Assembly: GCF_018417535.1 (NCBI RefSeq)
Contig: NZ_CP070979.1
Span: forward strand, 868,001-932,000
Source of the DNA: Burkholderia pyrrocinia
Lineage (GTDB): Bacteria > Pseudomonadota > Gammaproteobacteria > Burkholderiales > Burkholderiaceae
Direction of reading: 5' to 3'
Length of the DNA: 64,000 bases
Numbering within the stretch: the first letter of the stretch is position 1; the number at the start of each line of letters is the position of its first letter. Below the pieces are notes generated by a model. That model was not told where the DNA came from and made no database searches. It worked only from the letters and a program-made list of their open reading frames with translations. A program made the translations under genes and the position numbers. Below, piece by piece: positions 1 through 64,000 of this stretch.

Positions 1-106
1 TCCAGAAAATCGGTACCCCCGTTCCCCGAATCGTCACAGCAAAGCTGATTTCCTCGTACGTAACCAGCCGCAACGCTGCTACGCCGATAAAGAGTCCGCC
101 GTCCAC
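1..106 (-). other. Partial unidentified ORF running off the left edge
   Basis: Reading leftward from a GTG at 106 there is an open frame without stops to the window edge (35 codons; it begins VDGGLFIGVAALRL). An in-frame TAA lies just upstream of the GTG and no good ribosome binding site is visible. The hydrophobic start could be a membrane segment. I do not recognise it. It may be the start of a small gene or the tail of a decayed one, because the neighbouring DNA to 1.1 kb also looks degraded. Confidence 0.25.
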
Positions 107-139
107 TTATCTGAATACCCCGACTTGGTTCAACTCAGA

Positions 140-445
140 CTACAACGCATACTTTCGCCGCACCCAGCTCGCGGCAATGATCGAAGCGATCCGGCTGCAT
201 GCCGACAGAAAAAGAAAAGCCGGGAGCAAGCTGCCCTGATTCACCGTAACCGGGTAACCGATGAACGTGAGTGCAATCATCCCCGAGAGTTGCCCATCCA
301 AATTCATGATCCCCGTTGCCCGGTCGGCCAGCGCATCCGGGAAATACTTGTCGGCATCGAAAACAAGGCCACAGAAGTCAGCTTGAACGCCAGCCCGCAA
401 CAGGGCCGGCAAGCCACCACCATGACCAAGCGATGAAAAGATGAT
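140..445 (-). other. Unidentified open frame, possible membrane-protein remnant
   Basis: A minus-strand frame of about 100 codons ends at 140. Its last half is hydrophobic, with a stretch resembling one or two membrane segments, and it closes with WVRRKYAL. The frame is open further upstream (to 841), but that part is only the reverse of the LysR remnant. No start codon with a ribosome binding site is evident near 445. I could not place the family. Most likely it is a decayed or partial gene. Confidence 0.2.
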
Positions 446-556
446 GCCGCGACAAAAATTTGATCCTATGCAAACATCGCAATGCTCACGGCGAACGTTG
501 ACCGCGGCGGGGCCGATGCAATGCAAATCACGCATCACCTCTGATCGTGCACCCCT

Positions 557-1084
557 ATTTGTTCTACGGATACGCAGCTCCTGCGGGATTTCCTGGCATT
601 GACCGCTACCGGCAACTTCACTCGCGCCGCCGAGTTGCGCCATGTGTCGCAAGCAGCGTTCAGCCGCCGGATTCAGGCGCTCGAAAGCTGGGCGGGCGTG
701 CCGCTGGTGGAGCGAGGCTCGATACCGCGCCGGCCGACCGACGCCGGGCAGCGGTTGCGCGTCACTGCGGCGGAGACCGTCGCCAAATTGCCCGAGGCAA
801 AGGCCGATCTGTCCGGAGCCGCGCCGCGTCAACAAGAACACATTCGGGTTGGGATCAACTCGTTACCGGCCTTGAATGGCGCACTGAGCGGCTTTGGCAT
901 CGCGCTGCTGCCCGATTACGTGGCGAACCACGCAATCCAGGGAGGGTCGCTCGTGTGCCTGAGCCAGCAATCGTGGACGACCGCACGTGCCTATTATTTG
1001 CGATGGCCACAATGGCGCATCGAGTTGCGTGCCCTGAGCCAGTTCAAGACATGGTTGCAACGCATCTCGCCGGCGCATCCTTAG
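557..1084 (+). pseudogene. LysR-family regulator with internal deletion and no clear start
   Basis: The first ~80 codons are a typical LysR winged helix: QLLRDFLALTATGNFTRAAE, then QAAFSRRIQALESW and VPLVERG. After about residue 95 (QQEHIRVG) the frame jumps to what is normally the last third of the effector domain (GFGIALLPDYVANHAIQGG, then a LysR-like C-terminus). A family member is about 300 residues; this frame codes for ~175, so roughly 120 residues of the co-inducer domain are missing although the frame is kept. The N-terminal coding signal begins before any ATG in frame; the first usable codon is TTG at 599, inside the helix-turn-helix. It is therefore very likely non-functional. Confidence 0.7.
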
Positions 1085-1328
1085 GTGCTTTTGCTGCCCG
1101 TGATGGCCCAAAATGCCGCCGTTCCGGCGCGAAGCAGGACACACTCAGGCCTCCAAATAGCGCCCTGAAATCCCGTTCCGTCGGCTCGACAGGCTATCCA
1201 TAGTTATCCGAATCATATCGCCCAGGCAGCCCATCTTATCGGGAGCGATCGCAAGACGCCGGCAAAGCACGTCGGGCCCGTACAGCCTCGTTCGGGCGAT
1301 ACCCCGACAGGGGTATCGAAGCCATGGA

Positions 1329-2666
1329 TCATTCCGCAGCGGCGATGGCGCCCGCATTGCCCTGCACGCGAGGCCCCTCGCCCGGGCGAACCTGCAGCAT
1401 GGCGAACACGCCGATCGCGGTGGCGACCGACGTGGCGATGAACATCGACGAGTAGCCATAGTGCGCCGACAGGATGCCGGCCAGCGTGGGAGCCAGCACA
1501 GCGGCGATGTTGGCGATGAAATGCATGATGCCGCTGAAGGTGCCGACGCGCGAAGGCGTGGTATCGATCACCACCGCCCAGTAGACGGAGTTCGGCAGTG
1601 CGTTCAGGGCATTGCCGAGCGTCATCAGCGCAATGACGGTCCACACGCTATGCGCCTGTGACACCATCAGAAAGCACAGGGTTGTCAGCAGCAGCGAACC
1701 GGCGGCGAACCAGCTTCTCGCGATGACCAGTTTGCCCGTGCGCTTCAGCAGCCAGTCGGAAATGCGCCCTCCCAGCACGACCGTAAAGCACGCGCCGACC
1801 CACGGAATCATCCCGATATACCAAAGCGACGAGAGCGTGAAATTGAACTCGTCGTGCAGGTACTTCGGAGTCCATGTCAGCAGCATGAAGTTGACATAGA
1901 TAAAGGAGAAGTAACCGATGGCGTTAAACATCAGCGTCCGGCTCTTGAAGAACGCCCACCACGGCAACGCGGCACTCGCCCTTGCCGCGACAGGCGCTTC
2001 TTCGCGTTCGGCCCGGATCAGTGCGAGCTCCGCGGCATTGACCTTCGGGTGATCTTCGGGACGGTTGGCGTACACGCGCGCAAACAGGGCGATCAGGATC
2101 AGGCCCAGCACGCCGAGTACAACATACATGGTGCGCCAGCTATCGGTCAGCAGGAGCAGGCCGACCGCGACCGGGGCGGTGAGCAGCGCGCCCAGCGGTG
2201 TGCTCAGCAGGCCGATGGACACCGCGAAGCCGCGCTCCGCCGGCGACGCCCACGCGGACATGGTCTTGTTGATGATGGAATAAGCCGGCCCTTCGGAGAA
2301 GCCGAAGAGGGTCCGCACCATCGCGAACCCGCTGAGCGCCGAGCCGCCGAATACCGCCAGCCCGATGTCGCCAGCCCAGACCATGCAGATCGCAAACAGC
2401 GACCACGCTACACCCGCGATCACCCAGACCCGCTTCGCGCCGAGACGGTCCGCCAGCGCGCCGCCAATCAACGCGCCAAACATATAGCCATAACCGAAGT
2501 AGCCGAGCACGGCGCCCCACCCTGCGCGGTCGAAGCCGTACTCGTCGATGATCTGCCCGGCCGAATACGCGATGGCGCCGCGGTCGATGTAGTTGACGAG
2601 GGCAATCACGACGATCAGGAAAAAGATGGTGAAGCGATACCGGCTTGGCGGCGGGGGGCGGTGCAT
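1329..2666 (-). CDS. MFS transporter, ACS (anion:cation symporter)-like
   Basis: A 445-residue inner-membrane protein with the twelve-helix plan of the major facilitator superfamily. The N-terminus (FTIFFLIVVIALVNYIDRGAI) and the loop LADRLGAKRVWVIAG match the ACS family, which carries hexuronates, phthalates and other organic anions. The start at 2666 is preceded by CTGGAG at good spacing; a longer frame to 2777 would run over the regulatory region. It is divergent from the asparaginase gene across about 110 bp holding two 13-bp repeats, so it may bring in the substrate or product of that enzyme. The substrate cannot be read from sequence. Confidence 0.85.
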   Translation of the reverse strand: MHRPPPPSRYRFTIFFLIVVIALVNYIDRGAIAYSAGQIIDEYGFDRAGWGAVLGYFGYGYMFGALIGGALADRLGAKRVWVIAGVAWSLFAICMVWAGDIGLAVFGGSALSGFAMVRTLFGFSEGPAYSIINKTMSAWASPAERGFAVSIGLLSTPLGALLTAPVAVGLLLLTDSWRTMYVVLGVLGLILIALFARVYANRPEDHPKVNAAELALIRAEREEAPVAARASAALPWWAFFKSRTLMFNAIGYFSFIYVNFMLLTWTPKYLHDEFNFTLSSLWYIGMIPWVGACFTVVLGGRISDWLLKRTGKLVIARSWFAAGSLLLTTLCFLMVSQAHSVWTVIALMTLGNALNALPNSVYWAVVIDTTPSRVGTFSGIMHFIANIAAVLAPTLAGILSAHYGYSSMFIATSVATAIGVFAMLQVRPGEGPRVQGNAGAIAAAE

Positions 2667-2713
2667 GAGGATCTCCAGGACGTTGAGCGGATTGAGGGAA
2701 CCGGCGATAGTTT

Positions 2714-2753
2714 TGCAGAATGTATAGCAACTATATATAATGCACAATGTATA
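2714..2753. promoter_or_regulatory. Pair of 13-bp direct repeats, candidate GntR operator
   Basis: TGCAGAATGTATA (2714-2726) and TGCACAATGTATA (2741-2753) differ at one base and start 27 bp apart, in the AT-rich gap between the divergent transporter and asparaginase. The core ATGTATA(C) resembles half-sites bound by FadR-type GntR regulators, and such a gene lies directly downstream of the asparaginase. I infer that these are its operators controlling both directions. Confidence 0.5.
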
Positions 2754-2777
2754 CTTTAACGCTACGGGAAAACCCAT

Positions 2778-3806
2778 ATGACGCGCCCACTAGTTGCCAT
2801 CGCCTCCCTCGGGGGCACTATCAGCATGACGCCGTCGGATGCCGCCGGCGGTGTCGTCCCGAAGCTGGATGCCGCTCAGCTGGTTGCGGCCGTGCCGGGG
2901 CTGGGGGAACTGGCTGAACTCCTCGTGGAGCCGCTCTTTCAGTTGCCAAGCGCTTCGCTGGGTGTCGAACAGCTGCTGGCGTGCCTGGCGTGGGGCGAGC
3001 GCAAGATCGCGGAAGGCGCGCGAGGCGTCGTCCTGACGCAAGGCACCGACACCATCGAAGAGACCGCCTTTTTCCTGGATCTGTACTGGCGCCATCCCGA
3101 GCCGCTGGTCATTACTGGCGCGATGCGCACGCCGATGTCCGCGGGCGCCGATGGCCCGGCCAACCTGTTGGCGGCCGTTCAGGTGGCGATGGACGATGAG
3201 AGTCGTGGGCGCGGCGTGCTGGTTGTGATGAACGACACCGTGCACAGGGCGCGATGGGTCTGCAAGTCGGATGCCCTATCGGTCCAGACCTTCGCGTCAT
3301 TCGACGGAGGGGCCGCGGGGCGAGTGGTCGAGGGGCGGCCTGAGTATTTTCATGGGCCCGGAAACCGGCCGTTGGCGAACTCGCCCAAGCGCCCGTTTCC
3401 AAAGGTCGCGGTAATCCCGGCCCTGCTGGATGACGACGGCGACCTGGCCGCGGCCGCGCTCGATCTCGGCTATGAAGCCATCGTGGTCTCCGCGTTTGGC
3501 GCCGGACACGTTTCCACCGGTTTCGCCGAGCAGATCGAACGCCTGGCCAAGGCCGTACCCGTGGTGATCGCGAGCCGTACCGGTGCCGGGGCGACGGCCT
3601 CCCGGACCTATGGCTTCGTGGGCTCCGAAGTCGATCTGGCACGGCGCGGCGCCATCCTTTCGAAGTGGCTCCATCCATTGAAGGCACGGCTGCTGCTGGG
3701 CGCGCTGCTGGCCGCCGACACACCGCGCCAGCAGATCCCTGAGGCATTCGCGAAGTGGAGTACACTGCCACGCCATTCGTTCACCAACCAGCAGCCAGCG
3801 CCTTGA
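2778..3806 (+). CDS. L-asparaginase family amidohydrolase
   Basis: This 342-residue protein has both threonine motifs of the asparaginase/glutaminase family: LGGTIS near the N-terminus (Thr14) and LTQGTDTIEE (Thr90-Asp91). The family usually has THGTDT, so the His is Gln here, a common variation. These enzymes hydrolyse L-asparagine or a related amide to the acid and ammonia. No signal peptide is seen, so it should be cytoplasmic. The gene is divergent from an MFS transporter and followed 11 bp later by a FadR-type GntR gene, suggesting a small uptake-and-deamidation unit. The physiological amide could be something other than asparagine. Confidence 0.88.
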   Translation: MTRPLVAIASLGGTISMTPSDAAGGVVPKLDAAQLVAAVPGLGELAELLVEPLFQLPSASLGVEQLLACLAWGERKIAEGARGVVLTQGTDTIEETAFFLDLYWRHPEPLVITGAMRTPMSAGADGPANLLAAVQVAMDDESRGRGVLVVMNDTVHRARWVCKSDALSVQTFASFDGGAAGRVVEGRPEYFHGPGNRPLANSPKRPFPKVAVIPALLDDDGDLAAAALDLGYEAIVVSAFGAGHVSTGFAEQIERLAKAVPVVIASRTGAGATASRTYGFVGSEVDLARRGAILSKWLHPLKARLLLGALLAADTPRQQIPEAFAKWSTLPRHSFTNQQPAP

Positions 3807-3817
3807 AGACTTCGTCA

Positions 3818-4510
3818 ATGCCCACGCCCCGAGTGCAAGCCGCGCCGTCGCGCCGGCTTACCGCCTACCAGTATGCGGTGCAGACCTTGCGCGCCGACAT
3901 CCTGCAAGGCCGGATGGCGGCGGGCGAACGCTTGCGTCAGGATGACCTTGCCAAGCGTCTGGAGATGAGCACGACGCCGGTGCGGGAAGCATTGCGCACG
4001 CTGATCTCGGAGGGGCTGGTATTTTTCGACGCGCATCGAGGCGCGGTTGTGCGCGGACTGACGCTTGGCGATGTGCAGGAAATTTACCGACTCAGGAAAG
4101 TCCTCGAGCCCATGATGGTCGACGAGGCGATGCGGGGCATCACCTCGGACGATATCGCGCGGGCCGAGACGTTCCACGAAGAGATGCTGCAGACGCAGGA
4201 TGTCACGCGCTGGACGGAGCTGAATCTGGAGTTCCACGCGGCACTCTGGGCATCCCAAGCCAACAGCAGGCTTGCCCATCTGGTCAAGACGCTGCGCGAC
4301 GCTGCTGCGCCCTATATCGCGCTGTCGCTCTATATGAGCCCGGAGCACATCGCGCGCAGCAACACCGAGCACGACGACATCCTGACCCAGTACAAGCAGC
4401 GCGATGCCGAAGCGGCCAAACGCCAGACCATCCTTCATCTGGACGACACGCTGGAGATTATCGTTCGGGCAATCGACAACTCCGAGGATGTGGACAGCGG
4501 CGGCGCATAG
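3818..4510 (+). CDS. GntR-family regulator, FadR/FCD subfamily
   Basis: The 230-residue protein has an N-terminal winged helix (residues ~12-80, with DDLAKRLEMSTTPVREALRTL as the recognition region) followed by an all-helical FCD domain with the usual Asp/His metal-ligand pattern (LNLEFHAAL). It starts 11 bp after the asparaginase stop at an ATG with only a weak purine run; a longer frame to 3755 would overlap the asparaginase end. It probably represses the transporter/asparaginase pair in response to a small organic acid, acting at the 13-bp repeats between those two genes. Role is inferred from position; family is clear. Confidence 0.85.
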   Translation: MPTPRVQAAPSRRLTAYQYAVQTLRADILQGRMAAGERLRQDDLAKRLEMSTTPVREALRTLISEGLVFFDAHRGAVVRGLTLGDVQEIYRLRKVLEPMMVDEAMRGITSDDIARAETFHEEMLQTQDVTRWTELNLEFHAALWASQANSRLAHLVKTLRDAAAPYIALSLYMSPEHIARSNTEHDDILTQYKQRDAEAAKRQTILHLDDTLEIIVRAIDNSEDVDSGGA

Positions 4511-4955
4511 CGGGTTTTGTCGCAATAAGGATACCGGAGTACGGTCAGCCGACACCGATGCAAATTGCCTGCAAGTCAATGCTTGTCGGCTCGAGGCATA
4601 CTTCGTTCAGTACGACGAAGAATTTACGCTCAGTCCGCGTACTTTCCGTTGCACATTCGTTTCAAAAAAAACGCAGGGGAACGTCGAAGCAACCATTCCG
4701 TGCGTCGATTTCAAAGTACCTCAGCGCCGAATCCGAATCGCGGTGTGCGAGATTCGCCGATCACCCGTAAGGGCCCTGCCAATTCAGACGTTTAGTCACG
4801 GGTGCGGGTGGTTAAAGACGGGATGCCGATTATCGCCGCAAGCGCGACGCGGCATACGATCCACGGTCTATCCCGGCTGATAAAGCAAACCGTTACCTCC
4901 GACACAACCCGATTGGCCTATAGTGCGGAGTGCCCATTCGACGAGGAGATCTCCA
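4511..4955. other. Non-coding gap, nothing recognised
   Basis: About 440 bp. Several short overlapping frames exist but none has family resemblance, a start site or consistent codon use. The last bases hold the GAGGAG ribosome binding site of the DUF3224 gene. No terminator or repeat was found. Confidence 0.5.
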
Positions 4956-5363
4956 ATGAAACTGCAGGCCAACGGTCCGTTTGAAGTGAAGCTGAATCCC
5001 GAATCCCTGAGTAGCGTTGCAGAAAATACCGGGCTCGGCCGCATGTCACTGGACAAACAATTTCACGGCGACCTGGAAGCCGTCAGCCACGGCGAAATGC
5101 TCGCGTTTCGAACCACTGTTCAGGGCTCCGCCGGCTACGTGGCAATGGAAACCGTGCAAGGCACGCTGGGTGGCCGCCAAGGCAGCTTCGTCCTGCAGCA
5201 CAGCTCCACCCTGACCCGTGGTCAGCCGAAGCAGTCGATCACCGTCGTGCCCGATTCCGGGACGGGGGAATTGCAGGGACTCTCCGGCTCGATGATCATC
5301 AACATCGACAACGGTCAGCACTCGTACACCTTCGACTACGAATTGCCTGAAGCGCCGCAGTGA
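4956..5363 (+). CDS. DUF3224-like beta-barrel protein
   Basis: A 135-residue protein with the pattern of DUF3224 proteins: a KLNPESL start region, RMSLDKQFHGDLEA, then GYVAMETVQGTLGGRQGSF and repeated beta strands ending FDYELP. The fold is related to small lipocalin/allene-oxide-cyclase-like barrels; the biochemical function is unknown. The start at 4956 has GAGGAG upstream; the frame is open to 4923 without a better site. No signal peptide. It stands alone between a GntR gene and a chemoreceptor, so the context gives no clue to its role. Confidence 0.75.
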   Translation: MKLQANGPFEVKLNPESLSSVAENTGLGRMSLDKQFHGDLEAVSHGEMLAFRTTVQGSAGYVAMETVQGTLGGRQGSFVLQHSSTLTRGQPKQSITVVPDSGTGELQGLSGSMIINIDNGQHSYTFDYELPEAPQ

Positions 5364-5503
5364 ATCGACACACAATGGCGCCGCTGGACGGTAACGCGTT
5401 TCAGCCTCTCGCGCGCCATACGAACAGCGGCGGCTTCATTCGTCAGCGCGTCACGAAAGCATTCGACATCGACAATCCGGCTGCGGTCGCGGACATAAGT
5501 CCG

Positions 5504-7069
5504 TCACGCGACTGCCTCGTCACGTAGCCGAAACTGCGCGACCGCCGCGCTTAGCCGTGAACCCTGTTCGTCGAGCGACAGCGCCGCGGCCGCCGCCTCC
5601 TCGACCAGCGCCGCATTGCGTTGCATCGTCTGCTCCATCTGGATGACCGCGGCGTTCACCTGCTCGATGCCTGACGACTGTTCCTCGAAGGCGTTGCTGG
5701 TTTCGCTCATGATCGCGTTGACGCGTTCGACCACGGCAACGAGTTCGGCCATCGCCGAGCCGGCCAGTGTGACGAGGCCGCTGCCGTCTTCGACGCGTCG
5801 TGCGGAATTGCCGATCAGGTCCTTGATTTCCTTCGCCGCCGACGCGCAGCGCTGCGCGAGCCCGCGAACTTCCGTCGCGACAACCGCGAAACCGCGCCCC
5901 TGCTCGCCGGCACGCGCGGCTTCGACGGCAGCATTCAACGCGAGAATGTTCGTCTGGAACGCGATGCTCTCGATCACGCCGACGATGCCGGAGATTCGCG
6001 CGGAGCTGTGCGAAATCTCGGACATCGTCTCGACGACGCGCCGCATCGCGTCGCCGCCGCGCGACGCGATGCCGGCCGCGCCCTCGACGTAAGTGCGTGC
6101 ATCGCGCGCGTTGTCCGCATTCTGGCGCACGGCCGCGGTCAGTTGCTCGACGCTCGCCGCCGCCTGCTGCAGCGACACGGCCTGCTGCTCGGTGCGCGCG
6201 GACAGGTCGACGTTGCCGCTCGCGATCGTGCGGACGTCGCCGACAATCGTTTCGGTGCTCGCGCGCACCTGGTTGACGGTGTCGACGAGACCGTCCTGCA
6301 TCCGCTTCAGCGCATTCAGCAGATAGGCCATTTCGTTTGCGTCGGGAATGACGACCGTGCCGGTCAGGTCGCCCTTCGAGATTTTTTCGAATTGGTCGAC
6401 CGCGAGATTGATCGGCTCGATGATCGCCTTCGCGAGCACGCGCTGCGCAAAGAAGCCGACGACGAGCGCAAGCACGGCGACCGTCGCCATCCCCCATACG
6501 ATCCGGTGGAAATGCACGCCGGCTGAATCGTAGCGGGCCTTTTCGCGCGCGACCTGGAACGACTCGAGCGCGTCGATCGCATCCTGGTACGCGGCGAACA
6601 GCGCCGGTGGCGCGGTGCGCTGCGTGTCGAGGAAGTTGAACGCGTCGTCGCCGTCGAGCTGCGACAGCGCCTTCAGGAACACGCGGTCGAGCAGCGCGCG
6701 ACGACGGTTCTGCAGCGTGTCGAACAGCGCCTGCTCGTCGGCGTCGCGCGCGTGCAGGCGCGTGTAGGCATCCAGTTCGTCGTTGCTCTGCTTGAGGAGC
6801 GTGTGGAGTTGCGCGATTTCCGCCTTGCCCGACTGGCCGGCGCTGATGATCTGCGCGACGTCGCTCATCCGTTCGCGCAACACGAGCATCCGCTCGGAGC
6901 TGGTCTTCAGGTGCAGCAGCGACGCGGTGTCGTCGCGGTACATCGCCTCGAGCGACCCATTGCTCATGTAGAGGCCGGCGATGCATGCGCCGACCACCAG
7001 CACGAGCAGCACGGTATAGCCGGCGATGGTCGCGACGAGTCCGCCACGGATGGTGAATTGTTTTCGCAT
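5504..7069 (-). CDS. Methyl-accepting chemotaxis protein
   Basis: The 521-residue transducer has a cytoplasmic start, a first membrane helix (~11-34), a periplasmic four-helix-bundle-type sensor (~35-189), a second membrane helix (~190-211), a HAMP domain (~212-265) and a long coiled-coil signalling domain. The hairpin tip region (IVGVIESIAFQTNILALNAA, then VATEVRGLAQR) is canonical, for contacts with CheA and CheW. There is no C-terminal NWETF-type pentapeptide; it ends FRLRDEAVA. It is monocistronic. The ligand cannot be predicted from a generic helical sensor. Confidence 0.93.
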   Translation of the reverse strand: MRKQFTIRGGLVATIAGYTVLLVLVVGACIAGLYMSNGSLEAMYRDDTASLLHLKTSSERMLVLRERMSDVAQIISAGQSGKAEIAQLHTLLKQSNDELDAYTRLHARDADEQALFDTLQNRRRALLDRVFLKALSQLDGDDAFNFLDTQRTAPPALFAAYQDAIDALESFQVAREKARYDSAGVHFHRIVWGMATVAVLALVVGFFAQRVLAKAIIEPINLAVDQFEKISKGDLTGTVVIPDANEMAYLLNALKRMQDGLVDTVNQVRASTETIVGDVRTIASGNVDLSARTEQQAVSLQQAAASVEQLTAAVRQNADNARDARTYVEGAAGIASRGGDAMRRVVETMSEISHSSARISGIVGVIESIAFQTNILALNAAVEAARAGEQGRGFAVVATEVRGLAQRCASAAKEIKDLIGNSARRVEDGSGLVTLAGSAMAELVAVVERVNAIMSETSNAFEEQSSGIEQVNAAVIQMEQTMQRNAALVEEAAAAALSLDEQGSRLSAAVAQFRLRDEAVA

Positions 7070-7375
7070 GACGTTCCCTTGCGCTGGCCATGCGCGGCCA
7101 GCAGCGGATGTGGATTCCGGATCACGAAAGACGAGCGCCGCGTCTCGACACGCGGCGCGTGGGCTGCGAACGAGTTAACGGCGGGGGCGGCGGGAAGGTT
7201 TTATCCGCACGCGACGCGAATCTTGACGATTGCGACAGATGGAGGCGGAAGCTGCGTGCAGCCGGTGCGTTCGCTGTCAAGCGAAGCGGGGCTGGCAGGG
7301 CCCCGTGGGCCGAATTCTCGCAACTGCGGACGGACAGCGAAACCCTCCGGTCGCGCCTTGTGCGGCAATGATCGG
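7070..7375. other. Non-coding gap upstream of the chemoreceptor
   Basis: About 300 bp between the start of the chemoreceptor gene and the end of the VOC gene, both on the minus strand. It should contain the chemoreceptor promoter, but I could not recognise a convincing sigma-28 or sigma-70 site. No small ORF with a ribosome binding site was seen. Confidence 0.45.
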
Positions 7376-7786
7376 CTATCCGTCGTTGGCGAGCCTTGAA
7401 CGGATCTCGTCAACCGGGAGGTCGCGCTGGTGCGTGGCGATCTGCCATGTGTTTCCCCACGGATCCGTCACCATCGCGCGCCTGTCGCCGTAGGGCATGT
7501 CGGCTGGAACTTCGAGCGAAATCGCATTCGCGGCAATCGCTCGCCGATAGGTCGAATCGGCATCCTCGACATAGACGTACAGAAACGCCGGCATCGGATT
7601 GCGCAGGCCATCTCCGCCGCTGATCATCACGACGGAATCGCCGATCCGGATTTCGGCAGGCAGCCCGGCACGGAATTCGCCCTGTGCGTGAAACACCGTC
7701 CGGATGAATTCGATCAGGTTTTCCGGATCGCGGACGACGATTCGGGGCGTGACGGTATGCCATCCATCGGGCTGAAATGTGGCCAT
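7376..7786 (-). CDS. VOC-superfamily (glyoxalase/PhnB-like) protein
   Basis: A 136-residue protein: WHTVTPRIVVRDPENLIEFI opens the first beta-alpha-beta-beta-beta unit, LYVYVEDADSTYRRAI the second, and MVTDPWGNTWQIATH is the conserved end of VOC-fold proteins of the PhnB/YdcJ type. Such proteins include lyases, dioxygenases and antibiotic-binding proteins, so the reaction is open. The start at 7786 is chosen because CGGAGG lies 8-9 bases upstream; the ATG three codons earlier is too close to it and the longer frame to 7882 lacks a site. The gene stands alone. Confidence 0.82.
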   Translation of the reverse strand: MATFQPDGWHTVTPRIVVRDPENLIEFIRTVFHAQGEFRAGLPAEIRIGDSVVMISGGDGLRNPMPAFLYVYVEDADSTYRRAIAANAISLEVPADMPYGDRRAMVTDPWGNTWQIATHQRDLPVDEIRSRLANDG

Positions 7787-7955
7787 GATGCGCATCCTCC
7801 GACGAGATTTCCGGGGGGTATTGTCCTCCGGGCGCCGGCGGTCTGCAAAGGGGCGGTTACAGCCGATTGCGTTTGTCGGCAACCGGCCACAAGCCGTCAG
7901 TCGGCTGGGCCAGTCCGAAGCGGCCGTTCGTCAGTGCTTCCTCTCAGGAACTGCC

Positions 7956-8240
7956 TTAGCGAATCTCCACCTCGATGAATACCACCTCGCGGTCGGTCGC
8001 GTTGACGACGTTGTGTTCCACCCCCTTCAACCCAGCGTAACTTTGCCCTGCGCGCAGTTGCGACTCCCGGTTGCCTTGCGCTGTCTCGAGGAGAAGTTGG
8101 CCGTCCGTTTGCGGCACCACGACATAGTCATGCCCGTGAACATGCCAGCCGGTCTCGGCGCCGGGTGCAAATCGCCACTCGGTGACGATCACACGTTCAT
8201 TGAATACCTGCTGCGTTGGAACTGCCTGCGGACGATCCAT
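7956..8240 (-). CDS. Small single-domain cupin
   Basis: This 94-residue protein is one conserved beta-barrel. The metal-site motif is visible as GWHVHGHDYV near residues 31-40 with the second-motif His in GVEHNVVN. The start at 8240 has TGAGGAA upstream; the frame open to 8612 is a shadow over the SDR gene. Small cupins like this are often sensors or isomerases; the substrate is unknown. It lies about 100 bp downstream of an SDR gene in the same direction and may share its MerR-controlled transcript. Confidence 0.8.
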   Translation of the reverse strand: MDRPQAVPTQQVFNERVIVTEWRFAPGAETGWHVHGHDYVVVPQTDGQLLLETAQGNRESQLRAGQSYAGLKGVEHNVVNATDREVVFIEVEIR

Positions 8241-8344
8241 GAATGTTTCCTCAGCGAAGTGGGCAACGAGGTTAGTCGGGTATCCGCCGAAGACGATCTG
8301 CGGATCGCAACGTCGAGAGACTACCATGTGGAAACAGCGCAACC

Positions 8345-9172
8345 CTACGCCTTGAGATCTGTTGCCGCGAGATCCAGAACTTCTCTTGGGCGAAGGATTT
8401 TTTCCACGAGCCGAGCCGACATCTGGCGGCTCAGTAGTCTCTGCAAATTCGCAAGCAGTCGATTTCGCGCCCCCACAACCCGATAGCTCAGATTGCGATC
8501 GAGCGCCCACAACGCATCCTGCACCACGTTCGCGACCGGCATCGGCACGCCGACTGCTGCCTCTTTCGCGCCAACAACGTCGAAAAAGGCCGTTTGCGTC
8601 GCGCCAGGACATAGCGCGACGACCCGGATGCCTCGATGCCGGTTCTCAGCCCAGACAGCTTCCGAAAATGACAGGAGAAAGGCCTTCGTCGCGCCGTAGA
8701 CGGCCATATACGGATCGGGCTGGAATGCCGCGGTTGACGCGACGTTGATGACTGCGCCCTCGGATCGCGCTTGCATCCCCGGCAGCAGAAGATGAGTCAG
8801 CTCGATCGCGGCGATGCAGTTCACCAGGACTTCATCGCGCTGGCGCGTCAACGGAATCGTTTCAAAGCGCCCGTAAGCTGCGAAGCCCGCGTTGTTGATC
8901 AGCACATCGACGAACGTGCCGGTCCCCTTCAGATGACGATCGATCGTGTCGACGGCGTCGGCCGCACTCAGGTCGACCGTCAGAAAATTGGCGTCGCACG
9001 CATAGTCGCGTCGCAGTTCTGCGGCCAGATCGCGCAGCTTGTCGTGAGAGCGTGCGACCAGCAGGAGTCTCGCACCGCGTTCGGCCAACGCATAGGCAAA
9101 CGCGCGCCCGATACCTGACGATGCACCCGTGACGAGTGCTGTTTTTCCGCCAAAATCGAAAGATTTGCTCAT
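8345..9172 (-). CDS. Short-chain dehydrogenase/reductase
   Basis: A 275-residue classical SDR. TGASSGIGRAFA is the nucleotide-binding Gly motif, VLINNAGFAAYG the NNAG motif, NVAST supplies the catalytic Ser and YGATK the Tyr-x-x-x-Lys pair; CPGATQT follows as expected. Arg in the first turns (VARSHDK) hints at NADPH preference. It oxidises or reduces an unknown alcohol/carbonyl in the cytoplasm. It is divergent from a MerR-family gene, with a MerR-type dyad lying in its promoter, so it is probably the activator's target. Confidence 0.9.
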   Translation of the reverse strand: MSKSFDFGGKTALVTGASSGIGRAFAYALAERGARLLLVARSHDKLRDLAAELRRDYACDANFLTVDLSAADAVDTIDRHLKGTGTFVDVLINNAGFAAYGRFETIPLTRQRDEVLVNCIAAIELTHLLLPGMQARSEGAVINVASTAAFQPDPYMAVYGATKAFLLSFSEAVWAENRHRGIRVVALCPGATQTAFFDVVGAKEAAVGVPMPVANVVQDALWALDRNLSYRVVGARNRLLANLQRLLSRQMSARLVEKILRPREVLDLAATDLKA

Positions 9173-9209
9173 AGCGTGCTGATGGAGTGGAACGGGAGTT
9201 GCACTCTAA

Positions 9210-9240
9210 ACCGTTGACTATAGGCAACGGTCAAGCGTAA
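9210..9240 (-). promoter_or_regulatory. MerR-type dyad in long-spacer promoter
   Basis: ACCGTTG (9210-9216) and CAACGGT (9225-9231) form a perfect 7-bp inverted repeat around 8 bp. On the minus strand TTGACC (-35) is separated by 19-20 bp from TTAGAG/TAGAGT (-10), and the dyad occupies this over-long spacer. That is the standard MerR architecture, in which the regulator twists the DNA to realign the two elements. It points to MerR control of the SDR gene. Confidence 0.7.
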
Positions 9241-9271
9241 ATGATGTTCCACGACATTGATTGGAGGCAGC

Positions 9272-9646
9272 ATGCGCATCGGCGAGCTATGCAAGCGGGC
9301 GGGTGTATCGCGCGACACCGTCCGTTACTACGAGCGCATGGGTCTGCTGGATAAAGCAACACAACCTAACGCGACGAACACTTACAAGCGCTATTCCGAA
9401 CTTTCGTTACAGCGGATACGGCTGATCGTCCACGCGAAGGCGTTGGGTTTCACGCTGGCGGAAATTGGCGACGTTGTCCATGTATGGGAAAGTCCGACGT
9501 TCGGCGTTGACCAAAAGGTCGCGTGCCTGCAAGCAAAGCTCGCCGAACTCGACGCAAAGAGTCTCGCGTTGATCACGCTGCGAACAGGGTTGCTGAATGC
9601 GTTGGCGAAAGTTGGCGGCGATTGTGTCGAAGAAGAAATAGCGTGA
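9272..9646 (+). CDS. MerR-family transcriptional regulator
   Basis: The 124-residue protein starts MRIGELCKRAGVSRDTVRYYERMGLL, a textbook MerR helix-turn-helix and wing, followed by KRYSELSLQRIRLIVHAKALGFTLAEI and a long dimerisation helix. The C-terminal effector part is short (~30 residues) with two cysteines (Cys97 region and near Cys120), too loosely placed to assign a metal. The ATG at 9272 has GGAGG upstream; an in-frame TTG at 9257 precedes that site and is rejected. It most likely activates the divergent SDR gene through the dyad between them. Confidence 0.9.
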   Translation: MRIGELCKRAGVSRDTVRYYERMGLLDKATQPNATNTYKRYSELSLQRIRLIVHAKALGFTLAEIGDVVHVWESPTFGVDQKVACLQAKLAELDAKSLALITLRTGLLNALAKVGGDCVEEEIA

Positions 9647-10031
9647 TGAGTCGCGGGTGTGCAAGTGTCATGCTGCCTCGAACAGGCACGTCAATGGCCG
9701 CTTTGATCGCACGCGAGAGTCCGCTCATGGTCGTTCAGAGCCCCGACCGCGTTAGGCTCTGTCCAACCTGCACGCCAAGCCAGGTATGGCGCGCAGCCAG
9801 TCAGGGCCACATCGCTTTACCCGCAAAACCGCCCGTCTGGTAAAACAGTTACAAGATAAATATTGACGCCGGCACTACCCGGCGGTTAGTGTATGCCCTG
9901 AAGTTCAAGAAGTTCGATTGCTGTTCATCAATTGATCGCCCCTCAGCGGTATTCGTTGTCCACTCCCTCCTTGATGCTTCTCCCGCTCTTCAACAGAGCA
10001 AATCTCCGTATTTTTTTCTCAAGGATTCTTC
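9647..10031 (+). promoter_or_regulatory. Long leader region of the cold-shock gene
   Basis: No protein gene is recognisable here. TTGACG at about 9863 may be the -35 of the cold-shock gene; no convincing -10 follows. If that site is used, the mRNA leader would be roughly 150 bases and pyrimidine-rich (CTCCCTCC, CTTCTCCC, then a T-run), ending with an AAGGATT ribosome binding site. Long structured leaders are typical of cspA-type mRNAs. The promoter call is an inference. Confidence 0.35.
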
Positions 10032-10235
10032 ATGGATACCGGTATCGTCAAGTGGTTCAACGACAGCAAAGGCTTTGGCTTCATCACTCCGGACAAGGGC
10101 GGCGACGACCTGTTCGCTCACTTCTCCGAAATCCGAGCCGACGGCTTCAAGACGCTGGCTGAAAATCAGAAGGTGAGCTTCGAAACGAAGCAAGGCCCGA
10201 AGGGTCTGCAAGCGGCCAACATCAAGCCGCTGTAA
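10032..10235 (+). CDS. CspA-family cold-shock protein
   Basis: A 67-residue single cold-shock domain. Both RNA-binding motifs are present: KGFGFITP (RNP1) and DLFAHF (RNP2), with [14 protein letters not shown] at the start and [10 protein letters not shown] at the end as in family members. It binds single-stranded RNA/DNA and melts mRNA structure. AAGGATT lies just upstream of the ATG. It is followed by a hairpin and then a small conserved-looking gene. It may be constitutive or stress-induced rather than strictly cold-induced. Confidence 0.96.
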
Positions 10236-10245
10236 AGTTTGAAGG

Positions 10246-10273
10246 ACCCGGCCTCCCGAAACGGACGCCGGGT
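10246..10273 (+). terminator. Hairpin downstream of the cold-shock gene
   Basis: ACCCGGC (10246-10252) pairs perfectly with GCCGGGT (10267-10273) across a 14-base loop, 11 bases after the cspA stop. There is no U-run, so it is either a weak intrinsic terminator or an RNA-stabilising stem. Confidence 0.4.
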
Positions 10274-10513
10274 TGCAGCGACATCCTCGCGGAGCGTTGT
10301 CTCCCAAAGTTGGCGCGATCGCTTATAGCTGCATCTGTTTATTCAGCAGCTTGCCAAGCGCCACACGCCTCGTTGCACTTCATTCTCCCCTCTGGCTGCA
10401 AGGCCCTTTTTCGCATTCCGACTGCTTCAGATTCAGCTCGCAATGGCTTTGAATCGGCGCATCCGTGCACATTTCGCACGGCACGCGCGCATTCGCACAT
10501 CATTAAAATTAAA

Positions 10514-10738
10514 ATGCACAACAAACGAATTCAACAATACAACGGCTATGCCGTCCAACCTTCGGCACATCGTTTGCCCGACGGTAGTTTTTCATCCAAC
10601 CTGCTGCTCGAACGCACCGATGGCTCGCGCGCCGAAGGCCGCTACCAGTTCTATTCGCTCGATTACTTCAAGAGTGAAGCGCAGGCGCTGCAGCACTCGA
10701 CACGCTGGGCACGCAACTGGGTCGACACGCGCGGTTAA
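10514..10738 (+). CDS. Small conserved-type hypothetical protein
   Basis: A 74-residue protein beginning MHNKRIQQYNGYAVQPSAHR with a middle section LPDGSFSSNLLLERTDG and an ending of aromatic and charged residues (YQFYSLDYFKSEAQAL). The even spread of charges and regular codon use look coding. The frame is open upstream to 10310, but the region before 10514 lacks coding character. I do not recognise a named domain. It sits 280 bp downstream of the cold-shock gene and may belong to the same stress response, but that is only proximity. Confidence 0.6.
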   Translation: MHNKRIQQYNGYAVQPSAHRLPDGSFSSNLLLERTDGSRAEGRYQFYSLDYFKSEAQALQHSTRWARNWVDTRG

Positions 10739-10782
10739 AGGCCACGACCCAGCACCAGACGTTCAACGCATATGAAGCACCA

Positions 10783-10806
10783 GGGCGCGCGCAACAAAGC
10801 GCGCCC
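10783..10806. terminator. GC-rich hairpin between convergent genes
   Basis: GGGCGCGC (10783-10790) and GCGCGCCC (10799-10806) form a perfect 8-bp stem with an 8-base loop. It lies between two convergent genes (ends at 10738 and 10931), where a bidirectional terminator would be expected. No T-run follows on either strand. Confidence 0.4.
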
Positions 10807-10930
10807 AAACATCACGCGCGATCGATTCGTTATCTTCCGATTCGATCTGCACGCCCGGTTCGAACTTCCGGATTTTCTCTTTCGACGTCGCCGGCAACGA
10901 TTCCGCTGCGCACCTGTTCCGCAAAACGAT

Positions 10931-12058
10931 CTAAATGACGCGCTCCAGCGCGTCGGAGAACCTGGCGACCGCACCTTCGACGTCATGCAGTTTTTCCAGA
11001 CCGAACAATCCGATACGGAAGGTCTTGAAATCTTCAGGCTCGTCGCATTGCAGCGGAACGCCGGCCGCGATCTGCAAGCCGACATCGGCGAATTTCTTGC
11101 CGGATCGAATGCCGTCATCGTCCGTGTAGCAGACCACGACACCCGGTGCCTGAAAACCCTCGGCCGCCACGCTCCGGAAACCTTTATCCGCCAGCAGCGC
11201 ACGAATGCGCTTGCCGAGTTCAAGCTGTTCCGCTCTCACCTTGTCGAAACCGTATGCGTCGGTTTCCTTTATCACGTCGCGCAGCGTCGCGAGACTGTCC
11301 GTGGGCATCGTCGCGTGATACGCGAACCCGCCGTTCTCGTACGCCTCCATGATCTGCAGCCATTTGCGAAGATCGCACGCGAAGCTGGTGCTGGCGGTCG
11401 CATCGATTCTTTCGCGGGCGAGCGGGCTGAGCATGACCAATGCGCAGCAGGGTGATGCACTCCAGCCCTTTTGCGGTGCGCTGATCAGGACATCGACGCC
11501 GCTTGCCTGCATGTCGACCCAGACCGTGCCGGACGCGATGCAATCCAGTACGAACATACCGCCGACGGCATGCACGGCGTCGGACACCGCACGCAAATAC
11601 GCATCGGGCAACATCATCCCGGAGGCGGTTTCGACATGCGGCGCAAAGACCAGATCCGGCTTGTGTTCCCTGATCGCGGCGACCACTTCCTCGATCGGGG
11701 CCGGCGCATAGGCGGCCTGTCTGCCCTGTTCGACCGGACGCGCCTTCAGCACCGTCGTTTCAGACGGAATGCTGCCCATGTCGAAAATCTGCGACCAGCG
11801 GAAACTGAACCAGCCATTGCGGATGACCAGACACTTCTGGTTCGTCGCGAACTGCCGGGCGACGGCTTCCATGCCGAACGTCCCGCTGCCCGGGACGACG
11901 ACGATCGCCTTCGCGTTGTAGACCTTTTTCAGGGAAGCGGAAATGTCGCGCATGACGCCCTGAAAGAGCTGCGACATGTGATTGATCGATCGGTCGGTGT
12001 AGACCACCGAATATTCGAGGAGCCCCTCGCGGTCGACATCGGGAAGTAAGCCTGGCAT
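10931..12058 (-). CDS. Class V aminotransferase (alanine-glyoxylate/AEP transaminase-like)
   Basis: A 375-residue PLP enzyme of fold type I. PGSGTFGMEAVARQF is the cofactor phosphate region, DCIASGTVWVDM carries the Asp that binds the pyridine nitrogen (Asp172), and SAPQKGWSASP contains the Schiff-base lysine (Lys197). This matches the alanine-glyoxylate, serine-pyruvate and 2-aminoethylphosphonate transaminase group. The start at 12058 has CCGGAGA upstream; the ORF to 12217 extends without a site. No phosphonate or glyoxylate genes are adjacent, so the amino donor cannot be assigned. Confidence 0.85.
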   Translation of the reverse strand: MPGLLPDVDREGLLEYSVVYTDRSINHMSQLFQGVMRDISASLKKVYNAKAIVVVPGSGTFGMEAVARQFATNQKCLVIRNGWFSFRWSQIFDMGSIPSETTVLKARPVEQGRQAAYAPAPIEEVVAAIREHKPDLVFAPHVETASGMMLPDAYLRAVSDAVHAVGGMFVLDCIASGTVWVDMQASGVDVLISAPQKGWSASPCCALVMLSPLARERIDATASTSFACDLRKWLQIMEAYENGGFAYHATMPTDSLATLRDVIKETDAYGFDKVRAEQLELGKRIRALLADKGFRSVAAEGFQAPGVVVCYTDDDGIRSGKKFADVGLQIAAGVPLQCDEPEDFKTFRIGLFGLEKLHDVEGAVARFSDALERVI

Positions 12059-12289
12059 GGTCGTCTCCGGTACAAGATGAACAATGGCATCAGGGCGAGC
12101 AGTGTCCGTGACTGGGTACCGCTGCACCGATGCAAATTCGTTTTTTTCTCGACGAAAGCCGATTCTAACGAAGGTCGCCCGCAACTTGGCGCTTATTTTG
12201 TCTGCTATTTGGCGCACGCATGAAGGTGCGCGCGCGCCGGCGGGAGCGGAGCGCGGGCGGCAAACCCGTCGTGCGGTAACGACGCGAGG

Positions 12290-12829
12290 CTACGCGCTGA
12301 CGGCCCCCGTTTCGTCATAAGTCACGATACTCAACCCTTCGGTCGGATCCGGCGCGACGAAGTACCGCGTGATCTGCTCAAACTCGGCTTCCGACGCCTG
12401 GAACGGATGCTCGCCGCGCGCATTGCGCGCACGCAGACGCGCCTTGCAAACCGCATCGCCGACATCAAGGTAATGAAGTCGATGGCCGCAGCCGGCGGCC
12501 TGCGAAACGCCGCATCCCCACGCACGCGCCGCCACGGTATTGAACGGAAGATCGAGAACAACCGAAATGCCGGCGCGCAACACGGCACGGACGTGACCGG
12601 CGATCACATCCTTGACGCGCGTTGCGCAGCGGACATAGTCGTCGATCGACAGAATCTCGCCCGGATAGAGGCGAGCAAGCCAATCGTCTTCGCTGATCAA
12701 CAGGGTCCGCTCGGCGCTCGCGAGCGTCGCGGTCAGCGTCGATTTTCCGGACGCGATCTTGCCGCATACCATGTGAAGCAAAACCGGGGCATTCGATGCT
12801 GTCGCGTGATGCGTCGTTTCAGTCTGCAT
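12290..12829 (-). CDS. P-loop kinase-like protein (AAA_33/zeta-like)
   Basis: The 179-residue protein carries a Walker A motif (GKIASGKST) near residues 23-31, an acidic SEDDWLARLYPG segment typical of small kinases of the AAA_33/zeta-toxin group, and a lid with basic residues (KARLRARNARGEHPF). These proteins phosphorylate small molecules, nucleotides or cell-wall precursors. No antitoxin gene is next to it, so a toxin role is not supported. The start at 12829 is preferred over one at 12898 because the latter would begin upstream of a terminator hairpin. Confidence 0.7.
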   Translation of the reverse strand: MQTETTHHATASNAPVLLHMVCGKIASGKSTLTATLASAERTLLISEDDWLARLYPGEILSIDDYVRCATRVKDVIAGHVRAVLRAGISVVLDLPFNTVAARAWGCGVSQAAGCGHRLHYLDVGDAVCKARLRARNARGEHPFQASEAEFEQITRYFVAPDPTEGLSIVTYDETGAVSA

Positions 12830-12863
12830 TTCCAGGTTCTCCGTCGATTGCCCAGAAAGCAAA

Positions 12864-12884
12864 AACCCGCCTTCCGGGCGGGTT
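12864..12884 (-). terminator. Rho-independent terminator reading leftward
   Basis: On the minus strand AACCCGCC, a 5-base loop and GGCGGGTT are followed by TTT. It lies about 180 bases past the end of the TetR gene and just before the kinase-like gene, so it should stop transcripts coming from the TetR gene and separate the two units. Confidence 0.75.
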
Positions 12885-13063
12885 GCGATCACATGCATTC
12901 AGTCGATGGCTACCCCGCCGGCAAAGTTGCGGCGCGAATAATCGAAAGGGTATGCAATCGGTTCATGCGCACCAGCATAACCAACCGCCCGATCGTGAGC
13001 AAGCGGGTGAGAGGCCAAGGCCGCGCGACAACGTGACCACGTCGTTCTTCCAGCGCGTCCACG

Positions 13064-13774
13064 TCATGCCGCCCCACCGCCCTCCTTCGGAAACACGCCC
13101 TTGCTCATCGCATCCAGTTGCCGGACGATCTCCGAGCGCAACTCGGCCGACACCTCGACGCTGTCGAGCAATTCCGAAATCCACAGCCCGTCGGCCGCGA
13201 GCCGACAAATCATCAGCGTCGCCGCCCGCTCCAGCGGCACGGGATCGGGCCGCGTCCATTCCCGCATCGGCACCGACCAGCGCGCGCGCGTCTCCTGCTC
13301 GGTAATCATCGACGCGACCAGCACGCGCAGCACATCGGTACTCGCCGCCGGATTGGCCGCATCGAGCACCGCATGCAGATAGGCCCGTGCCGCCGCGCCG
13401 TCACCGCTGGAATCGGCGGCTACCCGCGCGGCCATCTGCGCGGCGAACCGCTCGGTCGCCTGCCCGAACAGCGCATCCAGCAGCCCCTGCTTGTTCGCGA
13501 AGTGATACTGCAGCGCGCCTTTCGTCACGCCCGCACGCTCGGCCACCGCATCGAGCGTCAACGCGGCCACGCCGTGATGCGTCGCAATCTCCGATGCGGC
13601 CGCCAGCAATTGCGCGCGCACCTGATCCGGCGCTTTTTTCCGCCGCACGCCGGCAGCGGCCGCGGCCGCGGCCACCGGCGCCGATGATCCTTCGGACGCC
13701 CGTGCAGCGGCCGTTCCAGCCGGTTCGACAGGCGCGGACACGTCGTGCGGCGCGGGTTCAAGGCGTTTTTTCAT
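13064..13774 (-). CDS. TetR-family regulator with long Ala-rich N-terminus
   Basis: The 236-residue protein has a TetR DNA-binding domain displaced to about residues 48-95 (VRAQLLAAASEIATHHG, LDAVAERAGVTKGALQYHF) after an unusual ~45-residue Ala/Pro-rich leader. The C-terminal ligand domain is all-helical. The start at 13774 is the only ATG close to the divergent squalene-hopene cyclase gene; a shorter start near the domain is possible because the leader could be untranslated. It probably controls itself and perhaps the cyclase across the 65-bp gap. Confidence 0.85.
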   Translation of the reverse strand: MKKRLEPAPHDVSAPVEPAGTAAARASEGSSAPVAAAAAAAGVRRKKAPDQVRAQLLAAASEIATHHGVAALTLDAVAERAGVTKGALQYHFANKQGLLDALFGQATERFAAQMAARVAADSSGDGAAARAYLHAVLDAANPAASTDVLRVLVASMITEQETRARWSVPMREWTRPDPVPLERAATLMICRLAADGLWISELLDSVEVSAELRSEIVRQLDAMSKGVFPKEGGGAA

Positions 13775-13779
13775 GGTGC

Positions 13780-13815
13780 GAATGTTAGCACCCGAGCGTC
13801 TCGATATAAACATTC
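13780..13815. promoter_or_regulatory. Candidate inverted repeat between tetR and the cyclase gene
   Basis: GAATGTT (13780-13786) and AACATTC (13809-13815) are perfect inverted copies 22 bp apart in the only intergenic space of this divergent pair. The spacing is wider than a usual TetR operator, so it may be two half-sites or chance. The first copy almost touches the TetR start codon. Confidence 0.3.
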
Positions 13816-13839
13816 CGGCTGGATGGTATGATCCGCCGC

Positions 13840-15882
13840 ATGAACAAACCCACCCCATCCCCCTGGTCCGCGCTCGACACCGCCATCGCCCGTGGACGCG
13901 ACGCGCTCGTGCGTCTTCAGCAGCCCGACGGCAGTTGGTGTTTCGAACTCGAATCCGACGCGACGATCACCGCGGAATACATCCTGATGATGCATTTCAT
14001 GGACAGGATCGACGACGTCCGCCAGGAGAAGATGGCGCGCTACCTGCGCGCGAACCAGCGGCTCGACACGCATGGCGGATGGGCGCTGTACGTCGACGGC
14101 GCGCCGGACGTGTCGTGCAGCGTGAAGGCGTATTTCGCGCTGAAGGCGGCCGGCGACAGCGAACACGCGCCGCACATGGTCCGTGCGCGCGACGCGATCC
14201 TGAAGCTCGGCGGCGCTGCGCGCTCGAACGTATTCACGCGCATCCTGCTCGCGACGTTCGGCCAGGTACCGTGGCGCGCGGCGCCGTTCATGCCGATCGA
14301 ATTCGTGCTGTTCCCGAAGTGGGTGCCGATCTCGATGTACAAGGTCGCGTACTGGGCGCGCACGACGATGGTGCCGTTGCTCGTGCTGTGCTCGCTGAAG
14401 GCGCGCGCCCGCAATCCGCGCAACATCTCGATCCGCGAACTGTTCGTCACGCCGCCGGACGAAGAACGTCACTACTTCCCGCCCGCGCGCGGCATGCGCA
14501 AGCTGTTCCTCGCGCTCGACCGCACGGTCCGGCATATCGAGCCGCTGATGCCGAAGCGCCTGCGGCAGCGCGCGATCCGCCATGCAGAGGCGTGGTGCGC
14601 GGAACGCATGAACGGCGAGGACGGGCTCGGCGGCATCTTCCCGCCGATCGTGTACAGCTACCAGATGATGGACGTGCTCGGCTACCCGGACGATCATCCG
14701 CTGCGGCGCGATTGCGAGAACGCGCTGGAAAAGCTGCTGGTCACGCGGCCCGACGGCAGCGTGTATTGCCAGCCGTGCCTGTCGCCGGTGTGGGACACCG
14801 CATGGAGCACGATGGCGCTCGAGCAGGCGCGCGGCGTGGCGGCGCCGGAAGCCGGCGAGCCGGCCGGCGCACTGTGCGAACTCGACGCACGTATCGCGCG
14901 CGCGTACGACTGGCTGGCCGAGCGCCAGGTGAACGACTTGCGCGGCGACTGGATCGAGAACGCACCGGCCGATACCGAGCCGGGCGGATGGGCATTCCAG
15001 TACGCGAACCCGTACTACCCCGACATCGACGACAGCGCGCTCGTCACCGCGATGCTCGATCGCCGCGGCCGCACGCATCGCAATGCGGACGGCACGAACC
15101 CGTATGCGCCGCGCGTCGCGCGCGCGCTCGACTGGATGCGCAGGCTGCAGTCTCGCAACGGCGGCTTCGCGGCCTTCGACGCCGATTGCGACCGCATGTA
15201 CCTGAACGCGATCCCGTTCGCCGATCACGGCGCGCTGCTCGATCCGCCGACCGAAGACGTGTCGGGCCGCGTGCTGCTGTGCTTCGGCGTGACGAAGCGC
15301 GCGGACGACCGCGCGTCGCTCGCGCGCTGCATCGACTACGTGAAGCGCACGCAGCAGCCCGACGGCAGCTGGTGGGGCCGCTGGGGCACGAACTACCTGT
15401 ACGGCACGTGGAGCGTGCTGGCCGGCCTCGCGCTCGCCGGCGAGGACAAATCGCAGCCGTACATCGCCCGCGCGCTCGACTGGCTGCGCGCACGGCAGCA
15501 TGCGGACGGCGGCTGGGGCGAGACGAACGACAGCTATATCGACCCGCAGCTTGCCGGCACCAATGCCGGCGAGAGCACGTCGAACTGCACCGCGTGGGCG
15601 CTGCTCGCGCAGATGGCGTTCGGCGATTGCGAATCCGACTCGGTGAAGCGCGGCATCGCGTATCTGCAGTCGGCGCAGCAGGACGACGGCTTCTGGTGGC
15701 ACCGCTCGCACAATGCGCCGGGCTTTCCGCGCATCTTCTACCTGAAGTATCACGGCTATACCGCGTACTTCCCGCTGTGGGCGCTTGCGCGTTATCGGCG
15801 GCTTGCGGGCGCTGCGTCGTCGGCGAACTCGGCCGCGCGAAGTGCGGCAGCAGTGGAGGCCACCGACACGGCAGTCGCCTGA
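13840..15882 (+). CDS. shc: Squalene-hopene cyclase
   Basis: A 680-residue class II triterpene cyclase that folds squalene into hopene, the base of membrane hopanoids. The catalytic acid motif is D395-I-D-D398 followed by Ser (family form DxDD[T/S]). Several QW motifs are visible, such as QQPDGSW, QSRNGGFAAFD, QQPDGSWWGRW and RQHADGGWGE. It is a monotopic enzyme of the inner membrane. ATG at 13828 (four codons earlier) is an equally possible start. No other hopanoid genes (squalene synthesis, HpnH-type tailoring) are next to it, so it is an isolated copy. Confidence 0.95.
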   Translation: MNKPTPSPWSALDTAIARGRDALVRLQQPDGSWCFELESDATITAEYILMMHFMDRIDDVRQEKMARYLRANQRLDTHGGWALYVDGAPDVSCSVKAYFALKAAGDSEHAPHMVRARDAILKLGGAARSNVFTRILLATFGQVPWRAAPFMPIEFVLFPKWVPISMYKVAYWARTTMVPLLVLCSLKARARNPRNISIRELFVTPPDEERHYFPPARGMRKLFLALDRTVRHIEPLMPKRLRQRAIRHAEAWCAERMNGEDGLGGIFPPIVYSYQMMDVLGYPDDHPLRRDCENALEKLLVTRPDGSVYCQPCLSPVWDTAWSTMALEQARGVAAPEAGEPAGALCELDARIARAYDWLAERQVNDLRGDWIENAPADTEPGGWAFQYANPYYPDIDDSALVTAMLDRRGRTHRNADGTNPYAPRVARALDWMRRLQSRNGGFAAFDADCDRMYLNAIPFADHGALLDPPTEDVSGRVLLCFGVTKRADDRASLARCIDYVKRTQQPDGSWWGRWGTNYLYGTWSVLAGLALAGEDKSQPYIARALDWLRARQHADGGWGETNDSYIDPQLAGTNAGESTSNCTAWALLAQMAFGDCESDSVKRGIAYLQSAQQDDGFWWHRSHNAPGFPRIFYLKYHGYTAYFPLWALARYRRLAGAASSANSAARSAAAVEATDTAVA

Positions 15883-16016
15883 GCGACGACGCGCCGGGGC
15901 GCCGCAGCACACCCGGCGCGTCGCTATCGAATACCCCTTCGCCGTCGGCACACCGCGCTGCCGAATCGCGCCGTACGCTTCTCCCGCATCCTGACGATGC
16001 GCTGCGCAAACTCGCG

Positions 16017-16679
16017 TCAGACGAATCCCTCTTCAACCAGCGTGCAACCATTCGCCGTGATCTCGTGCCGCTGGCCCGAGCCGCCGACCACGCGGCTCCA
16101 GCTCTCGGACACGAGCATGTCCGCGCCGCCGTCCGTGCGCAGCGCATAGCCGAATCCGCCGTACATGCCCGGCACCGCGAACCACATGCGTTCGGCCTGC
16201 GCGTCGAGTTCGAGCAGCGGTTCGAGTTCTGGCAAGCGCAACGCATCGACGCGCAGGTGCGCGATGCGGCCGACGATCATGTCGTGGAAATGGCGCTGGA
16301 TGTCGCGCAGCGTATCGTCGGGCACGAAGCGCCGCGGCTGCGGCGTCAGCATGTCGACGAGATGCCGATGCCCGCACGTCACGGCAATATCGACCGCACG
16401 CTTGCGTTGCGCATCGCGCAGCATCCGCCATGCACCGAGCCGCAGCAGTTCAACGACGACCTCCTGCGGCGCGCCGCCATACGCGGCCTGGTGCAGCGGC
16501 GCATAGAGCGACGTGCCGCCGAGCCGCGTTGCGTTGACGAGCGCGGGTGCTTTCGCAACGCAGTCGAGCATCGTCGCCCAGTCGCCGTTCCTCGCCGCGT
16601 CGGCCAACGCGTGCCGGCTCGCGACCTGCGCGTCGTCGAGCACGTCGGCGCCCGTGATTCCGTCCCATGCGATGCTCAA
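16017..16679 (-). CDS. Ankyrin-repeat-like protein
   Basis: A 220-residue protein whose first half looks like two or three ankyrin repeats: LADAARNGDWATMLDCV, then PLHQAAYGGAPQEVVVELL, then VDIAVTCGHRHLVDML. The second half is a separate domain (ending WSRVVGGSGQRHEIT) that I cannot name. The start is probably TTG at 16679: AAGGAGA lies six bases upstream, and the alternative ATG further up lacks a site. Ankyrin proteins mediate protein contacts; no partner is suggested by the neighbours. Confidence 0.72.
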   Translation of the reverse strand: MSIAWDGITGADVLDDAQVASRHALADAARNGDWATMLDCVAKAPALVNATRLGGTSLYAPLHQAAYGGAPQEVVVELLRLGAWRMLRDAQRKRAVDIAVTCGHRHLVDMLTPQPRRFVPDDTLRDIQRHFHDMIVGRIAHLRVDALRLPELEPLLELDAQAERMWFAVPGMYGGFGYALRTDGGADMLVSESWSRVVGGSGQRHEITANGCTLVEEGFV

Positions 16680-16753
16680 TTGGCTCTCCTTGTGTATCGC
16701 GTTTGCGTGACCGTGTCGCCCGCACATCATAAGCGCTCGTCACGGCTGCGCGA

Positions 16754-16960
16754 TCACGCATCGCGTCTCCGGGCCGACGACGCGTCGAGCGCATCATGAT
16801 CCAGCAGCAGGTTCAGCAACTTGCGGCGCGATGCGATGCCGAGCTTCGCGAACGCGCACCGCGCGCAGGTATCGATCGACGACGGCCGAATGCCGCGCTC
16901 GTACGAGATCGCGCGACTCGAGAACCGGCTCCGGCAACAACCGAAATCCGGCAACTGACG
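16754..16960 (-). pseudogene. Remnant of a LuxR-type DNA-binding domain
   Basis: The minus-strand frame ending at 16754 contains SSRAISYERGIRPSSIDTC, then FAKLGIASRRKLLNLL. These match the last three helices of a LuxR/NarL helix-turn-helix. Upstream the similarity stops in all frames, so the sensory or receiver domain is gone. It is the tail of a regulator that has decayed; no start with a ribosome binding site fits. Confidence 0.55.
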
Positions 16961-17076
16961 GGGCCGGCACATCGATCTGCGAAGATGTCGGATGCAGGAC
17001 CGTTTGTCGCCATGGAATCGCACGGGCGCGCCGCCGGCGCGCCCCACTCCACCCAACTCGACGAAGCAGGAAAATC

Positions 17077-17448
17077 ATGATCGACGTTTCATCCATTACC
17101 GACGCGCTCGCCCCGAGCGGCGAACCGACGCAGTACCGCGTGTCGCCCGAGAAACTGATTTCGGGCGATCCGCTGCAAACGCTCACGCCCGGCTTCGCGA
17201 GCCCGTGCGGCCGCTTCTCGACCGGCATCTGGGAAAGCACGCCCGGTTGCTGGCACGTCGCCTACACCGAAGCGGAATACTGCGAGATCCTGGAAGGCAC
17301 GTCCGTGATCACCGACCTGGACGGAAACAGGAAGACCCTTCGTGCCGGCCATCGTTTCGTGATTCCGCCGGGCTTTCGCGGCACGTGGGAAGTCGTCGAA
17401 CGCACGCGGAAGATCTTCGTCGCGTACGACGAGCAACCGCCCGAGTAA
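17077..17448 (+). CDS. Cupin domain protein (EutQ/DUF861-like)
   Basis: The 123-residue protein shows the cupin core FSTGIWESTPGCWHVAYTEA, EYCEILEGTSVITD and LRAGHRFVIPPGFRGTWEV, the pattern of the DUF861/EutQ cupin group. Some metal-ligand His positions are replaced, so it may bind a ligand without catalysis. GCAGGA precedes the ATG. It is convergent with the beta-lactamase gene and close to the LuxR remnant, which may once have regulated it. Confidence 0.8.
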   Translation: MIDVSSITDALAPSGEPTQYRVSPEKLISGDPLQTLTPGFASPCGRFSTGIWESTPGCWHVAYTEAEYCEILEGTSVITDLDGNRKTLRAGHRFVIPPGFRGTWEVVERTRKIFVAYDEQPPE

Positions 17449-17478
17449 GCGGCGGCGCGTCATCCGCCGGTAGAAGCG

Positions 17479-18648
17479 TTACCGTCCGCCGTCGAGCGAC
17501 GAGAGAATCCGGTATGCGGTCTTCACGCGGTCCTCGATCGGGAAGCTGCGGTTCGCGAGCATCACGATCGCGATCCGCTTCGCGGGAACGAACGCGACAT
17601 ACGTGCTGAAGCCGTTGGTCGAGCCCGTCTTGTTGATCCACGTGTCCGGATTCGGCGCGAGCGGCGGCTCGATCGCGCTGGCCGGCGTCGCATTGAACAG
17701 CATCTTCGGCGCATTGCCTTCGAGCAGCGTCGGCAGTGCGACCGGATACGGATACTGCTCCCAGATCAGGTCCTGCGTCAGCGGCCCCGCGCGGAAATAG
17801 CCGGTGTGCGTACGCTCGATCGCGCGCTGCAGCCTCGGCGCCGTTTCGACCAGACCCATGTTCGCCTGCACGAAGCGCAGCAGGTCGGCCGCCGTGGTCC
17901 GGACGCCGTACGCCGGCTGCCACAGCATGCCGCCCGTCATCCGGATCGGCTTGCCGTCCTGCGTATAGCCCTGCGCATAGTCGGCCGTGCGCGCATCGGG
18001 CACGTTGATATAGGTATGCGTCATCCCGAGCGCGGGAAAGAGCCGCTGCTCCATCAGCACCGAGAAATCGCGGTTCATCGCCTTCGCGGTGAGCCACCCG
18101 AGCATCCCGATCGCGACGTTCGAATACGTGCGGCGCGTGCCCGGCGCATACGCCGGCTGCCATGCGTCGAGATAGCGGATCAGGCCGGCGTCGTCGCGGA
18201 TGCTGTCCGGCACCTGCAGCGGCATGCCGCCAGGCGTGTGCGTGCCGAGCTCGAGCAGCGTCACGCCGCCGAACGGCTTGCCCTGCACCGCGGGCAGGTA
18301 CTTGGCCGCAGGGTCCGCCAGCGACAGCTCGCCGCCCTCCTGCGCGTCGGACGCGAGCGTCGCGGTCAGCGTCTTGCTGACGGAGCCGATTTCGAACAGC
18401 GTATCGCCGGTGACGGGCTTGCCGGATTGCGTCGACATCACGCCGTAGTCGAACACGTAGGGCTTGCCGTCGGCGACGATGCCGATCGCCATGCCGGGAA
18501 TGGCGTACTGCTTCATCAGCGGCGCGACGTGGCGGGTCACGGTGTCGTGGATGCCGTCCTGCGTGACGGCGGCTGCGCGGCCGGCCGCGGCGGTGGCGCA
18601 CGCGGCGACGAACAGGGTCGCGGCGAAGCGTGTCGCGTTGAATCGCAT
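17479..18648 (-). CDS. ampC: Class C (AmpC-type) beta-lactamase
   Basis: A 389-residue periplasmic serine hydrolase with a clear signal peptide (MRFNATRFAATLFVAACATA). All three class C motifs are in place: S89-V-S-K92, Y175-S-N177 and K340-T-G342. The length and the WINKTGSTNGF context match AmpC cephalosporinases, although some family members are peptidases or esterases. No ampR gene is divergent from it, so the usual AmpR induction circuit is not encoded locally; the upstream 600 bp hold no regulator. The start at 18648 is chosen because it begins the signal peptide. Confidence 0.88.
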   Translation of the reverse strand: MRFNATRFAATLFVAACATAAAGRAAAVTQDGIHDTVTRHVAPLMKQYAIPGMAIGIVADGKPYVFDYGVMSTQSGKPVTGDTLFEIGSVSKTLTATLASDAQEGGELSLADPAAKYLPAVQGKPFGGVTLLELGTHTPGGMPLQVPDSIRDDAGLIRYLDAWQPAYAPGTRRTYSNVAIGMLGWLTAKAMNRDFSVLMEQRLFPALGMTHTYINVPDARTADYAQGYTQDGKPIRMTGGMLWQPAYGVRTTAADLLRFVQANMGLVETAPRLQRAIERTHTGYFRAGPLTQDLIWEQYPYPVALPTLLEGNAPKMLFNATPASAIEPPLAPNPDTWINKTGSTNGFSTYVAFVPAKRIAIVMLANRSFPIEDRVKTAYRILSSLDGGR

Positions 18649-19253
18649 GGTTGCGGTTCCTTTGATATCGGATGGTTGCGTGGACAACAGATCCTGCCGC
18701 GCCGCGCGAAGATCGTGGCGGCCGGCCTGTCGAAGCAGGACTATCCACTACCGGCCGGCCGCCAACAATCGACGATATGTTGCGCGAGCCGAAAGAAAAA
18801 CTTATGAGATCCGCGAAGCGCCGGAGTGCAACGCTGCAATTCCGAGTCGCTCACCGATTTTCCGGAAAAACCTGTCGGTTTTAACAGCATCCAATCCGGC
18901 AGCCGGATGGCGTTGCATTGAAATTCGATGAAAAAGAGATAAGTCCTGTCAGATTGGCGAGCGCCGGCTCACCGGGCGATTGATTCGCCCGCACAGATCG
19001 CAGTAGACTCGCGGAAGCAAAAAATAAAAGTCCTGAGAGAAATCATGAATCGCCATTCCTCGATCGCCCGCTCCCGCGTCATTGGCCGCCGCATGGTCGC
19101 GTGAGTTTCACGCGCCGACCGACCTGCATCGGGCACCCGCGACACCGCCGCGTATCGCTCGCGCGCAAGTTCGCCCGCATGCCCTCCAGCCCGCAAGCCA
19201 AAAACTTCCAGGGTCCCGCCCGCGGACGCCCTGCCTGACCGGAGAGTGACCCC
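18649..19253. other. Non-coding gap, nothing recognised
   Basis: About 600 bp between two divergent units. It must hold the promoters of ampC and of the three-gene operon to the right. Composition shifts to AT-rich stretches around 18790-19040, but I see no ORF with a ribosome binding site, no regulator and no clear repeat. The GGAGAG site of the PcfJ-like gene is at its right end. Confidence 0.45.
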
Positions 19254-20555
19254 GTGACCGAAACCGTGGCCGCGTCCGACTATCGGCCGCGCGATGTCGT
19301 CAATGCGCCCGACATCAAGGCGGCCATCGCGCGCCGCAGCGCCGAGCGCGGCGACCCGGCCGACATCCTCGCGTGGCTCGGCAACCATTTCTTCCGCTGG
19401 GTCGTCGGCGCGTTCGAGCAGGCGCAGCCGCTCGATTCGCTCGCCGATTACCGCGCGCTCGCCGGCGCCGACCGGCCGGCGCCCGACTGGCTCGTGCGCC
19501 GGTTCCGTGCGCAACCGGCATCCGGCGGCGCCATCGGCGCGGCGGCCGAACCGGCGCCGCAACCCGCGGCCGAGCCGCAGCCGCTCTACTTCATCGATCC
19601 GGAGCACATGCTGCTGATCGACCGCGAGCGCGTGCTGGTCGAATTCCTGCGCTCGCGCGCCGGCACGCGGCTCGCGCAGAAGCTGCAGCGCATCACGTGC
19701 GCGATGGCGCTCGACATGTGGGAACGCGAGCACCAGCGGATGCAGGCGCGCCGCGACAAGGGCTGGGTGCCGAGCAGCGGCCTCGCGCTGCGCGAGGTGC
19801 TGCGCACGCCGAACGGGATCGTCTTCGAATTCGCCGGCGATCATGCGGCGCTGCGCGAGGAACTGGCCTACGAGTCGTACTACATGCAGCACTGTCTCGG
19901 CCAGTTCGCGGATCGCCGCCGGCTGCGCGGCGGATACGGCGAGCAGTACGCACAAGCCGCGCAGGACGGCCGGCTTCGCCTGTTCACGCTGCGCGGCGCG
20001 GGCAACCACCCGCACGTGACGATCAGCCTGTCGGCGACCGGCGACGGCCTGCGCATCGACCAGATCAAGGGCAAGCAGAACCGTCATCCGGTGCGCCGCT
20101 ACGCGGACGACGTGCGCCAGTTCCTGCGTACGCTCGCGCCGCGCGGCGAGCGTCATCCCGATTGCGAAGGCATGGGCCTCGTGTTCGAGCCGGAGACGCC
20201 GGGCGCGGCCGTCGGCGAATGGACCTTCGTTACCGACGTACGCTCGCCCGACCATCTGCTCAGCGTGATGAGCGAGAACTTCCACCTGATCGAGCATTTC
20301 GCGCAGCCGCCGGCCGTGCTGCAATGGCTGCTGCTGCGCAACGCGCCCTACGCGCTCGGCCAGCTCCGGCAGATCGATCCGGCCGTCGCGGCGGCCGCGC
20401 GCCACGCGTTGCCGGCCGATGCGCTGCCGGCCGCGCACGAACCGGACGCGCCGCCGGCAACCGCCGCCTTCGCGATCGAAGGCATTCCGATCGATCCCGC
20501 GCTGTGCGCAGCATTCGCGCTGCCCGCGACGGCAGGCGGGAGCCCGTCATGCTGA
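19254..20555 (+). CDS. PcfJ-like protein
   Basis: A 433-residue protein of the PcfJ-like group. The recognisable segment is about residues 180-290: LREELAYESYYMQHCLGQF, YGEQYAQAAQDGRLRLFTLR, PHVTISLSATGDGLRIDQIKG and KQN. A Pro/Ala linker (~95-115) separates an N-terminal helical part. PcfJ-type proteins were first named on conjugative plasmids and remain without a known activity. It starts at GTG with GGAGAG upstream. It is the first of three genes coupled by overlapping stop/start codons, so the products are probably made in fixed ratio. No signal peptide. Confidence 0.75.
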   Translation: MTETVAASDYRPRDVVNAPDIKAAIARRSAERGDPADILAWLGNHFFRWVVGAFEQAQPLDSLADYRALAGADRPAPDWLVRRFRAQPASGGAIGAAAEPAPQPAAEPQPLYFIDPEHMLLIDRERVLVEFLRSRAGTRLAQKLQRITCAMALDMWEREHQRMQARRDKGWVPSSGLALREVLRTPNGIVFEFAGDHAALREELAYESYYMQHCLGQFADRRRLRGGYGEQYAQAAQDGRLRLFTLRGAGNHPHVTISLSATGDGLRIDQIKGKQNRHPVRRYADDVRQFLRTLAPRGERHPDCEGMGLVFEPETPGAAVGEWTFVTDVRSPDHLLSVMSENFHLIEHFAQPPAVLQWLLLRNAPYALGQLRQIDPAVAAAARHALPADALPAAHEPDAPPATAAFAIEGIPIDPALCAAFALPATAGGSPSC

Positions 20556-21340
20556 AACTGCTGATCGGCGCGGCCGTGCTGTGGCTCGTGTGGTACGTGT
20601 GGCGCTCGTTGCGGATTGCCGCGCGGATGGTGCGCGAAGTGGACGCCGACCAGGCCGCCGGTGCCACCGGTGCCGCCGGCACGGTGCCGGTCCGGCAGAC
20701 CACCGCGGTCTCGCTCGCACGCACGCTCGCCGACCAGGCGCCGCCGAATCGCCGCCGCTGGGCGCTCGCGCTCGCCGACATCCTGCTGATCCGCAACGGG
20801 CTGCGCTGCGATTGCGACGACCTCGTGTACACGCTGCCCGACACGCAGCGCGAACAGCTCGCCCGCCAGTTGCGGCGCGAGCTCGACCTGCCGGCCGACC
20901 TGCCGGAATGGCAGATCGTGCAGCGCGTGCCGCCGATCCTCGCCGGCTGGATACGTGGCGTGGGCCGCTCGCACGAAGGCTTCTACGAACAGCTTGCAGC
21001 CGTTGGGCGCGTACGCGACGCGCTGGCGTTCGATTGCGCGCGCACCGCGTTTCTCGTGCGCTGCATCGCACTGCTCGGCTGGGCGTCCGAACAGCAGGCG
21101 TGGGTCGTGCTGCTGCTCAATGCGCAGCGCGCGCAGGACAGCTTCGATAGCTGGGAAGACTTCGGGCTCGCGTACGCGCGTGCGCGCCAGCACTGGTTGC
21201 GCGGCAGCGGCCAGGACGGCCCCGCATCGTCGCGCGCCACGCAGGAAGTGCGCGAGCACCTGCGCAACCCGTCCGGAAACTGGCTTTCGCTGCCGTGGAA
21301 GCGCTATCGCATCTTCGATCCCCAACCCGTTTCGTCATGA
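20549..21340 (+). CDS. DUF1266-type protein with N-terminal membrane helix
   Basis: This 263-residue protein starts with a membrane segment (LKLLIGAAVLWLVWYVW) and continues with a soluble domain containing RWALALADILLIRNG, VGRSHEGFYEQLAAVG, FDCARTAFLVRCI and LGWASEQQAW, then DSWEDFGLAYARARQHW. The pattern G-W-x-x-E-x-x-A-W and SWxDFxxxYxxAR is that of DUF1266, a family without known function. Its ATG overlaps the upstream stop by seven bases (ATGCTGA), so translation is coupled. It is likely anchored at the inner membrane facing the cytoplasm. Confidence 0.75.
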   Translation: MLKLLIGAAVLWLVWYVWRSLRIAARMVREVDADQAAGATGAAGTVPVRQTTAVSLARTLADQAPPNRRRWALALADILLIRNGLRCDCDDLVYTLPDTQREQLARQLRRELDLPADLPEWQIVQRVPPILAGWIRGVGRSHEGFYEQLAAVGRVRDALAFDCARTAFLVRCIALLGWASEQQAWVVLLLNAQRAQDSFDSWEDFGLAYARARQHWLRGSGQDGPASSRATQEVREHLRNPSGNWLSLPWKRYRIFDPQPVSS

Positions 21341-23343
21341 CCGCCGACACCGACATGTCCTCCGCTCCCGCCGACCTGATTCCGCCCGCGAAGTCCCGAT
21401 GGTTCATCTGCGACGTCGACGCGCTGTTGCGCGCGGGCGATTTTGCCGCGCTCGACACGCAACTCGACGCCGCGCTCGCCGCCAGCTTCACCGACCGCAC
21501 GGCCGAAGCGCTGTACGTCGACGCGCTGCCGGCCGACGTGCAGCCGTGCATCGAAGCCGGCGCCGAAGGCCTCGCGCGCCTGCGCGCGTGGCAGGCCGCG
21601 AACCCGCACTCCGCGCATGCATGGCTGTGCGAAGCGCACTACTGGCACCACTGGGCGTACGAGTATCGCGGCTCCGGCTGGGCCGAGACGGTGACCGAAT
21701 CCGGCTGGATCTGCGCGCATGCGTGCGCAACGATGACGATCGTCGCCGCGCTGCGCGCACTGGTGCTCGCACCGACAATGTGGAGCGCGCCGAAGGTGAT
21801 CTTCACGAGCGTGTCGTCGTTCGACGAACCCGAGTGGCTCACGCAGCTCGTGCGACAGCGCCGCTGGCCCGTGACCGAGCTGCACCTGAACGTCGGCGCC
21901 CACGACGAGGCCACGCGCGCCGAACTGCAGGGCATGCTAGCAAGGTCGGGGCTGAAGCCCGAGGTACCCGTCGCCTGCCCGGCTGAATTTCCGGAAGCGC
22001 TGCCCGGCCCCGTCCAGGGCAAGAAGCTGCGCAAGGGCAAGTGGTACTGGATGGAAGCGACGCTGCACATCCACCCGCACGCGTTCTTCTCGATGCGCAC
22101 GTTCATCTGGTACATGCAGCCGCGCTGGGGCGGCTCGCACGACCACGTCCGCGCGTTCGTCGATTCCGACGCGTGCGCGCACCTCGACGCAGTCGAGAAG
22201 GACCGGCTGCGCCACGAGATCTGGCGCGACGACTATATCGGCGATACGCTCGATTCGGATGACGACGACGACGATGCGCGCCGCGCGATGGCCGCGACGC
22301 TCGCGCGGGCGAAGGCCGCGCTGCATCCGTATCACCGCTGGGAAACGCTGCACTGGCTCGCGCACAGTCATTTCATGCGCAGCGAATACGAGCAGGCTTA
22401 CGCGCGCCTGCAGGAAGCCGAGTGCGATCAGCCGATCAACGACAACCACGCGATGGCGATGGGCGTGCGGCTGGCGCTCGACCTCGATCCGCAGGGCACC
22501 TGGCTGACCGGTGCGATCGAACGCGCATCGAATGCGCGCGCGTGTACGTCGGCGATGATCCTGCGCGGCTACGCCCATCGCACCGGCACGTTCGGCTTCG
22601 CGCAGGACGACGCACGCGGTGACGCGTGGCTCGAAGCCGCGCGCGTGAACGAGCCGGGCTCGCTCGCATGGAACCAGCTCGCATCCGCGATGCGCAACGA
22701 AGGCCGTCGGCCCGCCGACGCCGTTGCCCTGTGCGAGCTCGGCTACGAAGCGGGCGGCGATTCGTGCGCCTACCTGCTCGGCTGCTTCTACGAAGACGGC
22801 ATGCACGTGACGCAGGATCTGTACCGCGCCGCCCACTATTTCCGCGAGTCGGTCGACGACGGCGGCAACATGGCCGCCTACAAGCTCGGGTTTGCGTACT
22901 ATCACATCGCGGGCGCCAGCAAGGACGAAGCCGAACGCACGCGCATGCAGGTCGAGGCCGTCGAGGCCGCGCGCATGGCGCACGAGATGGGGCATACCGA
23001 GGGGCTCGAGACCATGCTGATGTTCATCGCCGACGTCGACGATCTCCCGTCGCGCCATCGTTACGTCGACGAACTGCGCCGCCATGCGGAAGGCGGCCAT
23101 CCGGCGGCGATGGCCGCGCTGTCGTCGATCCTGGCCGACAGCCGCGACAAGTCGCTCTACAACTATCGCGAAAGCGTGCGCTGGATCATGGGCGCGCAGG
23201 CGATCGCGCCGGACGACGAATACGTGCGCAACATCACGCGCCTGCGCCACGAGGACGGCATGCTCGGCAAGCTGCTGTACAAGCTGCACCGCAAGCAGAT
23301 CAAGGCGCACGAGATTCCCGGCAGCGACAACGCGATGGTCTGA
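21337..23343 (+). CDS. DUF4034/Sel1-repeat-like protein
   Basis: A 668-residue soluble protein. The N-terminal ~300 residues resemble DUF4034 (RWFICDVDALLRAGDFAAL, HSAHAWLCEAHYWHHWAYE). An acidic run (DSDDDDDD, ~310) is followed by helical repeats of the Sel1/TPR kind, for example GDSCAYLLGCFYEDG, DLYRAAHYFRESVDDGG and MAAYKLGFAYYH. Sel1 repeats are protein-docking surfaces. Its ATG overlaps the previous stop (ATGA). With the PcfJ-like and DUF1266 genes it forms a compact unit; Escherichia coli also groups DUF1266 and Sel1-repeat genes (ybe region), which supports a shared, still unknown task. Confidence 0.75.
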   Translation: MTADTDMSSAPADLIPPAKSRWFICDVDALLRAGDFAALDTQLDAALAASFTDRTAEALYVDALPADVQPCIEAGAEGLARLRAWQAANPHSAHAWLCEAHYWHHWAYEYRGSGWAETVTESGWICAHACATMTIVAALRALVLAPTMWSAPKVIFTSVSSFDEPEWLTQLVRQRRWPVTELHLNVGAHDEATRAELQGMLARSGLKPEVPVACPAEFPEALPGPVQGKKLRKGKWYWMEATLHIHPHAFFSMRTFIWYMQPRWGGSHDHVRAFVDSDACAHLDAVEKDRLRHEIWRDDYIGDTLDSDDDDDDARRAMAATLARAKAALHPYHRWETLHWLAHSHFMRSEYEQAYARLQEAECDQPINDNHAMAMGVRLALDLDPQGTWLTGAIERASNARACTSAMILRGYAHRTGTFGFAQDDARGDAWLEAARVNEPGSLAWNQLASAMRNEGRRPADAVALCELGYEAGGDSCAYLLGCFYEDGMHVTQDLYRAAHYFRESVDDGGNMAAYKLGFAYYHIAGASKDEAERTRMQVEAVEAARMAHEMGHTEGLETMLMFIADVDDLPSRHRYVDELRRHAEGGHPAAMAALSSILADSRDKSLYNYRESVRWIMGAQAIAPDDEYVRNITRLRHEDGMLGKLLYKLHRKQIKAHEIPGSDNAMV

Positions 23344-23389
23344 GCGCGGGCGACCAACGCGCGCGCTCGCCGACGGGCCGTGCGAGCGG

Positions 23390-24202
23390 TCATCCCGGCA
23401 GCCGGTCGAGAAAGGCCAGCATCGCCGCGTTGAACCGCGCGGGCCGCTGCAGCGGCGCGAAATGGCTCACGCCGGGCAGGATCGTCAGCGTCGCGCCCGG
23501 AATCGTGCGCGCCAGATATGCCGCATGCTCGGGCCGGATGAATTCGTCGTGCTCGCCCTGCACGATCGTCACCGGCACGGCGATCGCCGCGAGCTCCTGT
23601 GCGCTGTAATCCGGTTGCGTCCGCATCATTTCGCTGACGGCCGCGACGAATGCGTCGAACTGGTCCGGCGTCGCGGACAGTTGTGCGTAGTCCTTCCGGT
23701 GCCGCGCGAAGCAGCGCTCGATCAGCGGGCTCGGCACCATCTCCTTCGTGCCGCCCGGGTCCATGTTGCACGCGAAGAAGAACACGCCGGCCACGCGCTC
23801 CGGTGCGCGGGCCGCCAGCACGAGCGCGATGCACGCGCCGTCGCTCCAGCCGACGAAGCGCGCGCGGTCGACGTGCAGCGCGTCCAGGACCGCGAGCACG
23901 TCCGACGCCATGCGTTCGTAGGAATAGGGTTGGTCGTCGCGCGTGCTGCGGCCGTGGCCGCGGCTGTCGACCAGGATCGCGCGGTAACCGGCCGCGAGCA
24001 GCGCCGGCACCTGGTTGCCCCAGTTGCCGCCGTGGCCGAGGCCGCCGTGCAGCAGCACGACCGGCGGGCCGTGGCCGAACGACGCGTGCCAGATGCGCGC
24101 GCCGTCGTGTTCCAGCCATCCTTCGGCATCGGCCGCCGGCAGCGGCGTGCCGCCGTGCGCGTCGAAGCGGACGAGTTCGTCGTCGTCGAGTTCCGCATTC
24201 AT
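23390..24202 (-). CDS. Alpha/beta hydrolase
   Basis: A 270-residue hydrolase with a full triad: nucleophile Ser120 in GWSDGA, acid Asp219 in VQGEHDEF and His247 in GVSHFAP. The oxyanion region is LLHGGLGHGGNWG. It is cytoplasmic, with no signal peptide. The family covers esterases, haloperoxidase-like enzymes and C-C hydrolases; the cap region gives no certain substrate. It is convergent with the three-gene operon and apparently monocistronic. Confidence 0.87.
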   Translation of the reverse strand: MNAELDDDELVRFDAHGGTPLPAADAEGWLEHDGARIWHASFGHGPPVVLLHGGLGHGGNWGNQVPALLAAGYRAILVDSRGHGRSTRDDQPYSYERMASDVLAVLDALHVDRARFVGWSDGACIALVLAARAPERVAGVFFFACNMDPGGTKEMVPSPLIERCFARHRKDYAQLSATPDQFDAFVAAVSEMMRTQPDYSAQELAAIAVPVTIVQGEHDEFIRPEHAAYLARTIPGATLTILPGVSHFAPLQRPARFNAAMLAFLDRLPG

Positions 24203-24291
24203 CGTTCTGCCGTCCTTTCGAGGGAGACAAGCCTGCGATTGTAATGCGCGCGGCCGACGCGGCCGTGACGGCCGTGCGCGGCCGGAAACCG

Positions 24292-24762
24292 TCAGGCCTG
24301 CGTCGACACCAGCCCGCCCGCCGACGAGCCGCCCGCCTTCTCGATCGCCGCCGCGAGCTGCGAGATCGCCGTCGCCAGTGCCCCCGAAATCGCGCCGGCT
24401 TCCGCACTCAGCGACTGCTGTTCGATCGCCGCGGCCGGGTCGTCCTTCGCACGCTGCGCGGCGCTCGCCATCTGCCGCTCGAGCGTTGCGAGCTGCTTCT
24501 GCAGCCGCTCGATCAGCGCCTTCAGTTGACCGACCGCCGGGCTCTCCGACGATGCGCCCGATGCGCCGAGCGTTTCGCCGGTGCCGCCGGTCGCACTTTT
24601 CGTGCCGCTGGTGCTCGTCGTGCCCGAGCTGTCCGTCGAGCCGTCGGCGGGCGAGGTCGCGGCCGTCGCGGCCATCGTGGCCGATGCGGCGCCCGGCGTG
24701 TTCGCGGTGACGCCGCCGTCCGCCAGCGGGGATCGCGCGGTCGTAGAGAAATCGATCTGCAT
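24292..24762 (-). CDS. FlxA-like coiled-coil protein
   Basis: The 156-residue protein begins with a Ser/Thr/Ala/Gly-rich low-complexity half (residues ~10-75) and then a coiled coil (VGQLKALIERLQKQLATLE and on). The layout resembles FlxA-like proteins, a small family whose Escherichia coli member is under flagellar sigma control; its function is unknown. No flagellar genes are nearby. It sits alone between a hydrolase gene and a long gap. Confidence 0.6.
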   Translation of the reverse strand: MQIDFSTTARSPLADGGVTANTPGAASATMAATAATSPADGSTDSSGTTSTSGTKSATGGTGETLGASGASSESPAVGQLKALIERLQKQLATLERQMASAAQRAKDDPAAAIEQQSLSAEAGAISGALATAISQLAAAIEKAGGSSAGGLVSTQA

Positions 24763-25168
24763 CGTGTCGGTCCGTATGTCAGTAAGCGAAGAATCGTGAC
24801 GGGGAGGCGGAATATGCCTTCCAATTCGTTTACGGCATTCGTCACACGAAACTTGAGTATCGGGGTCGGACAGATTCTCCGCTGGATCGCAGCATTCAAG
24901 TAGCGAAAGGGCCAGATTTGCGCCACAGGGACGCTGGTAAAATTGCTGGTTCGCCGGCCGGATTCGCGCGTCGACAGCCTGCGGGCACGATCGCGCAAAG
25001 CCGCCGGTTTCGACACCCGCCCTTCCGGGCGCGGCACGTGACGCGCGCCGGGCCGCAGTCGCGGCTTCGCGGGTCGCCCTCTCCGTCGGCCTTCGTGCAG
25101 CGCCCGCCAGGTCGAGCGGCGAACGCCGTGCGGCGCGCTTAAATCATTACACATTCGAGGAACACACG
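24763..25168. other. Non-coding gap, nothing recognised
   Basis: About 400 bp. Frames on both strands are open in places because of high GC, but none shows a family or a start site. The promoter of the FlxA-like gene should lie near 24770-24900, where the sequence is AT-richer. Confidence 0.45.
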
Positions 25169-25303
25169 ATGGCCCGCATCGGCGCCTTCTGCATCACGAC
25201 GTGGCTTGCCGCCGCGATTCTCTACTTCGGCCAGCACTCCGTTGCGATGATTGCGCTCAGCGGTGTCGTCGTATTCGGCGGGTTCGATCTGCTGCGTCAG
25301 TAA
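25169..25303 (+). CDS. Small membrane protein, 44 residues
   Basis: ATG at 25169 opens a 44-codon frame (MARIGAFCITTWLAAAILYF and on) ending DLLRQ. It has two hydrophobic stretches with a short polar turn, so it is probably a two-helix inner-membrane peptide. CGAGGA lies 8 bases before the ATG. No named family is recognised. The regular third-position GC and the good start support it as a real gene. Confidence 0.6.
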   Translation: MARIGAFCITTWLAAAILYFGQHSVAMIALSGVVVFGGFDLLRQ

Positions 25304-25393
25304 CGCGCATCGCGACGACGGCGCACACGGCCGCGACAATCGCGACGGACAACGCGGCTGTCACCAACCGACACGCACGCGCCTCGCTGGCGA

Positions 25394-25561
25394 ATGGGGG
25401 AACCGAACTTGATTCAAAGCCTGAACGACCATCCGACGGCCCTCGCCTGCAAAGTGTGTGCGGCCCGGGCGCGTATCTGCGGCCTCGTCGATTTTTCGCG
25501 CTGCGGCGCCGACTTCATCGCCGGCAAGACAAGCAGTGTCCCGAATTTTCAGTTTGTTTAA
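25394..25561 (+). CDS. Candidate small Cys-rich protein, 55 residues
   Basis: A 55-codon frame starts at the ATG at 25394 and contains ALACKVCAARARICGLVDFS, then RCGADFIAGK, and ends NFQFV. The CxxC pair followed by two more cysteines and GLVDF resembles the zinc-binding start of some methyltransferase-associated proteins, cut short here. No good ribosome binding site is seen. Its stop codon lies inside an 18-base palindrome (25553-25570). It may be a small zinc-knuckle protein or a decayed fragment. Confidence 0.4.
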   Translation: MGEPNLIQSLNDHPTALACKVCAARARICGLVDFSRCGADFIAGKTSSVPNFQFV

Positions 25562-25712
25562 CCAAACAAATCGGAGTTAAGTGGCTTCGGGTACAAATTG
25601 CCGCTATTTGTTGCGTTGCAGCGCCGCAGGAGAGGGATGCGCATCGGCAGGTGCCCGGCCAATCCGGGCGCCACATGAACTCACGGAGGTGAACGGACAG
25701 GCGCCCCGCGCG

Positions 25713-26900
25713 TCAGCGCGGCAACGTCCTCAATGAAGACGGCCCGCCCGTCAGCGCAATACGCTTGCCCGTATCGCTCAGCTTGCCGCCTTCCACCGCA
25801 TAAAGCGCAAGCTGCCGTTCGACGTTGAACTGCACGATCACGTGCCGGCTGTCGGCGGTAAACACGATGCCCTGCGCGGCTTCGCCGCCGGGCAACTCGC
25901 TGGTCTTCACGGCCTGCCCGTCGCGGATCTCGAACAGCAGCACCTTGCCGAGCTTGTGGCGGCCCGGATTGTCGGGCGTCAGGTTCGAGCCGTCCATCGA
26001 CTGCACGGCGATCCACTTCCCGTTCGGCGAAATCGCGACGCCTTCCGGCAGCGACGGCACCGTCAGGTACTGGACCGTGCGGAACGGCACGCGCGACACG
26101 TCGATCAGCGCGACCGAATCGGCGTCGCCCGCGAGCGTTCCCGTATAGCCCGGCAGCCCCGCGAGCCCGACGTTGCTGACGACAGCCCAGCGATTGTCGC
26201 TCGACACGTCGATCGTGTAAGGCGCGACGCCCGTGCTCAGGCGCGTGCCGCTGTCGGTCACCTTGCCGTCGTCGACGTTCAGCACCGCGACGCCCTGCTC
26301 GTCGCGCAGCGACACGAGCGCATGCTTGCCGTCGTGCGTGAAGCTGATCCCGGCCAGCCGCTTCTTGCCGATCTTCAGGTTGCCGTCGAGCGTCACCTGC
26401 GTGCCGTCGATGCGCAGGATCGATACGCTGCCGTCGACGTTCGCGACGAGCGCGAGCCGGCCCGAGCGGTCGATCGCGATCCCCTGCGGATGCGTGCCGA
26501 GTTCGATGCGCGTGATCGCGGGCGGTGCGGCGCCGAGATTCACGACTTGCAGGAACGTGTCGTACACGAGCTGCTTCGCAGCCGTGTCGTAACGCGTCGG
26601 CGCGCCGACGAGCGCGAGCTTCGCGTCGGGCGTGATCGCGACGGCCTGCGGCGGCCCCTGGATGCCGTTCTCGACGTCGACCTGCAGCGCGACTTTCGGC
26701 GGGAACACGCTGGCGTCGAGCAGCGTCAGCGTGTCGGCAGGCGGTGAGGGCAGGTAGGTGTCGCGGCCCTCGACGCGCTGGTATTTGCCGTCGTTGCCGG
26801 ACACGATCCAGTCGGCGGCGTGCACGGCGACGGCCGTCGTGGCGAGGGTCAGCGCGGCGAGCAGGCGCGCGCTGCGCAGGCGGAAAGGATTCGAATGCAT
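25713..26900 (-). CDS. Periplasmic YncE-like beta-propeller
   Basis: A 395-residue exported protein. The signal peptide is MHSNPFRLRSARLLAALTLA, cleaved near VHA-AD. The mature part is built of repeats of the type PQAVAITPDAKLALVGAP, PQGIAIDRSGRLALVANVDG and PEGVAISPNGKWIAVQS, the blades of a YVTN/YncE-like propeller of seven or so units. Such proteins bind partners or ligands in the periplasm; no active site is evident. The start is fixed by the signal peptide. It may be transcribed behind the catabolic operon (gap ~120 bp). Confidence 0.82.
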   Translation of the reverse strand: MHSNPFRLRSARLLAALTLATTAVAVHAADWIVSGNDGKYQRVEGRDTYLPSPPADTLTLLDASVFPPKVALQVDVENGIQGPPQAVAITPDAKLALVGAPTRYDTAAKQLVYDTFLQVVNLGAAPPAITRIELGTHPQGIAIDRSGRLALVANVDGSVSILRIDGTQVTLDGNLKIGKKRLAGISFTHDGKHALVSLRDEQGVAVLNVDDGKVTDSGTRLSTGVAPYTIDVSSDNRWAVVSNVGLAGLPGYTGTLAGDADSVALIDVSRVPFRTVQYLTVPSLPEGVAISPNGKWIAVQSMDGSNLTPDNPGRHKLGKVLLFEIRDGQAVKTSELPGGEAAQGIVFTADSRHVIVQFNVERQLALYAVEGGKLSDTGKRIALTGGPSSLRTLPR

Positions 26901-27021
26901 GGCGGTCGGTTCTCCGGATCGGTGCGGACGCAATGGATTGCACGACCCTGCTGCTCGACGGGTCGATGCCATCGCATGATGCCCGAAAGCGCGCAAATCC
27001 GGCGTCTCGCGCCCCGCTCCA

Positions 27022-28524
27022 TCAGGCCGCCGGTGACGCGCCCTGCTCCCACCGATCGATGTCGTCGAGCGGATACACGGGCCGCGCGAGCCGCTCGTAG
27101 CGAAACAGCCCGTAGTCCGAGCCCGTCACGCCGCGGCTGTCGCATTCGACCAGCGCGGCCGCAATCGGCACGAACACCGGCCGGCAATACATTCGCGATT
27201 TCAGCAGCAGGAAGCGCGCGCGGCGCGGATCGACGCCGACGCTCTCGAACACGCCGAGATCCCACGGCTCCTGCGTGCACTCGGTAACAACGAGCGTGGC
27301 CGCGCCGATGTCGAGCACGGCGGTGCGGCCCATGTAAGCGCGCTGGCCCGTGTACGTCGGCCCGGTGATCACGTATTCGCCGTCGGTGAGCGCGCGCACG
27401 ACACCCGTCGCGCGGAACGGCTCGCGCCGCACGCCGCCGTGCGACGGCAGCCGGTTGCCGACCGGCACCGTGACGGTTGCGCCGACGCCTGCATCGATCA
27501 ACACCGCGACGGCCTCCGGATCGCACAACGGCCCGCTGACGATCCCGTCGAGCCCGTGCGCGAGCGCGGCCTCGAGCAGGTCCATCGTGTCGCACGGGCC
27601 GCCCGACATGCAGTTGTCGCCGTGATCGAGCATCAGTACCGGGCGGTCCGCGTCGCGCGCGAGTGCCGCGGCCTGCGCGACCGAATCCGCGAGCGGCGGG
27701 CTGCGGTACACGAACGCGTCGCGCGCATCCCAGATCTGCCGCGCGATGCGCTCGGCCACCGCATCGGCCGCGGCGCGATCGCCGTCGGCGACCACGACGA
27801 CGCTGATGCATGGCGCGGGAATATCCGCGAGCGAAAAGCCGGGCAACACCGAAACCGCGAGCATCCCGTCGGCCTCGGCCGCGCGTGCGGCGTCCACCGC
27901 ACGCCGCATCGCGCCTTCGGCGCTCGCGCTGAGCAGCGTCGACGTCATCAGCGGCGGCTGCCGCCATGCGAGCACGGGCCGTGCACGACCATGAAGCCGG
28001 TCGAGCAGCACGCGCGCCGCGTGCTCGCCCGTCTCGACCATGTCGACGTGCGGATAGGTCTTGAAGCTGACGATCACATCCGCGTGGTCGATCATCTTCT
28101 GCGTGACATTTGCATGCAGGTCGAGCGCGACCGCGATCGGCGCATCGGGCAGCGCCGCGCGCACGCGCGCGAGCAGATCGCCCTCGCCGTCCGCGCTCTG
28201 CTCGGCGACCATCGCGCCGTGCAGGTCGAGCATCACCGCGTCGCAGCCGGGCGCGGCCGCGACGATCGCGTCGCAGATCGCCGCATACGCGTCGGCCGCG
28301 ACGGGCCCGCTCGGGTTCGCGGCCGCCGACACCGGCGTCACGATCTCGGCGCCCTCGCGCGCGGCCGCATCGATGAACGCGGCCATCGCGGTGCGCATCC
28401 CGCGGTTCGCGCGATACGCGTCGTCGCCCCAGTCGGGACCGTGGCGGCCGAACGCGGCGAGCGGCGTCGGCACCGGCGAGAACGTGTTGGTCTCATGGTT
28501 CATCCGGGCGATCAGGATCTTCAT
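27022..28524 (-). CDS. MlrC-type M81 metallopeptidase-like protein
   Basis: The 500-residue protein opens MKILIARMNHETNTFSP and has the MlrC signatures DAVMLDLHGAMV, LDLHANVTQKM, SFKTYPHVDM and MLDHGDNCMSGGPCDT. These carry the zinc-binding Asp/His residues. The founding member cleaves the linear tetrapeptide of microcystin, but most homologues sit in catabolic operons and probably open small amides. The ATG overlaps the stop of the AllC-type gene by four bases, so the two are coupled. Substrate is unknown. Confidence 0.85.
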   Translation of the reverse strand: MKILIARMNHETNTFSPVPTPLAAFGRHGPDWGDDAYRANRGMRTAMAAFIDAAAREGAEIVTPVSAAANPSGPVAADAYAAICDAIVAAAPGCDAVMLDLHGAMVAEQSADGEGDLLARVRAALPDAPIAVALDLHANVTQKMIDHADVIVSFKTYPHVDMVETGEHAARVLLDRLHGRARPVLAWRQPPLMTSTLLSASAEGAMRRAVDAARAAEADGMLAVSVLPGFSLADIPAPCISVVVVADGDRAAADAVAERIARQIWDARDAFVYRSPPLADSVAQAAALARDADRPVLMLDHGDNCMSGGPCDTMDLLEAALAHGLDGIVSGPLCDPEAVAVLIDAGVGATVTVPVGNRLPSHGGVRREPFRATGVVRALTDGEYVITGPTYTGQRAYMGRTAVLDIGAATLVVTECTQEPWDLGVFESVGVDPRRARFLLLKSRMYCRPVFVPIAAALVECDSRGVTGSDYGLFRYERLARPVYPLDDIDRWEQGASPAA

Positions 28525-29810
28525 CGCGCGTCACCTTCCGCGATCCCGGCAGCACCCAGCATCGCCTGCAGCAGCACGTTGCAGCCGGCTTCCAGATGCG
28601 CCGGATCGGCGTCCTCGATCTCGTTGTGGCTGATCCCGTCCTTGCACGGCACGAAGATCATCGCGGTCGGCGCAACACGCGCGAGATACACGGCGTCGTG
28701 GCCCGCGCCGCTGATCACGTTCATCGACGACAGCCCGAGCGCGCTCGCGCCGGCGCGAACCCGCTCGACCAGCGTCGTGTCGAACGGCTGCGGCGGAAAG
28801 TACACGACCTGCTCGACGTCGATGCGCATGCCGGCCGATGCGCCCAGCTCGGCGCACGTCGCGCGCAGTTCCGCATCCATCGCCGCGAGCGTCGCATCGT
28901 CGGCCGCGCGCAGGTCGACGGTCAGCGTCACGCGGCCAGGAATCACGTTGCGCGAATTCGGGTACACGTCGACCCAGCCGACCGTGCCGCGTCCGTGCGG
29001 CGGATGCGCGCGCGCGATGCCGTTCACCGCGCGCACGAGATCGGCCGCGACCAGCAGCGCGTCGCGCCGCAGCGCCATCGGCGTCGGGCCGGCGTGCGCC
29101 TCCATCCCGTGTACGGTCACGTCATACCAGCGCTGCCCGAGCGCGCCCTCGACCACGCCGATCGTCGTGTCGTGCGCCTCCAGCACCGGCCCCTGCTCGA
29201 TATGCGCTTCGAAATACGCGCCGACCGGATGCGCGTCGCGCCCATCGTCCGCATCGCCCGCATAACCGATCGCGACCAGCGCGTCGCGTACCGACACGCC
29301 GTCGCGATCGCATTGCATGAGCGCATGATCGAGCGTGAACGCGCCCGCGAACACGCCGGAGCCCATCATCACGGGCACGAAACGCGAGCCTTCCTCGTTG
29401 GTCCAGACGGCAACCTCGAGCGGCGCACGCGTGCGCACGCCCGCATCGTCGAGTGTGCGCAGCACTTCGAGGCCCGCGAGCACGCCGTAGTTGCCGTCGA
29501 ACTTGCCGCCGGTGGGCTGCGTGTCGATATGGCTGCCCGTCGTCACCGGCGGCAGGTCGTCGCGTTCGCCCGCACGCCGCGCGAAGATGTTGCCGATCGC
29601 ATCGACCCGCACCGTGCAGCCGGTTTTCTTCGCCCATGCGACGAACAGGTCGCGCGCCTCGCGATCGAGTTCGGTGAGCGCGAGGCGGCACACGCCCCCC
29701 TTGTCGGTCGCGCCGATCCGCGCGAGGCGCATCAGGCTGTCCCACAGCCGCGCGCCGTCGACGCGCAAGCCGGACGCCGCGACGCCCGGTGTCGAATCCT
29801 GAACTTGCAT
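28521..29810 (-). CDS. Zinc-dependent M20-type amidohydrolase (AllC/carbamoylase-like)
   Basis: A 429-residue enzyme of the allantoate amidohydrolase/N-carbamoyl-amino-acid hydrolase group. Metal-site motifs are TGSHIDTQPTGGKFDGNYG (His and Asp), WTNEEGSRF (catalytic Glu and metal Glu), EAHIEQGP (His) and DGISHNEIE (C-terminal His). GAGGAA lies before the ATG at 29810; the ATG six codons earlier has none. It follows livF by 34 bp and overlaps mlrC, so the transporter probably supplies its substrate, likely an N-carbamoyl or other amide-bearing compound. Confidence 0.87.
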   Translation of the reverse strand: MQVQDSTPGVAASGLRVDGARLWDSLMRLARIGATDKGGVCRLALTELDREARDLFVAWAKKTGCTVRVDAIGNIFARRAGERDDLPPVTTGSHIDTQPTGGKFDGNYGVLAGLEVLRTLDDAGVRTRAPLEVAVWTNEEGSRFVPVMMGSGVFAGAFTLDHALMQCDRDGVSVRDALVAIGYAGDADDGRDAHPVGAYFEAHIEQGPVLEAHDTTIGVVEGALGQRWYDVTVHGMEAHAGPTPMALRRDALLVAADLVRAVNGIARAHPPHGRGTVGWVDVYPNSRNVIPGRVTLTVDLRAADDATLAAMDAELRATCAELGASAGMRIDVEQVVYFPPQPFDTTLVERVRAGASALGLSSMNVISGAGHDAVYLARVAPTAMIFVPCKDGISHNEIEDADPAHLEAGCNVLLQAMLGAAGIAEGDAR

Positions 29811-29844
29811 CGATGGAATTCCTCGCAATGAAAGGGCACGGCGC

Positions 29845-30546
29845 TTACGCGACGCCGACGCCCAGGTAACGGTCCTTCACCTCGTGATCGGCGGCGAACG
29901 CCGCGTTGCTGCCTTCGTAGACGATCACGCCCTGTTCGATCACGAAGTGGCGGTCCGCGAGCTGCGTGCACACTTCGAGGTTCTGTTCGACGAGCAGGAT
30001 CGCGACGCCGGCCGCCTTGATCCGCTTCAACTGCTCGACGATCTCCTCGACGATCACCGGCGCGAGCCCCTCGACCGGCTCGTCGAGCATCAGCAGCCGC
30101 GGGTGGTTCATCAGCGCACGGCCGATCGCGAGCATCTGCTGCTCGCCGCCCGACAGCTGCGCGCCGCCGTTGCGGCGGCGCTCCTTCAGGCGCGGAAAGA
30201 TCCGGTAGATGTCGTCGAGCTGCCACGGCGAATCGCGGCGCGCGCCGAGCCGCAGGTTTTCCTCGACCGACAGCAGCCGGAAAATCCCGCGATGCTCGGG
30301 CACGAAGCACAGGCCGCGCGCGGCGATCCGGTGCGCGGGCTGCCCGGACACCAGCCGGCCCGCGAACGTCACCGCGCCGCCGGTCGGTGCGACGACCCCC
30401 GCGATCGTCTTGAGCGTCGTCGACTTGCCCGCGCCGTTGCGGCCGAGCAGCGTCACCGTCTCGCCTTCGTTCACGTTCAGCGAAATACCCTGCAGGACGT
30501 GGCTCTTGCCGTAGCAGGCATGGACCTCCTTCACGTCGAGCATCAT
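29845..30546 (-). CDS. livF: Branched-chain-type ABC transporter ATPase (LivF family)
   Basis: A 233-residue ATPase with Walker A GRNGAGKST, signature LSGGEQQMLAIGRAL, Walker B LLMLDEPVEGLAP and the switch His region LLVEQNLEV. It matches LivF in length and order within the operon. It pairs with the LivG-type ATPase encoded just upstream, whose stop its start overlaps (ATGA). The symbol indicates family, not proof that leucine is the cargo. Confidence 0.93.
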   Translation of the reverse strand: MMLDVKEVHACYGKSHVLQGISLNVNEGETVTLLGRNGAGKSTTLKTIAGVVAPTGGAVTFAGRLVSGQPAHRIAARGLCFVPEHRGIFRLLSVEENLRLGARRDSPWQLDDIYRIFPRLKERRRNGGAQLSGGEQQMLAIGRALMNHPRLLMLDEPVEGLAPVIVEEIVEQLKRIKAAGVAILLVEQNLEVCTQLADRHFVIEQGVIVYEGSNAAFAADHEVKDRYLGVGVA

Positions 30547-31310
30547 GCGCGGCCTCCCGTGATCATGTTGCCGAGATACGCACTGCGCACGCGCTCGTCG
30601 CCGCGAATCGCGTCAGGTTTGCCTTCGACCAGCACGCGGCCCTGCTGCATCACCGTGATCGTGTCCGAGATGTCCATCACGATTCCCATGTTGTGTTCGA
30701 TCAGCACGACCGTGTAGTCGTCGCGCAGGCCGCGGATCAGCGCCTTCATGTCGTCGAGATCGTCGATCCCCATGCCCGACGTCGGCTCGTCGAGAAAAAT
30801 CGCGCGCGGCCGCGCCGCCAGCGCCATCCCGACCTCGAGCCGGCGCTGCTGGCCGTGCGACAGCACGCCGGCCGCCGTGTCGGCGAAGCGCTGCAGGCCG
30901 AGCCGCTCGAGCACATCGTCGACGATGCCGTCGTGCGCGAGCGCGCCGCGCGGCGGCGTCCACGGATTCAGCGCGCGCCGCGATTCGACGCCCTGTGCGG
31001 CAACCCGCAGGTTCTCGCGCACGCTCAGGTTCGGAAACAGGCTCGTCACCTGGAACGAGCGTGCGATGCCGCGCCGCACGCGCTTGTGATCGGGTTCGCG
31101 CGACACGTCGTGACCGTCGAACAGGATCGAGCCCGACGTGATCGGCAACGTGCCCGTCAGCGTATGGAACAGCGTCGTCTTGCCCGCACCGTTCGGGCCG
31201 ATCACCGAATGCACGGTGCGCGGCATGATCCGCAGATCGACGCCGCCCAACGCCGTGAACTTGCCGTAGCGCTTGACGACGCCGCGCGCCTCGAGAATCG
31301 CTTCGCTCAT
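30543..31310 (-). CDS. livG: Branched-chain-type ABC transporter ATPase (LivG family)
   Basis: This 255-residue ATPase has Walker A GPNGAGKTTLF, signature LSHGQQRRLEVGMAL, Walker B AIFLDEPTSGM and LIEHNMGIVMDI. The signature has His in place of the second Gly, a frequent form in this family. Its start at 31310 overlaps the livM stop by four bases; the open frame beyond that only mirrors livM. It couples ATP hydrolysis to import through LivH and LivM. Confidence 0.93.
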   Translation of the reverse strand: MSEAILEARGVVKRYGKFTALGGVDLRIMPRTVHSVIGPNGAGKTTLFHTLTGTLPITSGSILFDGHDVSREPDHKRVRRGIARSFQVTSLFPNLSVRENLRVAAQGVESRRALNPWTPPRGALAHDGIVDDVLERLGLQRFADTAAGVLSHGQQRRLEVGMALAARPRAIFLDEPTSGMGIDDLDDMKALIRGLRDDYTVVLIEHNMGIVMDISDTITVMQQGRVLVEGKPDAIRGDERVRSAYLGNMITGGRA

Positions 31311-32350
31311 TGCTGCTCCCTGGCATCGGTCGCCGTGCCTTCGATGCGTCGCAGCTTCGCCGCGACGCGTTCGCCCAGCCCCCACAACCCGCGCTGCATG
31401 AACAGGCTGACCGTGATCAGCACGAGGCCGAGCAGCAGCAGCCAGCGCGGCCACAGCGTCGACAGCCAGTCCGCGAACAGCACGTAGAACGCCGCGCCGA
31501 GCACCGACGCGAACAGGTTGCCCGTGCCGCCGATCACCGTCATCACCAGGATCATCTCGCTCGTGTGATAGTCGATGTTCGACAGCGGCGCGATGCCCGT
31601 CATCAACGCATGCAGCGCACCCGCGAGGCCCGTGACCGCGCCCGAGATCACGAACGCCGCGAGCTTGAAGCGCTTCACGTCGTAGCCGGCCGCCGCCGCG
31701 CGCGCCTCGTTGTCGCGGATCGCGAGCAGCGTACGGCCGAACACCGAGCGCGACACGCGCAACAGCAGCCAGAACACCGCGACGAACAGCACCGCGACGA
31801 AGCCGTAGTAGCGCCACGGCGAGTCGAGCGAGACGAGCGGATGCCCGAACGCGGCGAGCGCGGGGCGCGGGATGTCGAGCAGCCCGTTGTCGCCGCCCGT
31901 GACGTCCGGCGTCGTATAGGCGAGAAAGTAGAACAGCTGCCCGAACGCGAGCGTCAGCATCACGAAATAGGTGCCGCGCTGCCGGATCGAGAACCAGCCG
32001 ACGAGCGCGGCCGCGACGGCACCGAGCACGGCGGCCGAGAGCAGCGCGACGCTCACCGACGCGACGCCGTGCGTCAGCACCAGCCCCGCCGCGTAACTGC
32101 CGAGCCCGAAGAAGATGCCCTGCCCGAATGACAACAGCCCCGTCAACCCAAGCAGCAGGTTGCAGCCGAGCGCAGCGAGCGCGAACACCAGCACTTCGGT
32201 CGCGAGCGAGCCCGAACTCAGCGCAACCGGCAGCACGCACACGACGGCCACCGCGAGCCAGCCCTCCGGCCGCTGCAGCGCGCCGCGCCACGGCCGCGGG
32301 CGCTGCGAAGCTGCCGCCCCCGGCGGCAGCGGTTTCGACGATTCGATCAT
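31307..32350 (-). CDS. livM: Branched-chain-type ABC permease (LivM family)
   Basis: A 347-residue inner-membrane permease with about ten hydrophobic helices. LGLTGLLSFGQGIFFGLGSY and IRDNEARAAAAGYDVKRFK (the ATPase-contact loop) are typical of LivM, as is GGTGNLFASVLGAAFY. The start at 32350 overlaps the livH stop by four bases. It forms the translocation pore with LivH. Confidence 0.93.
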   Translation of the reverse strand: MIESSKPLPPGAAASQRPRPWRGALQRPEGWLAVAVVCVLPVALSSGSLATEVLVFALAALGCNLLLGLTGLLSFGQGIFFGLGSYAAGLVLTHGVASVSVALLSAAVLGAVAAALVGWFSIRQRGTYFVMLTLAFGQLFYFLAYTTPDVTGGDNGLLDIPRPALAAFGHPLVSLDSPWRYYGFVAVLFVAVFWLLLRVSRSVFGRTLLAIRDNEARAAAAGYDVKRFKLAAFVISGAVTGLAGALHALMTGIAPLSNIDYHTSEMILVMTVIGGTGNLFASVLGAAFYVLFADWLSTLWPRWLLLLGLVLITVSLFMQRGLWGLGERVAAKLRRIEGTATDAREQQ

Positions 32351-33207
32351 GCAGCCCTCCCCAGCAACCCGTTCGGACGCAGCAGCAACACGGCCGCCAT
32401 TGCGACGTAGATCATCAATCGCGCGCCTTCCGGCCACAGCGTGCTCATCAGGCTCTGCACGATGCCCACCAGCAGCCCGCCGACGAGCGCCCCGAGAAAA
32501 TTCCCCATCCCGCCGACGACGACCACGACGAACGCGACGCCGAGCGCCTCGATGCCCATGAACGGATCGACGCCGCGGATCGGCGCGGCGAGCACGCCCG
32601 CGAGCGCCGCCGTCGCCGCGCCGAGCGCGAACACGAGGCTGAACACGCGCGTCACGTTGATGCCGAGCAGCGATACCATCTCAGTCGATTCGCTGCCCGC
32701 ACGCACCGTACTGCCGAGCCGCGTGCCTTCGAGCACCCACCACAGCAATGCGGCAAGCACGGCCGTGAACGCGATCACGAACAGCCGGTATTTCGGGTAG
32801 ACGAAGCCGCCCCAGATCACGACGCCGTTCAGCGCGTCGGGCGGCGGCACGTTGTCGCCGAGCGGGCCCCATGCGAGGATCGCGCACTCCTGCAGCACGA
32901 GCGCGAGCCCGACTGTCGCCAGGATGTGGAATTCATGCTGCTGCGCGTACACATGACGCAGCACGAGTTTTTCGACGCCCCACGCGAACGCGCCGACGAC
33001 GAGCGGCACGACCGCGAGCGCGACCCAGAAATTCGCCGACCATTGCAGCGCCTGGTAGCAGAGATACGCGCCGAGCAGGTAGAACGCGCCGTGAGCGAAA
33101 TTCACGAAGCGCAGCAGGCCGAACACGATCGACAGGCCGACGGCGAGCAGGAAATACAGCATGCCCACGCCGATGCCGTTGACGATCTGCAGCAGATAGA
33201 CGTTCAT
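32347..33207 (-). CDS. livH: Branched-chain-type ABC permease (LivH family)
   Basis: A 286-residue permease. LSIVFGLLRFVNFAHGAFY near the N-terminus and VVVGGMGNFLGALVGGLLVG near the C-terminus are hallmark LivH segments, with the ATPase-contact region SESTEMVSLLGINVTRV between. It is encoded 69 bp after the binding-protein gene and overlaps livM by ATGA, giving strict coupling through livH-livM-livG-livF. Confidence 0.93.
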   Translation of the reverse strand: MNVYLLQIVNGIGVGMLYFLLAVGLSIVFGLLRFVNFAHGAFYLLGAYLCYQALQWSANFWVALAVVPLVVGAFAWGVEKLVLRHVYAQQHEFHILATVGLALVLQECAILAWGPLGDNVPPPDALNGVVIWGGFVYPKYRLFVIAFTAVLAALLWWVLEGTRLGSTVRAGSESTEMVSLLGINVTRVFSLVFALGAATAALAGVLAAPIRGVDPFMGIEALGVAFVVVVVGGMGNFLGALVGGLLVGIVQSLMSTLWPEGARLMIYVAMAAVLLLRPNGLLGRAA

Positions 33208-33276
33208 GGCTTCCGTGTCGGAAAGGAAGGTAACGGACGTCCGCGGCGCACGACGGCCGCGGACGCATGCACCGCG

Positions 33277-34485
33277 TCACGCGAGCTTGCAGCTCGTCTT
33301 TTCGATCGGCAGGAACGACTGGCCCGAGCTGACGATGTCGGCGTAATCGTCCGCGTTCTTCATCCGGCCCTTCGGCTTGCCCTTCAGCAGGTAGTAGTTC
33401 TTCAGCACCTGGTGGTCGCCCTTGCGGATTTCCTCCGGGCCCGTGAGGCCGTCGTACTTCATGCCCTCCATCGCCGCGACGACCTTCTTCGGATCGGCGC
33501 TGCCGGCCTTCACCATCGCGTCGATCATGATCTTCGAGCAGATGTACGAACCGGCGAGGCTGTAGTTCGGGTTCGCGTTGAACGCGGTGTTCGCGCGCTT
33601 CACCAGGTCGCGGTTCAGCGGCGAATCGATGCCGTGCCAGTACTGCGCGCCGAAATACACGCCGTCGCAGATGTCGGGCCCGAGCGCCTCGAACTGCTCG
33701 AGGCCCGATGCCCACGCGAGCAGGATCGTGCAGTTGCGCTTCATCCCGAAGCTGACGGCCTGGCGCAGCGTGTCCGACGATTGCGAGCCGAAGTTCAGGA
33801 TCAGCAGCACGTCCGGCTGCGCGGCCGCCGCGTTCGTCAGGTAGCCGCTGAACTCCTTCTCGGCGAGCGAGTGGTAGCTGTTGCCGACATGCTCGATGCC
33901 CTTCTCCTTGAAGATCGCTTTCGCGGCCGACAGCAGGCCGTCGCCGAACACGTATTGCGGCGTGATCGTGTACCAGCGCTTCGCCTTCGGCAGCATCTGG
34001 ACCAGCGGGCGCACCGTCTGCTCGATCGCGCCGAAGGTCGGCACCGACCAGCGGAACGTCGCGGCATTGCAATCCTTGCCGGTGATCTCGTCCGCGCCGG
34101 CCGTCGTGATGAACACGCCGCCCGCCTTCTGGACTTCCTTGCCCATCGCAAGCGATTCGGACGACAGGATGCCGCCCGCGAAGAAGCGCACGCCCTTCTG
34201 CTGCGCGATCTCCTGCACGCGCCGCACCGCAGTCGCGGGCTTGCCCTCGGTATCGAGCGCCGTATAGGCAAGCGGCGCGCCGAGCACCTTGCCGTATTGC
34301 TTGACGACGAGCTGCATGCCGAGATCGGCGTACTTGCCGTTGGCGGCGAACGGCCCCGACATCGGTACCGGGCACGCAAGCTGGATGGGCGAACCCTGCG
34401 CGAACGCGGCACGGGACGACATGCTGCCGAGCGCACCCGGCACGGCCGACAGCGCGGCCAGTTTCAACAGTTCTCGGCGATTCAA
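33277..34485 (-). CDS. ABC transporter substrate-binding protein (LivK-like, Tat-exported)
   Basis: The 402-residue binding protein belongs to the type I periplasmic fold (IQLACPVPMSGPFAANGKY opening the mature part, then VRRVQEIAQQKGVRFFAGG). The N-terminus NRRELLKLAALSAVPGALG is a twin-arginine signal. I place the start at TTG 34485, with AGGAG seven bases upstream; an ORF to 34566 has no site and would displace the twin-Arg. It captures the operon's substrate in the periplasm. The downstream amidohydrolases suggest an amide or ureido compound rather than leucine. Confidence 0.87.
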   Translation of the reverse strand: MNRRELLKLAALSAVPGALGSMSSRAAFAQGSPIQLACPVPMSGPFAANGKYADLGMQLVVKQYGKVLGAPLAYTALDTEGKPATAVRRVQEIAQQKGVRFFAGGILSSESLAMGKEVQKAGGVFITTAGADEITGKDCNAATFRWSVPTFGAIEQTVRPLVQMLPKAKRWYTITPQYVFGDGLLSAAKAIFKEKGIEHVGNSYHSLAEKEFSGYLTNAAAAQPDVLLILNFGSQSSDTLRQAVSFGMKRNCTILLAWASGLEQFEALGPDICDGVYFGAQYWHGIDSPLNRDLVKRANTAFNANPNYSLAGSYICSKIMIDAMVKAGSADPKKVVAAMEGMKYDGLTGPEEIRKGDHQVLKNYYLLKGKPKGRMKNADDYADIVSSGQSFLPIEKTSCKLA

Positions 34486-34575
34486 GTTGACGCTCCTGAT
34501 AAAGGGGGACACACGCGATGCGACCGACTGCCAAACCGTGCCCACGCCCTGCAGGATGCGCGCCACCGGTTGATC

Positions 34576-34595
34576 CTATTTATCATGATAAATAG
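34576..34595. promoter_or_regulatory. Perfect 20-bp palindrome, GntR operator candidate
   Basis: CTATTTATCATGATAAATAG equals its own reverse complement over 20 bases. It is the only strong dyad in the gap between the divergent binding-protein gene and the FadR-type GntR gene, and it is AT-rich where a promoter is expected. I infer that it is the GntR operator for the transporter operon and for autoregulation. Confidence 0.65.
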
Positions 34596-34714
34596 AATGA
34601 ACCTGATGCTAGAGTTGATCAAAATTGGTGTCAATCAGGCAAAATTCCGTACCCTGCGCCGGAACGGATCGTCGACGATGACGTGGCGCGCAGTCACACA
34701 AAGGAGTCTTGAAG

Positions 34715-35569
34715 ATGGTCATGGACCGAGCCAGGGCGGGCCTCGCGGTCGAAATCAAGCAGCCGAAGCGGGCCGACCTCGTTGCCGAGGAGATCAAGCG
34801 GCTGATCACCGAGAAGGACCTGAAGCCGGGCGACCGCCTGCCGCGCGAAGCCGAGCTGCAGCAGCTCTATGCGGTCAGCAAGAGCACGATCCGCGAGGCG
34901 CTGAAGTCGCTCGAGGTGCAGGGGCTCATCAAGGTCACGACGGGGCCGTCGGGCGGCGGGATGGTCGTCGAGGTGCCGCTCGACCGCACGCTGCAGCTCC
35001 TGCAGAACTACCTGTTCTTCAAGGACGTGACGATCGACGACATCTATACGGTGCGAAAGCTGCTCGAACCCGAGCTGGCGGCGGGCGCCGTGCCGCACCT
35101 GACCGAGCGCGACTTCGCGGCGCTGGAGTCGAACATTGCGTGTTGCGACGGCGCGTCGGGCGTGCACGACCGCGGCCACATGCTGCGTCAGCGGCAGGAG
35201 GACACGACGTTCCACGACATCCTCGCGGCCGCGAACCCGAACCCGTTCCTGCGATTCAGCTGCGAGCTGATCAACGAGATGATCCGGCAGTTGATCGAGT
35301 TCCGGAACGATACGCCGCTCGTCGAGCACAAGCGCTTCGGCGCAGCGAACGTGTCGATCCACAAGGCGATCCTGCAGGCCGCACGCGAGCGCGATGCCGA
35401 GCGCGTACGTGCGCTGATGGTCGAGCACATGACCGAGGCGCCCAAGCATGTGAAGCGGATGAAAGGCAAGCTGCGCGGGCGTCTGATCCTCGACTCCGAG
35501 ATCCGCAGGCGGGCCGCCGCTCCCGTTGCGGGATCCGATGCGGCCGCAACGGATCCCGAAGAGGACTGA
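34715..35569 (+). CDS. GntR-family regulator, FadR/FCD subfamily
   Basis: A 284-residue regulator. The winged helix is at about residues 20-90 (LPREAELQQLYAVSKSTIRE, ALKSLEVQGLIKV) and the FCD domain follows (DIYTVRKLLEPELAAGAV, FHDILAAANPNPFL), with Asp/His residues suited to bind a metal and a carboxylate effector. AAGGAG lies 8 bases before the ATG at 34715. It is divergent from the ABC/amidohydrolase operon, with the 20-bp palindrome between them, and should repress that operon until its substrate or product is present. Confidence 0.9.
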   Translation: MVMDRARAGLAVEIKQPKRADLVAEEIKRLITEKDLKPGDRLPREAELQQLYAVSKSTIREALKSLEVQGLIKVTTGPSGGGMVVEVPLDRTLQLLQNYLFFKDVTIDDIYTVRKLLEPELAAGAVPHLTERDFAALESNIACCDGASGVHDRGHMLRQRQEDTTFHDILAAANPNPFLRFSCELINEMIRQLIEFRNDTPLVEHKRFGAANVSIHKAILQAARERDAERVRALMVEHMTEAPKHVKRMKGKLRGRLILDSEIRRRAAAPVAGSDAAATDPEED

Positions 35570-35674
35570 TGGCCGGCAAACGCGGCGTTGATCAAGGCCG
35601 ACTGCTTCGCGGCGGCCTGAGTACCTCTGCCGCGCGATGAATGCCGATGACGCTTCGTTTCGTGCCGTGCCGTT

Positions 35675-35773
35675 GCGACCGAACGTCGCGAGCGGCGTCG
35701 GCACCGGCGAGAACGTATTCGTCCCGTGATACACCCGGGCGATCGGGATCTTCAGCGCGCGCCGCCTTCCGTG
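35675..35773 (-). pseudogene. Short degenerate copy of the mlrC 5' end
   Basis: These 99 bp match 28444-28542 at about 85% identity (15 mismatches by eye), covering the first ~27 codons of mlrC, its start region and the last codons of the preceding gene. Translated on the minus strand it still reads TNTFSPVPTPLATFGRN. The start codon is lost (CAT to CAG on the plus strand). It runs into the last codons of the aldehyde dehydrogenase gene, whose end EGGAR-stop mirrors EGDAR-stop of the AllC-type gene. It is a scar of an ancient duplication. Confidence 0.75.
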
Positions 35774-37191
35774 TACCCCGTCGTGCCTTTCGTCTCCAGA
35801 TACTCGACGAGGCCGAACTCCGCATACTCGCGCCCGTTGCCCGAGCGCTTGTAGCCGCCGAACGGCGCGGCCGGGTTCCACGCCGGGTAGTTGATGTGGA
35901 CATTGCCGACCCGCAGCCGTGCCGCGATCCGGCGCGCGCGTTCGAGATCCTTCGACTGCACGTAGGCCGCAAGCCCGTAGACCGAATCGTTCGCGAGCGC
36001 GACGGCCTCGTCCTCGGTCCGGTAGGTCATGATCGACAGCACCGGCCCGAAGATTTCCTCGGTCGCAATCGTCATGCCCGGCGTGACGTTCGAGAACACC
36101 GTCGGCCGCACGTAGAAGCCGTCGCCGAGCCCGTCCGGCCGGCCGGGGCCGCCGGCGACGAGCGTCGCGCCCTCTTCGATCCCGAGCCGGATGAAGTGCT
36201 GGATGCGGTCGAACTGCGTGCGGCTGACCACCGGCCCGATGCCGGTTTCCGGCGAACGCGGATCGCCGACGACCGTACGCTCCGCCTCGCGGCGCGCGGC
36301 CTGCTCGGCCAGCGCCAGATGATCGGCATGCACGAGCATGCGCGTCGGCGCATTGCACGACTGGCCGCTGTTGCTGAAACAACTGCGCGCGCCGCGCGTG
36401 ACCGCATCCTCGATATCGGCATCGGGCAGGATCAGGTTCGGGCTCTTGCTGCCGAGTTCCTGGTGCACGCGCTTCACGGTATCGGCGGCGGCCTTCGCGA
36501 CCTCGACGCCCGCGCGCGTCGAACCCGTGAACGACACCATGTCGACATCCGGGTGCCGCGCCAGCGCGTCGCCCACTTCATGCCCGTAACCGTGCACGAG
36601 GTTGAACACGCCGGGCGGCACGCCGGCTTCGTGCAGGATCTCCGCGAACAGGATCGCGCTGAACGGCGCGATCTCGCTCGGCTTGAGCACCATCGTGCAA
36701 CCGGCCGCGAGCGCTGGCGCGACCTTGCACACGATCTGGTTGATCGGCCAGTTCCACGGCGTGATCAGCGCGCACACGCCGATCGGCTCGTGCGACACCA
36801 GCAGCGAATCGGTCTGCGTGCTGAAGCGGAACGACTGCAGCGCGCGGATCGTCTGTTCGAGGTGCGCGGTGCCGACCGCGGCCTGCATCGCGCGCGCGAA
36901 CGCGATCGGCGCGCCCATCTCCCGGCTGATCGTCTGCGCGACCGCTTCGTAGCGGCGTCGATAGATCTCGAGCACGCGCTGCAGCAGCGCGACGCGCTCG
37001 GCCACCGACCAGCGCGAGTACGTGTCGAAGGCCCGCTTCGCCGCGCCGACCGCGCGGTCGACGTCGGCTGCACCGCCGATCCCGAGCTGCGCATACGGCC
37101 GCGCGGTGGCCGGGTCGATCACGTCGATCGACCGTGCATCGACCGGATCGAGCCACTGGCCGTCGATATAGGACTGTTGTGACGTTCGCAT
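35752..37191 (-). CDS. NAD(P)-dependent aldehyde dehydrogenase
   Basis: The 479-residue enzyme has the ALDH landmarks: TPWNWPINQIVCKVAPALAA, SFTGSTRAGVEVAKAAA, HQELGSKSPNLIL (general-base Glu), NSGQSCNAPTR (catalytic Cys) and EEIFGPVLSIM. It oxidises an aldehyde to an acid. AGGAG lies six bases before the ATG at 37191. It follows the aminotransferase gene by 29 bp, so it probably takes the semialdehyde made by that transaminase. Its last five codons seem to derive from the duplicated mlrC-region segment. Confidence 0.92.
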   Translation of the reverse strand: MRTSQQSYIDGQWLDPVDARSIDVIDPATARPYAQLGIGGAADVDRAVGAAKRAFDTYSRWSVAERVALLQRVLEIYRRRYEAVAQTISREMGAPIAFARAMQAAVGTAHLEQTIRALQSFRFSTQTDSLLVSHEPIGVCALITPWNWPINQIVCKVAPALAAGCTMVLKPSEIAPFSAILFAEILHEAGVPPGVFNLVHGYGHEVGDALARHPDVDMVSFTGSTRAGVEVAKAAADTVKRVHQELGSKSPNLILPDADIEDAVTRGARSCFSNSGQSCNAPTRMLVHADHLALAEQAARREAERTVVGDPRSPETGIGPVVSRTQFDRIQHFIRLGIEEGATLVAGGPGRPDGLGDGFYVRPTVFSNVTPGMTIATEEIFGPVLSIMTYRTEDEAVALANDSVYGLAAYVQSKDLERARRIAARLRVGNVHINYPAWNPAAPFGGYKRSGNGREYAEFGLVEYLETKGTTGYTEGGAR

Positions 37192-37220
37192 CGAATGCTC
37201 CTGTGATGAACGATGCCGAC

Positions 37221-38618
37221 TCAGCGCGTCGCACGCGCATAGGCGTCAACGAGGATGTCGCGGATCTGCGCGACGAACCACACGATCTCGTCGCGCGACA
37301 TCACGAGCGGCGGCGAGAACTGCACGATCGGCGTGCCTTCATGATCGACACCCGCGCGGCACAGCAGCCCCGCGTCGAAGATCGCGGGCGCGAGCAGCGT
37401 CGACACGAACGCCTGCGCGCTGATGCCGGCCGACCAGCAGCGCGCGGCCTTGTCGGTCACGAGTTCGAGCGAATAGTGGTAGCCGTCGCCGCGCACGTCG
37501 CCGACGCACGGCAGTTCGAGCAGGCCGTCGAGCGTCTGGCGGAACACTGCTTCGTTGTCGCGAACGTTCGCGAGCATGCCTTCGCGTTCCATGATCGCGA
37601 GGTTCGCGAGCGCGGCCGTGCATGCGACCGGATGGCCGCCGTACGTCGCGCCGTGCAGGAACATCTGCTGCGGGCCGTCGAGCACCGTTTCGACAACCGC
37701 GTCGCTCGCGATCACGCCGCCGAGCGGCACGTAACCCGACGCGATGCCTTTCGCGAACGTGATGATGTCCGGCTTCAGCCCGTAGCGCGCCGACCCGAAA
37801 TATTCGCCGAGCCGGCCGAACCCGCAGATCACCTCGTCCGCGACGAGCAGCACGCCATGCCGGTCGCAGATGTCGCGCAGCCCGGCCGCATAGCCGGCCG
37901 GCGGCGTCAGGCTGCCGCCCGCGTTCTGCAGCGGCTCGACGACGATCGCGGCCACCGTGTCCGGCCCTTCCTGCACGATCAGCGATTCGATCTCGTCGAG
38001 CAGGTGGCGCGTGAACTGCGCTTCCGTCTCGCCCGCCGGACGGCCGTAGCGCTTCGTGTTGCCGACATGCCGCACACCCGACATCAGCGGCTCGAAATGC
38101 TTGCGGAAGTTCGTCATTCCGTTCAGCGCGAGCGCGCCGAACGACGTGCCGTGATACGCGACGCGCCGCGCGATGAACTTGCGCCGCTGCGGCTCGCCGC
38201 GCGACTGGTGATACTGGCGCACCAGCTTGATCGCCGATTCGTTCGACTCCGACCCGCTCGACGTGAAGAACACGCGGTTCAGGCCGTCGGGCGCGAGCGC
38301 CGCGAGCTTGTGCGCGAGCCGGATCGCCGGTTCGTGGCCATAGCCCCAGTTGGTTGCGAACGGCAGCCGGACCATCTGCTCGCGGATCGCGTCGCCGATC
38401 TCCGCGCCGTGGCTGTAGCCGACCTGCACGCAGTACAGCCCGGCCAGCGCATCGAAGTAGCGCTTGCCGTTGCGGTCGACGAGCCAGCAGCCTTCGCCGC
38501 GGTCGAACACGGTCAGCGCGTTGTCGCGATACGCATCGGCGTGCGTGAAGTGCATCAGCAGGTGGCGCTTGCCGAGCGCCTGCAGGTCCGCATCGAGATT
38601 GACGTCAACAGCGTTCAT
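37221..38618 (-). CDS. Class III aminotransferase (omega/polyamine type)
   Basis: A 465-residue PLP enzyme of class III. FTSSGSESNESAIKLVRQYH is the cofactor-phosphate segment, VIVEP-like AAIVVEPLQNAGG and LLVADEVICGFGR give the stacking and Asp residues, and IITFAKGIASGYVPLGG carries the Schiff-base lysine. This is the omega-amino-acid/putrescine-pyruvate transaminase type. GAGGAAC precedes the ATG at 38618. With the permease upstream and the aldehyde dehydrogenase downstream it completes a route from an imported amine to a carboxylic acid. Confidence 0.92.
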   Translation of the reverse strand: MNAVDVNLDADLQALGKRHLLMHFTHADAYRDNALTVFDRGEGCWLVDRNGKRYFDALAGLYCVQVGYSHGAEIGDAIREQMVRLPFATNWGYGHEPAIRLAHKLAALAPDGLNRVFFTSSGSESNESAIKLVRQYHQSRGEPQRRKFIARRVAYHGTSFGALALNGMTNFRKHFEPLMSGVRHVGNTKRYGRPAGETEAQFTRHLLDEIESLIVQEGPDTVAAIVVEPLQNAGGSLTPPAGYAAGLRDICDRHGVLLVADEVICGFGRLGEYFGSARYGLKPDIITFAKGIASGYVPLGGVIASDAVVETVLDGPQQMFLHGATYGGHPVACTAALANLAIMEREGMLANVRDNEAVFRQTLDGLLELPCVGDVRGDGYHYSLELVTDKAARCWSAGISAQAFVSTLLAPAIFDAGLLCRAGVDHEGTPIVQFSPPLVMSRDEIVWFVAQIRDILVDAYARATR

Positions 38619-38668
38619 GGGTCGTTCCTCCTTCAGGGTTTCAAGACCGGTATCCGGCGACCGATCAT

Positions 38669-40060
38669 TCAGTTCATCGACAGTGTCGGCGCGGGACGCG
38701 TGAAGCCGCGCGTCAGCCACACGAGCTGGCAGAGCCCGAGCACGAGCCAGCCGATGCCGACGTAGAACGTCTGGCGCGACAGTCCCGACCAGAGCCACAC
38801 GTTCATTGCGAAGCCGAGCGCCGGCATCACGCCGAACGTGATCCAGCCGGCGACATGGCGGTGCTCGGGCCGGCACAGATAGCTGCGCATCACGCACAGG
38901 TTCACGATCGCGAACGCGACGAGCGCACCGAAGCTGATCATCGTCGACGCGAGATCGAGCGTGATGAACAGCGCGGACAGCGACACCACGCCGACCACGA
39001 GCGTCGCCCGCACGGGCGTGCGCAGCCGCGCATGCAGGTGGCCGAACACGCGCTCGGGCAGCACCTGGTCGCGGCCCATCGCGAACAGCACGCGCGTCAC
39101 GCTCGCCTGCCCGGCCATCGCGCTCGCGAAGCAGCCGGCCACGTACACGGCGACGAACAGCGCCGACAGCGTGCCGCCGCCGACGCGCCGCATCAGGTCG
39201 AGGCTGGCCGAATCGAGATCCTTGAATGCGTGCCAGTCGGGGAACACCACTTGCCCGATGTACGCGATCAGCATGAACAGCAGGCCGCTCGCGAGCGTAC
39301 AGAGCAGGATCGCGCGCGGGACCGTGCGCCGCGGCTCGCGCGTTTCCTCCGACAGGGTGGTGACCGCATCGAAGCCGAGAAACGACAGGCACAGGATCGC
39401 GGACCCGGCGAAGATCGCGCGCGCATCGCCCGACGTCGGCAACGCGACGGCCATCGACAAGCCTTCGCCGCTCGCAACCCGCGCCGATGCGACGACGAAG
39501 ATCGCGATGAATACGAGCTGGCTCGCGATCAGGATCAGGTTCACGCGATTGACGAGCCGGATGCCGACGATGTTCAGCCCGGTGATCAGCGCGATGCTCC
39601 CGACGATCCACACGCTGGCCGGCACGGCCGGGAACAGTTGCTTCATGTAGATGCCGATCGCGAGGTAGCTGATCATCGGGATGAACAGGTAGTCCATCAG
39701 CAACGCCCAGCCGACCATGAAGCCCGCCGACGTGCCGAAGTTGCGGCTCGCGAACGTATAGGCCGACCCGGCGCTCGGCATCAGCCGCGCCATGTAGCCG
39801 TAGCTGCGCGCGGTGAACAGCATCGCCACCAGCGTCACCGCGTACGCGGCCGTCAGATGCCCGTTCGTCTCGCTCGTGACGATCCCGTAAGTCGTGAACA
39901 CCGTCATCGGCAGCATGTACGCGAGGCCGAAGATCACCAGCGTGAACAGTCCGAGCGGATGCGCGGCGCGTCGTCCGTTTGCGTCGCACGATTGCGCGTG
40001 CGACCCGGCGTCATGCGTCGAAACGGCCGATGCGAATCGACCTGACCTGTCGTTGTTCAT
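38669..40060 (-). CDS. APC-family amino acid/polyamine permease
   Basis: A 463-residue inner-membrane transporter with about twelve helices. The first-helix signature (LGLFTLVIFGLAYMLPMTVF) and MPSAGSAYTFASRNFG in the loop before helix 3 are characteristic of APC transporters such as PuuP, and SFLGFDAVTTLSEETREPRR is the family's central motif. It begins the operon and is divergent from an AraC-type gene. A diamine or omega-amino acid is the likely cargo given the following enzymes. Confidence 0.9.
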   Translation of the reverse strand: MNNDRSGRFASAVSTHDAGSHAQSCDANGRRAAHPLGLFTLVIFGLAYMLPMTVFTTYGIVTSETNGHLTAAYAVTLVAMLFTARSYGYMARLMPSAGSAYTFASRNFGTSAGFMVGWALLMDYLFIPMISYLAIGIYMKQLFPAVPASVWIVGSIALITGLNIVGIRLVNRVNLILIASQLVFIAIFVVASARVASGEGLSMAVALPTSGDARAIFAGSAILCLSFLGFDAVTTLSEETREPRRTVPRAILLCTLASGLLFMLIAYIGQVVFPDWHAFKDLDSASLDLMRRVGGGTLSALFVAVYVAGCFASAMAGQASVTRVLFAMGRDQVLPERVFGHLHARLRTPVRATLVVGVVSLSALFITLDLASTMISFGALVAFAIVNLCVMRSYLCRPEHRHVAGWITFGVMPALGFAMNVWLWSGLSRQTFYVGIGWLVLGLCQLVWLTRGFTRPAPTLSMN

Positions 40061-40313
40061 GCGGTCCTCACGTGGATTTCGTTCATGACGTCAACACTCG
40101 TTTCGTCGGCAACGCCGCGCATTGCACGATTCGGAAACGAGTGTGGTGCGCCAAAAAATCGAGGGCGAATGAGAAAAGCGGACGTAATCTGGGGATATTT
40201 TCGGACACATCGCCGCGTGTCGCGCCGGCCAGTCGTGAATGCTGCTGTGCCGCACTGGCGTTTTGCGGACATTCCGGCTATGTTCTACGCGATCCCGTCG
40301 CCGCCTCAGCACC

Positions 40314-41408
40314 ATGGACAGCCGCTCCCATCGAAACCAGAGCAGGGCCGAGCACAGCCTGCGTTCGTCCCTCGGCCTCGCGCGTCCGGCCGGGCGCCAG
40401 GAGGACATTCCCGCCACCGTCCACGCGATCGCGGTCGCGCTGGACGAGTGCCGCGTGCGGCACATCGACGGCGCCGCGCTGCTCGAAGGCACGGGGCTCG
40501 GCGCGGACGAAGTCGCGTCGCCGAACCTGCACGTGAATCGCGGCCAGGAGCAGCGCTGTTTCCGCAACCTGCTGCGCTGCAGCGGCGTGCCGTCGATCGG
40601 GCTGTCGATCGGCGCGCGGCTGCACGTATCGACGCTCGGCCTCGCCGGCTACGCGATGCTGATCAGCGGCTCGGTGATGCAGGCGTTCCGGTGCATGAGC
40701 CAGTTTCCGCTGTTCATGGGGCTGTATTTCGACGTGCGTATCGATGCGCACACCGACGGCATGAGCGTGACGATCGGCCGCTACAACGGCGAGCCCGATC
40801 TCGAGGTGTTTCAGGTCGACATGTGCCTGTCCAGCCTGCGCCTGATCGTGTCCGATCTCGTCGGCAAGCCGGTCTGGCCCGAGCAGGTGCAACTCGCGCG
40901 CCGCACGCCGCGCAACGCGGCCGACTACACGCGCCACTTCGGCTGCAAGGTCGCGTTCAATGCGGGCGACAACCGTCTCGTGTTCACGTCCGTGAACGGC
41001 ACGGAAGCGCCGCGTCTCGCGAACGAAGTCAGCTTCAACGCGCTGCACGGCCAGTGCGAAGTGCTCGAACGGCAGTGGGCCGCGTCGGTCGGCACACGCT
41101 TCGCCGATCGCGCGAAGGAGCTGATGGCGCGCGACCTGTCGCGCTTCAAGTCGATGACGTCGCTCGCGGATGCGCTGCACCTGACGGAGCGCACGCTGCG
41201 CAGGCGGCTCGACAAGGACGGCATCACGTTTCAGGCGCTGCTCGACGACGTGCGTCGCGACGAAGCCGTACGGATGCTCGACGACCACACGCTGACGGTC
41301 GCGGCGATCGCGGAACGTCTCGGCTACAGCGAGCCGCGCAGCTTTCGTCACGCGTATCGACGCTGGACGGGCAAGACGCCGCGTGCCGAGTCGAACGTCG
41401 ATGCGTGA
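40314..41408 (+). CDS. AraC-family regulator (arabinose-binding-like/OruR type)
   Basis: The 364-residue protein has an N-terminal ligand domain (~30-210, with LHVNRGQEQRCFRNLLRCSG and LSIGARLHVSTLG) of the type found with OruR-like regulators and a C-terminal double helix-turn-helix (SLADALHLTERTLRRRLDKD and VAAIAERLGYSEPRSFRHAY). This subgroup often controls amino acid catabolism. The start at 40314 begins the conserved protein; the frame to 40239 lacks a site. It should activate the divergent permease-transaminase-dehydrogenase operon. Confidence 0.88.
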   Translation: MDSRSHRNQSRAEHSLRSSLGLARPAGRQEDIPATVHAIAVALDECRVRHIDGAALLEGTGLGADEVASPNLHVNRGQEQRCFRNLLRCSGVPSIGLSIGARLHVSTLGLAGYAMLISGSVMQAFRCMSQFPLFMGLYFDVRIDAHTDGMSVTIGRYNGEPDLEVFQVDMCLSSLRLIVSDLVGKPVWPEQVQLARRTPRNAADYTRHFGCKVAFNAGDNRLVFTSVNGTEAPRLANEVSFNALHGQCEVLERQWAASVGTRFADRAKELMARDLSRFKSMTSLADALHLTERTLRRRLDKDGITFQALLDDVRRDEAVRMLDDHTLTVAAIAERLGYSEPRSFRHAYRRWTGKTPRAESNVDA

Positions 41409-41734
41409 AGCGAACCGGTTACGGCTGCATTGCCGGCATCAGGATTTTTTGCACCGGTAATCCCTGACCAGCGTCTGAATGGAGTCGGTCTGAACATCTC
41501 GGTCAATCGACAACCCGGTAACGCGTATTGATTGCTTATCGAATAATCCGAAACCCGGAATGAATATCGCAATGAATCGACTCGCGTAGAATGCCCGCAA
41601 CAATCAACCCGAACAGGGCCACGCTGCAATTCCAATCGCACTGGCGCAATGCAGAAGAGACCCGTGGCATCTGCTGACGTCGCCACGTAATCGGGCGAGC
41701 GCAACCGCGACGTTCGTCGACCGACGAAGCCTCC
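41409..41734. other. Non-coding gap, nothing recognised
   Basis: About 325 bp between the AraC gene and the hydrolase/PEP-synthase fusion gene, relatively AT-rich. It should hold the promoter of the fusion gene. No dyad, terminator with U-run or short gene was identified. Confidence 0.45.
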
Positions 41735-44170
41735 ATGAGCAAACCGATCCTGTACCTCCTCGCCGGCAACGGCAGCGCGGCCGACTGGTGGGACGACGCG
41801 CTGCCCCACTTCCGGCGCTACCAACCCGTGCCGCTGGAACTGCCGGGTTTCGGCGACAATCCCGCGCCGCCCTGCGAAGACCTCGCCGCCTACGCGCAAG
41901 CGCTGCTGGAGACGACCGAACCGGGCCACGCGATCATGGCGGTCGGCGTGAATGCACTGCTGGTGCTGCACGCGTTGCAGCGCCGCCCCGGCCACTTCAG
42001 CCGCAGCGTGCTGCTCGCGCCCGTCGGCGCGTTCCTGTGGGAGCGGCGCCTGCCGAAACTGATGGCGCCGAAGCCGCTGCGCAAGACCATCCACTGGCTG
42101 CTCGCGCATTACCCGACGCTGTTCGCACGCAAGTTCTCGAACCAGACCTGGACACGCGCGCAGTACCGCCGCATGGGCGCCGGCTATGCACGCTGCCGCG
42201 CATTCCTGCCGCATTGGGATCTCGTGCGCGCCGATACCGCGCTGCCGCTGCTCGAGTGGGTCACCGATCGCATCGAACTCGTGTGGGGCGACCAGGACAA
42301 CGTGCTCGGCGTGCGCCAGGCCGCCGCATGGTCGGCGATCCTCGCGCGCGCCGACCTCACCGTCACGCTGCAGGCCGGCTGGGGACACTATCCGTGGATC
42401 GATGCGCCGGCGGCCTTCGCGCAGTGGCTCGAAGCAGGCGACACGGGCTTCGTCGCCCACACGAAAGGCGGGCGCCTGGCGCTGGCCACGATGGCCGGGC
42501 TGCCGGTGCCGCCCGCACTGTCGCTCACCCGCGCCGACGACCCGCGCCTGCCCGGCTTTCTCGCGAGCCAGCCCGACGCCGAGTGGGCGATCCGCTCGTC
42601 GAGTCATGGCGAAGACCAGGCCGATGCGGCCAATGCCGGCCTGCACACGACGTTCCTGCGCGTACCGGCGTCGCAGGCGGCCGCGCGCGTGGCCGAGCTG
42701 CTCGACGGCGGCCTCGAGGAAGCGGTCGTGCAGCGCTTCGTCACGCCCGTGCTGTCCGGCATCGCGTTCGTGCGTCATCTCGCGGTCGAAGTCGAATGGG
42801 TGCAGGGCCACCTCGAAATGCTCGCCGACGGGCAGGCGAGCCCGCAACGCGCGATCCTGTCGCGGCTCGGCGAGCCCTGGCAGAGCGGCACGTTCCCGAC
42901 CGCGCACGGCTTGACCGCGACGCAACTGTGGACGTTCCTGCAACGCGTGCTGCGCGCGTTCCATTACGTGCCGGGCGATGTCGAATGGGCATGGGACGGC
43001 ACGCGGCTATGGCTGCTGCAGTACCGGCCGATCAGCAGCTACGGCTGGCACCGGCACCTGACCTCCGCCAACATCGCCGAGATCCTGCCGCCGCAGCCGA
43101 GCCGGCTGGTCGAATATGCGCAACGCCGCGCGGCCGGCAGCATCCCGGCCGTCATGGCGCGCTGGGATGCGCGCGTGCTGCGCGACAACGAACCCTTCAC
43201 CGCGCTCTATGGCGGCGCGTCGTACATCAACAACGACCTGTTCCTGGCGCGCCTGGCCGACTGGGGCGTATCGGCCGGCAACTACAGCGGCGAGATCGGC
43301 GGCGCGACGCCGCCGCTGCGCTGGCGACCGCTGCGCCTGCTGCGTTCGTTGCCGGTGTTCTGGCGCATGCTGCGCGTCGCGCGCGGGCACCTGCCGACGC
43401 TCGAGCACGGCTTGCGGCGCTTCGACCGGGAACTCGCGACACTCGTCGAGCAGCGCGCCGACGGCCGGCAACTGGCCGACTGGTTCACGCGCTTCTACGT
43501 GTTCGTCGTGCAGGGCAACCTGTGCATCGCCGCGTCGCTCGCCAGCAGCGGCGGCGCGCTGTGGGGGCGCCCGCCGACCGTGTATGGCCAACTCGACGAC
43601 AGCCCGCACCGGCTACCGTGGGAAACCGATCCGGGCACCGCACGGCCGGCGGCCACCAACCTGCCGCTGCAGACGTTTCCCGACTGGCCGCTGCCGGTCC
43701 GCGTGCTCCACACGCTCGGCGCACCCGGCATGCGCGGCTGGTATCTGCAGGTGCGCGAGTGGTATCGCGACAACCTGATGCGCGTGTTCTTCCGCCTGCA
43801 TCATGCGATGCCGGCCGCCGATCGCGACGCGTGGTTCGCGCTCCATCCCGAGTGCCGCGAACGCAACGGCAGCTTCTGGCAGGACGGCAGCGAAGGCACC
43901 GACGAAGCGACCGGCTTCATGATCTATCCGGGCCATGCGCAGGGCGTGCTCGGCCACGACATCCTGCTGGAAGACACGCTCGACCCGGGCCGGCACGCGC
44001 AGTACCAGGCCGCGCGCGCCGTGATCGCGCGGATGGGCGGCCGGCTGTCGCACGGCGCGACGCTGCTGCGCGAACTGCGCAAGCCGTCGGCCGTGCTGCC
44101 GCGCGTCGATGCGGCGTGGGTCGGGCGCGAGGTGCGGCTCAGCGACGGCCGGCTGACGCTGGTCGAATAA
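41735..44170 (+). CDS. Fusion of degenerate alpha/beta hydrolase with PEP-synthase-like domains
   Basis: An 811-residue protein. Residues ~1-235 form an alpha/beta-hydrolase fold, but the nucleophile elbow reads A69-V-G-V-N73-A-L, with Asn where Ser is expected; Asp188 and His218 remain near the usual acid and His positions. Residues ~244-430 match the ATP-grasp domain of PEP synthase/pyruvate phosphate dikinase (AIRSSSHGEDQADAANAG). The C-terminus has the swivelling-histidine motif RMGGRLSHGATLLREL (His773). Between lies a large unassigned region. The ATP-grasp plus His-domain pair recalls rifampicin phosphotransferases and PEP synthases. A hydrolase-like domain that lost its nucleophile could bind the substrate. 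Confidence 0.75.
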   Translation: MSKPILYLLAGNGSAADWWDDALPHFRRYQPVPLELPGFGDNPAPPCEDLAAYAQALLETTEPGHAIMAVGVNALLVLHALQRRPGHFSRSVLLAPVGAFLWERRLPKLMAPKPLRKTIHWLLAHYPTLFARKFSNQTWTRAQYRRMGAGYARCRAFLPHWDLVRADTALPLLEWVTDRIELVWGDQDNVLGVRQAAAWSAILARADLTVTLQAGWGHYPWIDAPAAFAQWLEAGDTGFVAHTKGGRLALATMAGLPVPPALSLTRADDPRLPGFLASQPDAEWAIRSSSHGEDQADAANAGLHTTFLRVPASQAAARVAELLDGGLEEAVVQRFVTPVLSGIAFVRHLAVEVEWVQGHLEMLADGQASPQRAILSRLGEPWQSGTFPTAHGLTATQLWTFLQRVLRAFHYVPGDVEWAWDGTRLWLLQYRPISSYGWHRHLTSANIAEILPPQPSRLVEYAQRRAAGSIPAVMARWDARVLRDNEPFTALYGGASYINNDLFLARLADWGVSAGNYSGEIGGATPPLRWRPLRLLRSLPVFWRMLRVARGHLPTLEHGLRRFDRELATLVEQRADGRQLADWFTRFYVFVVQGNLCIAASLASSGGALWGRPPTVYGQLDDSPHRLPWETDPGTARPAATNLPLQTFPDWPLPVRVLHTLGAPGMRGWYLQVREWYRDNLMRVFFRLHHAMPAADRDAWFALHPECRERNGSFWQDGSEGTDEATGFMIYPGHAQGVLGHDILLEDTLDPGRHAQYQAARAVIARMGGRLSHGATLLRELRKPSAVLPRVDAAWVGREVRLSDGRLTLVE

Positions 44171-44199
44171 GCGCGGCGCGCCGTCTGCCGGCGTGTTGA

Positions 44200-44343
44200 A
44201 GGCGTTGGCGCCGGACGCACTGGCAGGCGATCGCGGGGATTGAAGCGCTGTCGCGCAACGGGCTGCGCTACCTGTTCGCGCAGTACGGCATCCAGCAAGA
44301 CGTGCGCGCGGGGATGGAAGTCAGCTATCCGAAGACGACGTGA
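44200..44343 (+). other. Short open frame, possible gene remnant
   Basis: A 47-codon frame without an initiating ATG reads HWQAIAGIEALSRNGLRYLF and ends VSYPKTT. Its codon use looks coding, and it follows the fusion gene by 30 bp, but the N-terminus is missing and an in-frame stop precedes it. Probably the C-terminal stump of a lost gene. Confidence 0.25.
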
Positions 44344-44383
44344 CGCGCGACGCGTCGCGGCTGACGGAAGCCGGGATCGACGC

Positions 44384-44758
44384 TCAGCGCTGCGGCGTGC
44401 GGACTTTCCCGTCGACCTTCAATATGCGCCTGTCGCGCGCGGCCTCGTATTCGACCGTCTGCGCGGGCGTGACGGCGCCGTACGACCGGCCGTTCACATA
44501 GACGGTGCCGTCCCGCAGTTCGACCCGGTCGCCGTCGACCGTCGCGGTGGCCCGTTCGCCCTGCAGCACCGCGCCCGAGCAGCCGGCGGTCGAAAAGCTG
44601 CGGACCGACGTGCCCGGCATCGTGGCGTTCCCGCCCCGGTCCGCCGCATGCGCCGCGCTGCACGGCAGCGCATCCATGCTGCCGGCAGCGTGGAGCGATC
44701 CGGCGCCGATGCCGGATCCGGCAAGCAACGCAATCGTCATCGGCAACAGCTTGTTCAT
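44384..44758 (-). CDS. Small exported hypothetical protein
   Basis: A 124-residue protein with a signal peptide (MNKLLPMTIALLAGSGIGAG, cleaved near LHA-AG). The mature part has two cysteines that could pair (CSAAHA and TAGCSGA) and beta-rich segments TATVDGDRVELRDGTVYVNG and YGAVTPAQTVEYE. The start at 44758 begins the signal peptide. The family is not recognised; it is probably periplasmic. Confidence 0.65.
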   Translation of the reverse strand: MNKLLPMTIALLAGSGIGAGSLHAAGSMDALPCSAAHAADRGGNATMPGTSVRSFSTAGCSGAVLQGERATATVDGDRVELRDGTVYVNGRSYGAVTPAQTVEYEAARDRRILKVDGKVRTPQR

Positions 44759-45036
44759 GGTGGTCTCCGTGGTCCGCAGACCTGGATCGACAACGACGCA
44801 TCCCGTCCTGTCGACGGCCCGCGGTGCGCAACCGGATCGACGATCGGTCGACACCCCTGCCCGCAGGTCGACTCGATATGCCAAGTATGCGTCCACGTAA
44901 CCGCACTCCGCCACCCGCGCCGCGACCATTCACCGCCAAAAACTGCCGGCTCGTTCGGGCCCCTTGAGCGGCTTCAACGCCGGCCGCCCGAAGGCGACTC
45001 AGGGGCCACCGCTTCGCCGAAAATCCGCCTTGATGA

Positions 45037-45075
45037 AGTTGCGACCCGCAACTATTATTGATTGCGACACGCAAC
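45037..45075. promoter_or_regulatory. Two inverted-repeat operators of the MarR-GNAT gene
   Basis: AGTTGCG-ACC-CGCAACT (45037-45053) is a perfect 7+7 dyad; a second copy TTGCG-ACA-CGCAA lies at 45062-45074. Their centres are 23 bp apart, about two helix turns, just upstream of the start codon at 45093. The shared core TTGCG-N3-CGCAA suits a MarR dimer and suggests autorepression. Confidence 0.65.
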
Positions 45076-45092
45076 CTTTTCGGGCAGACACC

Positions 45093-46070
45093 ATGGATCT
45101 CATCGACGCTCCCGCCAAGCCTCGCGACGCGACCATCCTCGAACTTCGCGACTTCTCCCGCAAACTGGTTCGCGAGCTCGGCTTCATGCGCGCGACGCTG
45201 GCCGACAGCGACTGGGCGCCTTCGGCCGTTCACGCGATCCTCGAGATCGGGATGGCGCCCGGCATCAACGCCAAGGATCTCGGCAATATCCTGCGCCTCG
45301 ACAAATCGAACACGAGCCGGCAACTCGCCCGGCTCGAGGCCGCCGGTATCGTGGAGCGCCGCGTGTCGAGCGAGGATGCGCGCGCGACCGAGCTGACCCT
45401 CACCGCCGAAGGGAAAAAGCTCCGGAAAAGAATCGACCAGTTCGCGACGGACCAGGTGTCGAATGCGCTGCGTCGCATGATTCCGGCCGACCAGCAGGCG
45501 CTGCTGCGCTCGCTCGCGCTGTATGCCGATGCGCTCGCGCAAGACAACGCCGCCATGGCGCCCGCCGCGGCACCCGACGCGCCGCAGATTCGCGAAGGCT
45601 ACCAACCGGGCTGCATCGGCGACATCACGAGCCTTCACGCGCGCTTCTATGCGGAGCACTGGGGATTCGGCGTCTTTTTCGAACAGCGCGTGGCGACCGA
45701 GCTTGCCGAGTTCGCGGGCGCGCTGCCGGCCGACGGCAAGGCGCTTTGGCTCTGCCAGGAAGACGGACGCACGCTCGCGTCGCTCGCGATCGACGGCGAC
45801 CCGGCAACCGACGTCGCGCATCTGCGATGGTTCATCGTGAACGACGCGTTGCGCGGGGCGGGCATCGGGCGCCAACTCATGACGCAAGCCATGCGCTTCG
45901 TCGATGAGCGGCGGTTTCGCGAAACCTGCCTGTGGACGTTCAAGGGCCTCGATTCGGCGCGCCATCTGTATGAGTCGTTCGGCTTTACGCTGACCAGCGA
46001 GTCCGCGGGCACGCATTGGGGAACCGAGGTGGTCGAGCAGCGTTTCAGCCGGCCTGGGCCAGGGTGCTGA
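45093..46070 (+). CDS. MarR regulator fused to GNAT acetyltransferase
   Basis: The 325-residue protein joins a MarR winged helix (~15-150; GINAKDLGNILRLDKSNTSR, then VERRVSSEDARATELTLT) to a GNAT acetyltransferase domain (~165-320) whose acetyl-CoA loop is RGAGIGRQLM. Such fusions are common and let one protein sense and modify a small molecule or protein. The start at 45093 follows two copies of a dyad operator; the longer frame to 44964 would cover them. The acetyl acceptor is unknown. Confidence 0.9.
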   Translation: MDLIDAPAKPRDATILELRDFSRKLVRELGFMRATLADSDWAPSAVHAILEIGMAPGINAKDLGNILRLDKSNTSRQLARLEAAGIVERRVSSEDARATELTLTAEGKKLRKRIDQFATDQVSNALRRMIPADQQALLRSLALYADALAQDNAAMAPAAAPDAPQIREGYQPGCIGDITSLHARFYAEHWGFGVFFEQRVATELAEFAGALPADGKALWLCQEDGRTLASLAIDGDPATDVAHLRWFIVNDALRGAGIGRQLMTQAMRFVDERRFRETCLWTFKGLDSARHLYESFGFTLTSESAGTHWGTEVVEQRFSRPGPGC

Positions 46071-46095
46071 TTTTCAACGGCGGTTTGCGCTCAGG

Positions 46096-46410
46096 CTACG
46101 CTTGAGCACCTGATCGGACACCTCCCACCAGCATGTCGCGCTCGACTACGGCTGCAACGACCGCGATCGTGTCGCCGATCTTTACGAGTCCGGGAAAATG
46201 CCGTGCTGCCACGACCCCATCCCGCCCGGCCCGGTACTCCACCGGCGGAACGCCGGTCCGACCCATGTGATAAATGCGAGCCAGGATCTCACCGCACGCA
46301 ACCGTATCGCCGAGGTCGCGGCACATCTCCAGCAGGCCGTCGTGCTCGCTGGTCGTGTAGCAGGATCCGTCCGGCATATTGAGGAGGATTGAGCGGCCCC
46401 CAGTAAACAG
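46096..46410 (-). pseudogene. C-terminal fragment of an AstE/AspA-type deacylase (DoeB-like)
   Basis: The frame ending at 46096 carries the last ~90 residues of a succinylglutamate desuccinylase/aspartoacylase-family protein: MPDGSCYTTSEHDGLLEMC, GEILARIYHMGRTGVPPVEY and FPGLVKIGDTIAVVA. The zinc-binding N-terminal domain, two thirds of the gene, is missing. Homology stops near 46410 where base composition falls, so this is the left edge of the accessory block. DoeB-type deacetylases act in ectoine degradation; no other ectoine gene is present. Confidence 0.6.
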
Positions 46411-46564
46411 TGCCATCATGTGAGCGAGTTTTCGGCGGACTTTTCGATAGAATGGAGCCGTACTCTTCAATGAGCAGGGTGCAAGTCATGCCGATCTGCA
46501 CCCTTGCCATAGCATGGCATCGGTCGTCGTTCGTCGAAGCCCATAGAAATTTGAACGCTCTGTA

Positions 46565-46933
46565 TCATTGCCCCGCTTCCAATCGCAACTCGAGTTGGCT
46601 CGTCACCGACGTCACGCCGGATACCTGGCGAGCCGCGTCCACGGCGACTTTCTCTTGCGACTCGTCCGTTATCAATCCGGTCAGTGTAACTTCGCCCGTC
46701 TTTGCCTTGGCAAATACAGTGATTTCCGCGCCGCCGATACCACGCGCCCTAAAAATTGCCTGACGGATCGTCTTTGCGAACGCGCGGTTCGCTGCGCGCT
46801 CGGCCTTCTTTGCTGCGTGAGGCGACATTGCCGATTGAGTCGTTTGCGGGGCTGGCGTATCGGATTGCGCATCGCACATAGCAGATGAAAGCGCAACGAA
46901 CCCTGCAACAACGATCATGAAACGCGTCTTCAT
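46565..46933 (-). CDS. Exported BON-domain protein
   Basis: A 122-residue protein with signal peptide (MKTRFMIVVAGFVALSSAMC, cleaved before QSDTPAP) and one BON domain at ~50-120 (AFAKTIRQAIFRARGIGGAE, GEVTLTGLITDESQEKVAVD). BON proteins such as OsmY protect the envelope under stress. It starts at 46933 with GAGGAGA, and the ATG overlaps the stop of the chimeric sigma/LysR frame by one base, so it lies behind the first ECF-type promoter. It may be a member of the local ECF regulon. Confidence 0.85.
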   Translation of the reverse strand: MKTRFMIVVAGFVALSSAMCDAQSDTPAPQTTQSAMSPHAAKKAERAANRAFAKTIRQAIFRARGIGGAEITVFAKAKTGEVTLTGLITDESQEKVAVDAARQVSGVTSVTSQLELRLEAGQ

Positions 46934-47475
46934 TATCTTCTCCTCGACGAAAGCGAAACGGAAACTGCAGATTGGTGAACGCCGGAGTGCTGCGTTCGGT
47001 ATTGCGCTTGAATGGTTCCCTCGAAATCCGGCCGACAGGCATCACTGCCTTGCACTGGAATCGAATCCAGTCCCCTCTCGTCAGCGCCTAGTGCAAGTGA
47101 AAACGTCATACTCAAATGATCAAGAAACGTCCTGATCTTCGCGTCCACGAGCTGCCTCGACACATACATTGCGTAAACGCCAAGCATCCTCTGGTGATAT
47201 TCCGGCAAAACCCTGACAAGTCGGCCGCTTCGAAGATCATCGATGACCGCATGGATTGCCAATGGTCCGATATCGCGGACGATGCTCAGCAACCAGGCAC
47301 GTGCATCAACACCCTGAAACCCATCGATAAACCTGAATGCCTTGACATACGCTTCCTGAACAACGTCCTGTGCATCCTGGTCGTTGTGGGTCAACCATCT
47401 GGCGCCACCGTATGCGGAATTCATATGAGGCATTACCAAGCTTTCAAAACGCCTTACATTAGTCTGTTCATTCAT
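46933..47475 (-). pseudogene. Chimeric frame: ECF sigma region 2 fused to a LysR tail
   Basis: Residues 1-68 are an ECF sigma N-terminus (VMPHMNSAYGGARWLTHNDQ, DAQDVVQEAYVKAFRF) closely like the intact sigma gene at 52637-53176. At about residue 69 (near base 47271) the frame passes without a stop into a LysR effector-domain end (GPLAIHAVIDDLRSGRLVRV, then LVDAKIRTFLDHL). Sigma region 4, needed for -35 recognition, is absent. The ECF-type promoter upstream (47526-47550) is intact, so the frame may still be expressed. Either it is a deletion/recombination scar or a short RNA-polymerase-binding product. Confidence 0.7.
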
Positions 47476-47522
47476 GTTGAACTCGAATTGTCAAAGCATC
47501 ACGAGCCGTTCCCGACCGTTAG

Positions 47523-47550
47523 ATGACCATCGGTGCACGCCTTTTATTCC
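47523..47550 (-). promoter_or_regulatory. ECF-type promoter of the chimeric sigma frame
   Basis: On the minus strand GGAATAAAA (47550-47542), 13 bases, then GGTCAT (-10 from 47528). Same layout as the promoter of the intact sigma gene, suggesting that both genes were self-activated. Confidence 0.6.
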
Positions 47551-48300
47551 GCACTACCGGTTGTGCACTGCGCGCTTTGGTATCCCCACATACAACGTCA
47601 AGCCACGAGCTTCCTCGAGCGTCCCCTGGTATGCCGGTCTGGATCGACTACACGATCGCGCCGGGGATACAAGCTGCCATTCGCATCGCCTTTCCTACCC
47701 TTATGAGGATTCCTTTTTGTATGGCAACAGGAATCCCAGTACAGGCTACGATTCCTGAACGCCGCCGAGTTATACAGCTATGCCACGTGCTCTGCGGCGA
47801 CACTGCATCCTCCCTACTGCCGCCTGCCTCCGACCGTGTGCACTCTCTCACGACCGGTTCGCCGCAGTGACGCGCCTTACGCGCTCTGACTCCGTGGCAG
47901 GTACTTACGCGCAGTCGTGACGACCAAGCATCTGGAGACCAACAACCTACCGGTGTACATGCGTCGTTCGAGCATCATCTTCAGAACCCGAAGTTCTCGT
48001 GATCGCCGGCGTAGACTCCGGCACGGAGCGCACCACCGCGTCCGCAGCAGTTCAGCTGCATTCTGCGCACGAAATTGGTGCCACAAGCGTTCTTCTTTTT
48101 ATACGTACGCGCCGACACTTTGAATCGAACTGATCAGAGGACGTCACTTCGCTGACGTTGAACGTCGCCTCCATGCCATGCGGCTGGGATGAATGTGTGG
48201 CTGAGGATGGAGCGACCAATGCCGTTGATCTGCTCCAGCAACTTGCCAGACGACCCGATCGCTAACTGCTTCATGTTTACCTGCGTCCTTGGCAACTTTG
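47551..48300. other. Decayed DNA without intact gene
   Basis: About 750 bp of mixed composition. Overlapping frames on both strands (up to ~115 codons) show no recognisable domain and no convincing start site. The region probably holds remains of one or more genes that I cannot identify. It ends at the ECF-type promoter of the first DUF4148 gene. Confidence 0.4.
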
Positions 48301-48328
48301 GGAATAAGAGGCACCCGCTCCCGGTATA
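48301..48328 (+). promoter_or_regulatory. ECF-type promoter upstream of the DUF4148 pair
   Basis: GGAATAAGA (48301-48309), 13 bases, then GGTATA (48323-48328). It agrees in -35 core, spacing and GGT start of the -10 with the promoter of the ECF sigma gene. It lies about 145 bp before the first DUF4148 gene. Confidence 0.55.
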
Positions 48329-48472
48329 CCGTGGTGTGAGCACGCCAATCACGACTACGGCGTTTCTGGCCCCTCACATTGAAGTGAACAGAGAAAAGAG
48401 AAGCCGGGTAATTTTTCCGGGCGCTTCATGATACGAACCCACAACTCTCACAAATTTAAATCGGAGTCCAAA

Positions 48473-48802
48473 ATGAACAAACGAACTATGATTCTCGCCG
48501 CAGCAGCGGGTATTTCGATCAATGCCCAGGCTCAGGAAAAGACCCGATCGCAGGTACGGCAGGAGTTGATTGAAGCCGAACGCAATGGTCTGAATTTCGT
48601 GAGCGACACGTCGTACCCCGACGTTGCGCCGATCTTTGAACAGCAAGTCGCGCGGCTCAAGCAGCAAAACAGCGACAGTGGAATGGGTGCCGCAACAACA
48701 GGCACAAGCAATGCCGGCCGGATCAAACGGGAGACACCCCCGTCATATCTGTCAGCCTGCGTTGGACCTGTCAGCTTCTGCACTATTTATTCCGGATCCT
48801 GA
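48473..48802 (+). CDS. DUF4148-like small exported protein (first of tandem pair)
   Basis: A 109-residue protein: signal peptide (MNKRTMILAAAAGISINAQA), then the DUF4148 motif TRSQVRQELIEAERNGLNFV and DTSYPD, a Gln-rich linker, SDSGMGAA, and a tail CVGPVSFC (CX6C). DUF4148 proteins are small periplasmic proteins of Burkholderiales with unknown function. CGGAG lies before the ATG. It is 67 bp upstream of a paralogue and downstream of an ECF-type promoter. Confidence 0.8.
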   Translation: MNKRTMILAAAAGISINAQAQEKTRSQVRQELIEAERNGLNFVSDTSYPDVAPIFEQQVARLKQQNSDSGMGAATTGTSNAGRIKRETPPSYLSACVGPVSFCTIYSGS

Positions 48803-48869
48803 GCCACGCGGCAACGTTCTTCACCAGTTCCCCGGCAAACCGGGTCCCTTGTTGGAAGGAGTCAAGATC

Positions 48870-49250
48870 ATGAAAAAGCTCGCCTTGCTGGCGTTGACGC
48901 TCAGCGCGCTCGTCAGCTCTTCAGTGACTTTTGCGCAGTCCGCGTCCGCTCCACTCACCCGAGCGCAGGTACGTGCCGACCTCATCAGGATCGAACAGGC
49001 TGGATACAATCCGTCGGCTAACGACGACACAACCTATCCCGCAGATATTCAAGCTGCGGAGGCGAAAGTGGCCGCTCAGGACGCTGAGCAGCAAGCCGCC
49101 ACCCCCCAGCAGCAAAAAAGCGACAGTGGCATGGGCGCCGAAATGAACGGCGCAAGCGATTCCGGCCACATCAAACAAAAGATGACTCCCCCAGATCCGT
49201 CGACCTGTGTCGGACCTGCTAGCTTCTGCCATGTTTATTTCGGCTCGTGA
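48870..49250 (+). CDS. DUF4148-like small exported protein (second of tandem pair)
   Basis: The 126-residue paralogue has a signal peptide (MKKLALLALTLSALVSSSVT, cleaved after TFA), the core LTRAQVRADLIRIEQAGYNP and TYPADIQAAEAKVAAQ, the same SDSGMGAE linker and the same CX6C tail (CVGPASFC) and final Tyr-x-Gly-Ser. GGAAGGAG precedes the ATG. Both tandem genes probably share one ECF-driven transcript. The shared tail suggests a disulfide-closed end that is not part of the usual DUF4148 core. Confidence 0.85.
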   Translation: MKKLALLALTLSALVSSSVTFAQSASAPLTRAQVRADLIRIEQAGYNPSANDDTTYPADIQAAEAKVAAQDAEQQAATPQQQKSDSGMGAEMNGASDSGHIKQKMTPPDPSTCVGPASFCHVYFGS

Positions 49251-50061
49251 ACCACACGCCACCGAGCCTCGTCGGAAGTAGTTTCATACGCACCCTGTGC
49301 CAACCTCTCGTGTGCCGTGTCAGCTTGCCGGGCATGGCACGACGAGGAAAATTCGCCGAAGTGCAAGCTCGTGGTCATTGCAGATGACCATGATCTTTCA
49401 TTTGCCGTGCACACGTTTTCTGCTGTACCCAGATGAAGTTGCCGTTGTCGACGCTACCGTTGGCCTACTCTGGAACCATACGAAACTGGGCAACATGGCG
49501 AGTGTCTTCTCGTATCTTCTACAGGAATTCTTAGGTCCGTATCGCTGATCGACTGCCTTTCATTCGAGCATCATAGATGCATGCCTGACAGCCGGTCGAA
49601 TCCAGGAATATCTGAACCCAACCGACAGTCCTGCAAACAAGACCGCACGAAAAAAAGGGGCGAATAAGGGGAGAATAGGACATCAGCGGCATAGCCCGAG
49701 CATCGGGAATGTCAGTTATCCTCGACGGCAGGATCGGCCAAGAGGAATACCAGAGCGTTTGCGGTTCATTATCGGTGTTGCAGCGATTTTCTGAGGCAGT
49801 ATGTCACTCCAAGGCGAGCTCGAAAGGTAATCCGGAGTGTGTACGATAGTCCATCTGCCACGCATGAGAAAAGCTGTGCAATGCTCACAGTCTGGTAGGG
49901 CGGTTCTCGCCACTCGGAAGCTGCCGTACTACGTATGCGACAAGCAGGACGTTGGGGCAAGACGTTGGATGCATGACTAGACACGCGCCGCCGCAACCTC
50001 GGGCTGTCCCCGAATTGACACTCAACGAATTGCACCTGATCGAGAGGGTTAAAAGCGGAAT
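49251..50061. other. Gap with possible response-regulator trace
   Basis: About 800 bp with no intact gene. Around 49370 one frame reads VVIADDHDL, like the start of a NarL-type receiver domain, but it stops within 20 codons. A weak relative of the ECF promoter pattern begins near 49605 (GGAATATCT, 13 bases, AGT). The promoter of the cyclase gene should lie in the last 200 bp. Confidence 0.35.
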
Positions 50062-51759
50062 ATGTCGCGCTTTCCCAGTTTTCATAGATTGCGGCCGACG
50101 GGGGTGCGATCAGTTCGGCTCGCCAGCGGATTGGTACTGTTTACCTATGTCGGGACGCATCTCCTGAATCACTCGCTGGGCAACATCTCACTTGCGTGGC
50201 TGGAGCGTGGTCTGCTCGTGCAGAAGTTCATCTGGCAGGGATGGCTTGGAACGGGTGTGCTGTACAGCGCACTGGCGACACATTTCTTCCTGGGTCTGTG
50301 GGCTCTGTATGAGCGGCGCTCTGTGCACTGGAATCGGGGTGAGGCAGCGCAACTCGTCCTCGGATTGTGCATTCCGCCGTTGCTGGCAAACCATCTCGCC
50401 AATACGCGGGTCGCATTTGCCGCGTTCGGCCTGAACAAGGGATACGCGCAATTGTTGTACTCGTTCTGGATCACTTCGCCGTTCTTCGGCCAGGTGCAAC
50501 TGATGCTGCTGGTGGTTGCCTGGTCGCATGGGTGTTGTGGTGTCTGGTATTGGTTGCGGTTGAAGCCGTGGTTTGGGGCGTGGCGGAGCGTGCTACTGAG
50601 CGTCGCCGTACTGCTCCCGGTACTCGCCCTGCTAGGCTTCCTGCAAGGCGGACGCGAAGTGATCGCACTCGCTCAGAATCCCGTCTGGCGCGCAGCAGCG
50701 ACCCGATCGACGATTGTCGGGACAGGATTGCAAAATCTCTGGCTCGCCGATCTGCGCAGCGACTTTTTGCTTTTCGATGGCGGTGCGCTGCTATTGGTAT
50801 TTGGAGCGCGGCTGCTGCGCACAGTCCGGGAGCGCCAGCGCGGACGACTCTGCATCTTGTATCCGGACGGGCGCAAGGTATTCACGCCGCTCGGATTTTC
50901 GGTGCTGGAAGCCAGTCGGATGGCCGGCATTCCCCATGCCAGCACATGCGGTGGCCGTGCCCGATGCACATTGTGCAGAGTACGTGTGCTCAGCGATCTG
51001 CCGCTGCCCACGCCATCCGAGGCGGAGCGGCGCGTCCTGGAGCGACTGGGAGCTGACTCGCAGACAGTGCGGCTCGCTTGCCAGCTACGGCCAATCCACG
51101 ATCTCTCAGTGTGGCCCCTCGTCCCGCCGGCCGCGTCCACGGCCTTCCTCCCGCGGCGTCAGCAGGACGTCACGCCGCAAGAGCGATTCGCGGCGTTCAT
51201 GTTCGTGGACATGCGGGGCTCCACACAGCTTGCTGCGGCACAACTACCGTTCGACAGCATATTCGTAGTCAGCCGCTTCCTGAGCGCTGTCTGTGCCGCG
51301 GTGGTCCAGGCGGGTGGGATGCCAAATCAGTTCATGGGGGACGCCGTGCTCGCGATCTTCGGCTTACACTGCGAGCCAGCCATTGCTTGTCGCCAGGCGC
51401 TCCGTGCGGTGCCGTTGGTGGCAGCCAACATTGATCAACTCAGCGCTGTGCTCGAGCAGCAATTGCAAACACCCATACGGTTTGGCATTGGATTGCATTG
51501 TGGTAAAGCGGTAATGGGTGAGATCGGCTTTCGCGAGCACGCGACATTCACGGCAATTGGTGACCCACTGAACGTGGCTTCAAGACTCGAGGAACTGACA
51601 AAAGAACTCGGTTGCGATGCTATCGTCTCCGAACAGGTATTCCAGCATGCCGGCGTTTCGGCGGCAGACCTGCCGCGACTTGATGCACAACTGAAGGGCC
51701 GCGACGACCCGGTGCCTGTCCGCGTGCTGTCCAAGGCGTCCCAGATGTCCCAGGCCTGA
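50062..51759 (+). CDS. Membrane-bound class III adenylate cyclase with ferredoxin domain
   Basis: A 565-residue protein in three parts. Residues ~1-255 form about six membrane helices with His33, His37, His74, His111 and His156 placed as in b-type heme anchors of the succinate-dehydrogenase/CyaC kind. Residues ~262-350 are a plant-type 2Fe-2S ferredoxin domain with C296-x5-C302-x2-C305 and C340. Residues ~375-560 are a class III cyclase domain with metal Asp383 (FVDMRGST) and Asp427 (NQFMGDAVLAIFG), then TAIGDPLNVASRLEEL. It probably makes cAMP in response to quinone or electron-carrier redox state. It is convergent with the anti-sigma/sigma pair. Confidence 0.87.
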   Translation: MSRFPSFHRLRPTGVRSVRLASGLVLFTYVGTHLLNHSLGNISLAWLERGLLVQKFIWQGWLGTGVLYSALATHFFLGLWALYERRSVHWNRGEAAQLVLGLCIPPLLANHLANTRVAFAAFGLNKGYAQLLYSFWITSPFFGQVQLMLLVVAWSHGCCGVWYWLRLKPWFGAWRSVLLSVAVLLPVLALLGFLQGGREVIALAQNPVWRAAATRSTIVGTGLQNLWLADLRSDFLLFDGGALLLVFGARLLRTVRERQRGRLCILYPDGRKVFTPLGFSVLEASRMAGIPHASTCGGRARCTLCRVRVLSDLPLPTPSEAERRVLERLGADSQTVRLACQLRPIHDLSVWPLVPPAASTAFLPRRQQDVTPQERFAAFMFVDMRGSTQLAAAQLPFDSIFVVSRFLSAVCAAVVQAGGMPNQFMGDAVLAIFGLHCEPAIACRQALRAVPLVAANIDQLSAVLEQQLQTPIRFGIGLHCGKAVMGEIGFREHATFTAIGDPLNVASRLEELTKELGCDAIVSEQVFQHAGVSAADLPRLDAQLKGRDDPVPVRVLSKASQMSQA

Positions 51760-51851
51760 CAACCCTTCTCGACATTGCGCGGCACGCTGGCGAATGACGA
51801 TGCATGAGCGTCACCCGGATAGTCCACAGTGCGCGTGCCGCGTTGCGCCGG

Positions 51852-52637
51852 CTAGGAAGCGGGATGCGCTCGCAGGTCCGAGATGAAGCCGTTCAGTTCC
51901 ATGTCCCCGGCATCGGTAATTGCCCAGTAGTTCATTCCTCCAGTACTCCAGTGCGCGAGGTGATAGCCCTGCCGCTGGTAGATATGAGGTATGGCGCCCG
52001 CGTCGTCGCCCGGCCATACATAGAGATTGATCGGATGCAGCTTGTACCGGTACACCATCACGGCCACCGACCGCCCATTCAAGTAATCCAGCCGCCCACC
52101 GACCAGCGGATATCCCTGCTGCGCCAGATCGACCACTGGCGGCGCAAAGTCCAGCTTGCCGTCAAACCACGGCTTGACCGTGTGCCGGTCGGTTGAAATC
52201 ACATCAGACAGATGATTGAACTGCAACGAGCGGATATGGTTGTCCACGAGTTCCTGACTCAGACGCGTCTCGCTCGACGGCACCGAAAGGAACAACCCTG
52301 CGCCCCACGTCAACGCGACCACACTCATCACCATCGCGCCGACCGGCGCCCAGCCCAATGCCTCGCCGCCACTGCGCGAACCGAATCGCTCAACCAGTCG
52401 TTGCCAGAGCGATGGCCGTCCCGGCAACGCGGCCTTGATACGCTTAACCAGTTCCGCGGGCGCCTCAAAACGCAAATCCGCCTGCCTTAGCTGCACACTC
52501 ACCTGGTGCTGTTGCGAGTAGTCCCGCTGACACTGCTCGCAGCCTGCCATATGGCGCTCGAATTCAAGCGCCTCGGACAGGCTCAATTCCTGGTCGATAT
52601 AGCCGGGCAGCAGTTCGAAGGCCTGGTCGTGATCCAT
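51852..52637 (-). CDS. Anti-sigma factor (zinc-finger, single membrane helix)
   Basis: A 261-residue anti-sigma factor. The ZAS motif is H29-x3-C33-x2-C36 in the N-terminal cytoplasmic domain, followed by a membrane helix (~96-118) and a 140-residue periplasmic sensor domain ending HWSTGGMNYWAITDAGDMEL. The ATG at 52637 overlaps the sigma stop by one base and has AGGAGG four bases upstream; a GTG one codon earlier is too close. It should hold the adjacent ECF sigma factor inactive until an envelope or redox signal arrives. Confidence 0.9.
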   Translation of the reverse strand: MDHDQAFELLPGYIDQELSLSEALEFERHMAGCEQCQRDYSQQHQVSVQLRQADLRFEAPAELVKRIKAALPGRPSLWQRLVERFGSRSGGEALGWAPVGAMVMSVVALTWGAGLFLSVPSSETRLSQELVDNHIRSLQFNHLSDVISTDRHTVKPWFDGKLDFAPPVVDLAQQGYPLVGGRLDYLNGRSVAVMVYRYKLHPINLYVWPGDDAGAIPHIYQRQGYHLAHWSTGGMNYWAITDAGDMELNGFISDLRAHPAS

Positions 52638-53176
52638 CACGCCTCCTGATCCGTCGGGGCGAGAAGCGCCGCAAGTTGCTGGCGCCCGCGTCCGAGGCGC
52701 GACATCACCGTCCCCATCGGGATATCCACAATCGCGGCAATTTCTTTGTACGACAATTCCTCCAGCTCCCGCAGCACGATTACCTCCCGGTATTCCAGAC
52801 GCAGACTCTGCAACGCCCTGTGCACCCGCTTCCGGCTCTGGCTGCGTATGAGCATTGCTTCAGGACCGTTGTCGTGATCAGCGGTACTCGTCTCAAGGCT
52901 ATGCATATCTTCCTCAAACTCCAACGTGTCCGGTGCGTGGCCCCGGTTCTGCTGATACCAGGTGTAGAACGTATTGCGCACAATGCGCAACAACCAGGCG
53001 CGGGCATCGTCGCCGTGGAATCCACCAAAAAACCGGAACGCGCGCAGATACGCCTCCTGCACCACGTCCTGGGCATCCTGGTCGTTATGCGTCAGCCATC
53101 GCGCAACATTGAAGGCCGAATTCATGTGAGGTAACAGAAGCTTCTCAAAGCGCTGCGCGCTGACCGGATCAGCCAT
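52637..53176 (-). CDS. ECF-family RNA polymerase sigma factor
   Basis: A 179-residue sigma factor with region 2 (LTHNDQDAQDVVQEAYLRAF, then ARAWLLRIVRNTFYTWYQQ) and region 4 (LRLEYREVIVLRELEELSYK, EIAAIVDIPMGTVMSRLGRG). It directs RNA polymerase to a special promoter set. It is coupled to its anti-sigma gene. A GGAATAAAA-N13-GGT site lies upstream, so it is probably self-activated, and the same pattern precedes neighbouring DUF4148 genes. Its first 68 residues closely match the chimeric frame at 46.9-47.5 kb. Confidence 0.93.
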   Translation of the reverse strand: MADPVSAQRFEKLLLPHMNSAFNVARWLTHNDQDAQDVVQEAYLRAFRFFGGFHGDDARAWLLRIVRNTFYTWYQQNRGHAPDTLEFEEDMHSLETSTADHDNGPEAMLIRSQSRKRVHRALQSLRLEYREVIVLRELEELSYKEIAAIVDIPMGTVMSRLGRGRQQLAALLAPTDQEA

Positions 53177-53219
53177 TGTGAAATTCCTGCAGTAACCACA
53201 TTCCGTGACCGACAGTAAT

Positions 53220-53247
53220 CTAACCGTCAGTACGTCGTTTTTATTCC
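53220..53247 (-). promoter_or_regulatory. ECF-type promoter of the sigma/anti-sigma operon
   Basis: On the minus strand GGAATAAAA (53247-53239), 13 bases, then GGTTAG (from 53225). It is 45-70 bases upstream of the sigma start and serves as the reference for the other copies in the block. Confidence 0.65.
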
Positions 53248-53717
53248 CCGACGGCCAAAATCACCTCGTATTACTCTGGCGTAGCGCGCGGAGGTCATGT
53301 GATCGATAATCATGCGCGGACAAATCCTGGGGAAAAGCCTCAGCTGACGCAGATTCATCGAGCTAACCAAGCTTGCCGCCCCGAATTATCTCCGGCTTGA
53401 GTCGCCAGTCAAATGCTCCCTCTGCTCGATCAGGTGCACTATCCAACACCCCTCGCTCAGCTCCCCCATACCGGCTGGCGGTACCCTAGAGCGCGGGCAG
53501 ACAGATGAGTGATTGCATAGACTTCTGCATCCGCGCTGAAGGTCACAGCCCCCTCGGCGAGAGCCGGGATTCGCGAGTGGTCCGATGTTAGAGACGTCTT
53601 GGTGAACGATGTCTTACCAACCAGTAGCCAAACCGAACCCGCCACGGGGCGCCCCTCAAACCGACCACGCCTGGCTTCGAGAAACCGCGGGTGACCTGTA
53701 CACGCTACCTGTTGCAT
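53248..53717. other. Gap without supported gene
   Basis: About 470 bp. One minus-strand frame of 86 codons (53457-53717) begins directly after the stop of the neighbouring DUF4148 gene, but it has no ribosome binding site and no recognisable domain. I leave it uncalled. No repeats or terminator were seen. Confidence 0.4.
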
Positions 53718-54035
53718 TCATGGCGCGGGCTTCGTCTGCACTTTCGGGTTTCTTCCGGTCAGCGCATCCCGTTCCGCTTGATGTTTGACCGCCAGTCTTT
53801 GTTCCGCCGCCTGAATGTCATCCGGGTAGTAGAAGTCATTGGGAACGGGGCGATATCCCACTGCCTCCAGTTCCTTGAGTTCCTGACGCACTTCTGCGCG
53901 GGTGATCTGATGGATACCGGGCTCCGTCGATGTTTGCGCGTACACACAGGCTGACGTTGCCATCAGCGCCGCGCTTACTATGAATGAACCACGTGCGGAT
54001 TGGCCAGCAAGCCAATTAAGCGAATTCGATTTCAT
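53718..54035 (-). CDS. DUF4148-like small exported protein (third copy)
   Basis: A 105-residue protein with a long signal sequence (to about ACVYA-QT) and the DUF4148 core ITRAEVRQELKELEAVGYRP, FYYPDDIQAAEQRLAVKH. It lacks the SDSGMG linker and the CX6C tail of the tandem pair. AAGGGG precedes the ATG at 54035. An ECF-type promoter lies 75-100 bases upstream. Function unknown, periplasmic. Confidence 0.85.
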   Translation of the reverse strand: MKSNSLNWLAGQSARGSFIVSAALMATSACVYAQTSTEPGIHQITRAEVRQELKELEAVGYRPVPNDFYYPDDIQAAEQRLAVKHQAERDALTGRNPKVQTKPAP

Positions 54036-54108
54036 GTCGCTACCCCTTGGTTTTCGAGCGCGTGATGTCCACAGTCGACTTGACTCCAGCGCACGACGCT
54101 CTAATCGG

Positions 54109-54136
54109 TAAACCATTGAACCGGCATCCTTATTCC
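54109..54136 (-). promoter_or_regulatory. ECF-type promoter of the third DUF4148 gene
   Basis: On the minus strand GGAATAAGG (54136-54128), exactly 13 bases, then GGTTTA (54114-54109). Core and spacing match the promoters of the sigma operon and of the other DUF4148 genes. Confidence 0.6.
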
Positions 54137-54159
54137 CCTACTCTCTTACACAGCCCGCG

Positions 54160-54187
54160 GGAATATCCGGCGACGGAACAGAGTCTA
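54160..54187 (+). promoter_or_regulatory. Weaker ECF-type site facing the YceI transcript
   Basis: GGAATATCC (54160-54168), 13 bases, then AGTCTA (54182-54187). It shares GGAATA and the spacing but has A in place of the first G of GGT. It faces away from the DUF4148 promoter, toward the hypothetical gene and the YceI lipoprotein gene. Confidence 0.35.
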
Positions 54188-54237
54188 CTCATTGCATATC
54201 GAAAGACTGTACGAGGCCGGCAGCGAAGGAACCTGAC

Positions 54238-54570
54238 ATGCAAGACGTTTTCACGAGAGCAAGCGCGTCGCGAGTGCTGACGGCGTTGAGAGGAATCGTG
54301 CCAGCGGTACCGCGGGCAGCGTCACTGCGCAAGGTCCCAGTTCGTGACGATATCAACACGCCTAAAAACAGCACTCGGCTGATGCAGCGAGCCGCACGCG
54401 GGAACGAGTACTCCGCCCACGGTGATCGGCAAGCGGGAGAACTGAATCTGAATCCAGCGAATCCGCGGGAGCAACTCGCCAAGGGTTTGCTGAACAACGC
54501 GCAGTCCAGCAGATATGGATCGCCACTAGCCGGCGTGACGACCTATGTCGTGCCACCTCCGATCAATTGA
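54238..54570 (+). CDS. Hypothetical protein, 110 residues
   Basis: A 110-codon frame starts at 54238 with GAAGGAA eight bases upstream (MQDVFTRASASRVLTALRGI). It is basic, without signal peptide or membrane segment, and ends TTYVVPPPIN. No family is recognised and codon use is only moderately convincing. It lies 43 bp ahead of the YceI gene and may share its transcript. Confidence 0.4.
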   Translation: MQDVFTRASASRVLTALRGIVPAVPRAASLRKVPVRDDINTPKNSTRLMQRAARGNEYSAHGDRQAGELNLNPANPREQLAKGLLNNAQSSRYGSPLAGVTTYVVPPPIN

Positions 54571-54613
54571 GGGTCCGGCAGAGCCGGGTTGATTGGACAC
54601 TGGGATGGAAACG

Positions 54614-55306
54614 ATGAAGAAGCATTCCGTTTATGCGATTGTCATGCGTGCGTTGTGGATCTCGGTGCTAGCAATGGTCGCTTCATGCATGCCACTCCGG
54701 GTGGTCACGCATACCGTCAGTCAGTCGGAGAAGCGGGTGCCGCCAGGCCAGTACGAACTTGATCCATACCACTGGAGCATTACATTCGATGTCGATCACT
54801 TCAAGTATTCGCGCTTCACGATGCGCCTCGATCGTGCAACCGCGAAGCTCGATTGGAACGAAGGTGGGCTCGACAGAAGTTCTGTCGCAGCGACCATCGA
54901 TGCCGCCAGCGTGGACACCCACGTGCCGCTACTCGACAAGCTCGTCCAAGGTGCTGATATGTTCGACGTGGCGCGTTATCCGCAGATCCGGTTTGTCAGC
55001 ACGCGTTTCGAACGCACTGGAGAGGCGCGCGGTACGTTGACTGGCGATCTGACGATCCACGGCATTACTCAACCAGTGACGCTTGACGTGACGTTCAATG
55101 GCTTCGCACCCAATCCACTGACGAAACAGGACACACTCGGCTTCTCGGCGGACGGTCGCTTCAGCCGCGCGAGGTTTGGACTATCGACGTGGTTCCCGGC
55201 CGTAGGCGACGAAATCGACGTGCGGATTCAGGCGGAATTCGTTCGGCAACCCGCGGCGCCCGTGCACGCTACTGGCATACTCGACACGTCGTTCAGGAGG
55301 TCATAA
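54614..55306 (+). CDS. YceI-family lipoprotein
   Basis: A 230-residue protein with a lipoprotein signal (LAMVASCMPL; lipid-bearing Cys near residue 25) and a YceI beta-barrel: PPGQYELDPYHWSITFDVDH, FDVARYPQIRFVSTRFERTG, GTLTGDLTIHGITQPVTLDV. YceI-type barrels bind isoprenoid chains such as quinones. GGATGGA precedes the ATG at 54614; ATG at 54605 is the alternative. It is directly followed by the patatin pseudogene. A quinone-binding envelope protein fits the redox theme of the nearby cyclase. Confidence 0.87.
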   Translation: MKKHSVYAIVMRALWISVLAMVASCMPLRVVTHTVSQSEKRVPPGQYELDPYHWSITFDVDHFKYSRFTMRLDRATAKLDWNEGGLDRSSVAATIDAASVDTHVPLLDKLVQGADMFDVARYPQIRFVSTRFERTGEARGTLTGDLTIHGITQPVTLDVTFNGFAPNPLTKQDTLGFSADGRFSRARFGLSTWFPAVGDEIDVRIQAEFVRQPAAPVHATGILDTSFRRS

Positions 55307-55478
55307 ATGGTCCAGTCCGACAAGCGGGCCGATCGCGCTGAAGACGATTGCCCTTGCCCTGCAAGGCGGGGGGATGCACGGTGCGTTCACCTGGGGCGTG
55401 CTCGACCGTCTGCTTGAGAACGCGAGCGGCCGGTGGAAAGCGCTGCACACGTTTCGACCCCCATCCATGCCGTTATAG
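55307..55478 (+). pseudogene. Frameshifted N-terminal stub of a patatin-like phospholipase
   Basis: AGGAGG and an ATG at 55307 directly follow the YceI stop, but the patatin sequence (ALKTIALALQGGGMHGAFTW, then GVLDRLLENASGRW) lies in the +1 frame relative to that ATG. The frame ends after about 50 codons at 55478, long before the GxSxG nucleophile region. It is therefore both frameshifted and truncated. This marks the right edge of the accessory block. Confidence 0.75.
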
Positions 55479-55621
55479 GCTGTCGACGCAAAATTCCCGC
55501 CCCGCAAACCAGGACGCCCGGCATGCTCGAACGTCTCGCGGCCATCGCGCGCTGCGCGGCCGTCACCGCACCTGCCGCCGTTGCCGCAAATTCCGGATAA
55601 TGTCGACCCCGAACATTTCAC

Positions 55622-56329
55622 ATGACAATGGATCGCCTCATGACCCGCGGAGTCTCCATCACCGGCCGCACGCTGGATCGCGCCGAATTGCTGCTGCTCG
55701 TCGAAGGCTCGCCGACGCCTCTCCATCTGGAGGACTGCGACCTCGAGGGTGCGGACCTGTCGCGCCTGGATTTGCGAGGCGCGCGATTCGAACGATGCGC
55801 GCTCGCGGAAGCGTCGTTCGTCGGCTCGACGCTGGCGCAGACATCGTGGATCCGGTGCCGGGCCCGCCAGGCCAGCTTTGCGTCGTCGGACCTCGAGGAC
55901 GCCGTGTTCCAGTCGTGCGATCTCAACAATACGAGCTGGCGACGCAGCAAGCTCGGATCGGCCCGCTTCAAGGAGTGCCGGCTGACCGGGGCCGATTTCG
56001 AGGAATGCAAGTCACTCGGCCTCGAATTCGAGAACACGTTGCTGGTCGGCGCAAGCCTGCGGCGCTTTTCATTCCGGAAGACCCGGCTCGTGGCACTCGA
56101 TTTCTCGGACGCCGATCTCGCCGGGGCGGACTTTCGCGACGCCGTTTTCGAAGGCGGCAGCCTTCGCAATGCGCATCTGAACGACGTGAAGTTCGAGGGT
56201 GCCGACCTGCGCGACGTGGATCTGAGCGGCACGCCCAAACTGCTCGCGTCCGGCGTCCTCCGCGGCGCGACCGTCTCCTATGATCAGGCGGCCATGCTGA
56301 TCGAGAATCTCGGGATTCGGGTCGCGTAA
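55622..56329 (+). CDS. Pentapeptide-repeat protein (Qnr/MfpA-like fold)
   Basis: The 235-residue protein is built from A(D/N)LxX-type pentapeptides: DCDLEGADLSRLDLRGARFE, SFASSDLEDAVFQSCDLNNT, LTGADFEECKSL, then DFSDADLAGADFRDAVFEGG. They should form a right-handed square beta-helix. The tandem interrupted by one loop region and the length resemble Qnr proteins, which shield DNA gyrase, but pentapeptide proteins have many roles. ATG at 55628 is an alternative start. It stands alone just right of the accessory block. Confidence 0.85.
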   Translation: MTMDRLMTRGVSITGRTLDRAELLLLVEGSPTPLHLEDCDLEGADLSRLDLRGARFERCALAEASFVGSTLAQTSWIRCRARQASFASSDLEDAVFQSCDLNNTSWRRSKLGSARFKECRLTGADFEECKSLGLEFENTLLVGASLRRFSFRKTRLVALDFSDADLAGADFRDAVFEGGSLRNAHLNDVKFEGADLRDVDLSGTPKLLASGVLRGATVSYDQAAMLIENLGIRVA

Positions 56330-57171
56330 CGATCGTGTAACGGGCACGCAGACACGTTCGCGCCCGGTTGATCACCGCTCGGCGGCTCAGGGCACAAACC
56401 GTCGAATATTCTCATCACTTCCGAAGCACGCCGGCCGCCGAACGCCATCTCGCGAGCGCGATACGAGCGTCGCCCCCTCTCCATCGGCATTCGAATCACT
56501 AGGGAAAATCCGGAGACATCCTTACAGCGATTTACCTGATGATTCACAGGAGCGCCATGTTTCAGCGATTCCGCTTGATGCCGAGCTTTCAATTCGCGTC
56601 ATGAAGCCGTTGCCGCCACGCGGCAAACGCGATGACCGAAACTGGAAACGGCAGCCGTCGGCGAATCGTCAGGTGTTCAATACTTTCAACAACCCGGTCG
56701 AGAGTAATCGTGAGAATCCGTGGCCCGCTGGTGCGGTGGAGACGAGGCGATGCGCAAAACCTGCGCGCCGCGATCTCGTTTTCCGACGACAGTGAGGGCG
56801 GGCAACATCCTCGCCTGCCTCTGTCGATCTACACCATCCTGTCCCGCCGTTCCGTTCGCCGTCACAACGCCGTCGCCGCCCGCGCGTCCGTCGCGATCCA
56901 TACCGACGACGTGGCATCGCTGCTGCCGTAGCGCTGCGCCTCCTTTCCCTTTGTCCGTTCGACCCGCTCGCCGTGTCGCCTGACCGGTGAAGGGATCGGC
57001 TCGCACTTCGTTTTCGCGCGATCCGGCTCAAGGTCAAACGGACTCCTGATCGTCGTGCACCGCCATCGCTCGCTGCGAGCGCCGGTTACGCACGCCTGCT
57101 CCATCCGATGAACCGTCGCGCAACGACCCGCGAACCATGGATCGACGCGCGCCGATATGGAAAACATCCTC
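56330..57171. other. Long non-coding gap, nothing recognised
   Basis: About 840 bp. Frames of up to 135 codons on both strands overlap each other and show no family or ribosome binding site. No repeat, RNA motif or terminator with U-run was found. It contains the promoter of the polyamine-type binding protein gene. Confidence 0.45.
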
Positions 57172-58281
57172 ATGCGAATCCCGATGCTTCGCCGTTCGAT
57201 TGCAACCGCCGCCGTCCTGTCTGCCGCCGCTTTCGCCGGCGCGAATGCCCATGCAGCCGGCGAACTGAACATCTACAACTGGTCCGACTACATCGCGCCG
57301 GACACGATCCCGAACTTCCAGAAGCAGACGGGCCTTCACGTCCGCTACGACAACTACGACAGCGACGACACGCTGCAGGCGAAACTGCTGTCGGGAAATT
57401 CCGGCTACGACATCGTCGTGCCGACGTCGAACTACATGGCCAAGCAGATCCAGGCGAGCGTCTACCAGCCGCTCGACAAGTCGAAGCTGCCGAACCTGTC
57501 GAACCTCGATCCGCTGCTGATGAAGATGGTCGCCGACGCCGATCCGGGCAACCAGTACGGCGTGCCGTGGGCATACGGCACCGACGGCATCGGCTACAAC
57601 GTGCAGGCCGTGAAGAAGGCGCTCGGCGACAAGGCACCCACCGACAGTTGGGCGCTGGTGTTCGATCCGGCCAACATGGCGAAACTGAAGAGCTGCGGCG
57701 TGTCGTTCCTCGACCAGGCCGTCGACGTGTTCGCCGCGACGCTGCAGTACATGGGCAAGGATCCGAACAGTACGAACCCGGCCGACTATCGCGCCGCGTA
57801 CGAGGTGCTCAAGAAGGTGCGCCCGTACATCACCCAGTTCAACTCGTCGGGCTATATCAACGATCTCGCGAACAACGACCTGTGCGTGTCGTTCGGCTAT
57901 TCGGGCGACGTCGGCATCGCACACCGTCGCGCCGCAGAAGCGAAACGCCCGTACGAGATCCGCTTCGCGAATCCGAAGGAAGGCGGCCTGCTGTGGTTCG
58001 ACATGATGGTGATCCCGAAGGATGCGCCGAACCGCGACGCCGCGCTGAAATGGATCAACTACCTGCAGGATCCGAAGGTCAACGCGGGCATCACCAACGC
58101 GGTGTTCTATCCGACCGCGAACAAGGCCGCGCGCCAGTACGTGAAGCCCGCGATCGCGCGCGACCTGTCGGTGTATCCCGCCGACGACGTGCTGAGCAGG
58201 ATGACGCTGCTCAAGCCGATGCCGCCCGAGATTCGCCGGCTGCAGAACCGGCTGTGGGCGCAGTTGAAGACCGGGCGCTGA
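57172..58281 (+). CDS. Polyamine-type ABC substrate-binding protein (PotF/PotD-like)
   Basis: A 369-residue periplasmic binding protein (signal peptide to about AHA-AG). GELNIYNWSDYIAPDTIPNF is the family start, GYDIVVPTSNYMAKQI the first ligand-site segment, and VPWAYGTDGIGYN and LSFGYSGDV-like CVSFGYSGDVGIAHRR the rest of the site, with acidic and aromatic residues suited to putrescine or spermidine. ATG at 57157 is the alternative start. No permease or ATPase genes adjoin it, so it works with a transporter encoded elsewhere. Confidence 0.9.
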   Translation: MRIPMLRRSIATAAVLSAAAFAGANAHAAGELNIYNWSDYIAPDTIPNFQKQTGLHVRYDNYDSDDTLQAKLLSGNSGYDIVVPTSNYMAKQIQASVYQPLDKSKLPNLSNLDPLLMKMVADADPGNQYGVPWAYGTDGIGYNVQAVKKALGDKAPTDSWALVFDPANMAKLKSCGVSFLDQAVDVFAATLQYMGKDPNSTNPADYRAAYEVLKKVRPYITQFNSSGYINDLANNDLCVSFGYSGDVGIAHRRAAEAKRPYEIRFANPKEGGLLWFDMMVIPKDAPNRDAALKWINYLQDPKVNAGITNAVFYPTANKAARQYVKPAIARDLSVYPADDVLSRMTLLKPMPPEIRRLQNRLWAQLKTGR

Positions 58282-58347
58282 GCGGCGCGCCGCAACGCCG
58301 CGCCTCCGGCAGTCCGGGCCGGAGGCACGCGCCCGATCGCGCCCGCA

Positions 58348-59565
58348 TCAGAACCGGTGAATGATCCCGGCGCCGAACGCGAACTGGTTGCGGGTCGACG
58401 ACGGCGCCGTGTTGAACCCGTCGCCCAGCGTCGCGGTCGCGTCGACGATGCTGCCCGTGCCGCTCGTGCCGAGCGTCTTGCCCTTCGCATGCTGGTACGC
58501 TTCGAGCAGGTACAGCCCCGTGCGTTTCGACAGCGAGTAGTACTGCGACAGGTTGAACTGGTGATACTGCGCGCTGTCGGTAATACCGTTCGACTCGGTC
58601 GCACGCGTGTACGCATAACCCGCGCCGAAATCCCACACCGCCGACGGCTTCCAGTGCAGCACCGCGCCGGCCGTGTTGAAAATCGCCGTATTGAAGAACT
58701 TCGATGCCGCGCCCGGAATGTATTCGGTGTTGGTGTAGGTGGCCGTCGCGTCCCATGCATCGCTGAACCGGTAACCCAGGCCGACCGCGAACCGCTGCTG
58801 CGCCTTCGCTGTCTGGTAGCCGTTCGTGACCGCCGATACACCGATCTGTGCGCCGCCGTTCGACGTCGTCGAATTCGCGCCCCACGTGCCGCCCGCCGTG
58901 TTCGAGTTGTTCACGCGCTCGAACGCGACGCCGACGCCGAGCGGGCCGGCCGCATACTGGATGCCGGTCGCCCACGTCGAACCCGCGTTCGTGCTGCCGG
59001 CCACGCCGCCGAGCGAATAGGAACCGCTCAGCGTCACGCCATACCATTTCGGCGACGTGTACTCGATCGTGTTGTTCGCGCGGTAGATGGTGTCGAGCCC
59101 GTCGACGTCGCCCGGGTGCGCGCCGTAGTAGCCGGTGATCCACGTGGTCGGGCTGAACGGCGACATCGTCTGGTAGTACGACGCATATTGCCGGCCCGCG
59201 GTCAGCGTGCCGTACGTGGCGTTCGTCAGCCCGACCCATGCCTGGCGCCCGAAGAGCGCATCGGTGTACTGCGCGGCGCCCGTCGCCGAATTGAAGCCCG
59301 ATTCGAGCGTGAACACCGCCTTCGTGCCGCCGCCGAGATCCTCGCTGCCCTTCAGCCCGAAACGGCTGCCGGCCCAGACGCCCTGGTTCATCCTGACGAC
59401 CGACTTCCCGCCGCTCGTCGAGCCGACCGTCGTCGCGTTGCTCTGGTAGCCGATGCCGTTGTCGACGATCCCGTACAGCGTGACGCTGCTCTGCGCGAAC
59501 GCCGGCGCGACGACGGCCATCGCGACGCCGGACGTCAGCGCCACCCGCAATGCCTGCTTCTTCAT
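58348..59565 (-). CDS. Trimeric outer-membrane porin, Burkholderia type
   Basis: A 405-residue general porin. The signal peptide MKKQALRVALTSGVAMAVVA is cleaved near AFA-QS; SSVTLYGIVDNGIGY is the first beta strand and the protein ends FAFGAGIIHRF with the terminal Phe needed for barrel assembly. GSRFGLKGSEDLGGG is a family motif. AAGGAGA precedes the ATG. It is encoded just downstream of the tannase-family gene in the same direction, so it may admit aromatic acids for the adjacent pathway. Confidence 0.93.
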   Translation of the reverse strand: MKKQALRVALTSGVAMAVVAPAFAQSSVTLYGIVDNGIGYQSNATTVGSTSGGKSVVRMNQGVWAGSRFGLKGSEDLGGGTKAVFTLESGFNSATGAAQYTDALFGRQAWVGLTNATYGTLTAGRQYASYYQTMSPFSPTTWITGYYGAHPGDVDGLDTIYRANNTIEYTSPKWYGVTLSGSYSLGGVAGSTNAGSTWATGIQYAAGPLGVGVAFERVNNSNTAGGTWGANSTTSNGGAQIGVSAVTNGYQTAKAQQRFAVGLGYRFSDAWDATATYTNTEYIPGAASKFFNTAIFNTAGAVLHWKPSAVWDFGAGYAYTRATESNGITDSAQYHQFNLSQYYSLSKRTGLYLLEAYQHAKGKTLGTSGTGSIVDATATLGDGFNTAPSSTRNQFAFGAGIIHRF

Positions 59566-59629
59566 TGAACTGTCTCCTTCCTCGCCTGCTTGTGTGAGTG
59601 AATTGTCGTGATCGCGGCCTGCCGCCCGG

Positions 59630-61441
59630 TCAGGGACGATACGCACGCCAGCCATTGCCGCCCGTGCAGACGAGCTGTGAACCCTTGACCTGGCACTGCG
59701 CCTCGTAGCCCGGCGAGTACAGCCATTCGCCGGCCCAGTGCAGGTCGACGAACGGGTCGGCCTTCGGTGTATCGGCAACGAAATTCGTCGCGTCGTCGGT
59801 GCTGCCGCTGCCTGTGTAGCGCGCGGTGGCCGGGTACGGAAACACCGGGCGCGTACGCGTCGTGTTGCCGTTCGCATCGACGATCGACGCGACGATCCTG
59901 CCGGGCGTCGCGCCGGTCTCGGTCCAGGCCATCAGCGGCGTGAGGACGTCGAACACGTTCGGCCCCTGGCCGCCGCCGCAGTGCGCGACACCCGGGAACA
60001 GGTAGAAGCGTGCGAAGCGGTCGACCTGCGCGTCGCCCATGGTCTTCTTCATCGCTTCGTAGTACGCGATGCTCGAACGCGGCGAGATGTGCTGATCCTC
60101 GAGGCCGTGCCACAGCAGCAGCTTGCCGCCGCGGCCGGCGAAGCGGCCGAGGTCGGGATCGGTCGCAGCCAGGTAGTTCGACACCGGCACCGTCTTCGCG
60201 AACGCGTCGAGCGTGAACTTCAGGTCGCCGATCGTCGCTGACGGATACGACGCGTTGTAGGAGTCGAGATAGCGCAGGAACGGCAGCACGAAGCCGATCG
60301 TGCCGCTCGGCGCCGTGGCGGTCGCCGGCACGAACAGGTTCCAGTTCAGCTCCGAGCCCCATTCGCGCGACACGAGCGGTTCGAGACGCGTGCCGTTCGC
60401 GGTCGTCGCGCCGTCGTGAATCCTACGCACGACGTCGGCTTCCTGCGGCGTCAGGCACGTCGCGGTCGATTGTCCGTTCGCGCATGCCAGCGTCGCGGGA
60501 TCGAACCGGCACGCGCGCGGGTTGTCGATCACGCCGTCGACCACGCCATCGAGCCCGTCGCACGCCTTCAGCACCGCGGCATGCAGCATCGGCAGCTTGC
60601 CGGCGAGCAGGATCGCGTTGCCCGTCTTCGGGTCCGTGTTGACCGCGGCCGGCCACGCGTGATGGAACGTGTTCTGCACGATCAGATCGTTCGCGGGCGC
60701 GCCGGCCGCGATGCCGTCGAAATCGTCGGGGAAGCGCTGCGCTTCCATCAGCGCTTCGCGGCCGCCGTCCGAGCAGCCGTCGAAGTACGCGTAGCGCGCG
60801 GGCCGTGCATAGAACTTGCCGATGATCGCCTTGGCCACCTGCGCGGTCGCATGCTCGGCGCGATACGCGAAGTCGAGCTTCGCTTTCGGGTCGAGCGCCC
60901 ACGCACCGTCGTTGCCGCCTTCGTGGCCCATGTCGGTCGCGGCCATCGCGATCGTCCCGTTGGTGACCGGCACGCAGGTCGACGCCATCGGCGCATTGAC
61001 CGACAGGTTGCCGCACAGTCCGCCGCATCCCGTCTGCAGATAACGTTGCGTCCAGCCCTGCGTCGGCAGTTGCAGTTCGAACAGCGACGCGCCCGGTCCG
61101 ATCGTGCCTTTCACGTCGCACATGGGCGCCGGCAGCGTGTTGTTGCCGACGACCGTACCGGCCGGCAGCAGCACCGCCGACGTGATCGTGACGGTGCCGT
61201 CGGTCACGCCGCTCAGGTCGAGCGCCGCGACGGCCGGGCACGACATCGCAGGCATCACCGCCGGAAGATTCGCGAGACCGCCGGCAGCGCTCGCGGCGCT
61301 TGCCGCGTTCGGCCAGCCGGCCAACGCCGCGCACAACCACACCATGCCGATCGCCAGCATCCGGACCAGCGCATCGCGCCGGACGCCTGCCGTGCGACGC
61401 CATGCGCGCACGCTCCACCCTGCCCTGCAGTTCGTCTGCAT
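59630..61441 (-). CDS. Tannase/feruloyl esterase family protein
   Basis: The 603-residue exported protein has the CS-D-HC pattern of this family: GCSDGG (nucleophile Ser beside a Cys), LEDQHIS (Asp) and AHCGGGQGP (His beside Cys). The two Cys residues form the disulfide that holds Ser and His. The signal region is in the first ~50 residues (LVRMLAIGMVWLCAALAG). Such enzymes cleave gallate or cinnamate esters. The start at 61441 has GGAGACAGGA upstream. Nearby 4,5-cleavage genes make gallate esters plausible. Confidence 0.87.
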   Translation of the reverse strand: MQTNCRAGWSVRAWRRTAGVRRDALVRMLAIGMVWLCAALAGWPNAASAASAAGGLANLPAVMPAMSCPAVAALDLSGVTDGTVTITSAVLLPAGTVVGNNTLPAPMCDVKGTIGPGASLFELQLPTQGWTQRYLQTGCGGLCGNLSVNAPMASTCVPVTNGTIAMAATDMGHEGGNDGAWALDPKAKLDFAYRAEHATAQVAKAIIGKFYARPARYAYFDGCSDGGREALMEAQRFPDDFDGIAAGAPANDLIVQNTFHHAWPAAVNTDPKTGNAILLAGKLPMLHAAVLKACDGLDGVVDGVIDNPRACRFDPATLACANGQSTATCLTPQEADVVRRIHDGATTANGTRLEPLVSREWGSELNWNLFVPATATAPSGTIGFVLPFLRYLDSYNASYPSATIGDLKFTLDAFAKTVPVSNYLAATDPDLGRFAGRGGKLLLWHGLEDQHISPRSSIAYYEAMKKTMGDAQVDRFARFYLFPGVAHCGGGQGPNVFDVLTPLMAWTETGATPGRIVASIVDANGNTTRTRPVFPYPATARYTGSGSTDDATNFVADTPKADPFVDLHWAGEWLYSPGYEAQCQVKGSQLVCTGGNGWRAYRP

Positions 61442-61667
61442 TCCTGTCTCCTGTCGTTCTGGTTGGCATGCCGCATGGTCGTCGAGAGACGATGCGGCGA
61501 CTTCACGAAGATCCTGCGATACATCGGTCGGATCGAGGCGGTACCTCATTCGCCTCTTGCTCAGCATAACTAATCTCAATGCACACCCGCGTTGCGAAGA
61601 AAGCCGAATCTCATCTGATCCGTTTATCGATTCCGGTGTGACGCTGCGGCTGCGCTGCTATCCGGCC

Positions 61668-62390
61668 TTACGCCGGTTCCATCCCGCATTCACGCTTGAC
61701 GCGATCGGCCTGCGGCGACGCCAGATACGCGAGAAACGCCGCAGCAGCGTCACAATCGTGCGCCGTCCGGCACACCGCGGCGGCAAACACCGTGACGGCC
61801 TGAACCGCGTCCGGCAGCGTACCGACGACTTCGATGCCCGGCACATGCATCAGCTCGCTCAACTGCTGGAAACCGAGATCGACATCGCCCGATGCGATCA
61901 ACTCGCCGACCGGCACACCCGGCGGCGCCTGGACGACACGCGCTGCGATCGCGTCCGCGATGCCCCAGCGCGCGAACAGGTGGTTGAGGTGCGACCCGCT
62001 CGGCCCCGTCGAATAGCCGATCCGGCCGGCCTGCAGGATCGCGTCGCGAACGCCGGACTCGGTGCCGATATCCGGCCGCACCGCACCCGCCGCCACCGCG
62101 ACCGCGATGCCCGAGCGCGCGATCGCCACGCGGCTACGCGCGTCGACCTGGCCGTCGACCGCGAGCCGCGCGATCGCATCCGACGCGAGCACGACGAAAT
62201 CGAACGGCTCGCCGGCCTGCACGCGCCGTGCCGCGTCGACACCGCCGACGGACCTGACCGACACGCGGCATCCCGTTTCGTCCGCATAAGCGGCGGCCAG
62301 TCGCGCCAGCACCGGCCGCATCGCCATCGACGAAATGCCGGTGACGGCAGCAGCCGCGCAGTCGGTCTGCACCATCGTCGCCCCCCGCAT
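61668..62390 (-). CDS. Solute-binding-like protein (ModA-type fold) in an aromatic gene cluster
   Basis: A 240-residue protein resembling molybdate-type binding proteins: ISSMAMRPVLARLAAAYADE, FDFVVLASDAIARLAVDGQV, GIADAIAARVVQAPPGVPVG, DLGFQQLSELMHVPGIEVVG. No signal peptide is visible, so it may act in the cytoplasm, perhaps as a sensor or enzyme-like protein. Its ATG overlaps the LigK-type stop by one base, indicating joint expression with ring-cleavage enzymes. Molybdate transport is unlikely in this context. Confidence 0.72.
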   Translation of the reverse strand: MRGATMVQTDCAAAAVTGISSMAMRPVLARLAAAYADETGCRVSVRSVGGVDAARRVQAGEPFDFVVLASDAIARLAVDGQVDARSRVAIARSGIAVAVAAGAVRPDIGTESGVRDAILQAGRIGYSTGPSGSHLNHLFARWGIADAIAARVVQAPPGVPVGELIASGDVDLGFQQLSELMHVPGIEVVGTLPDAVQAVTVFAAAVCRTAHDCDAAAAFLAYLASPQADRVKRECGMEPA

Positions 62391-63073
62391 CAGTCGATGT
62401 AGCGCAGGCCGGCCTGCCGCAGCGGCTCGCGCATGTCGTACATGTCGAGTCCCAGCACGCCTGACGCGAGCTTCGCGCGCTTCGCGGCTTCGTTCGCCTC
62501 GCGCGCGATCGCCTTGTCGAGCACGTCGGCAGCGCGCGCGGCCGGCACCACGACCACGCCGTCGTCGTCCGCGACGATCACGTCGCCGGGATTGACGAGC
62601 GCGCCCGCGCACACGACCGGCACGTTCACCGAACCGAGCGTCGCCTTGATCGTGCCTTTCGCGGAGATCGCCTTGCTCCAGACCGGAAACTGCATCGCTT
62701 CGAGCACCGCGACGTCGCGTACGCCCGCATCGATGATCAGCGCCTGTGCGCCGCGCGCCTTGAAGCTCGTCGCGAGCAGGTCGCCGAAATAGCCGTCGGT
62801 GCAATCCGCGGTGATCGCCGCGACGACCACGTCGCCCGGTCGGACCTGCTCGGCCGCGACATGCATCATCCAGTTGTCGCCCGGATGCAGCAGCACGGTG
62901 ACGGCCGTGCCGGACGCCAGCGCACGCGGATAGATCGGCCGCATGTACGGCTTCAGCAGGCCGGTGCGGCCCATCGCCTCGTGCACCGTCGCCGAGCCGA
63001 GCGCACCGAGCCGCGCGGCGACGTCCGGATCCGCGCGGCGGATCGTGCGGTAAACCACGCCAAGTTCATTCAT
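62390..63073 (-). CDS. ligK: 4-carboxy-4-hydroxy-2-oxoadipate aldolase (LigK/GalC, RraA fold)
   Basis: A 227-residue RraA-fold aldolase. [20 protein letters not shown] near the start, [20 protein letters not shown] and the metal/catalytic segment [18 protein letters not shown] then GVRDVAVL (Asp/Arg-Asp pair) match CHA aldolases. It cleaves CHA to pyruvate and oxaloacetate, the last step of the protocatechuate 4,5-cleavage and gallate pathways. It starts 2 bp after the LigJ-type stop. RraA itself (an RNase E inhibitor) is shorter and lacks these residues. Confidence 0.88.
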
Positions 63074-63075
63074 GA

Positions 63076-64000
63076 TCACAACCCCTTCGCTTTCAGTTGC
63101 GCATCCAGACGCGGATACACGCGTCGCGCATTGCCTTCGTAGATCTTGTGCCGCGCGTGCGCATCGAGCGACGACGCCTCGATGTAGCGCTTCGTATCGT
63201 CGTAGTAGTGGCCGGTCTCGGGATCGATCCCGCGCACCGCGCCGATCATCTCGCTCGCGAACAGGATGTTGTCCACCGGGATCACGCCGGTCAGCAGGTC
63301 GATGCCGGGCTGGTGATACACGCACGTATCGAAGAACACGTTGTTCAGCAGATGGTCTTTCAGCAGCGGCTTCTTCAGCTCCTGCGCGAGCCCGCGAAAA
63401 CGTCCCCAGTGATACGGCACCGCGCCGCCGCCATGCGGAATCACGAAGCGCAGCGTCGGGAAATCACGGAACAGGTCGGAGGTCAGGCACTGCATGAAGG
63501 CCGTCGTATCGGCATTCAGGTAATGCGCGCCGGTCGTGTGGAAGCACGCGTTGCAGCTCGTGCTCACATGGATCATCGCGGGAATGTCGTACTCGACCAT
63601 CTTCTCGTAGACCGGATACCAGTAGCGGTCCGACAGCGGCGGGCTGGTCCAGTGGCCGCCGGACGGGTCGGGGTTCAGGTTGAGCGCGACATTGCCGTAT
63701 TCGTCGACACACCGGACGAGCTCCGGAATGCAGGTCGCGACATCGACGCCCGGGCTCTGCGGCAGCATCGCGGCCGGCACGAAGCGATCGGGGAAAAGCT
63801 GGTGCACGCGATGGCACAGCTCGTTGCACACGGCCGCCCACGTGCTCGACACCGCGAAATCGCCGATGTGATGCGCCATGAAGCTCGCGCGCGGGCTGAA
63901 GACCGTCAGGTCGAGGCCGCGTTCGCGCATCAGCCGGAGCTGGTTGAGTTCGATCGATTCGCGCAGCTCGTCGTCGCCGATGTTCAGCTCGGAGACCTTC
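63076..64000 (-). CDS. ligJ: 4-oxalomesaconate hydratase (LigJ-type amidohydrolase), 5' end outside window
   Basis: The last ~307 codons of an amidohydrolase-superfamily protein of the LigJ group. [40 protein letters not shown] (metal His) and [20 protein letters not shown] (metal His) agree with LigJ, as does [19 protein letters not shown] (final acidic site residue). It hydrates 4-oxalomesaconate to CHA, the substrate of the aldolase encoded 2 bp downstream. The frame continues past the right edge. Confidence 0.88.

Follow-up and report, generated by a model that had tools for sequence, protein, structure and literature searches.

Does the two-part motif that recurs before several genes of this Burkholderia locus mark the promoters of a sigma factor encoded among them, and do the genes behind it form a regulon? 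We analysed the whole 64 kb stretch of DNA (the window) together with related loci and genomes of the genus. We conclude, with a probability of about 0.88, that the locus is an ECF sigma-factor island that has spread horizontally and carries a local regulon.

A two-part motif recurs before a sigma factor gene and its neighbours

The motif GGAATAA-N15-GGT has four exact matches in the window, at 53247, 47550 and 54136 on the minus strand and at 48301 on the plus strand, and no others; a first-order Markov model of the window, simulated 100 times, gave 0.03 on average. The initial annotation had placed four such sites before gene starts, and all four are present, with exactly 15 bases between the boxes and with a start downstream of each. 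Scored with a matrix trained on 80 relatives' loci, the window left out, and with distances counted from the start of GGAATAA, they are the candidate promoters of the sigma/anti-sigma operon (53220..53248, minus strand; GGGAATAAAA-N13-CGGT; with the sigma ATG 71 bp downstream; 31.1 bits), of a third DUF4148 gene (54109..54137, minus strand; 101 bp before the ATG; 24.7 bits; kept in relatives' loci L088 and L089), of a DUF4148 tandem (48300..48328, plus strand; 172 bp before the first ATG; 23.6 bits), and of a truncated second sigma gene (47523..47551, minus strand; 75 bp upstream; 23.1 bits). The last has a counterpart at L111:5893, and a related DUF4148 tandem in L111 has a near-identical site in front.

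The next-best matches in the window, at 54160 (11.5 bits) and 49605 (11.2 bits), both on the plus strand, score no better than the best reversed-control match (11.9 bits) and are therefore weak sites. The first (54159..54185; GGGAATAT-N15-AGTC), previously proposed as a fifth site, faces a 110-aa ORF and a YceI gene and lies in a stretch that is near-identical in both relatives aligned (Paraburkholderia; −10 of CGTC in one), but its score falls below that of the best control. The second (49604..49630; GGAATAT-N15-AGTC), not reported before, stands 457 bp before a cyclase gene and aligns with pattern-matching sites in two of five relatives aligned (L096 and L088).

The motif and its spacing accompany related sigma genes

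The motif occurs within 300 bases upstream of the sigma gene in 72 of 80 relatives' loci; among reversed controls the figure is 3 of 80, and among random segments 5%. Of the relatives, 8 of the 80 have a sigma gene without a good upstream site. Across the relatives' loci (1.31 Mb) there are 152 sites, as compared with 3 for the reversed pattern, and 142 sites have the N15 spacing, at most 8 occurring at each of 15 other spacings and the reversed control giving 1 at N15. Conservation of the boxes in the 151 distinct sites is no evidence, since the boxes were preset by the selection pattern. The spacer columns of the same sites are poorly informative, which bears on the idea that duplication of a single DNA segment, and not independent retention of promoters, accounts for the four sites. 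Two of the four do stand in front of sigma genes related to each other, and the window has three DUF4148 genes, but the bases between the boxes differ among the four sites and the relatives' spacers carry little information, and we regard duplication as very unlikely.

Among genus genomes, an exact refined site is found in all 57 with a sigma relative at E <= 3e-46 (at least two sites in 45 of the 57) and in none of the 7 (99-100% complete) whose only relative is ~38% identical; for the reversed control the counts are 30 of the 57 and 2 of the 7, respectively. The co-occurrence is partly trivial, because one match often is the sigma gene's own promoter, and some single sites are due to chance, since the refined exact pattern has 121 matches in the 65 genus genomes vs. 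33 for its reverse. One genome (82% complete) has a site and no sigma match. As proposed in the initial annotation, an ECF-type promoter thus recurs in front of the sigma gene and of genes near it, as indicated by the exact cluster, the 72 of 80 relatives and the fixed N15 spacing. Judged from sequence, the motif is almost certainly the autoregulated promoter of the island's ECF sigma factor, and a promoter with fixed spacing beside a sigma factor of this type ranges from Burkholderiaceae to Ktedonobacteria.

The promoter fits the published ECF26 consensus

The sigma factor (179 aa; 52637..53176, minus strand; 94% identical to that of Paraburkholderia solitsugae) contains regions 2 and 4 only (Sigma70_r2, PF04542, residues 17-78; Sigma70_r4_2, PF08281, residues 116-168), as in ECF (group IV sigma-70) factors; its score against the PRK12533 sigma model (NF009185), 234.4 bits, lies below the curated cut-off of 248. 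The published ECF26 consensus, represented by Sinorhizobium meliloti RpoE1, RpoE3, RpoE4 and RpoE6, is −35 GGAATA and −10 GT (PMC6180224), and the sites of the window and its relatives carry both elements. The promoter is thus a new member of a switch type already described. The sigma factor of S. meliloti pSymA that we take as RpoE6, on the basis of its replicon and an adjacent motif-like site in an unannotated record, is 39% identical to the island sigma over 142 alignment columns. RpoE1 activates its own operon (PMC6180224, PMC3511301). The targets differ: those of RpoE1 and RpoE4 include sulfite oxidation genes, whereas those of the island sigma would include DUF4148, YceI, cyclase, metallophosphoesterase and cytochrome b561 genes.

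The motif might instead be bound by a different regulator and adjoin the sigma gene by coincidence. Its two-part form, its fixed spacing, its location before the sigma gene itself and its agreement with the ECF26 consensus (PMC6180224) argue against that reading, which we consider highly improbable. A singlet-oxygen regulon of the RpoE-ChrR type was rejected, since its consensus, TGATCC-N16-CGTA, differs (PMC5507510). The GGAATA motif was not found in the available text of PMC8103513 or PMC10880074, and a literature search found nothing linking GGAATAAA with sigma and Burkholderia.

The anti-sigma factor may join two parts in one polypeptide

The gene downstream of the sigma gene encodes a membrane anti-sigma factor (262 aa; 51852..52640, minus strand) with a zinc-type N-terminal domain (H30-x3-C34-x2-C37), one hydrophobic helix at about residues 100-120 and a periplasmic domain (residues 158-261), the arrangement described for the downstream anti-sigma factors of S. 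meliloti ECF26 (PMC6180224, PMC3511301). The zinc-type ligands are kept in 75 of 77 aligned anti-sigma factors, and zf-HC2 was detected in all 16 scanned, with sequence matches to RsiW and RsrA, which places them in the ZAS family. The H-x3-C-x2-C motif was not found in the frame after the pSymA sigma gene. A model of the periplasmic domain suggests a likeness to the RseB C-terminal domain; Foldseek returned no match for this domain at E <= 0.001, and Pfam no RseB match in the anti-sigma factor. In the RseA/RseB and MucA/MucB control of sigma-E and AlgU the two parts are separate, whereas the island would have both in one polypeptide. RseA is not known to carry the zinc motif.

A second sigma gene is truncated

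The frame at 46933..47475 (minus strand), initially described as a chimeric sigma factor, joins residues 1-68 of a second ECF sigma factor to a LysR C-terminal remnant. It has its own candidate promoter, at 47550. With an N-terminus 84% identical to the L111 sigma, it looks like what truncation and decay have left of a second sigma lineage. The locus thus seems to bring together two sister islands, one intact at 51-55 kb and the other at 47-49 kb, where the sigma gene is truncated, no anti-sigma gene adjoins it and the promoters are still present. The latter island is a likely example of promoters outliving their sigma factor.

Matching sites extend to other replicons

A genome scan, suggested earlier as a check, gave 10 exact matches in 8.54 Mb, 4 of them within 6.6 kb here, as compared with 4 for the reversed pattern. 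The local cluster is thus not due to chance, but over the whole genome the bare pattern exceeds chance only modestly. With two mismatches allowed, 31 matches vs. 40 in the reversed control is chance level, so relaxed scanning cannot widen the regulon. The genes behind matching sites elsewhere comprise a sigma/anti-sigma paralog, cytochrome b561, a metallophosphoesterase and, on contig C3, a protein that by sequence is related to the membrane part of the cyclase; we rejected its classification as a cyclase paralog, since it has no Pfam domain and its likeness to the cyclase protein (39%) is confined to residues 18-201 of the latter. The proposed regulon thus reaches beyond the locus to other replicons.

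The paralogous sigma factor, on contig C1, is 53% identical to the island sigma and has the same motif in its own promoter. The promoters could accordingly be real and yet served mainly by the paralog, the island sigma being a minor or silent copy; of the 65 genus genomes, most have relatives of ~49-57% identity and 2 have the island type (at least 88% identity). Against this, relatives with a species name have the motif next to the island sigma and its neighbours, about as far from the starts as here, and we consider service mainly by the paralog unlikely, if less so than the two alternatives above. We favour the island sigma as the reader of the local promoters, the targets on other replicons (metallophosphoesterase, cytochrome b561, the relative of the cyclase membrane part and a DUF4148 tandem) probably being shared with the paralog.

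Some DUF4148 genes lie behind the motif

The window's DUF4148 proteins (all PF13663) are the third-gene product (105 aa; 53718..54035, minus strand) and the first (109 aa; 48473..48802) and second (126 aa; 48870..49250) of the plus-strand tandem. Elsewhere in the genome, a promoter at C2:2711356 with a weaker −10 element (14.8 bits) precedes two further DUF4148 genes; two other DUF4148 loci have matches of 9.1 and 10.7 bits, which we disregarded because the best control match scores higher. The pattern thus reaches the C2 pair in a weaker form and leaves 25 of the genome's 30 DUF4148 genes outside the regulon. Because three promoters cover only 5 of 30 genes, we rejected DUF4148 as a general regulon marker.

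DUF4148 proteins are small, exported and mostly of Burkholderiales, and deletion of one, BPSS1996, causes attenuation in mice (PMC7549894). The island proteins would share small size and export with BPSS1996; the latter adjoins a two-component system, whereas the island genes stand behind candidate ECF-type promoters. The terms "sigma factor" and "ECF" are absent from the available text of that paper, and a literature search found nothing joining DUF4148 with an ECF sigma factor. For some members of a family without known function, the island thus offers a testable regulator.

Cyclase, YceI and BON genes

The cyclase gene (50062..51759, plus strand) encodes a membrane protein with 2Fe-2S ferredoxin (PF00111) and nucleotide cyclase (PF00211) domains, and 7 of the 20 closest relatives' loci have a nearly full-length counterpart; its predicted structure has a mean pLDDT of 35.7. 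By description it resembles CyaC of S. meliloti, a redox-regulated membrane cyclase, in combining a membrane part and a cyclase in one protein, but differs in its 2Fe-2S domain, "iron-sulfur" and "ferredoxin" being absent from the available text of the CyaC paper (PMC10463352).

The 110-aa ORF (54238..54570, plus strand; no Pfam family) occurs in the loci of 3 of the 20 closest relatives and lies beside YceI in L088 and L091. The YceI-domain protein (54605..55306, plus strand; PF04264) has, as read from sequence, a lipoprotein-like start. Proposed at first as a module member, the gene is present in 3 of these 20 loci. The BON gene, also counted as a module member at first, has no site of its own and occurs in 0 of 34 relatives' loci with sigma identity of at least 60% and in 1 of 80 overall; this occurrence rules it out as a conserved member.

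Proposed mechanism

The membrane anti-sigma factor would hold the sigma factor through its zinc-type N-terminal domain, and its modelled RseB-like periplasmic domain probably senses an envelope signal. Freed sigma would direct RNA polymerase to GGGAATAAA-N14-(A/G)GT promoters, first to that of its own operon, giving positive feedback, then to DUF4148 genes and probably to the cyclase gene and the YceI pair; the surviving promoters of the 47-49 kb island are probably read by the intact sigma. More tentatively, and as a possibility that we rate as less likely than not, one anti-sigma factor would combine zinc-type sigma-binding and RseB-like sensor domains, and the promoters of one island would have outlived their own sigma and been taken over by a sister sigma, so that one mobile stress switch would control both a redox-type cyclase and surface proteins of the DUF4148 family. 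The putative envelope-stress role fits this anatomy.

The island is an accessory block

The window contains no tRNA that might mark an integration site. The description of the module as portable holds in the sense of an accessory block: an island-type sigma (at least 88% identity) is present in 2 of 65 genus genomes, and G+C content in 1-kb steps is 54-62% across 46-55 kb vs. 65% for the window, the stretch just to the right having 62-64%.

A local cluster of probable ECF promoter sites

The initial annotation proposed that a predicted ECF-sigma promoter, GGAATAA-N15-GGT, recurs before four gene starts: at 53247 (minus), before the sigma gene (52637..53176, minus); at 47550 (minus), before a chimeric sigma frame (46933..47475, minus); at 48301 (plus), before a DUF4148 tandem (48473..49250, plus); and at 54136 (minus), before a third DUF4148 gene. 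All four sites are present, and the 64 kb window holds no further match; 100 first-order Markov simulations give an expected count of 0.03 (mean). Across the whole genome, there are 10 exact matches, including four in a 6.6 kb stretch of the window, vs. four matches to the reversed pattern, and the bare pattern is therefore only a little more frequent than chance; with two mismatches allowed on the refined pattern, matches are at chance level (31 vs. 40 for the reversed control). Matches thus do cluster in this block, and the genome-wide excess is small. We conclude that the local clustering and placement of the sites are not due to chance.

Conservation of the promoter with the sigma gene

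One scan of a genome collection matched 265 stretches, of which 227 encode a relative of the sigma factor; the best 80 of these 227 (L088-L167, several ending early at contig ends) were analyzed. The motif occurs no more than 300 bases upstream of the sigma gene in 72 of the best 80 loci (score at least 9 out of 11), vs. 3 of 80 when these regions are reversed and 5% of segments taken at random from these loci. A slightly wider pattern yields 152 sites in these loci and three when reversed, and, among spacer lengths of 8-23 bases, a length of 15 bases accounts for 142 sites and every other length for at most 8. Carriers range from Burkholderiaceae through Ktedonobacteria, and a site lies directly upstream of the sigma gene in 7/7 ktedonobacterial loci (L126-L129, L131, L133, and L135). 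Because these seven loci each combine a sigma factor of 56-60% identity with a matching promoter, the sequences suggest transfer between phyla.

Within the genus, a sigma factor of at least 88% identity is found in 2 of 65 genomes, and a 59-67% lineage in 8 of 65. The refined exact pattern has 121 matches in the 65 genomes vs. 33 for its reverse. It occurs in 57/57 genomes having a sigma relative at E <=3e-46 (at least two sites in 45/57), in 0/7 genomes (99-100% complete) having only a relative of ~38%, and once in the single genome with no sigma match (82% complete); the reversed pattern occurs in 30/57 and 2/7 genomes of the first two groups. This co-occurrence partly reflects the sigma gene's own promoter vanishing together with the gene. 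In 1-kb segments, G+C is 54-62% in the block and 62-64% immediately to its right; that of the window is 65%.

Strong and weak sites

We scored the sites with a matrix trained on the best 80 of 227 loci, window excluded; since training sites were chosen by the pattern itself, the matrix is informative only on bases beside the fixed ones. It prefers G preceding and A following the -35 element and C preceding the -10 element, with a nearly uninformative spacer. The four strong sites score 23-31 bits. A fifth site facing the YceI gene (54605..55306, plus), at 54160 (plus), had been called weaker, and it is weak, scoring ~11 bits, the level of the best reversed-control match; its surrounding stretch is near-identical in both relatives aligned (P. 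solitsugae and P. madseniana), with CGTC as the -10 element in one. An extra site, absent from the initial annotation, lies at 49605 (plus), also scores ~11 bits, and aligns with pattern-matching sites of the relatives' loci L096 and L088 and not with the other three of five relatives aligned. Both are probable weak sites.

In L096, the aligned site lies 310 bp upstream of the full-length cyclase gene. Between the ECF site and the cyclase region, the minus strand of L096 carries a small ORF (64 aa, before 13404); L088 has a related frame, and in the window the ORF start looks degenerate.

Candidate targets

We classified 162 sites, drawn from the best 80 of 227 loci, own-genome stretches, and the window. 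The downstream frames include 69 sigma-clustered, 40 metallophosphoesterase, and 8 DUF4148 frames, as called mechanically and with at least one misassignment (L099:9363, actually upstream of a DUF4148 gene). The metallophosphoesterase is the most frequent target after sigma (L094:11466-12407 and 39 further sites), its start appears twin-arginine-like, and in L110 a cupredoxin gene follows it.

In the own genome, sites that match exactly or nearly so stand before a paralogous sigma/anti-sigma pair (contig C1), a cytochrome b561 (C2; PF01292), a metallophosphoesterase (C2; PF00149), and a 389-aa protein (C3) related to the membrane part of the cyclase (39% over 186 residues), in which a Pfam search found no domain; a DUF4148 tandem on C2 has a site with a weaker -10 element. 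The exact matches at C1:1607385 and C2:2160892 have no identifiable target gene. Two widely separated motif-like stretches on C2 (L052, C2:1903852; L068, C2:2061668) are almost identical and are perhaps a repeat. Extension to other DUF4148 genes holds in part: 5 of the 30 own-genome DUF4148 genes (loci L019-L048) stand behind the motif, and 25 do not.

Among the best 80 of 227 loci, the 20 with sigma identity of at least 80% include a DUF4148 gene in 11 and a YceI gene in 3. Seven of the 20 have a near-full-length cyclase, and another 3 have fragments or relatives of the cyclase's membrane part. The window's cyclase (50062-51759, plus) is a membrane protein that combines a nucleotide cyclase domain with a 2Fe-2S ferredoxin domain; modeling of its structure was unsuccessful (mean pLDDT 35.7).

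An ECF26-like system

According to PMC6180224, ECF26 systems share across species a -35 GGAATA / -10 GT consensus and have membrane-type anti-sigma factors, and the promoter and gene layout of the window's system match that description. The system is thus ECF26-like by promoter and layout, a member of an already known type; its sigma factor is 39% identical to the pSymA sigma factor taken as RpoE6. Its regulon content is unlike that of RpoE1 and RpoE4 in S. meliloti, which serve a sulfite response (PMC3511301). Most likely, an envelope signal would free sigma from the membrane anti-sigma factor (51852..52640, minus), and the freed sigma would induce its own promoter and drive transcription of periplasmic and surface proteins. 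The YceI protein, cytochrome b561, cupredoxin neighbor, and 2Fe-2S cyclase suggest a possible redox signal.

The chimeric frame and BON

In the chimeric frame, residues 1-68 correspond to sigma and residues about 72-123 are LysR-like. Over the sigma part, identity is 84% with the sigma factor of P. silviterrae (L111), 82% with its counterpart in B. multivorans WS-FJ9 (L112), and 69% with the window's own; identities to the other close relatives listed are about 68-74% over the full stretch and 76-79% over shorter stretches. L111 carries a DUF4148 tandem, related to that of the window, divergent from its sigma gene and having matching promoters. Since the sigma part is closest to L111 and L112, and L111 has this arrangement, the window probably carries the remnant of a second island.

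The BON gene, originally counted in the module, does not hold its place there: it has no site of its own in the window and is present in 1 of the best 80 of 227 relatives' loci. Because the end of the chimeric frame (46931-46935, TAATG) overlaps the BON start codon, transcription from the remnant's ECF promoter (47550) might extend into BON and drive it.
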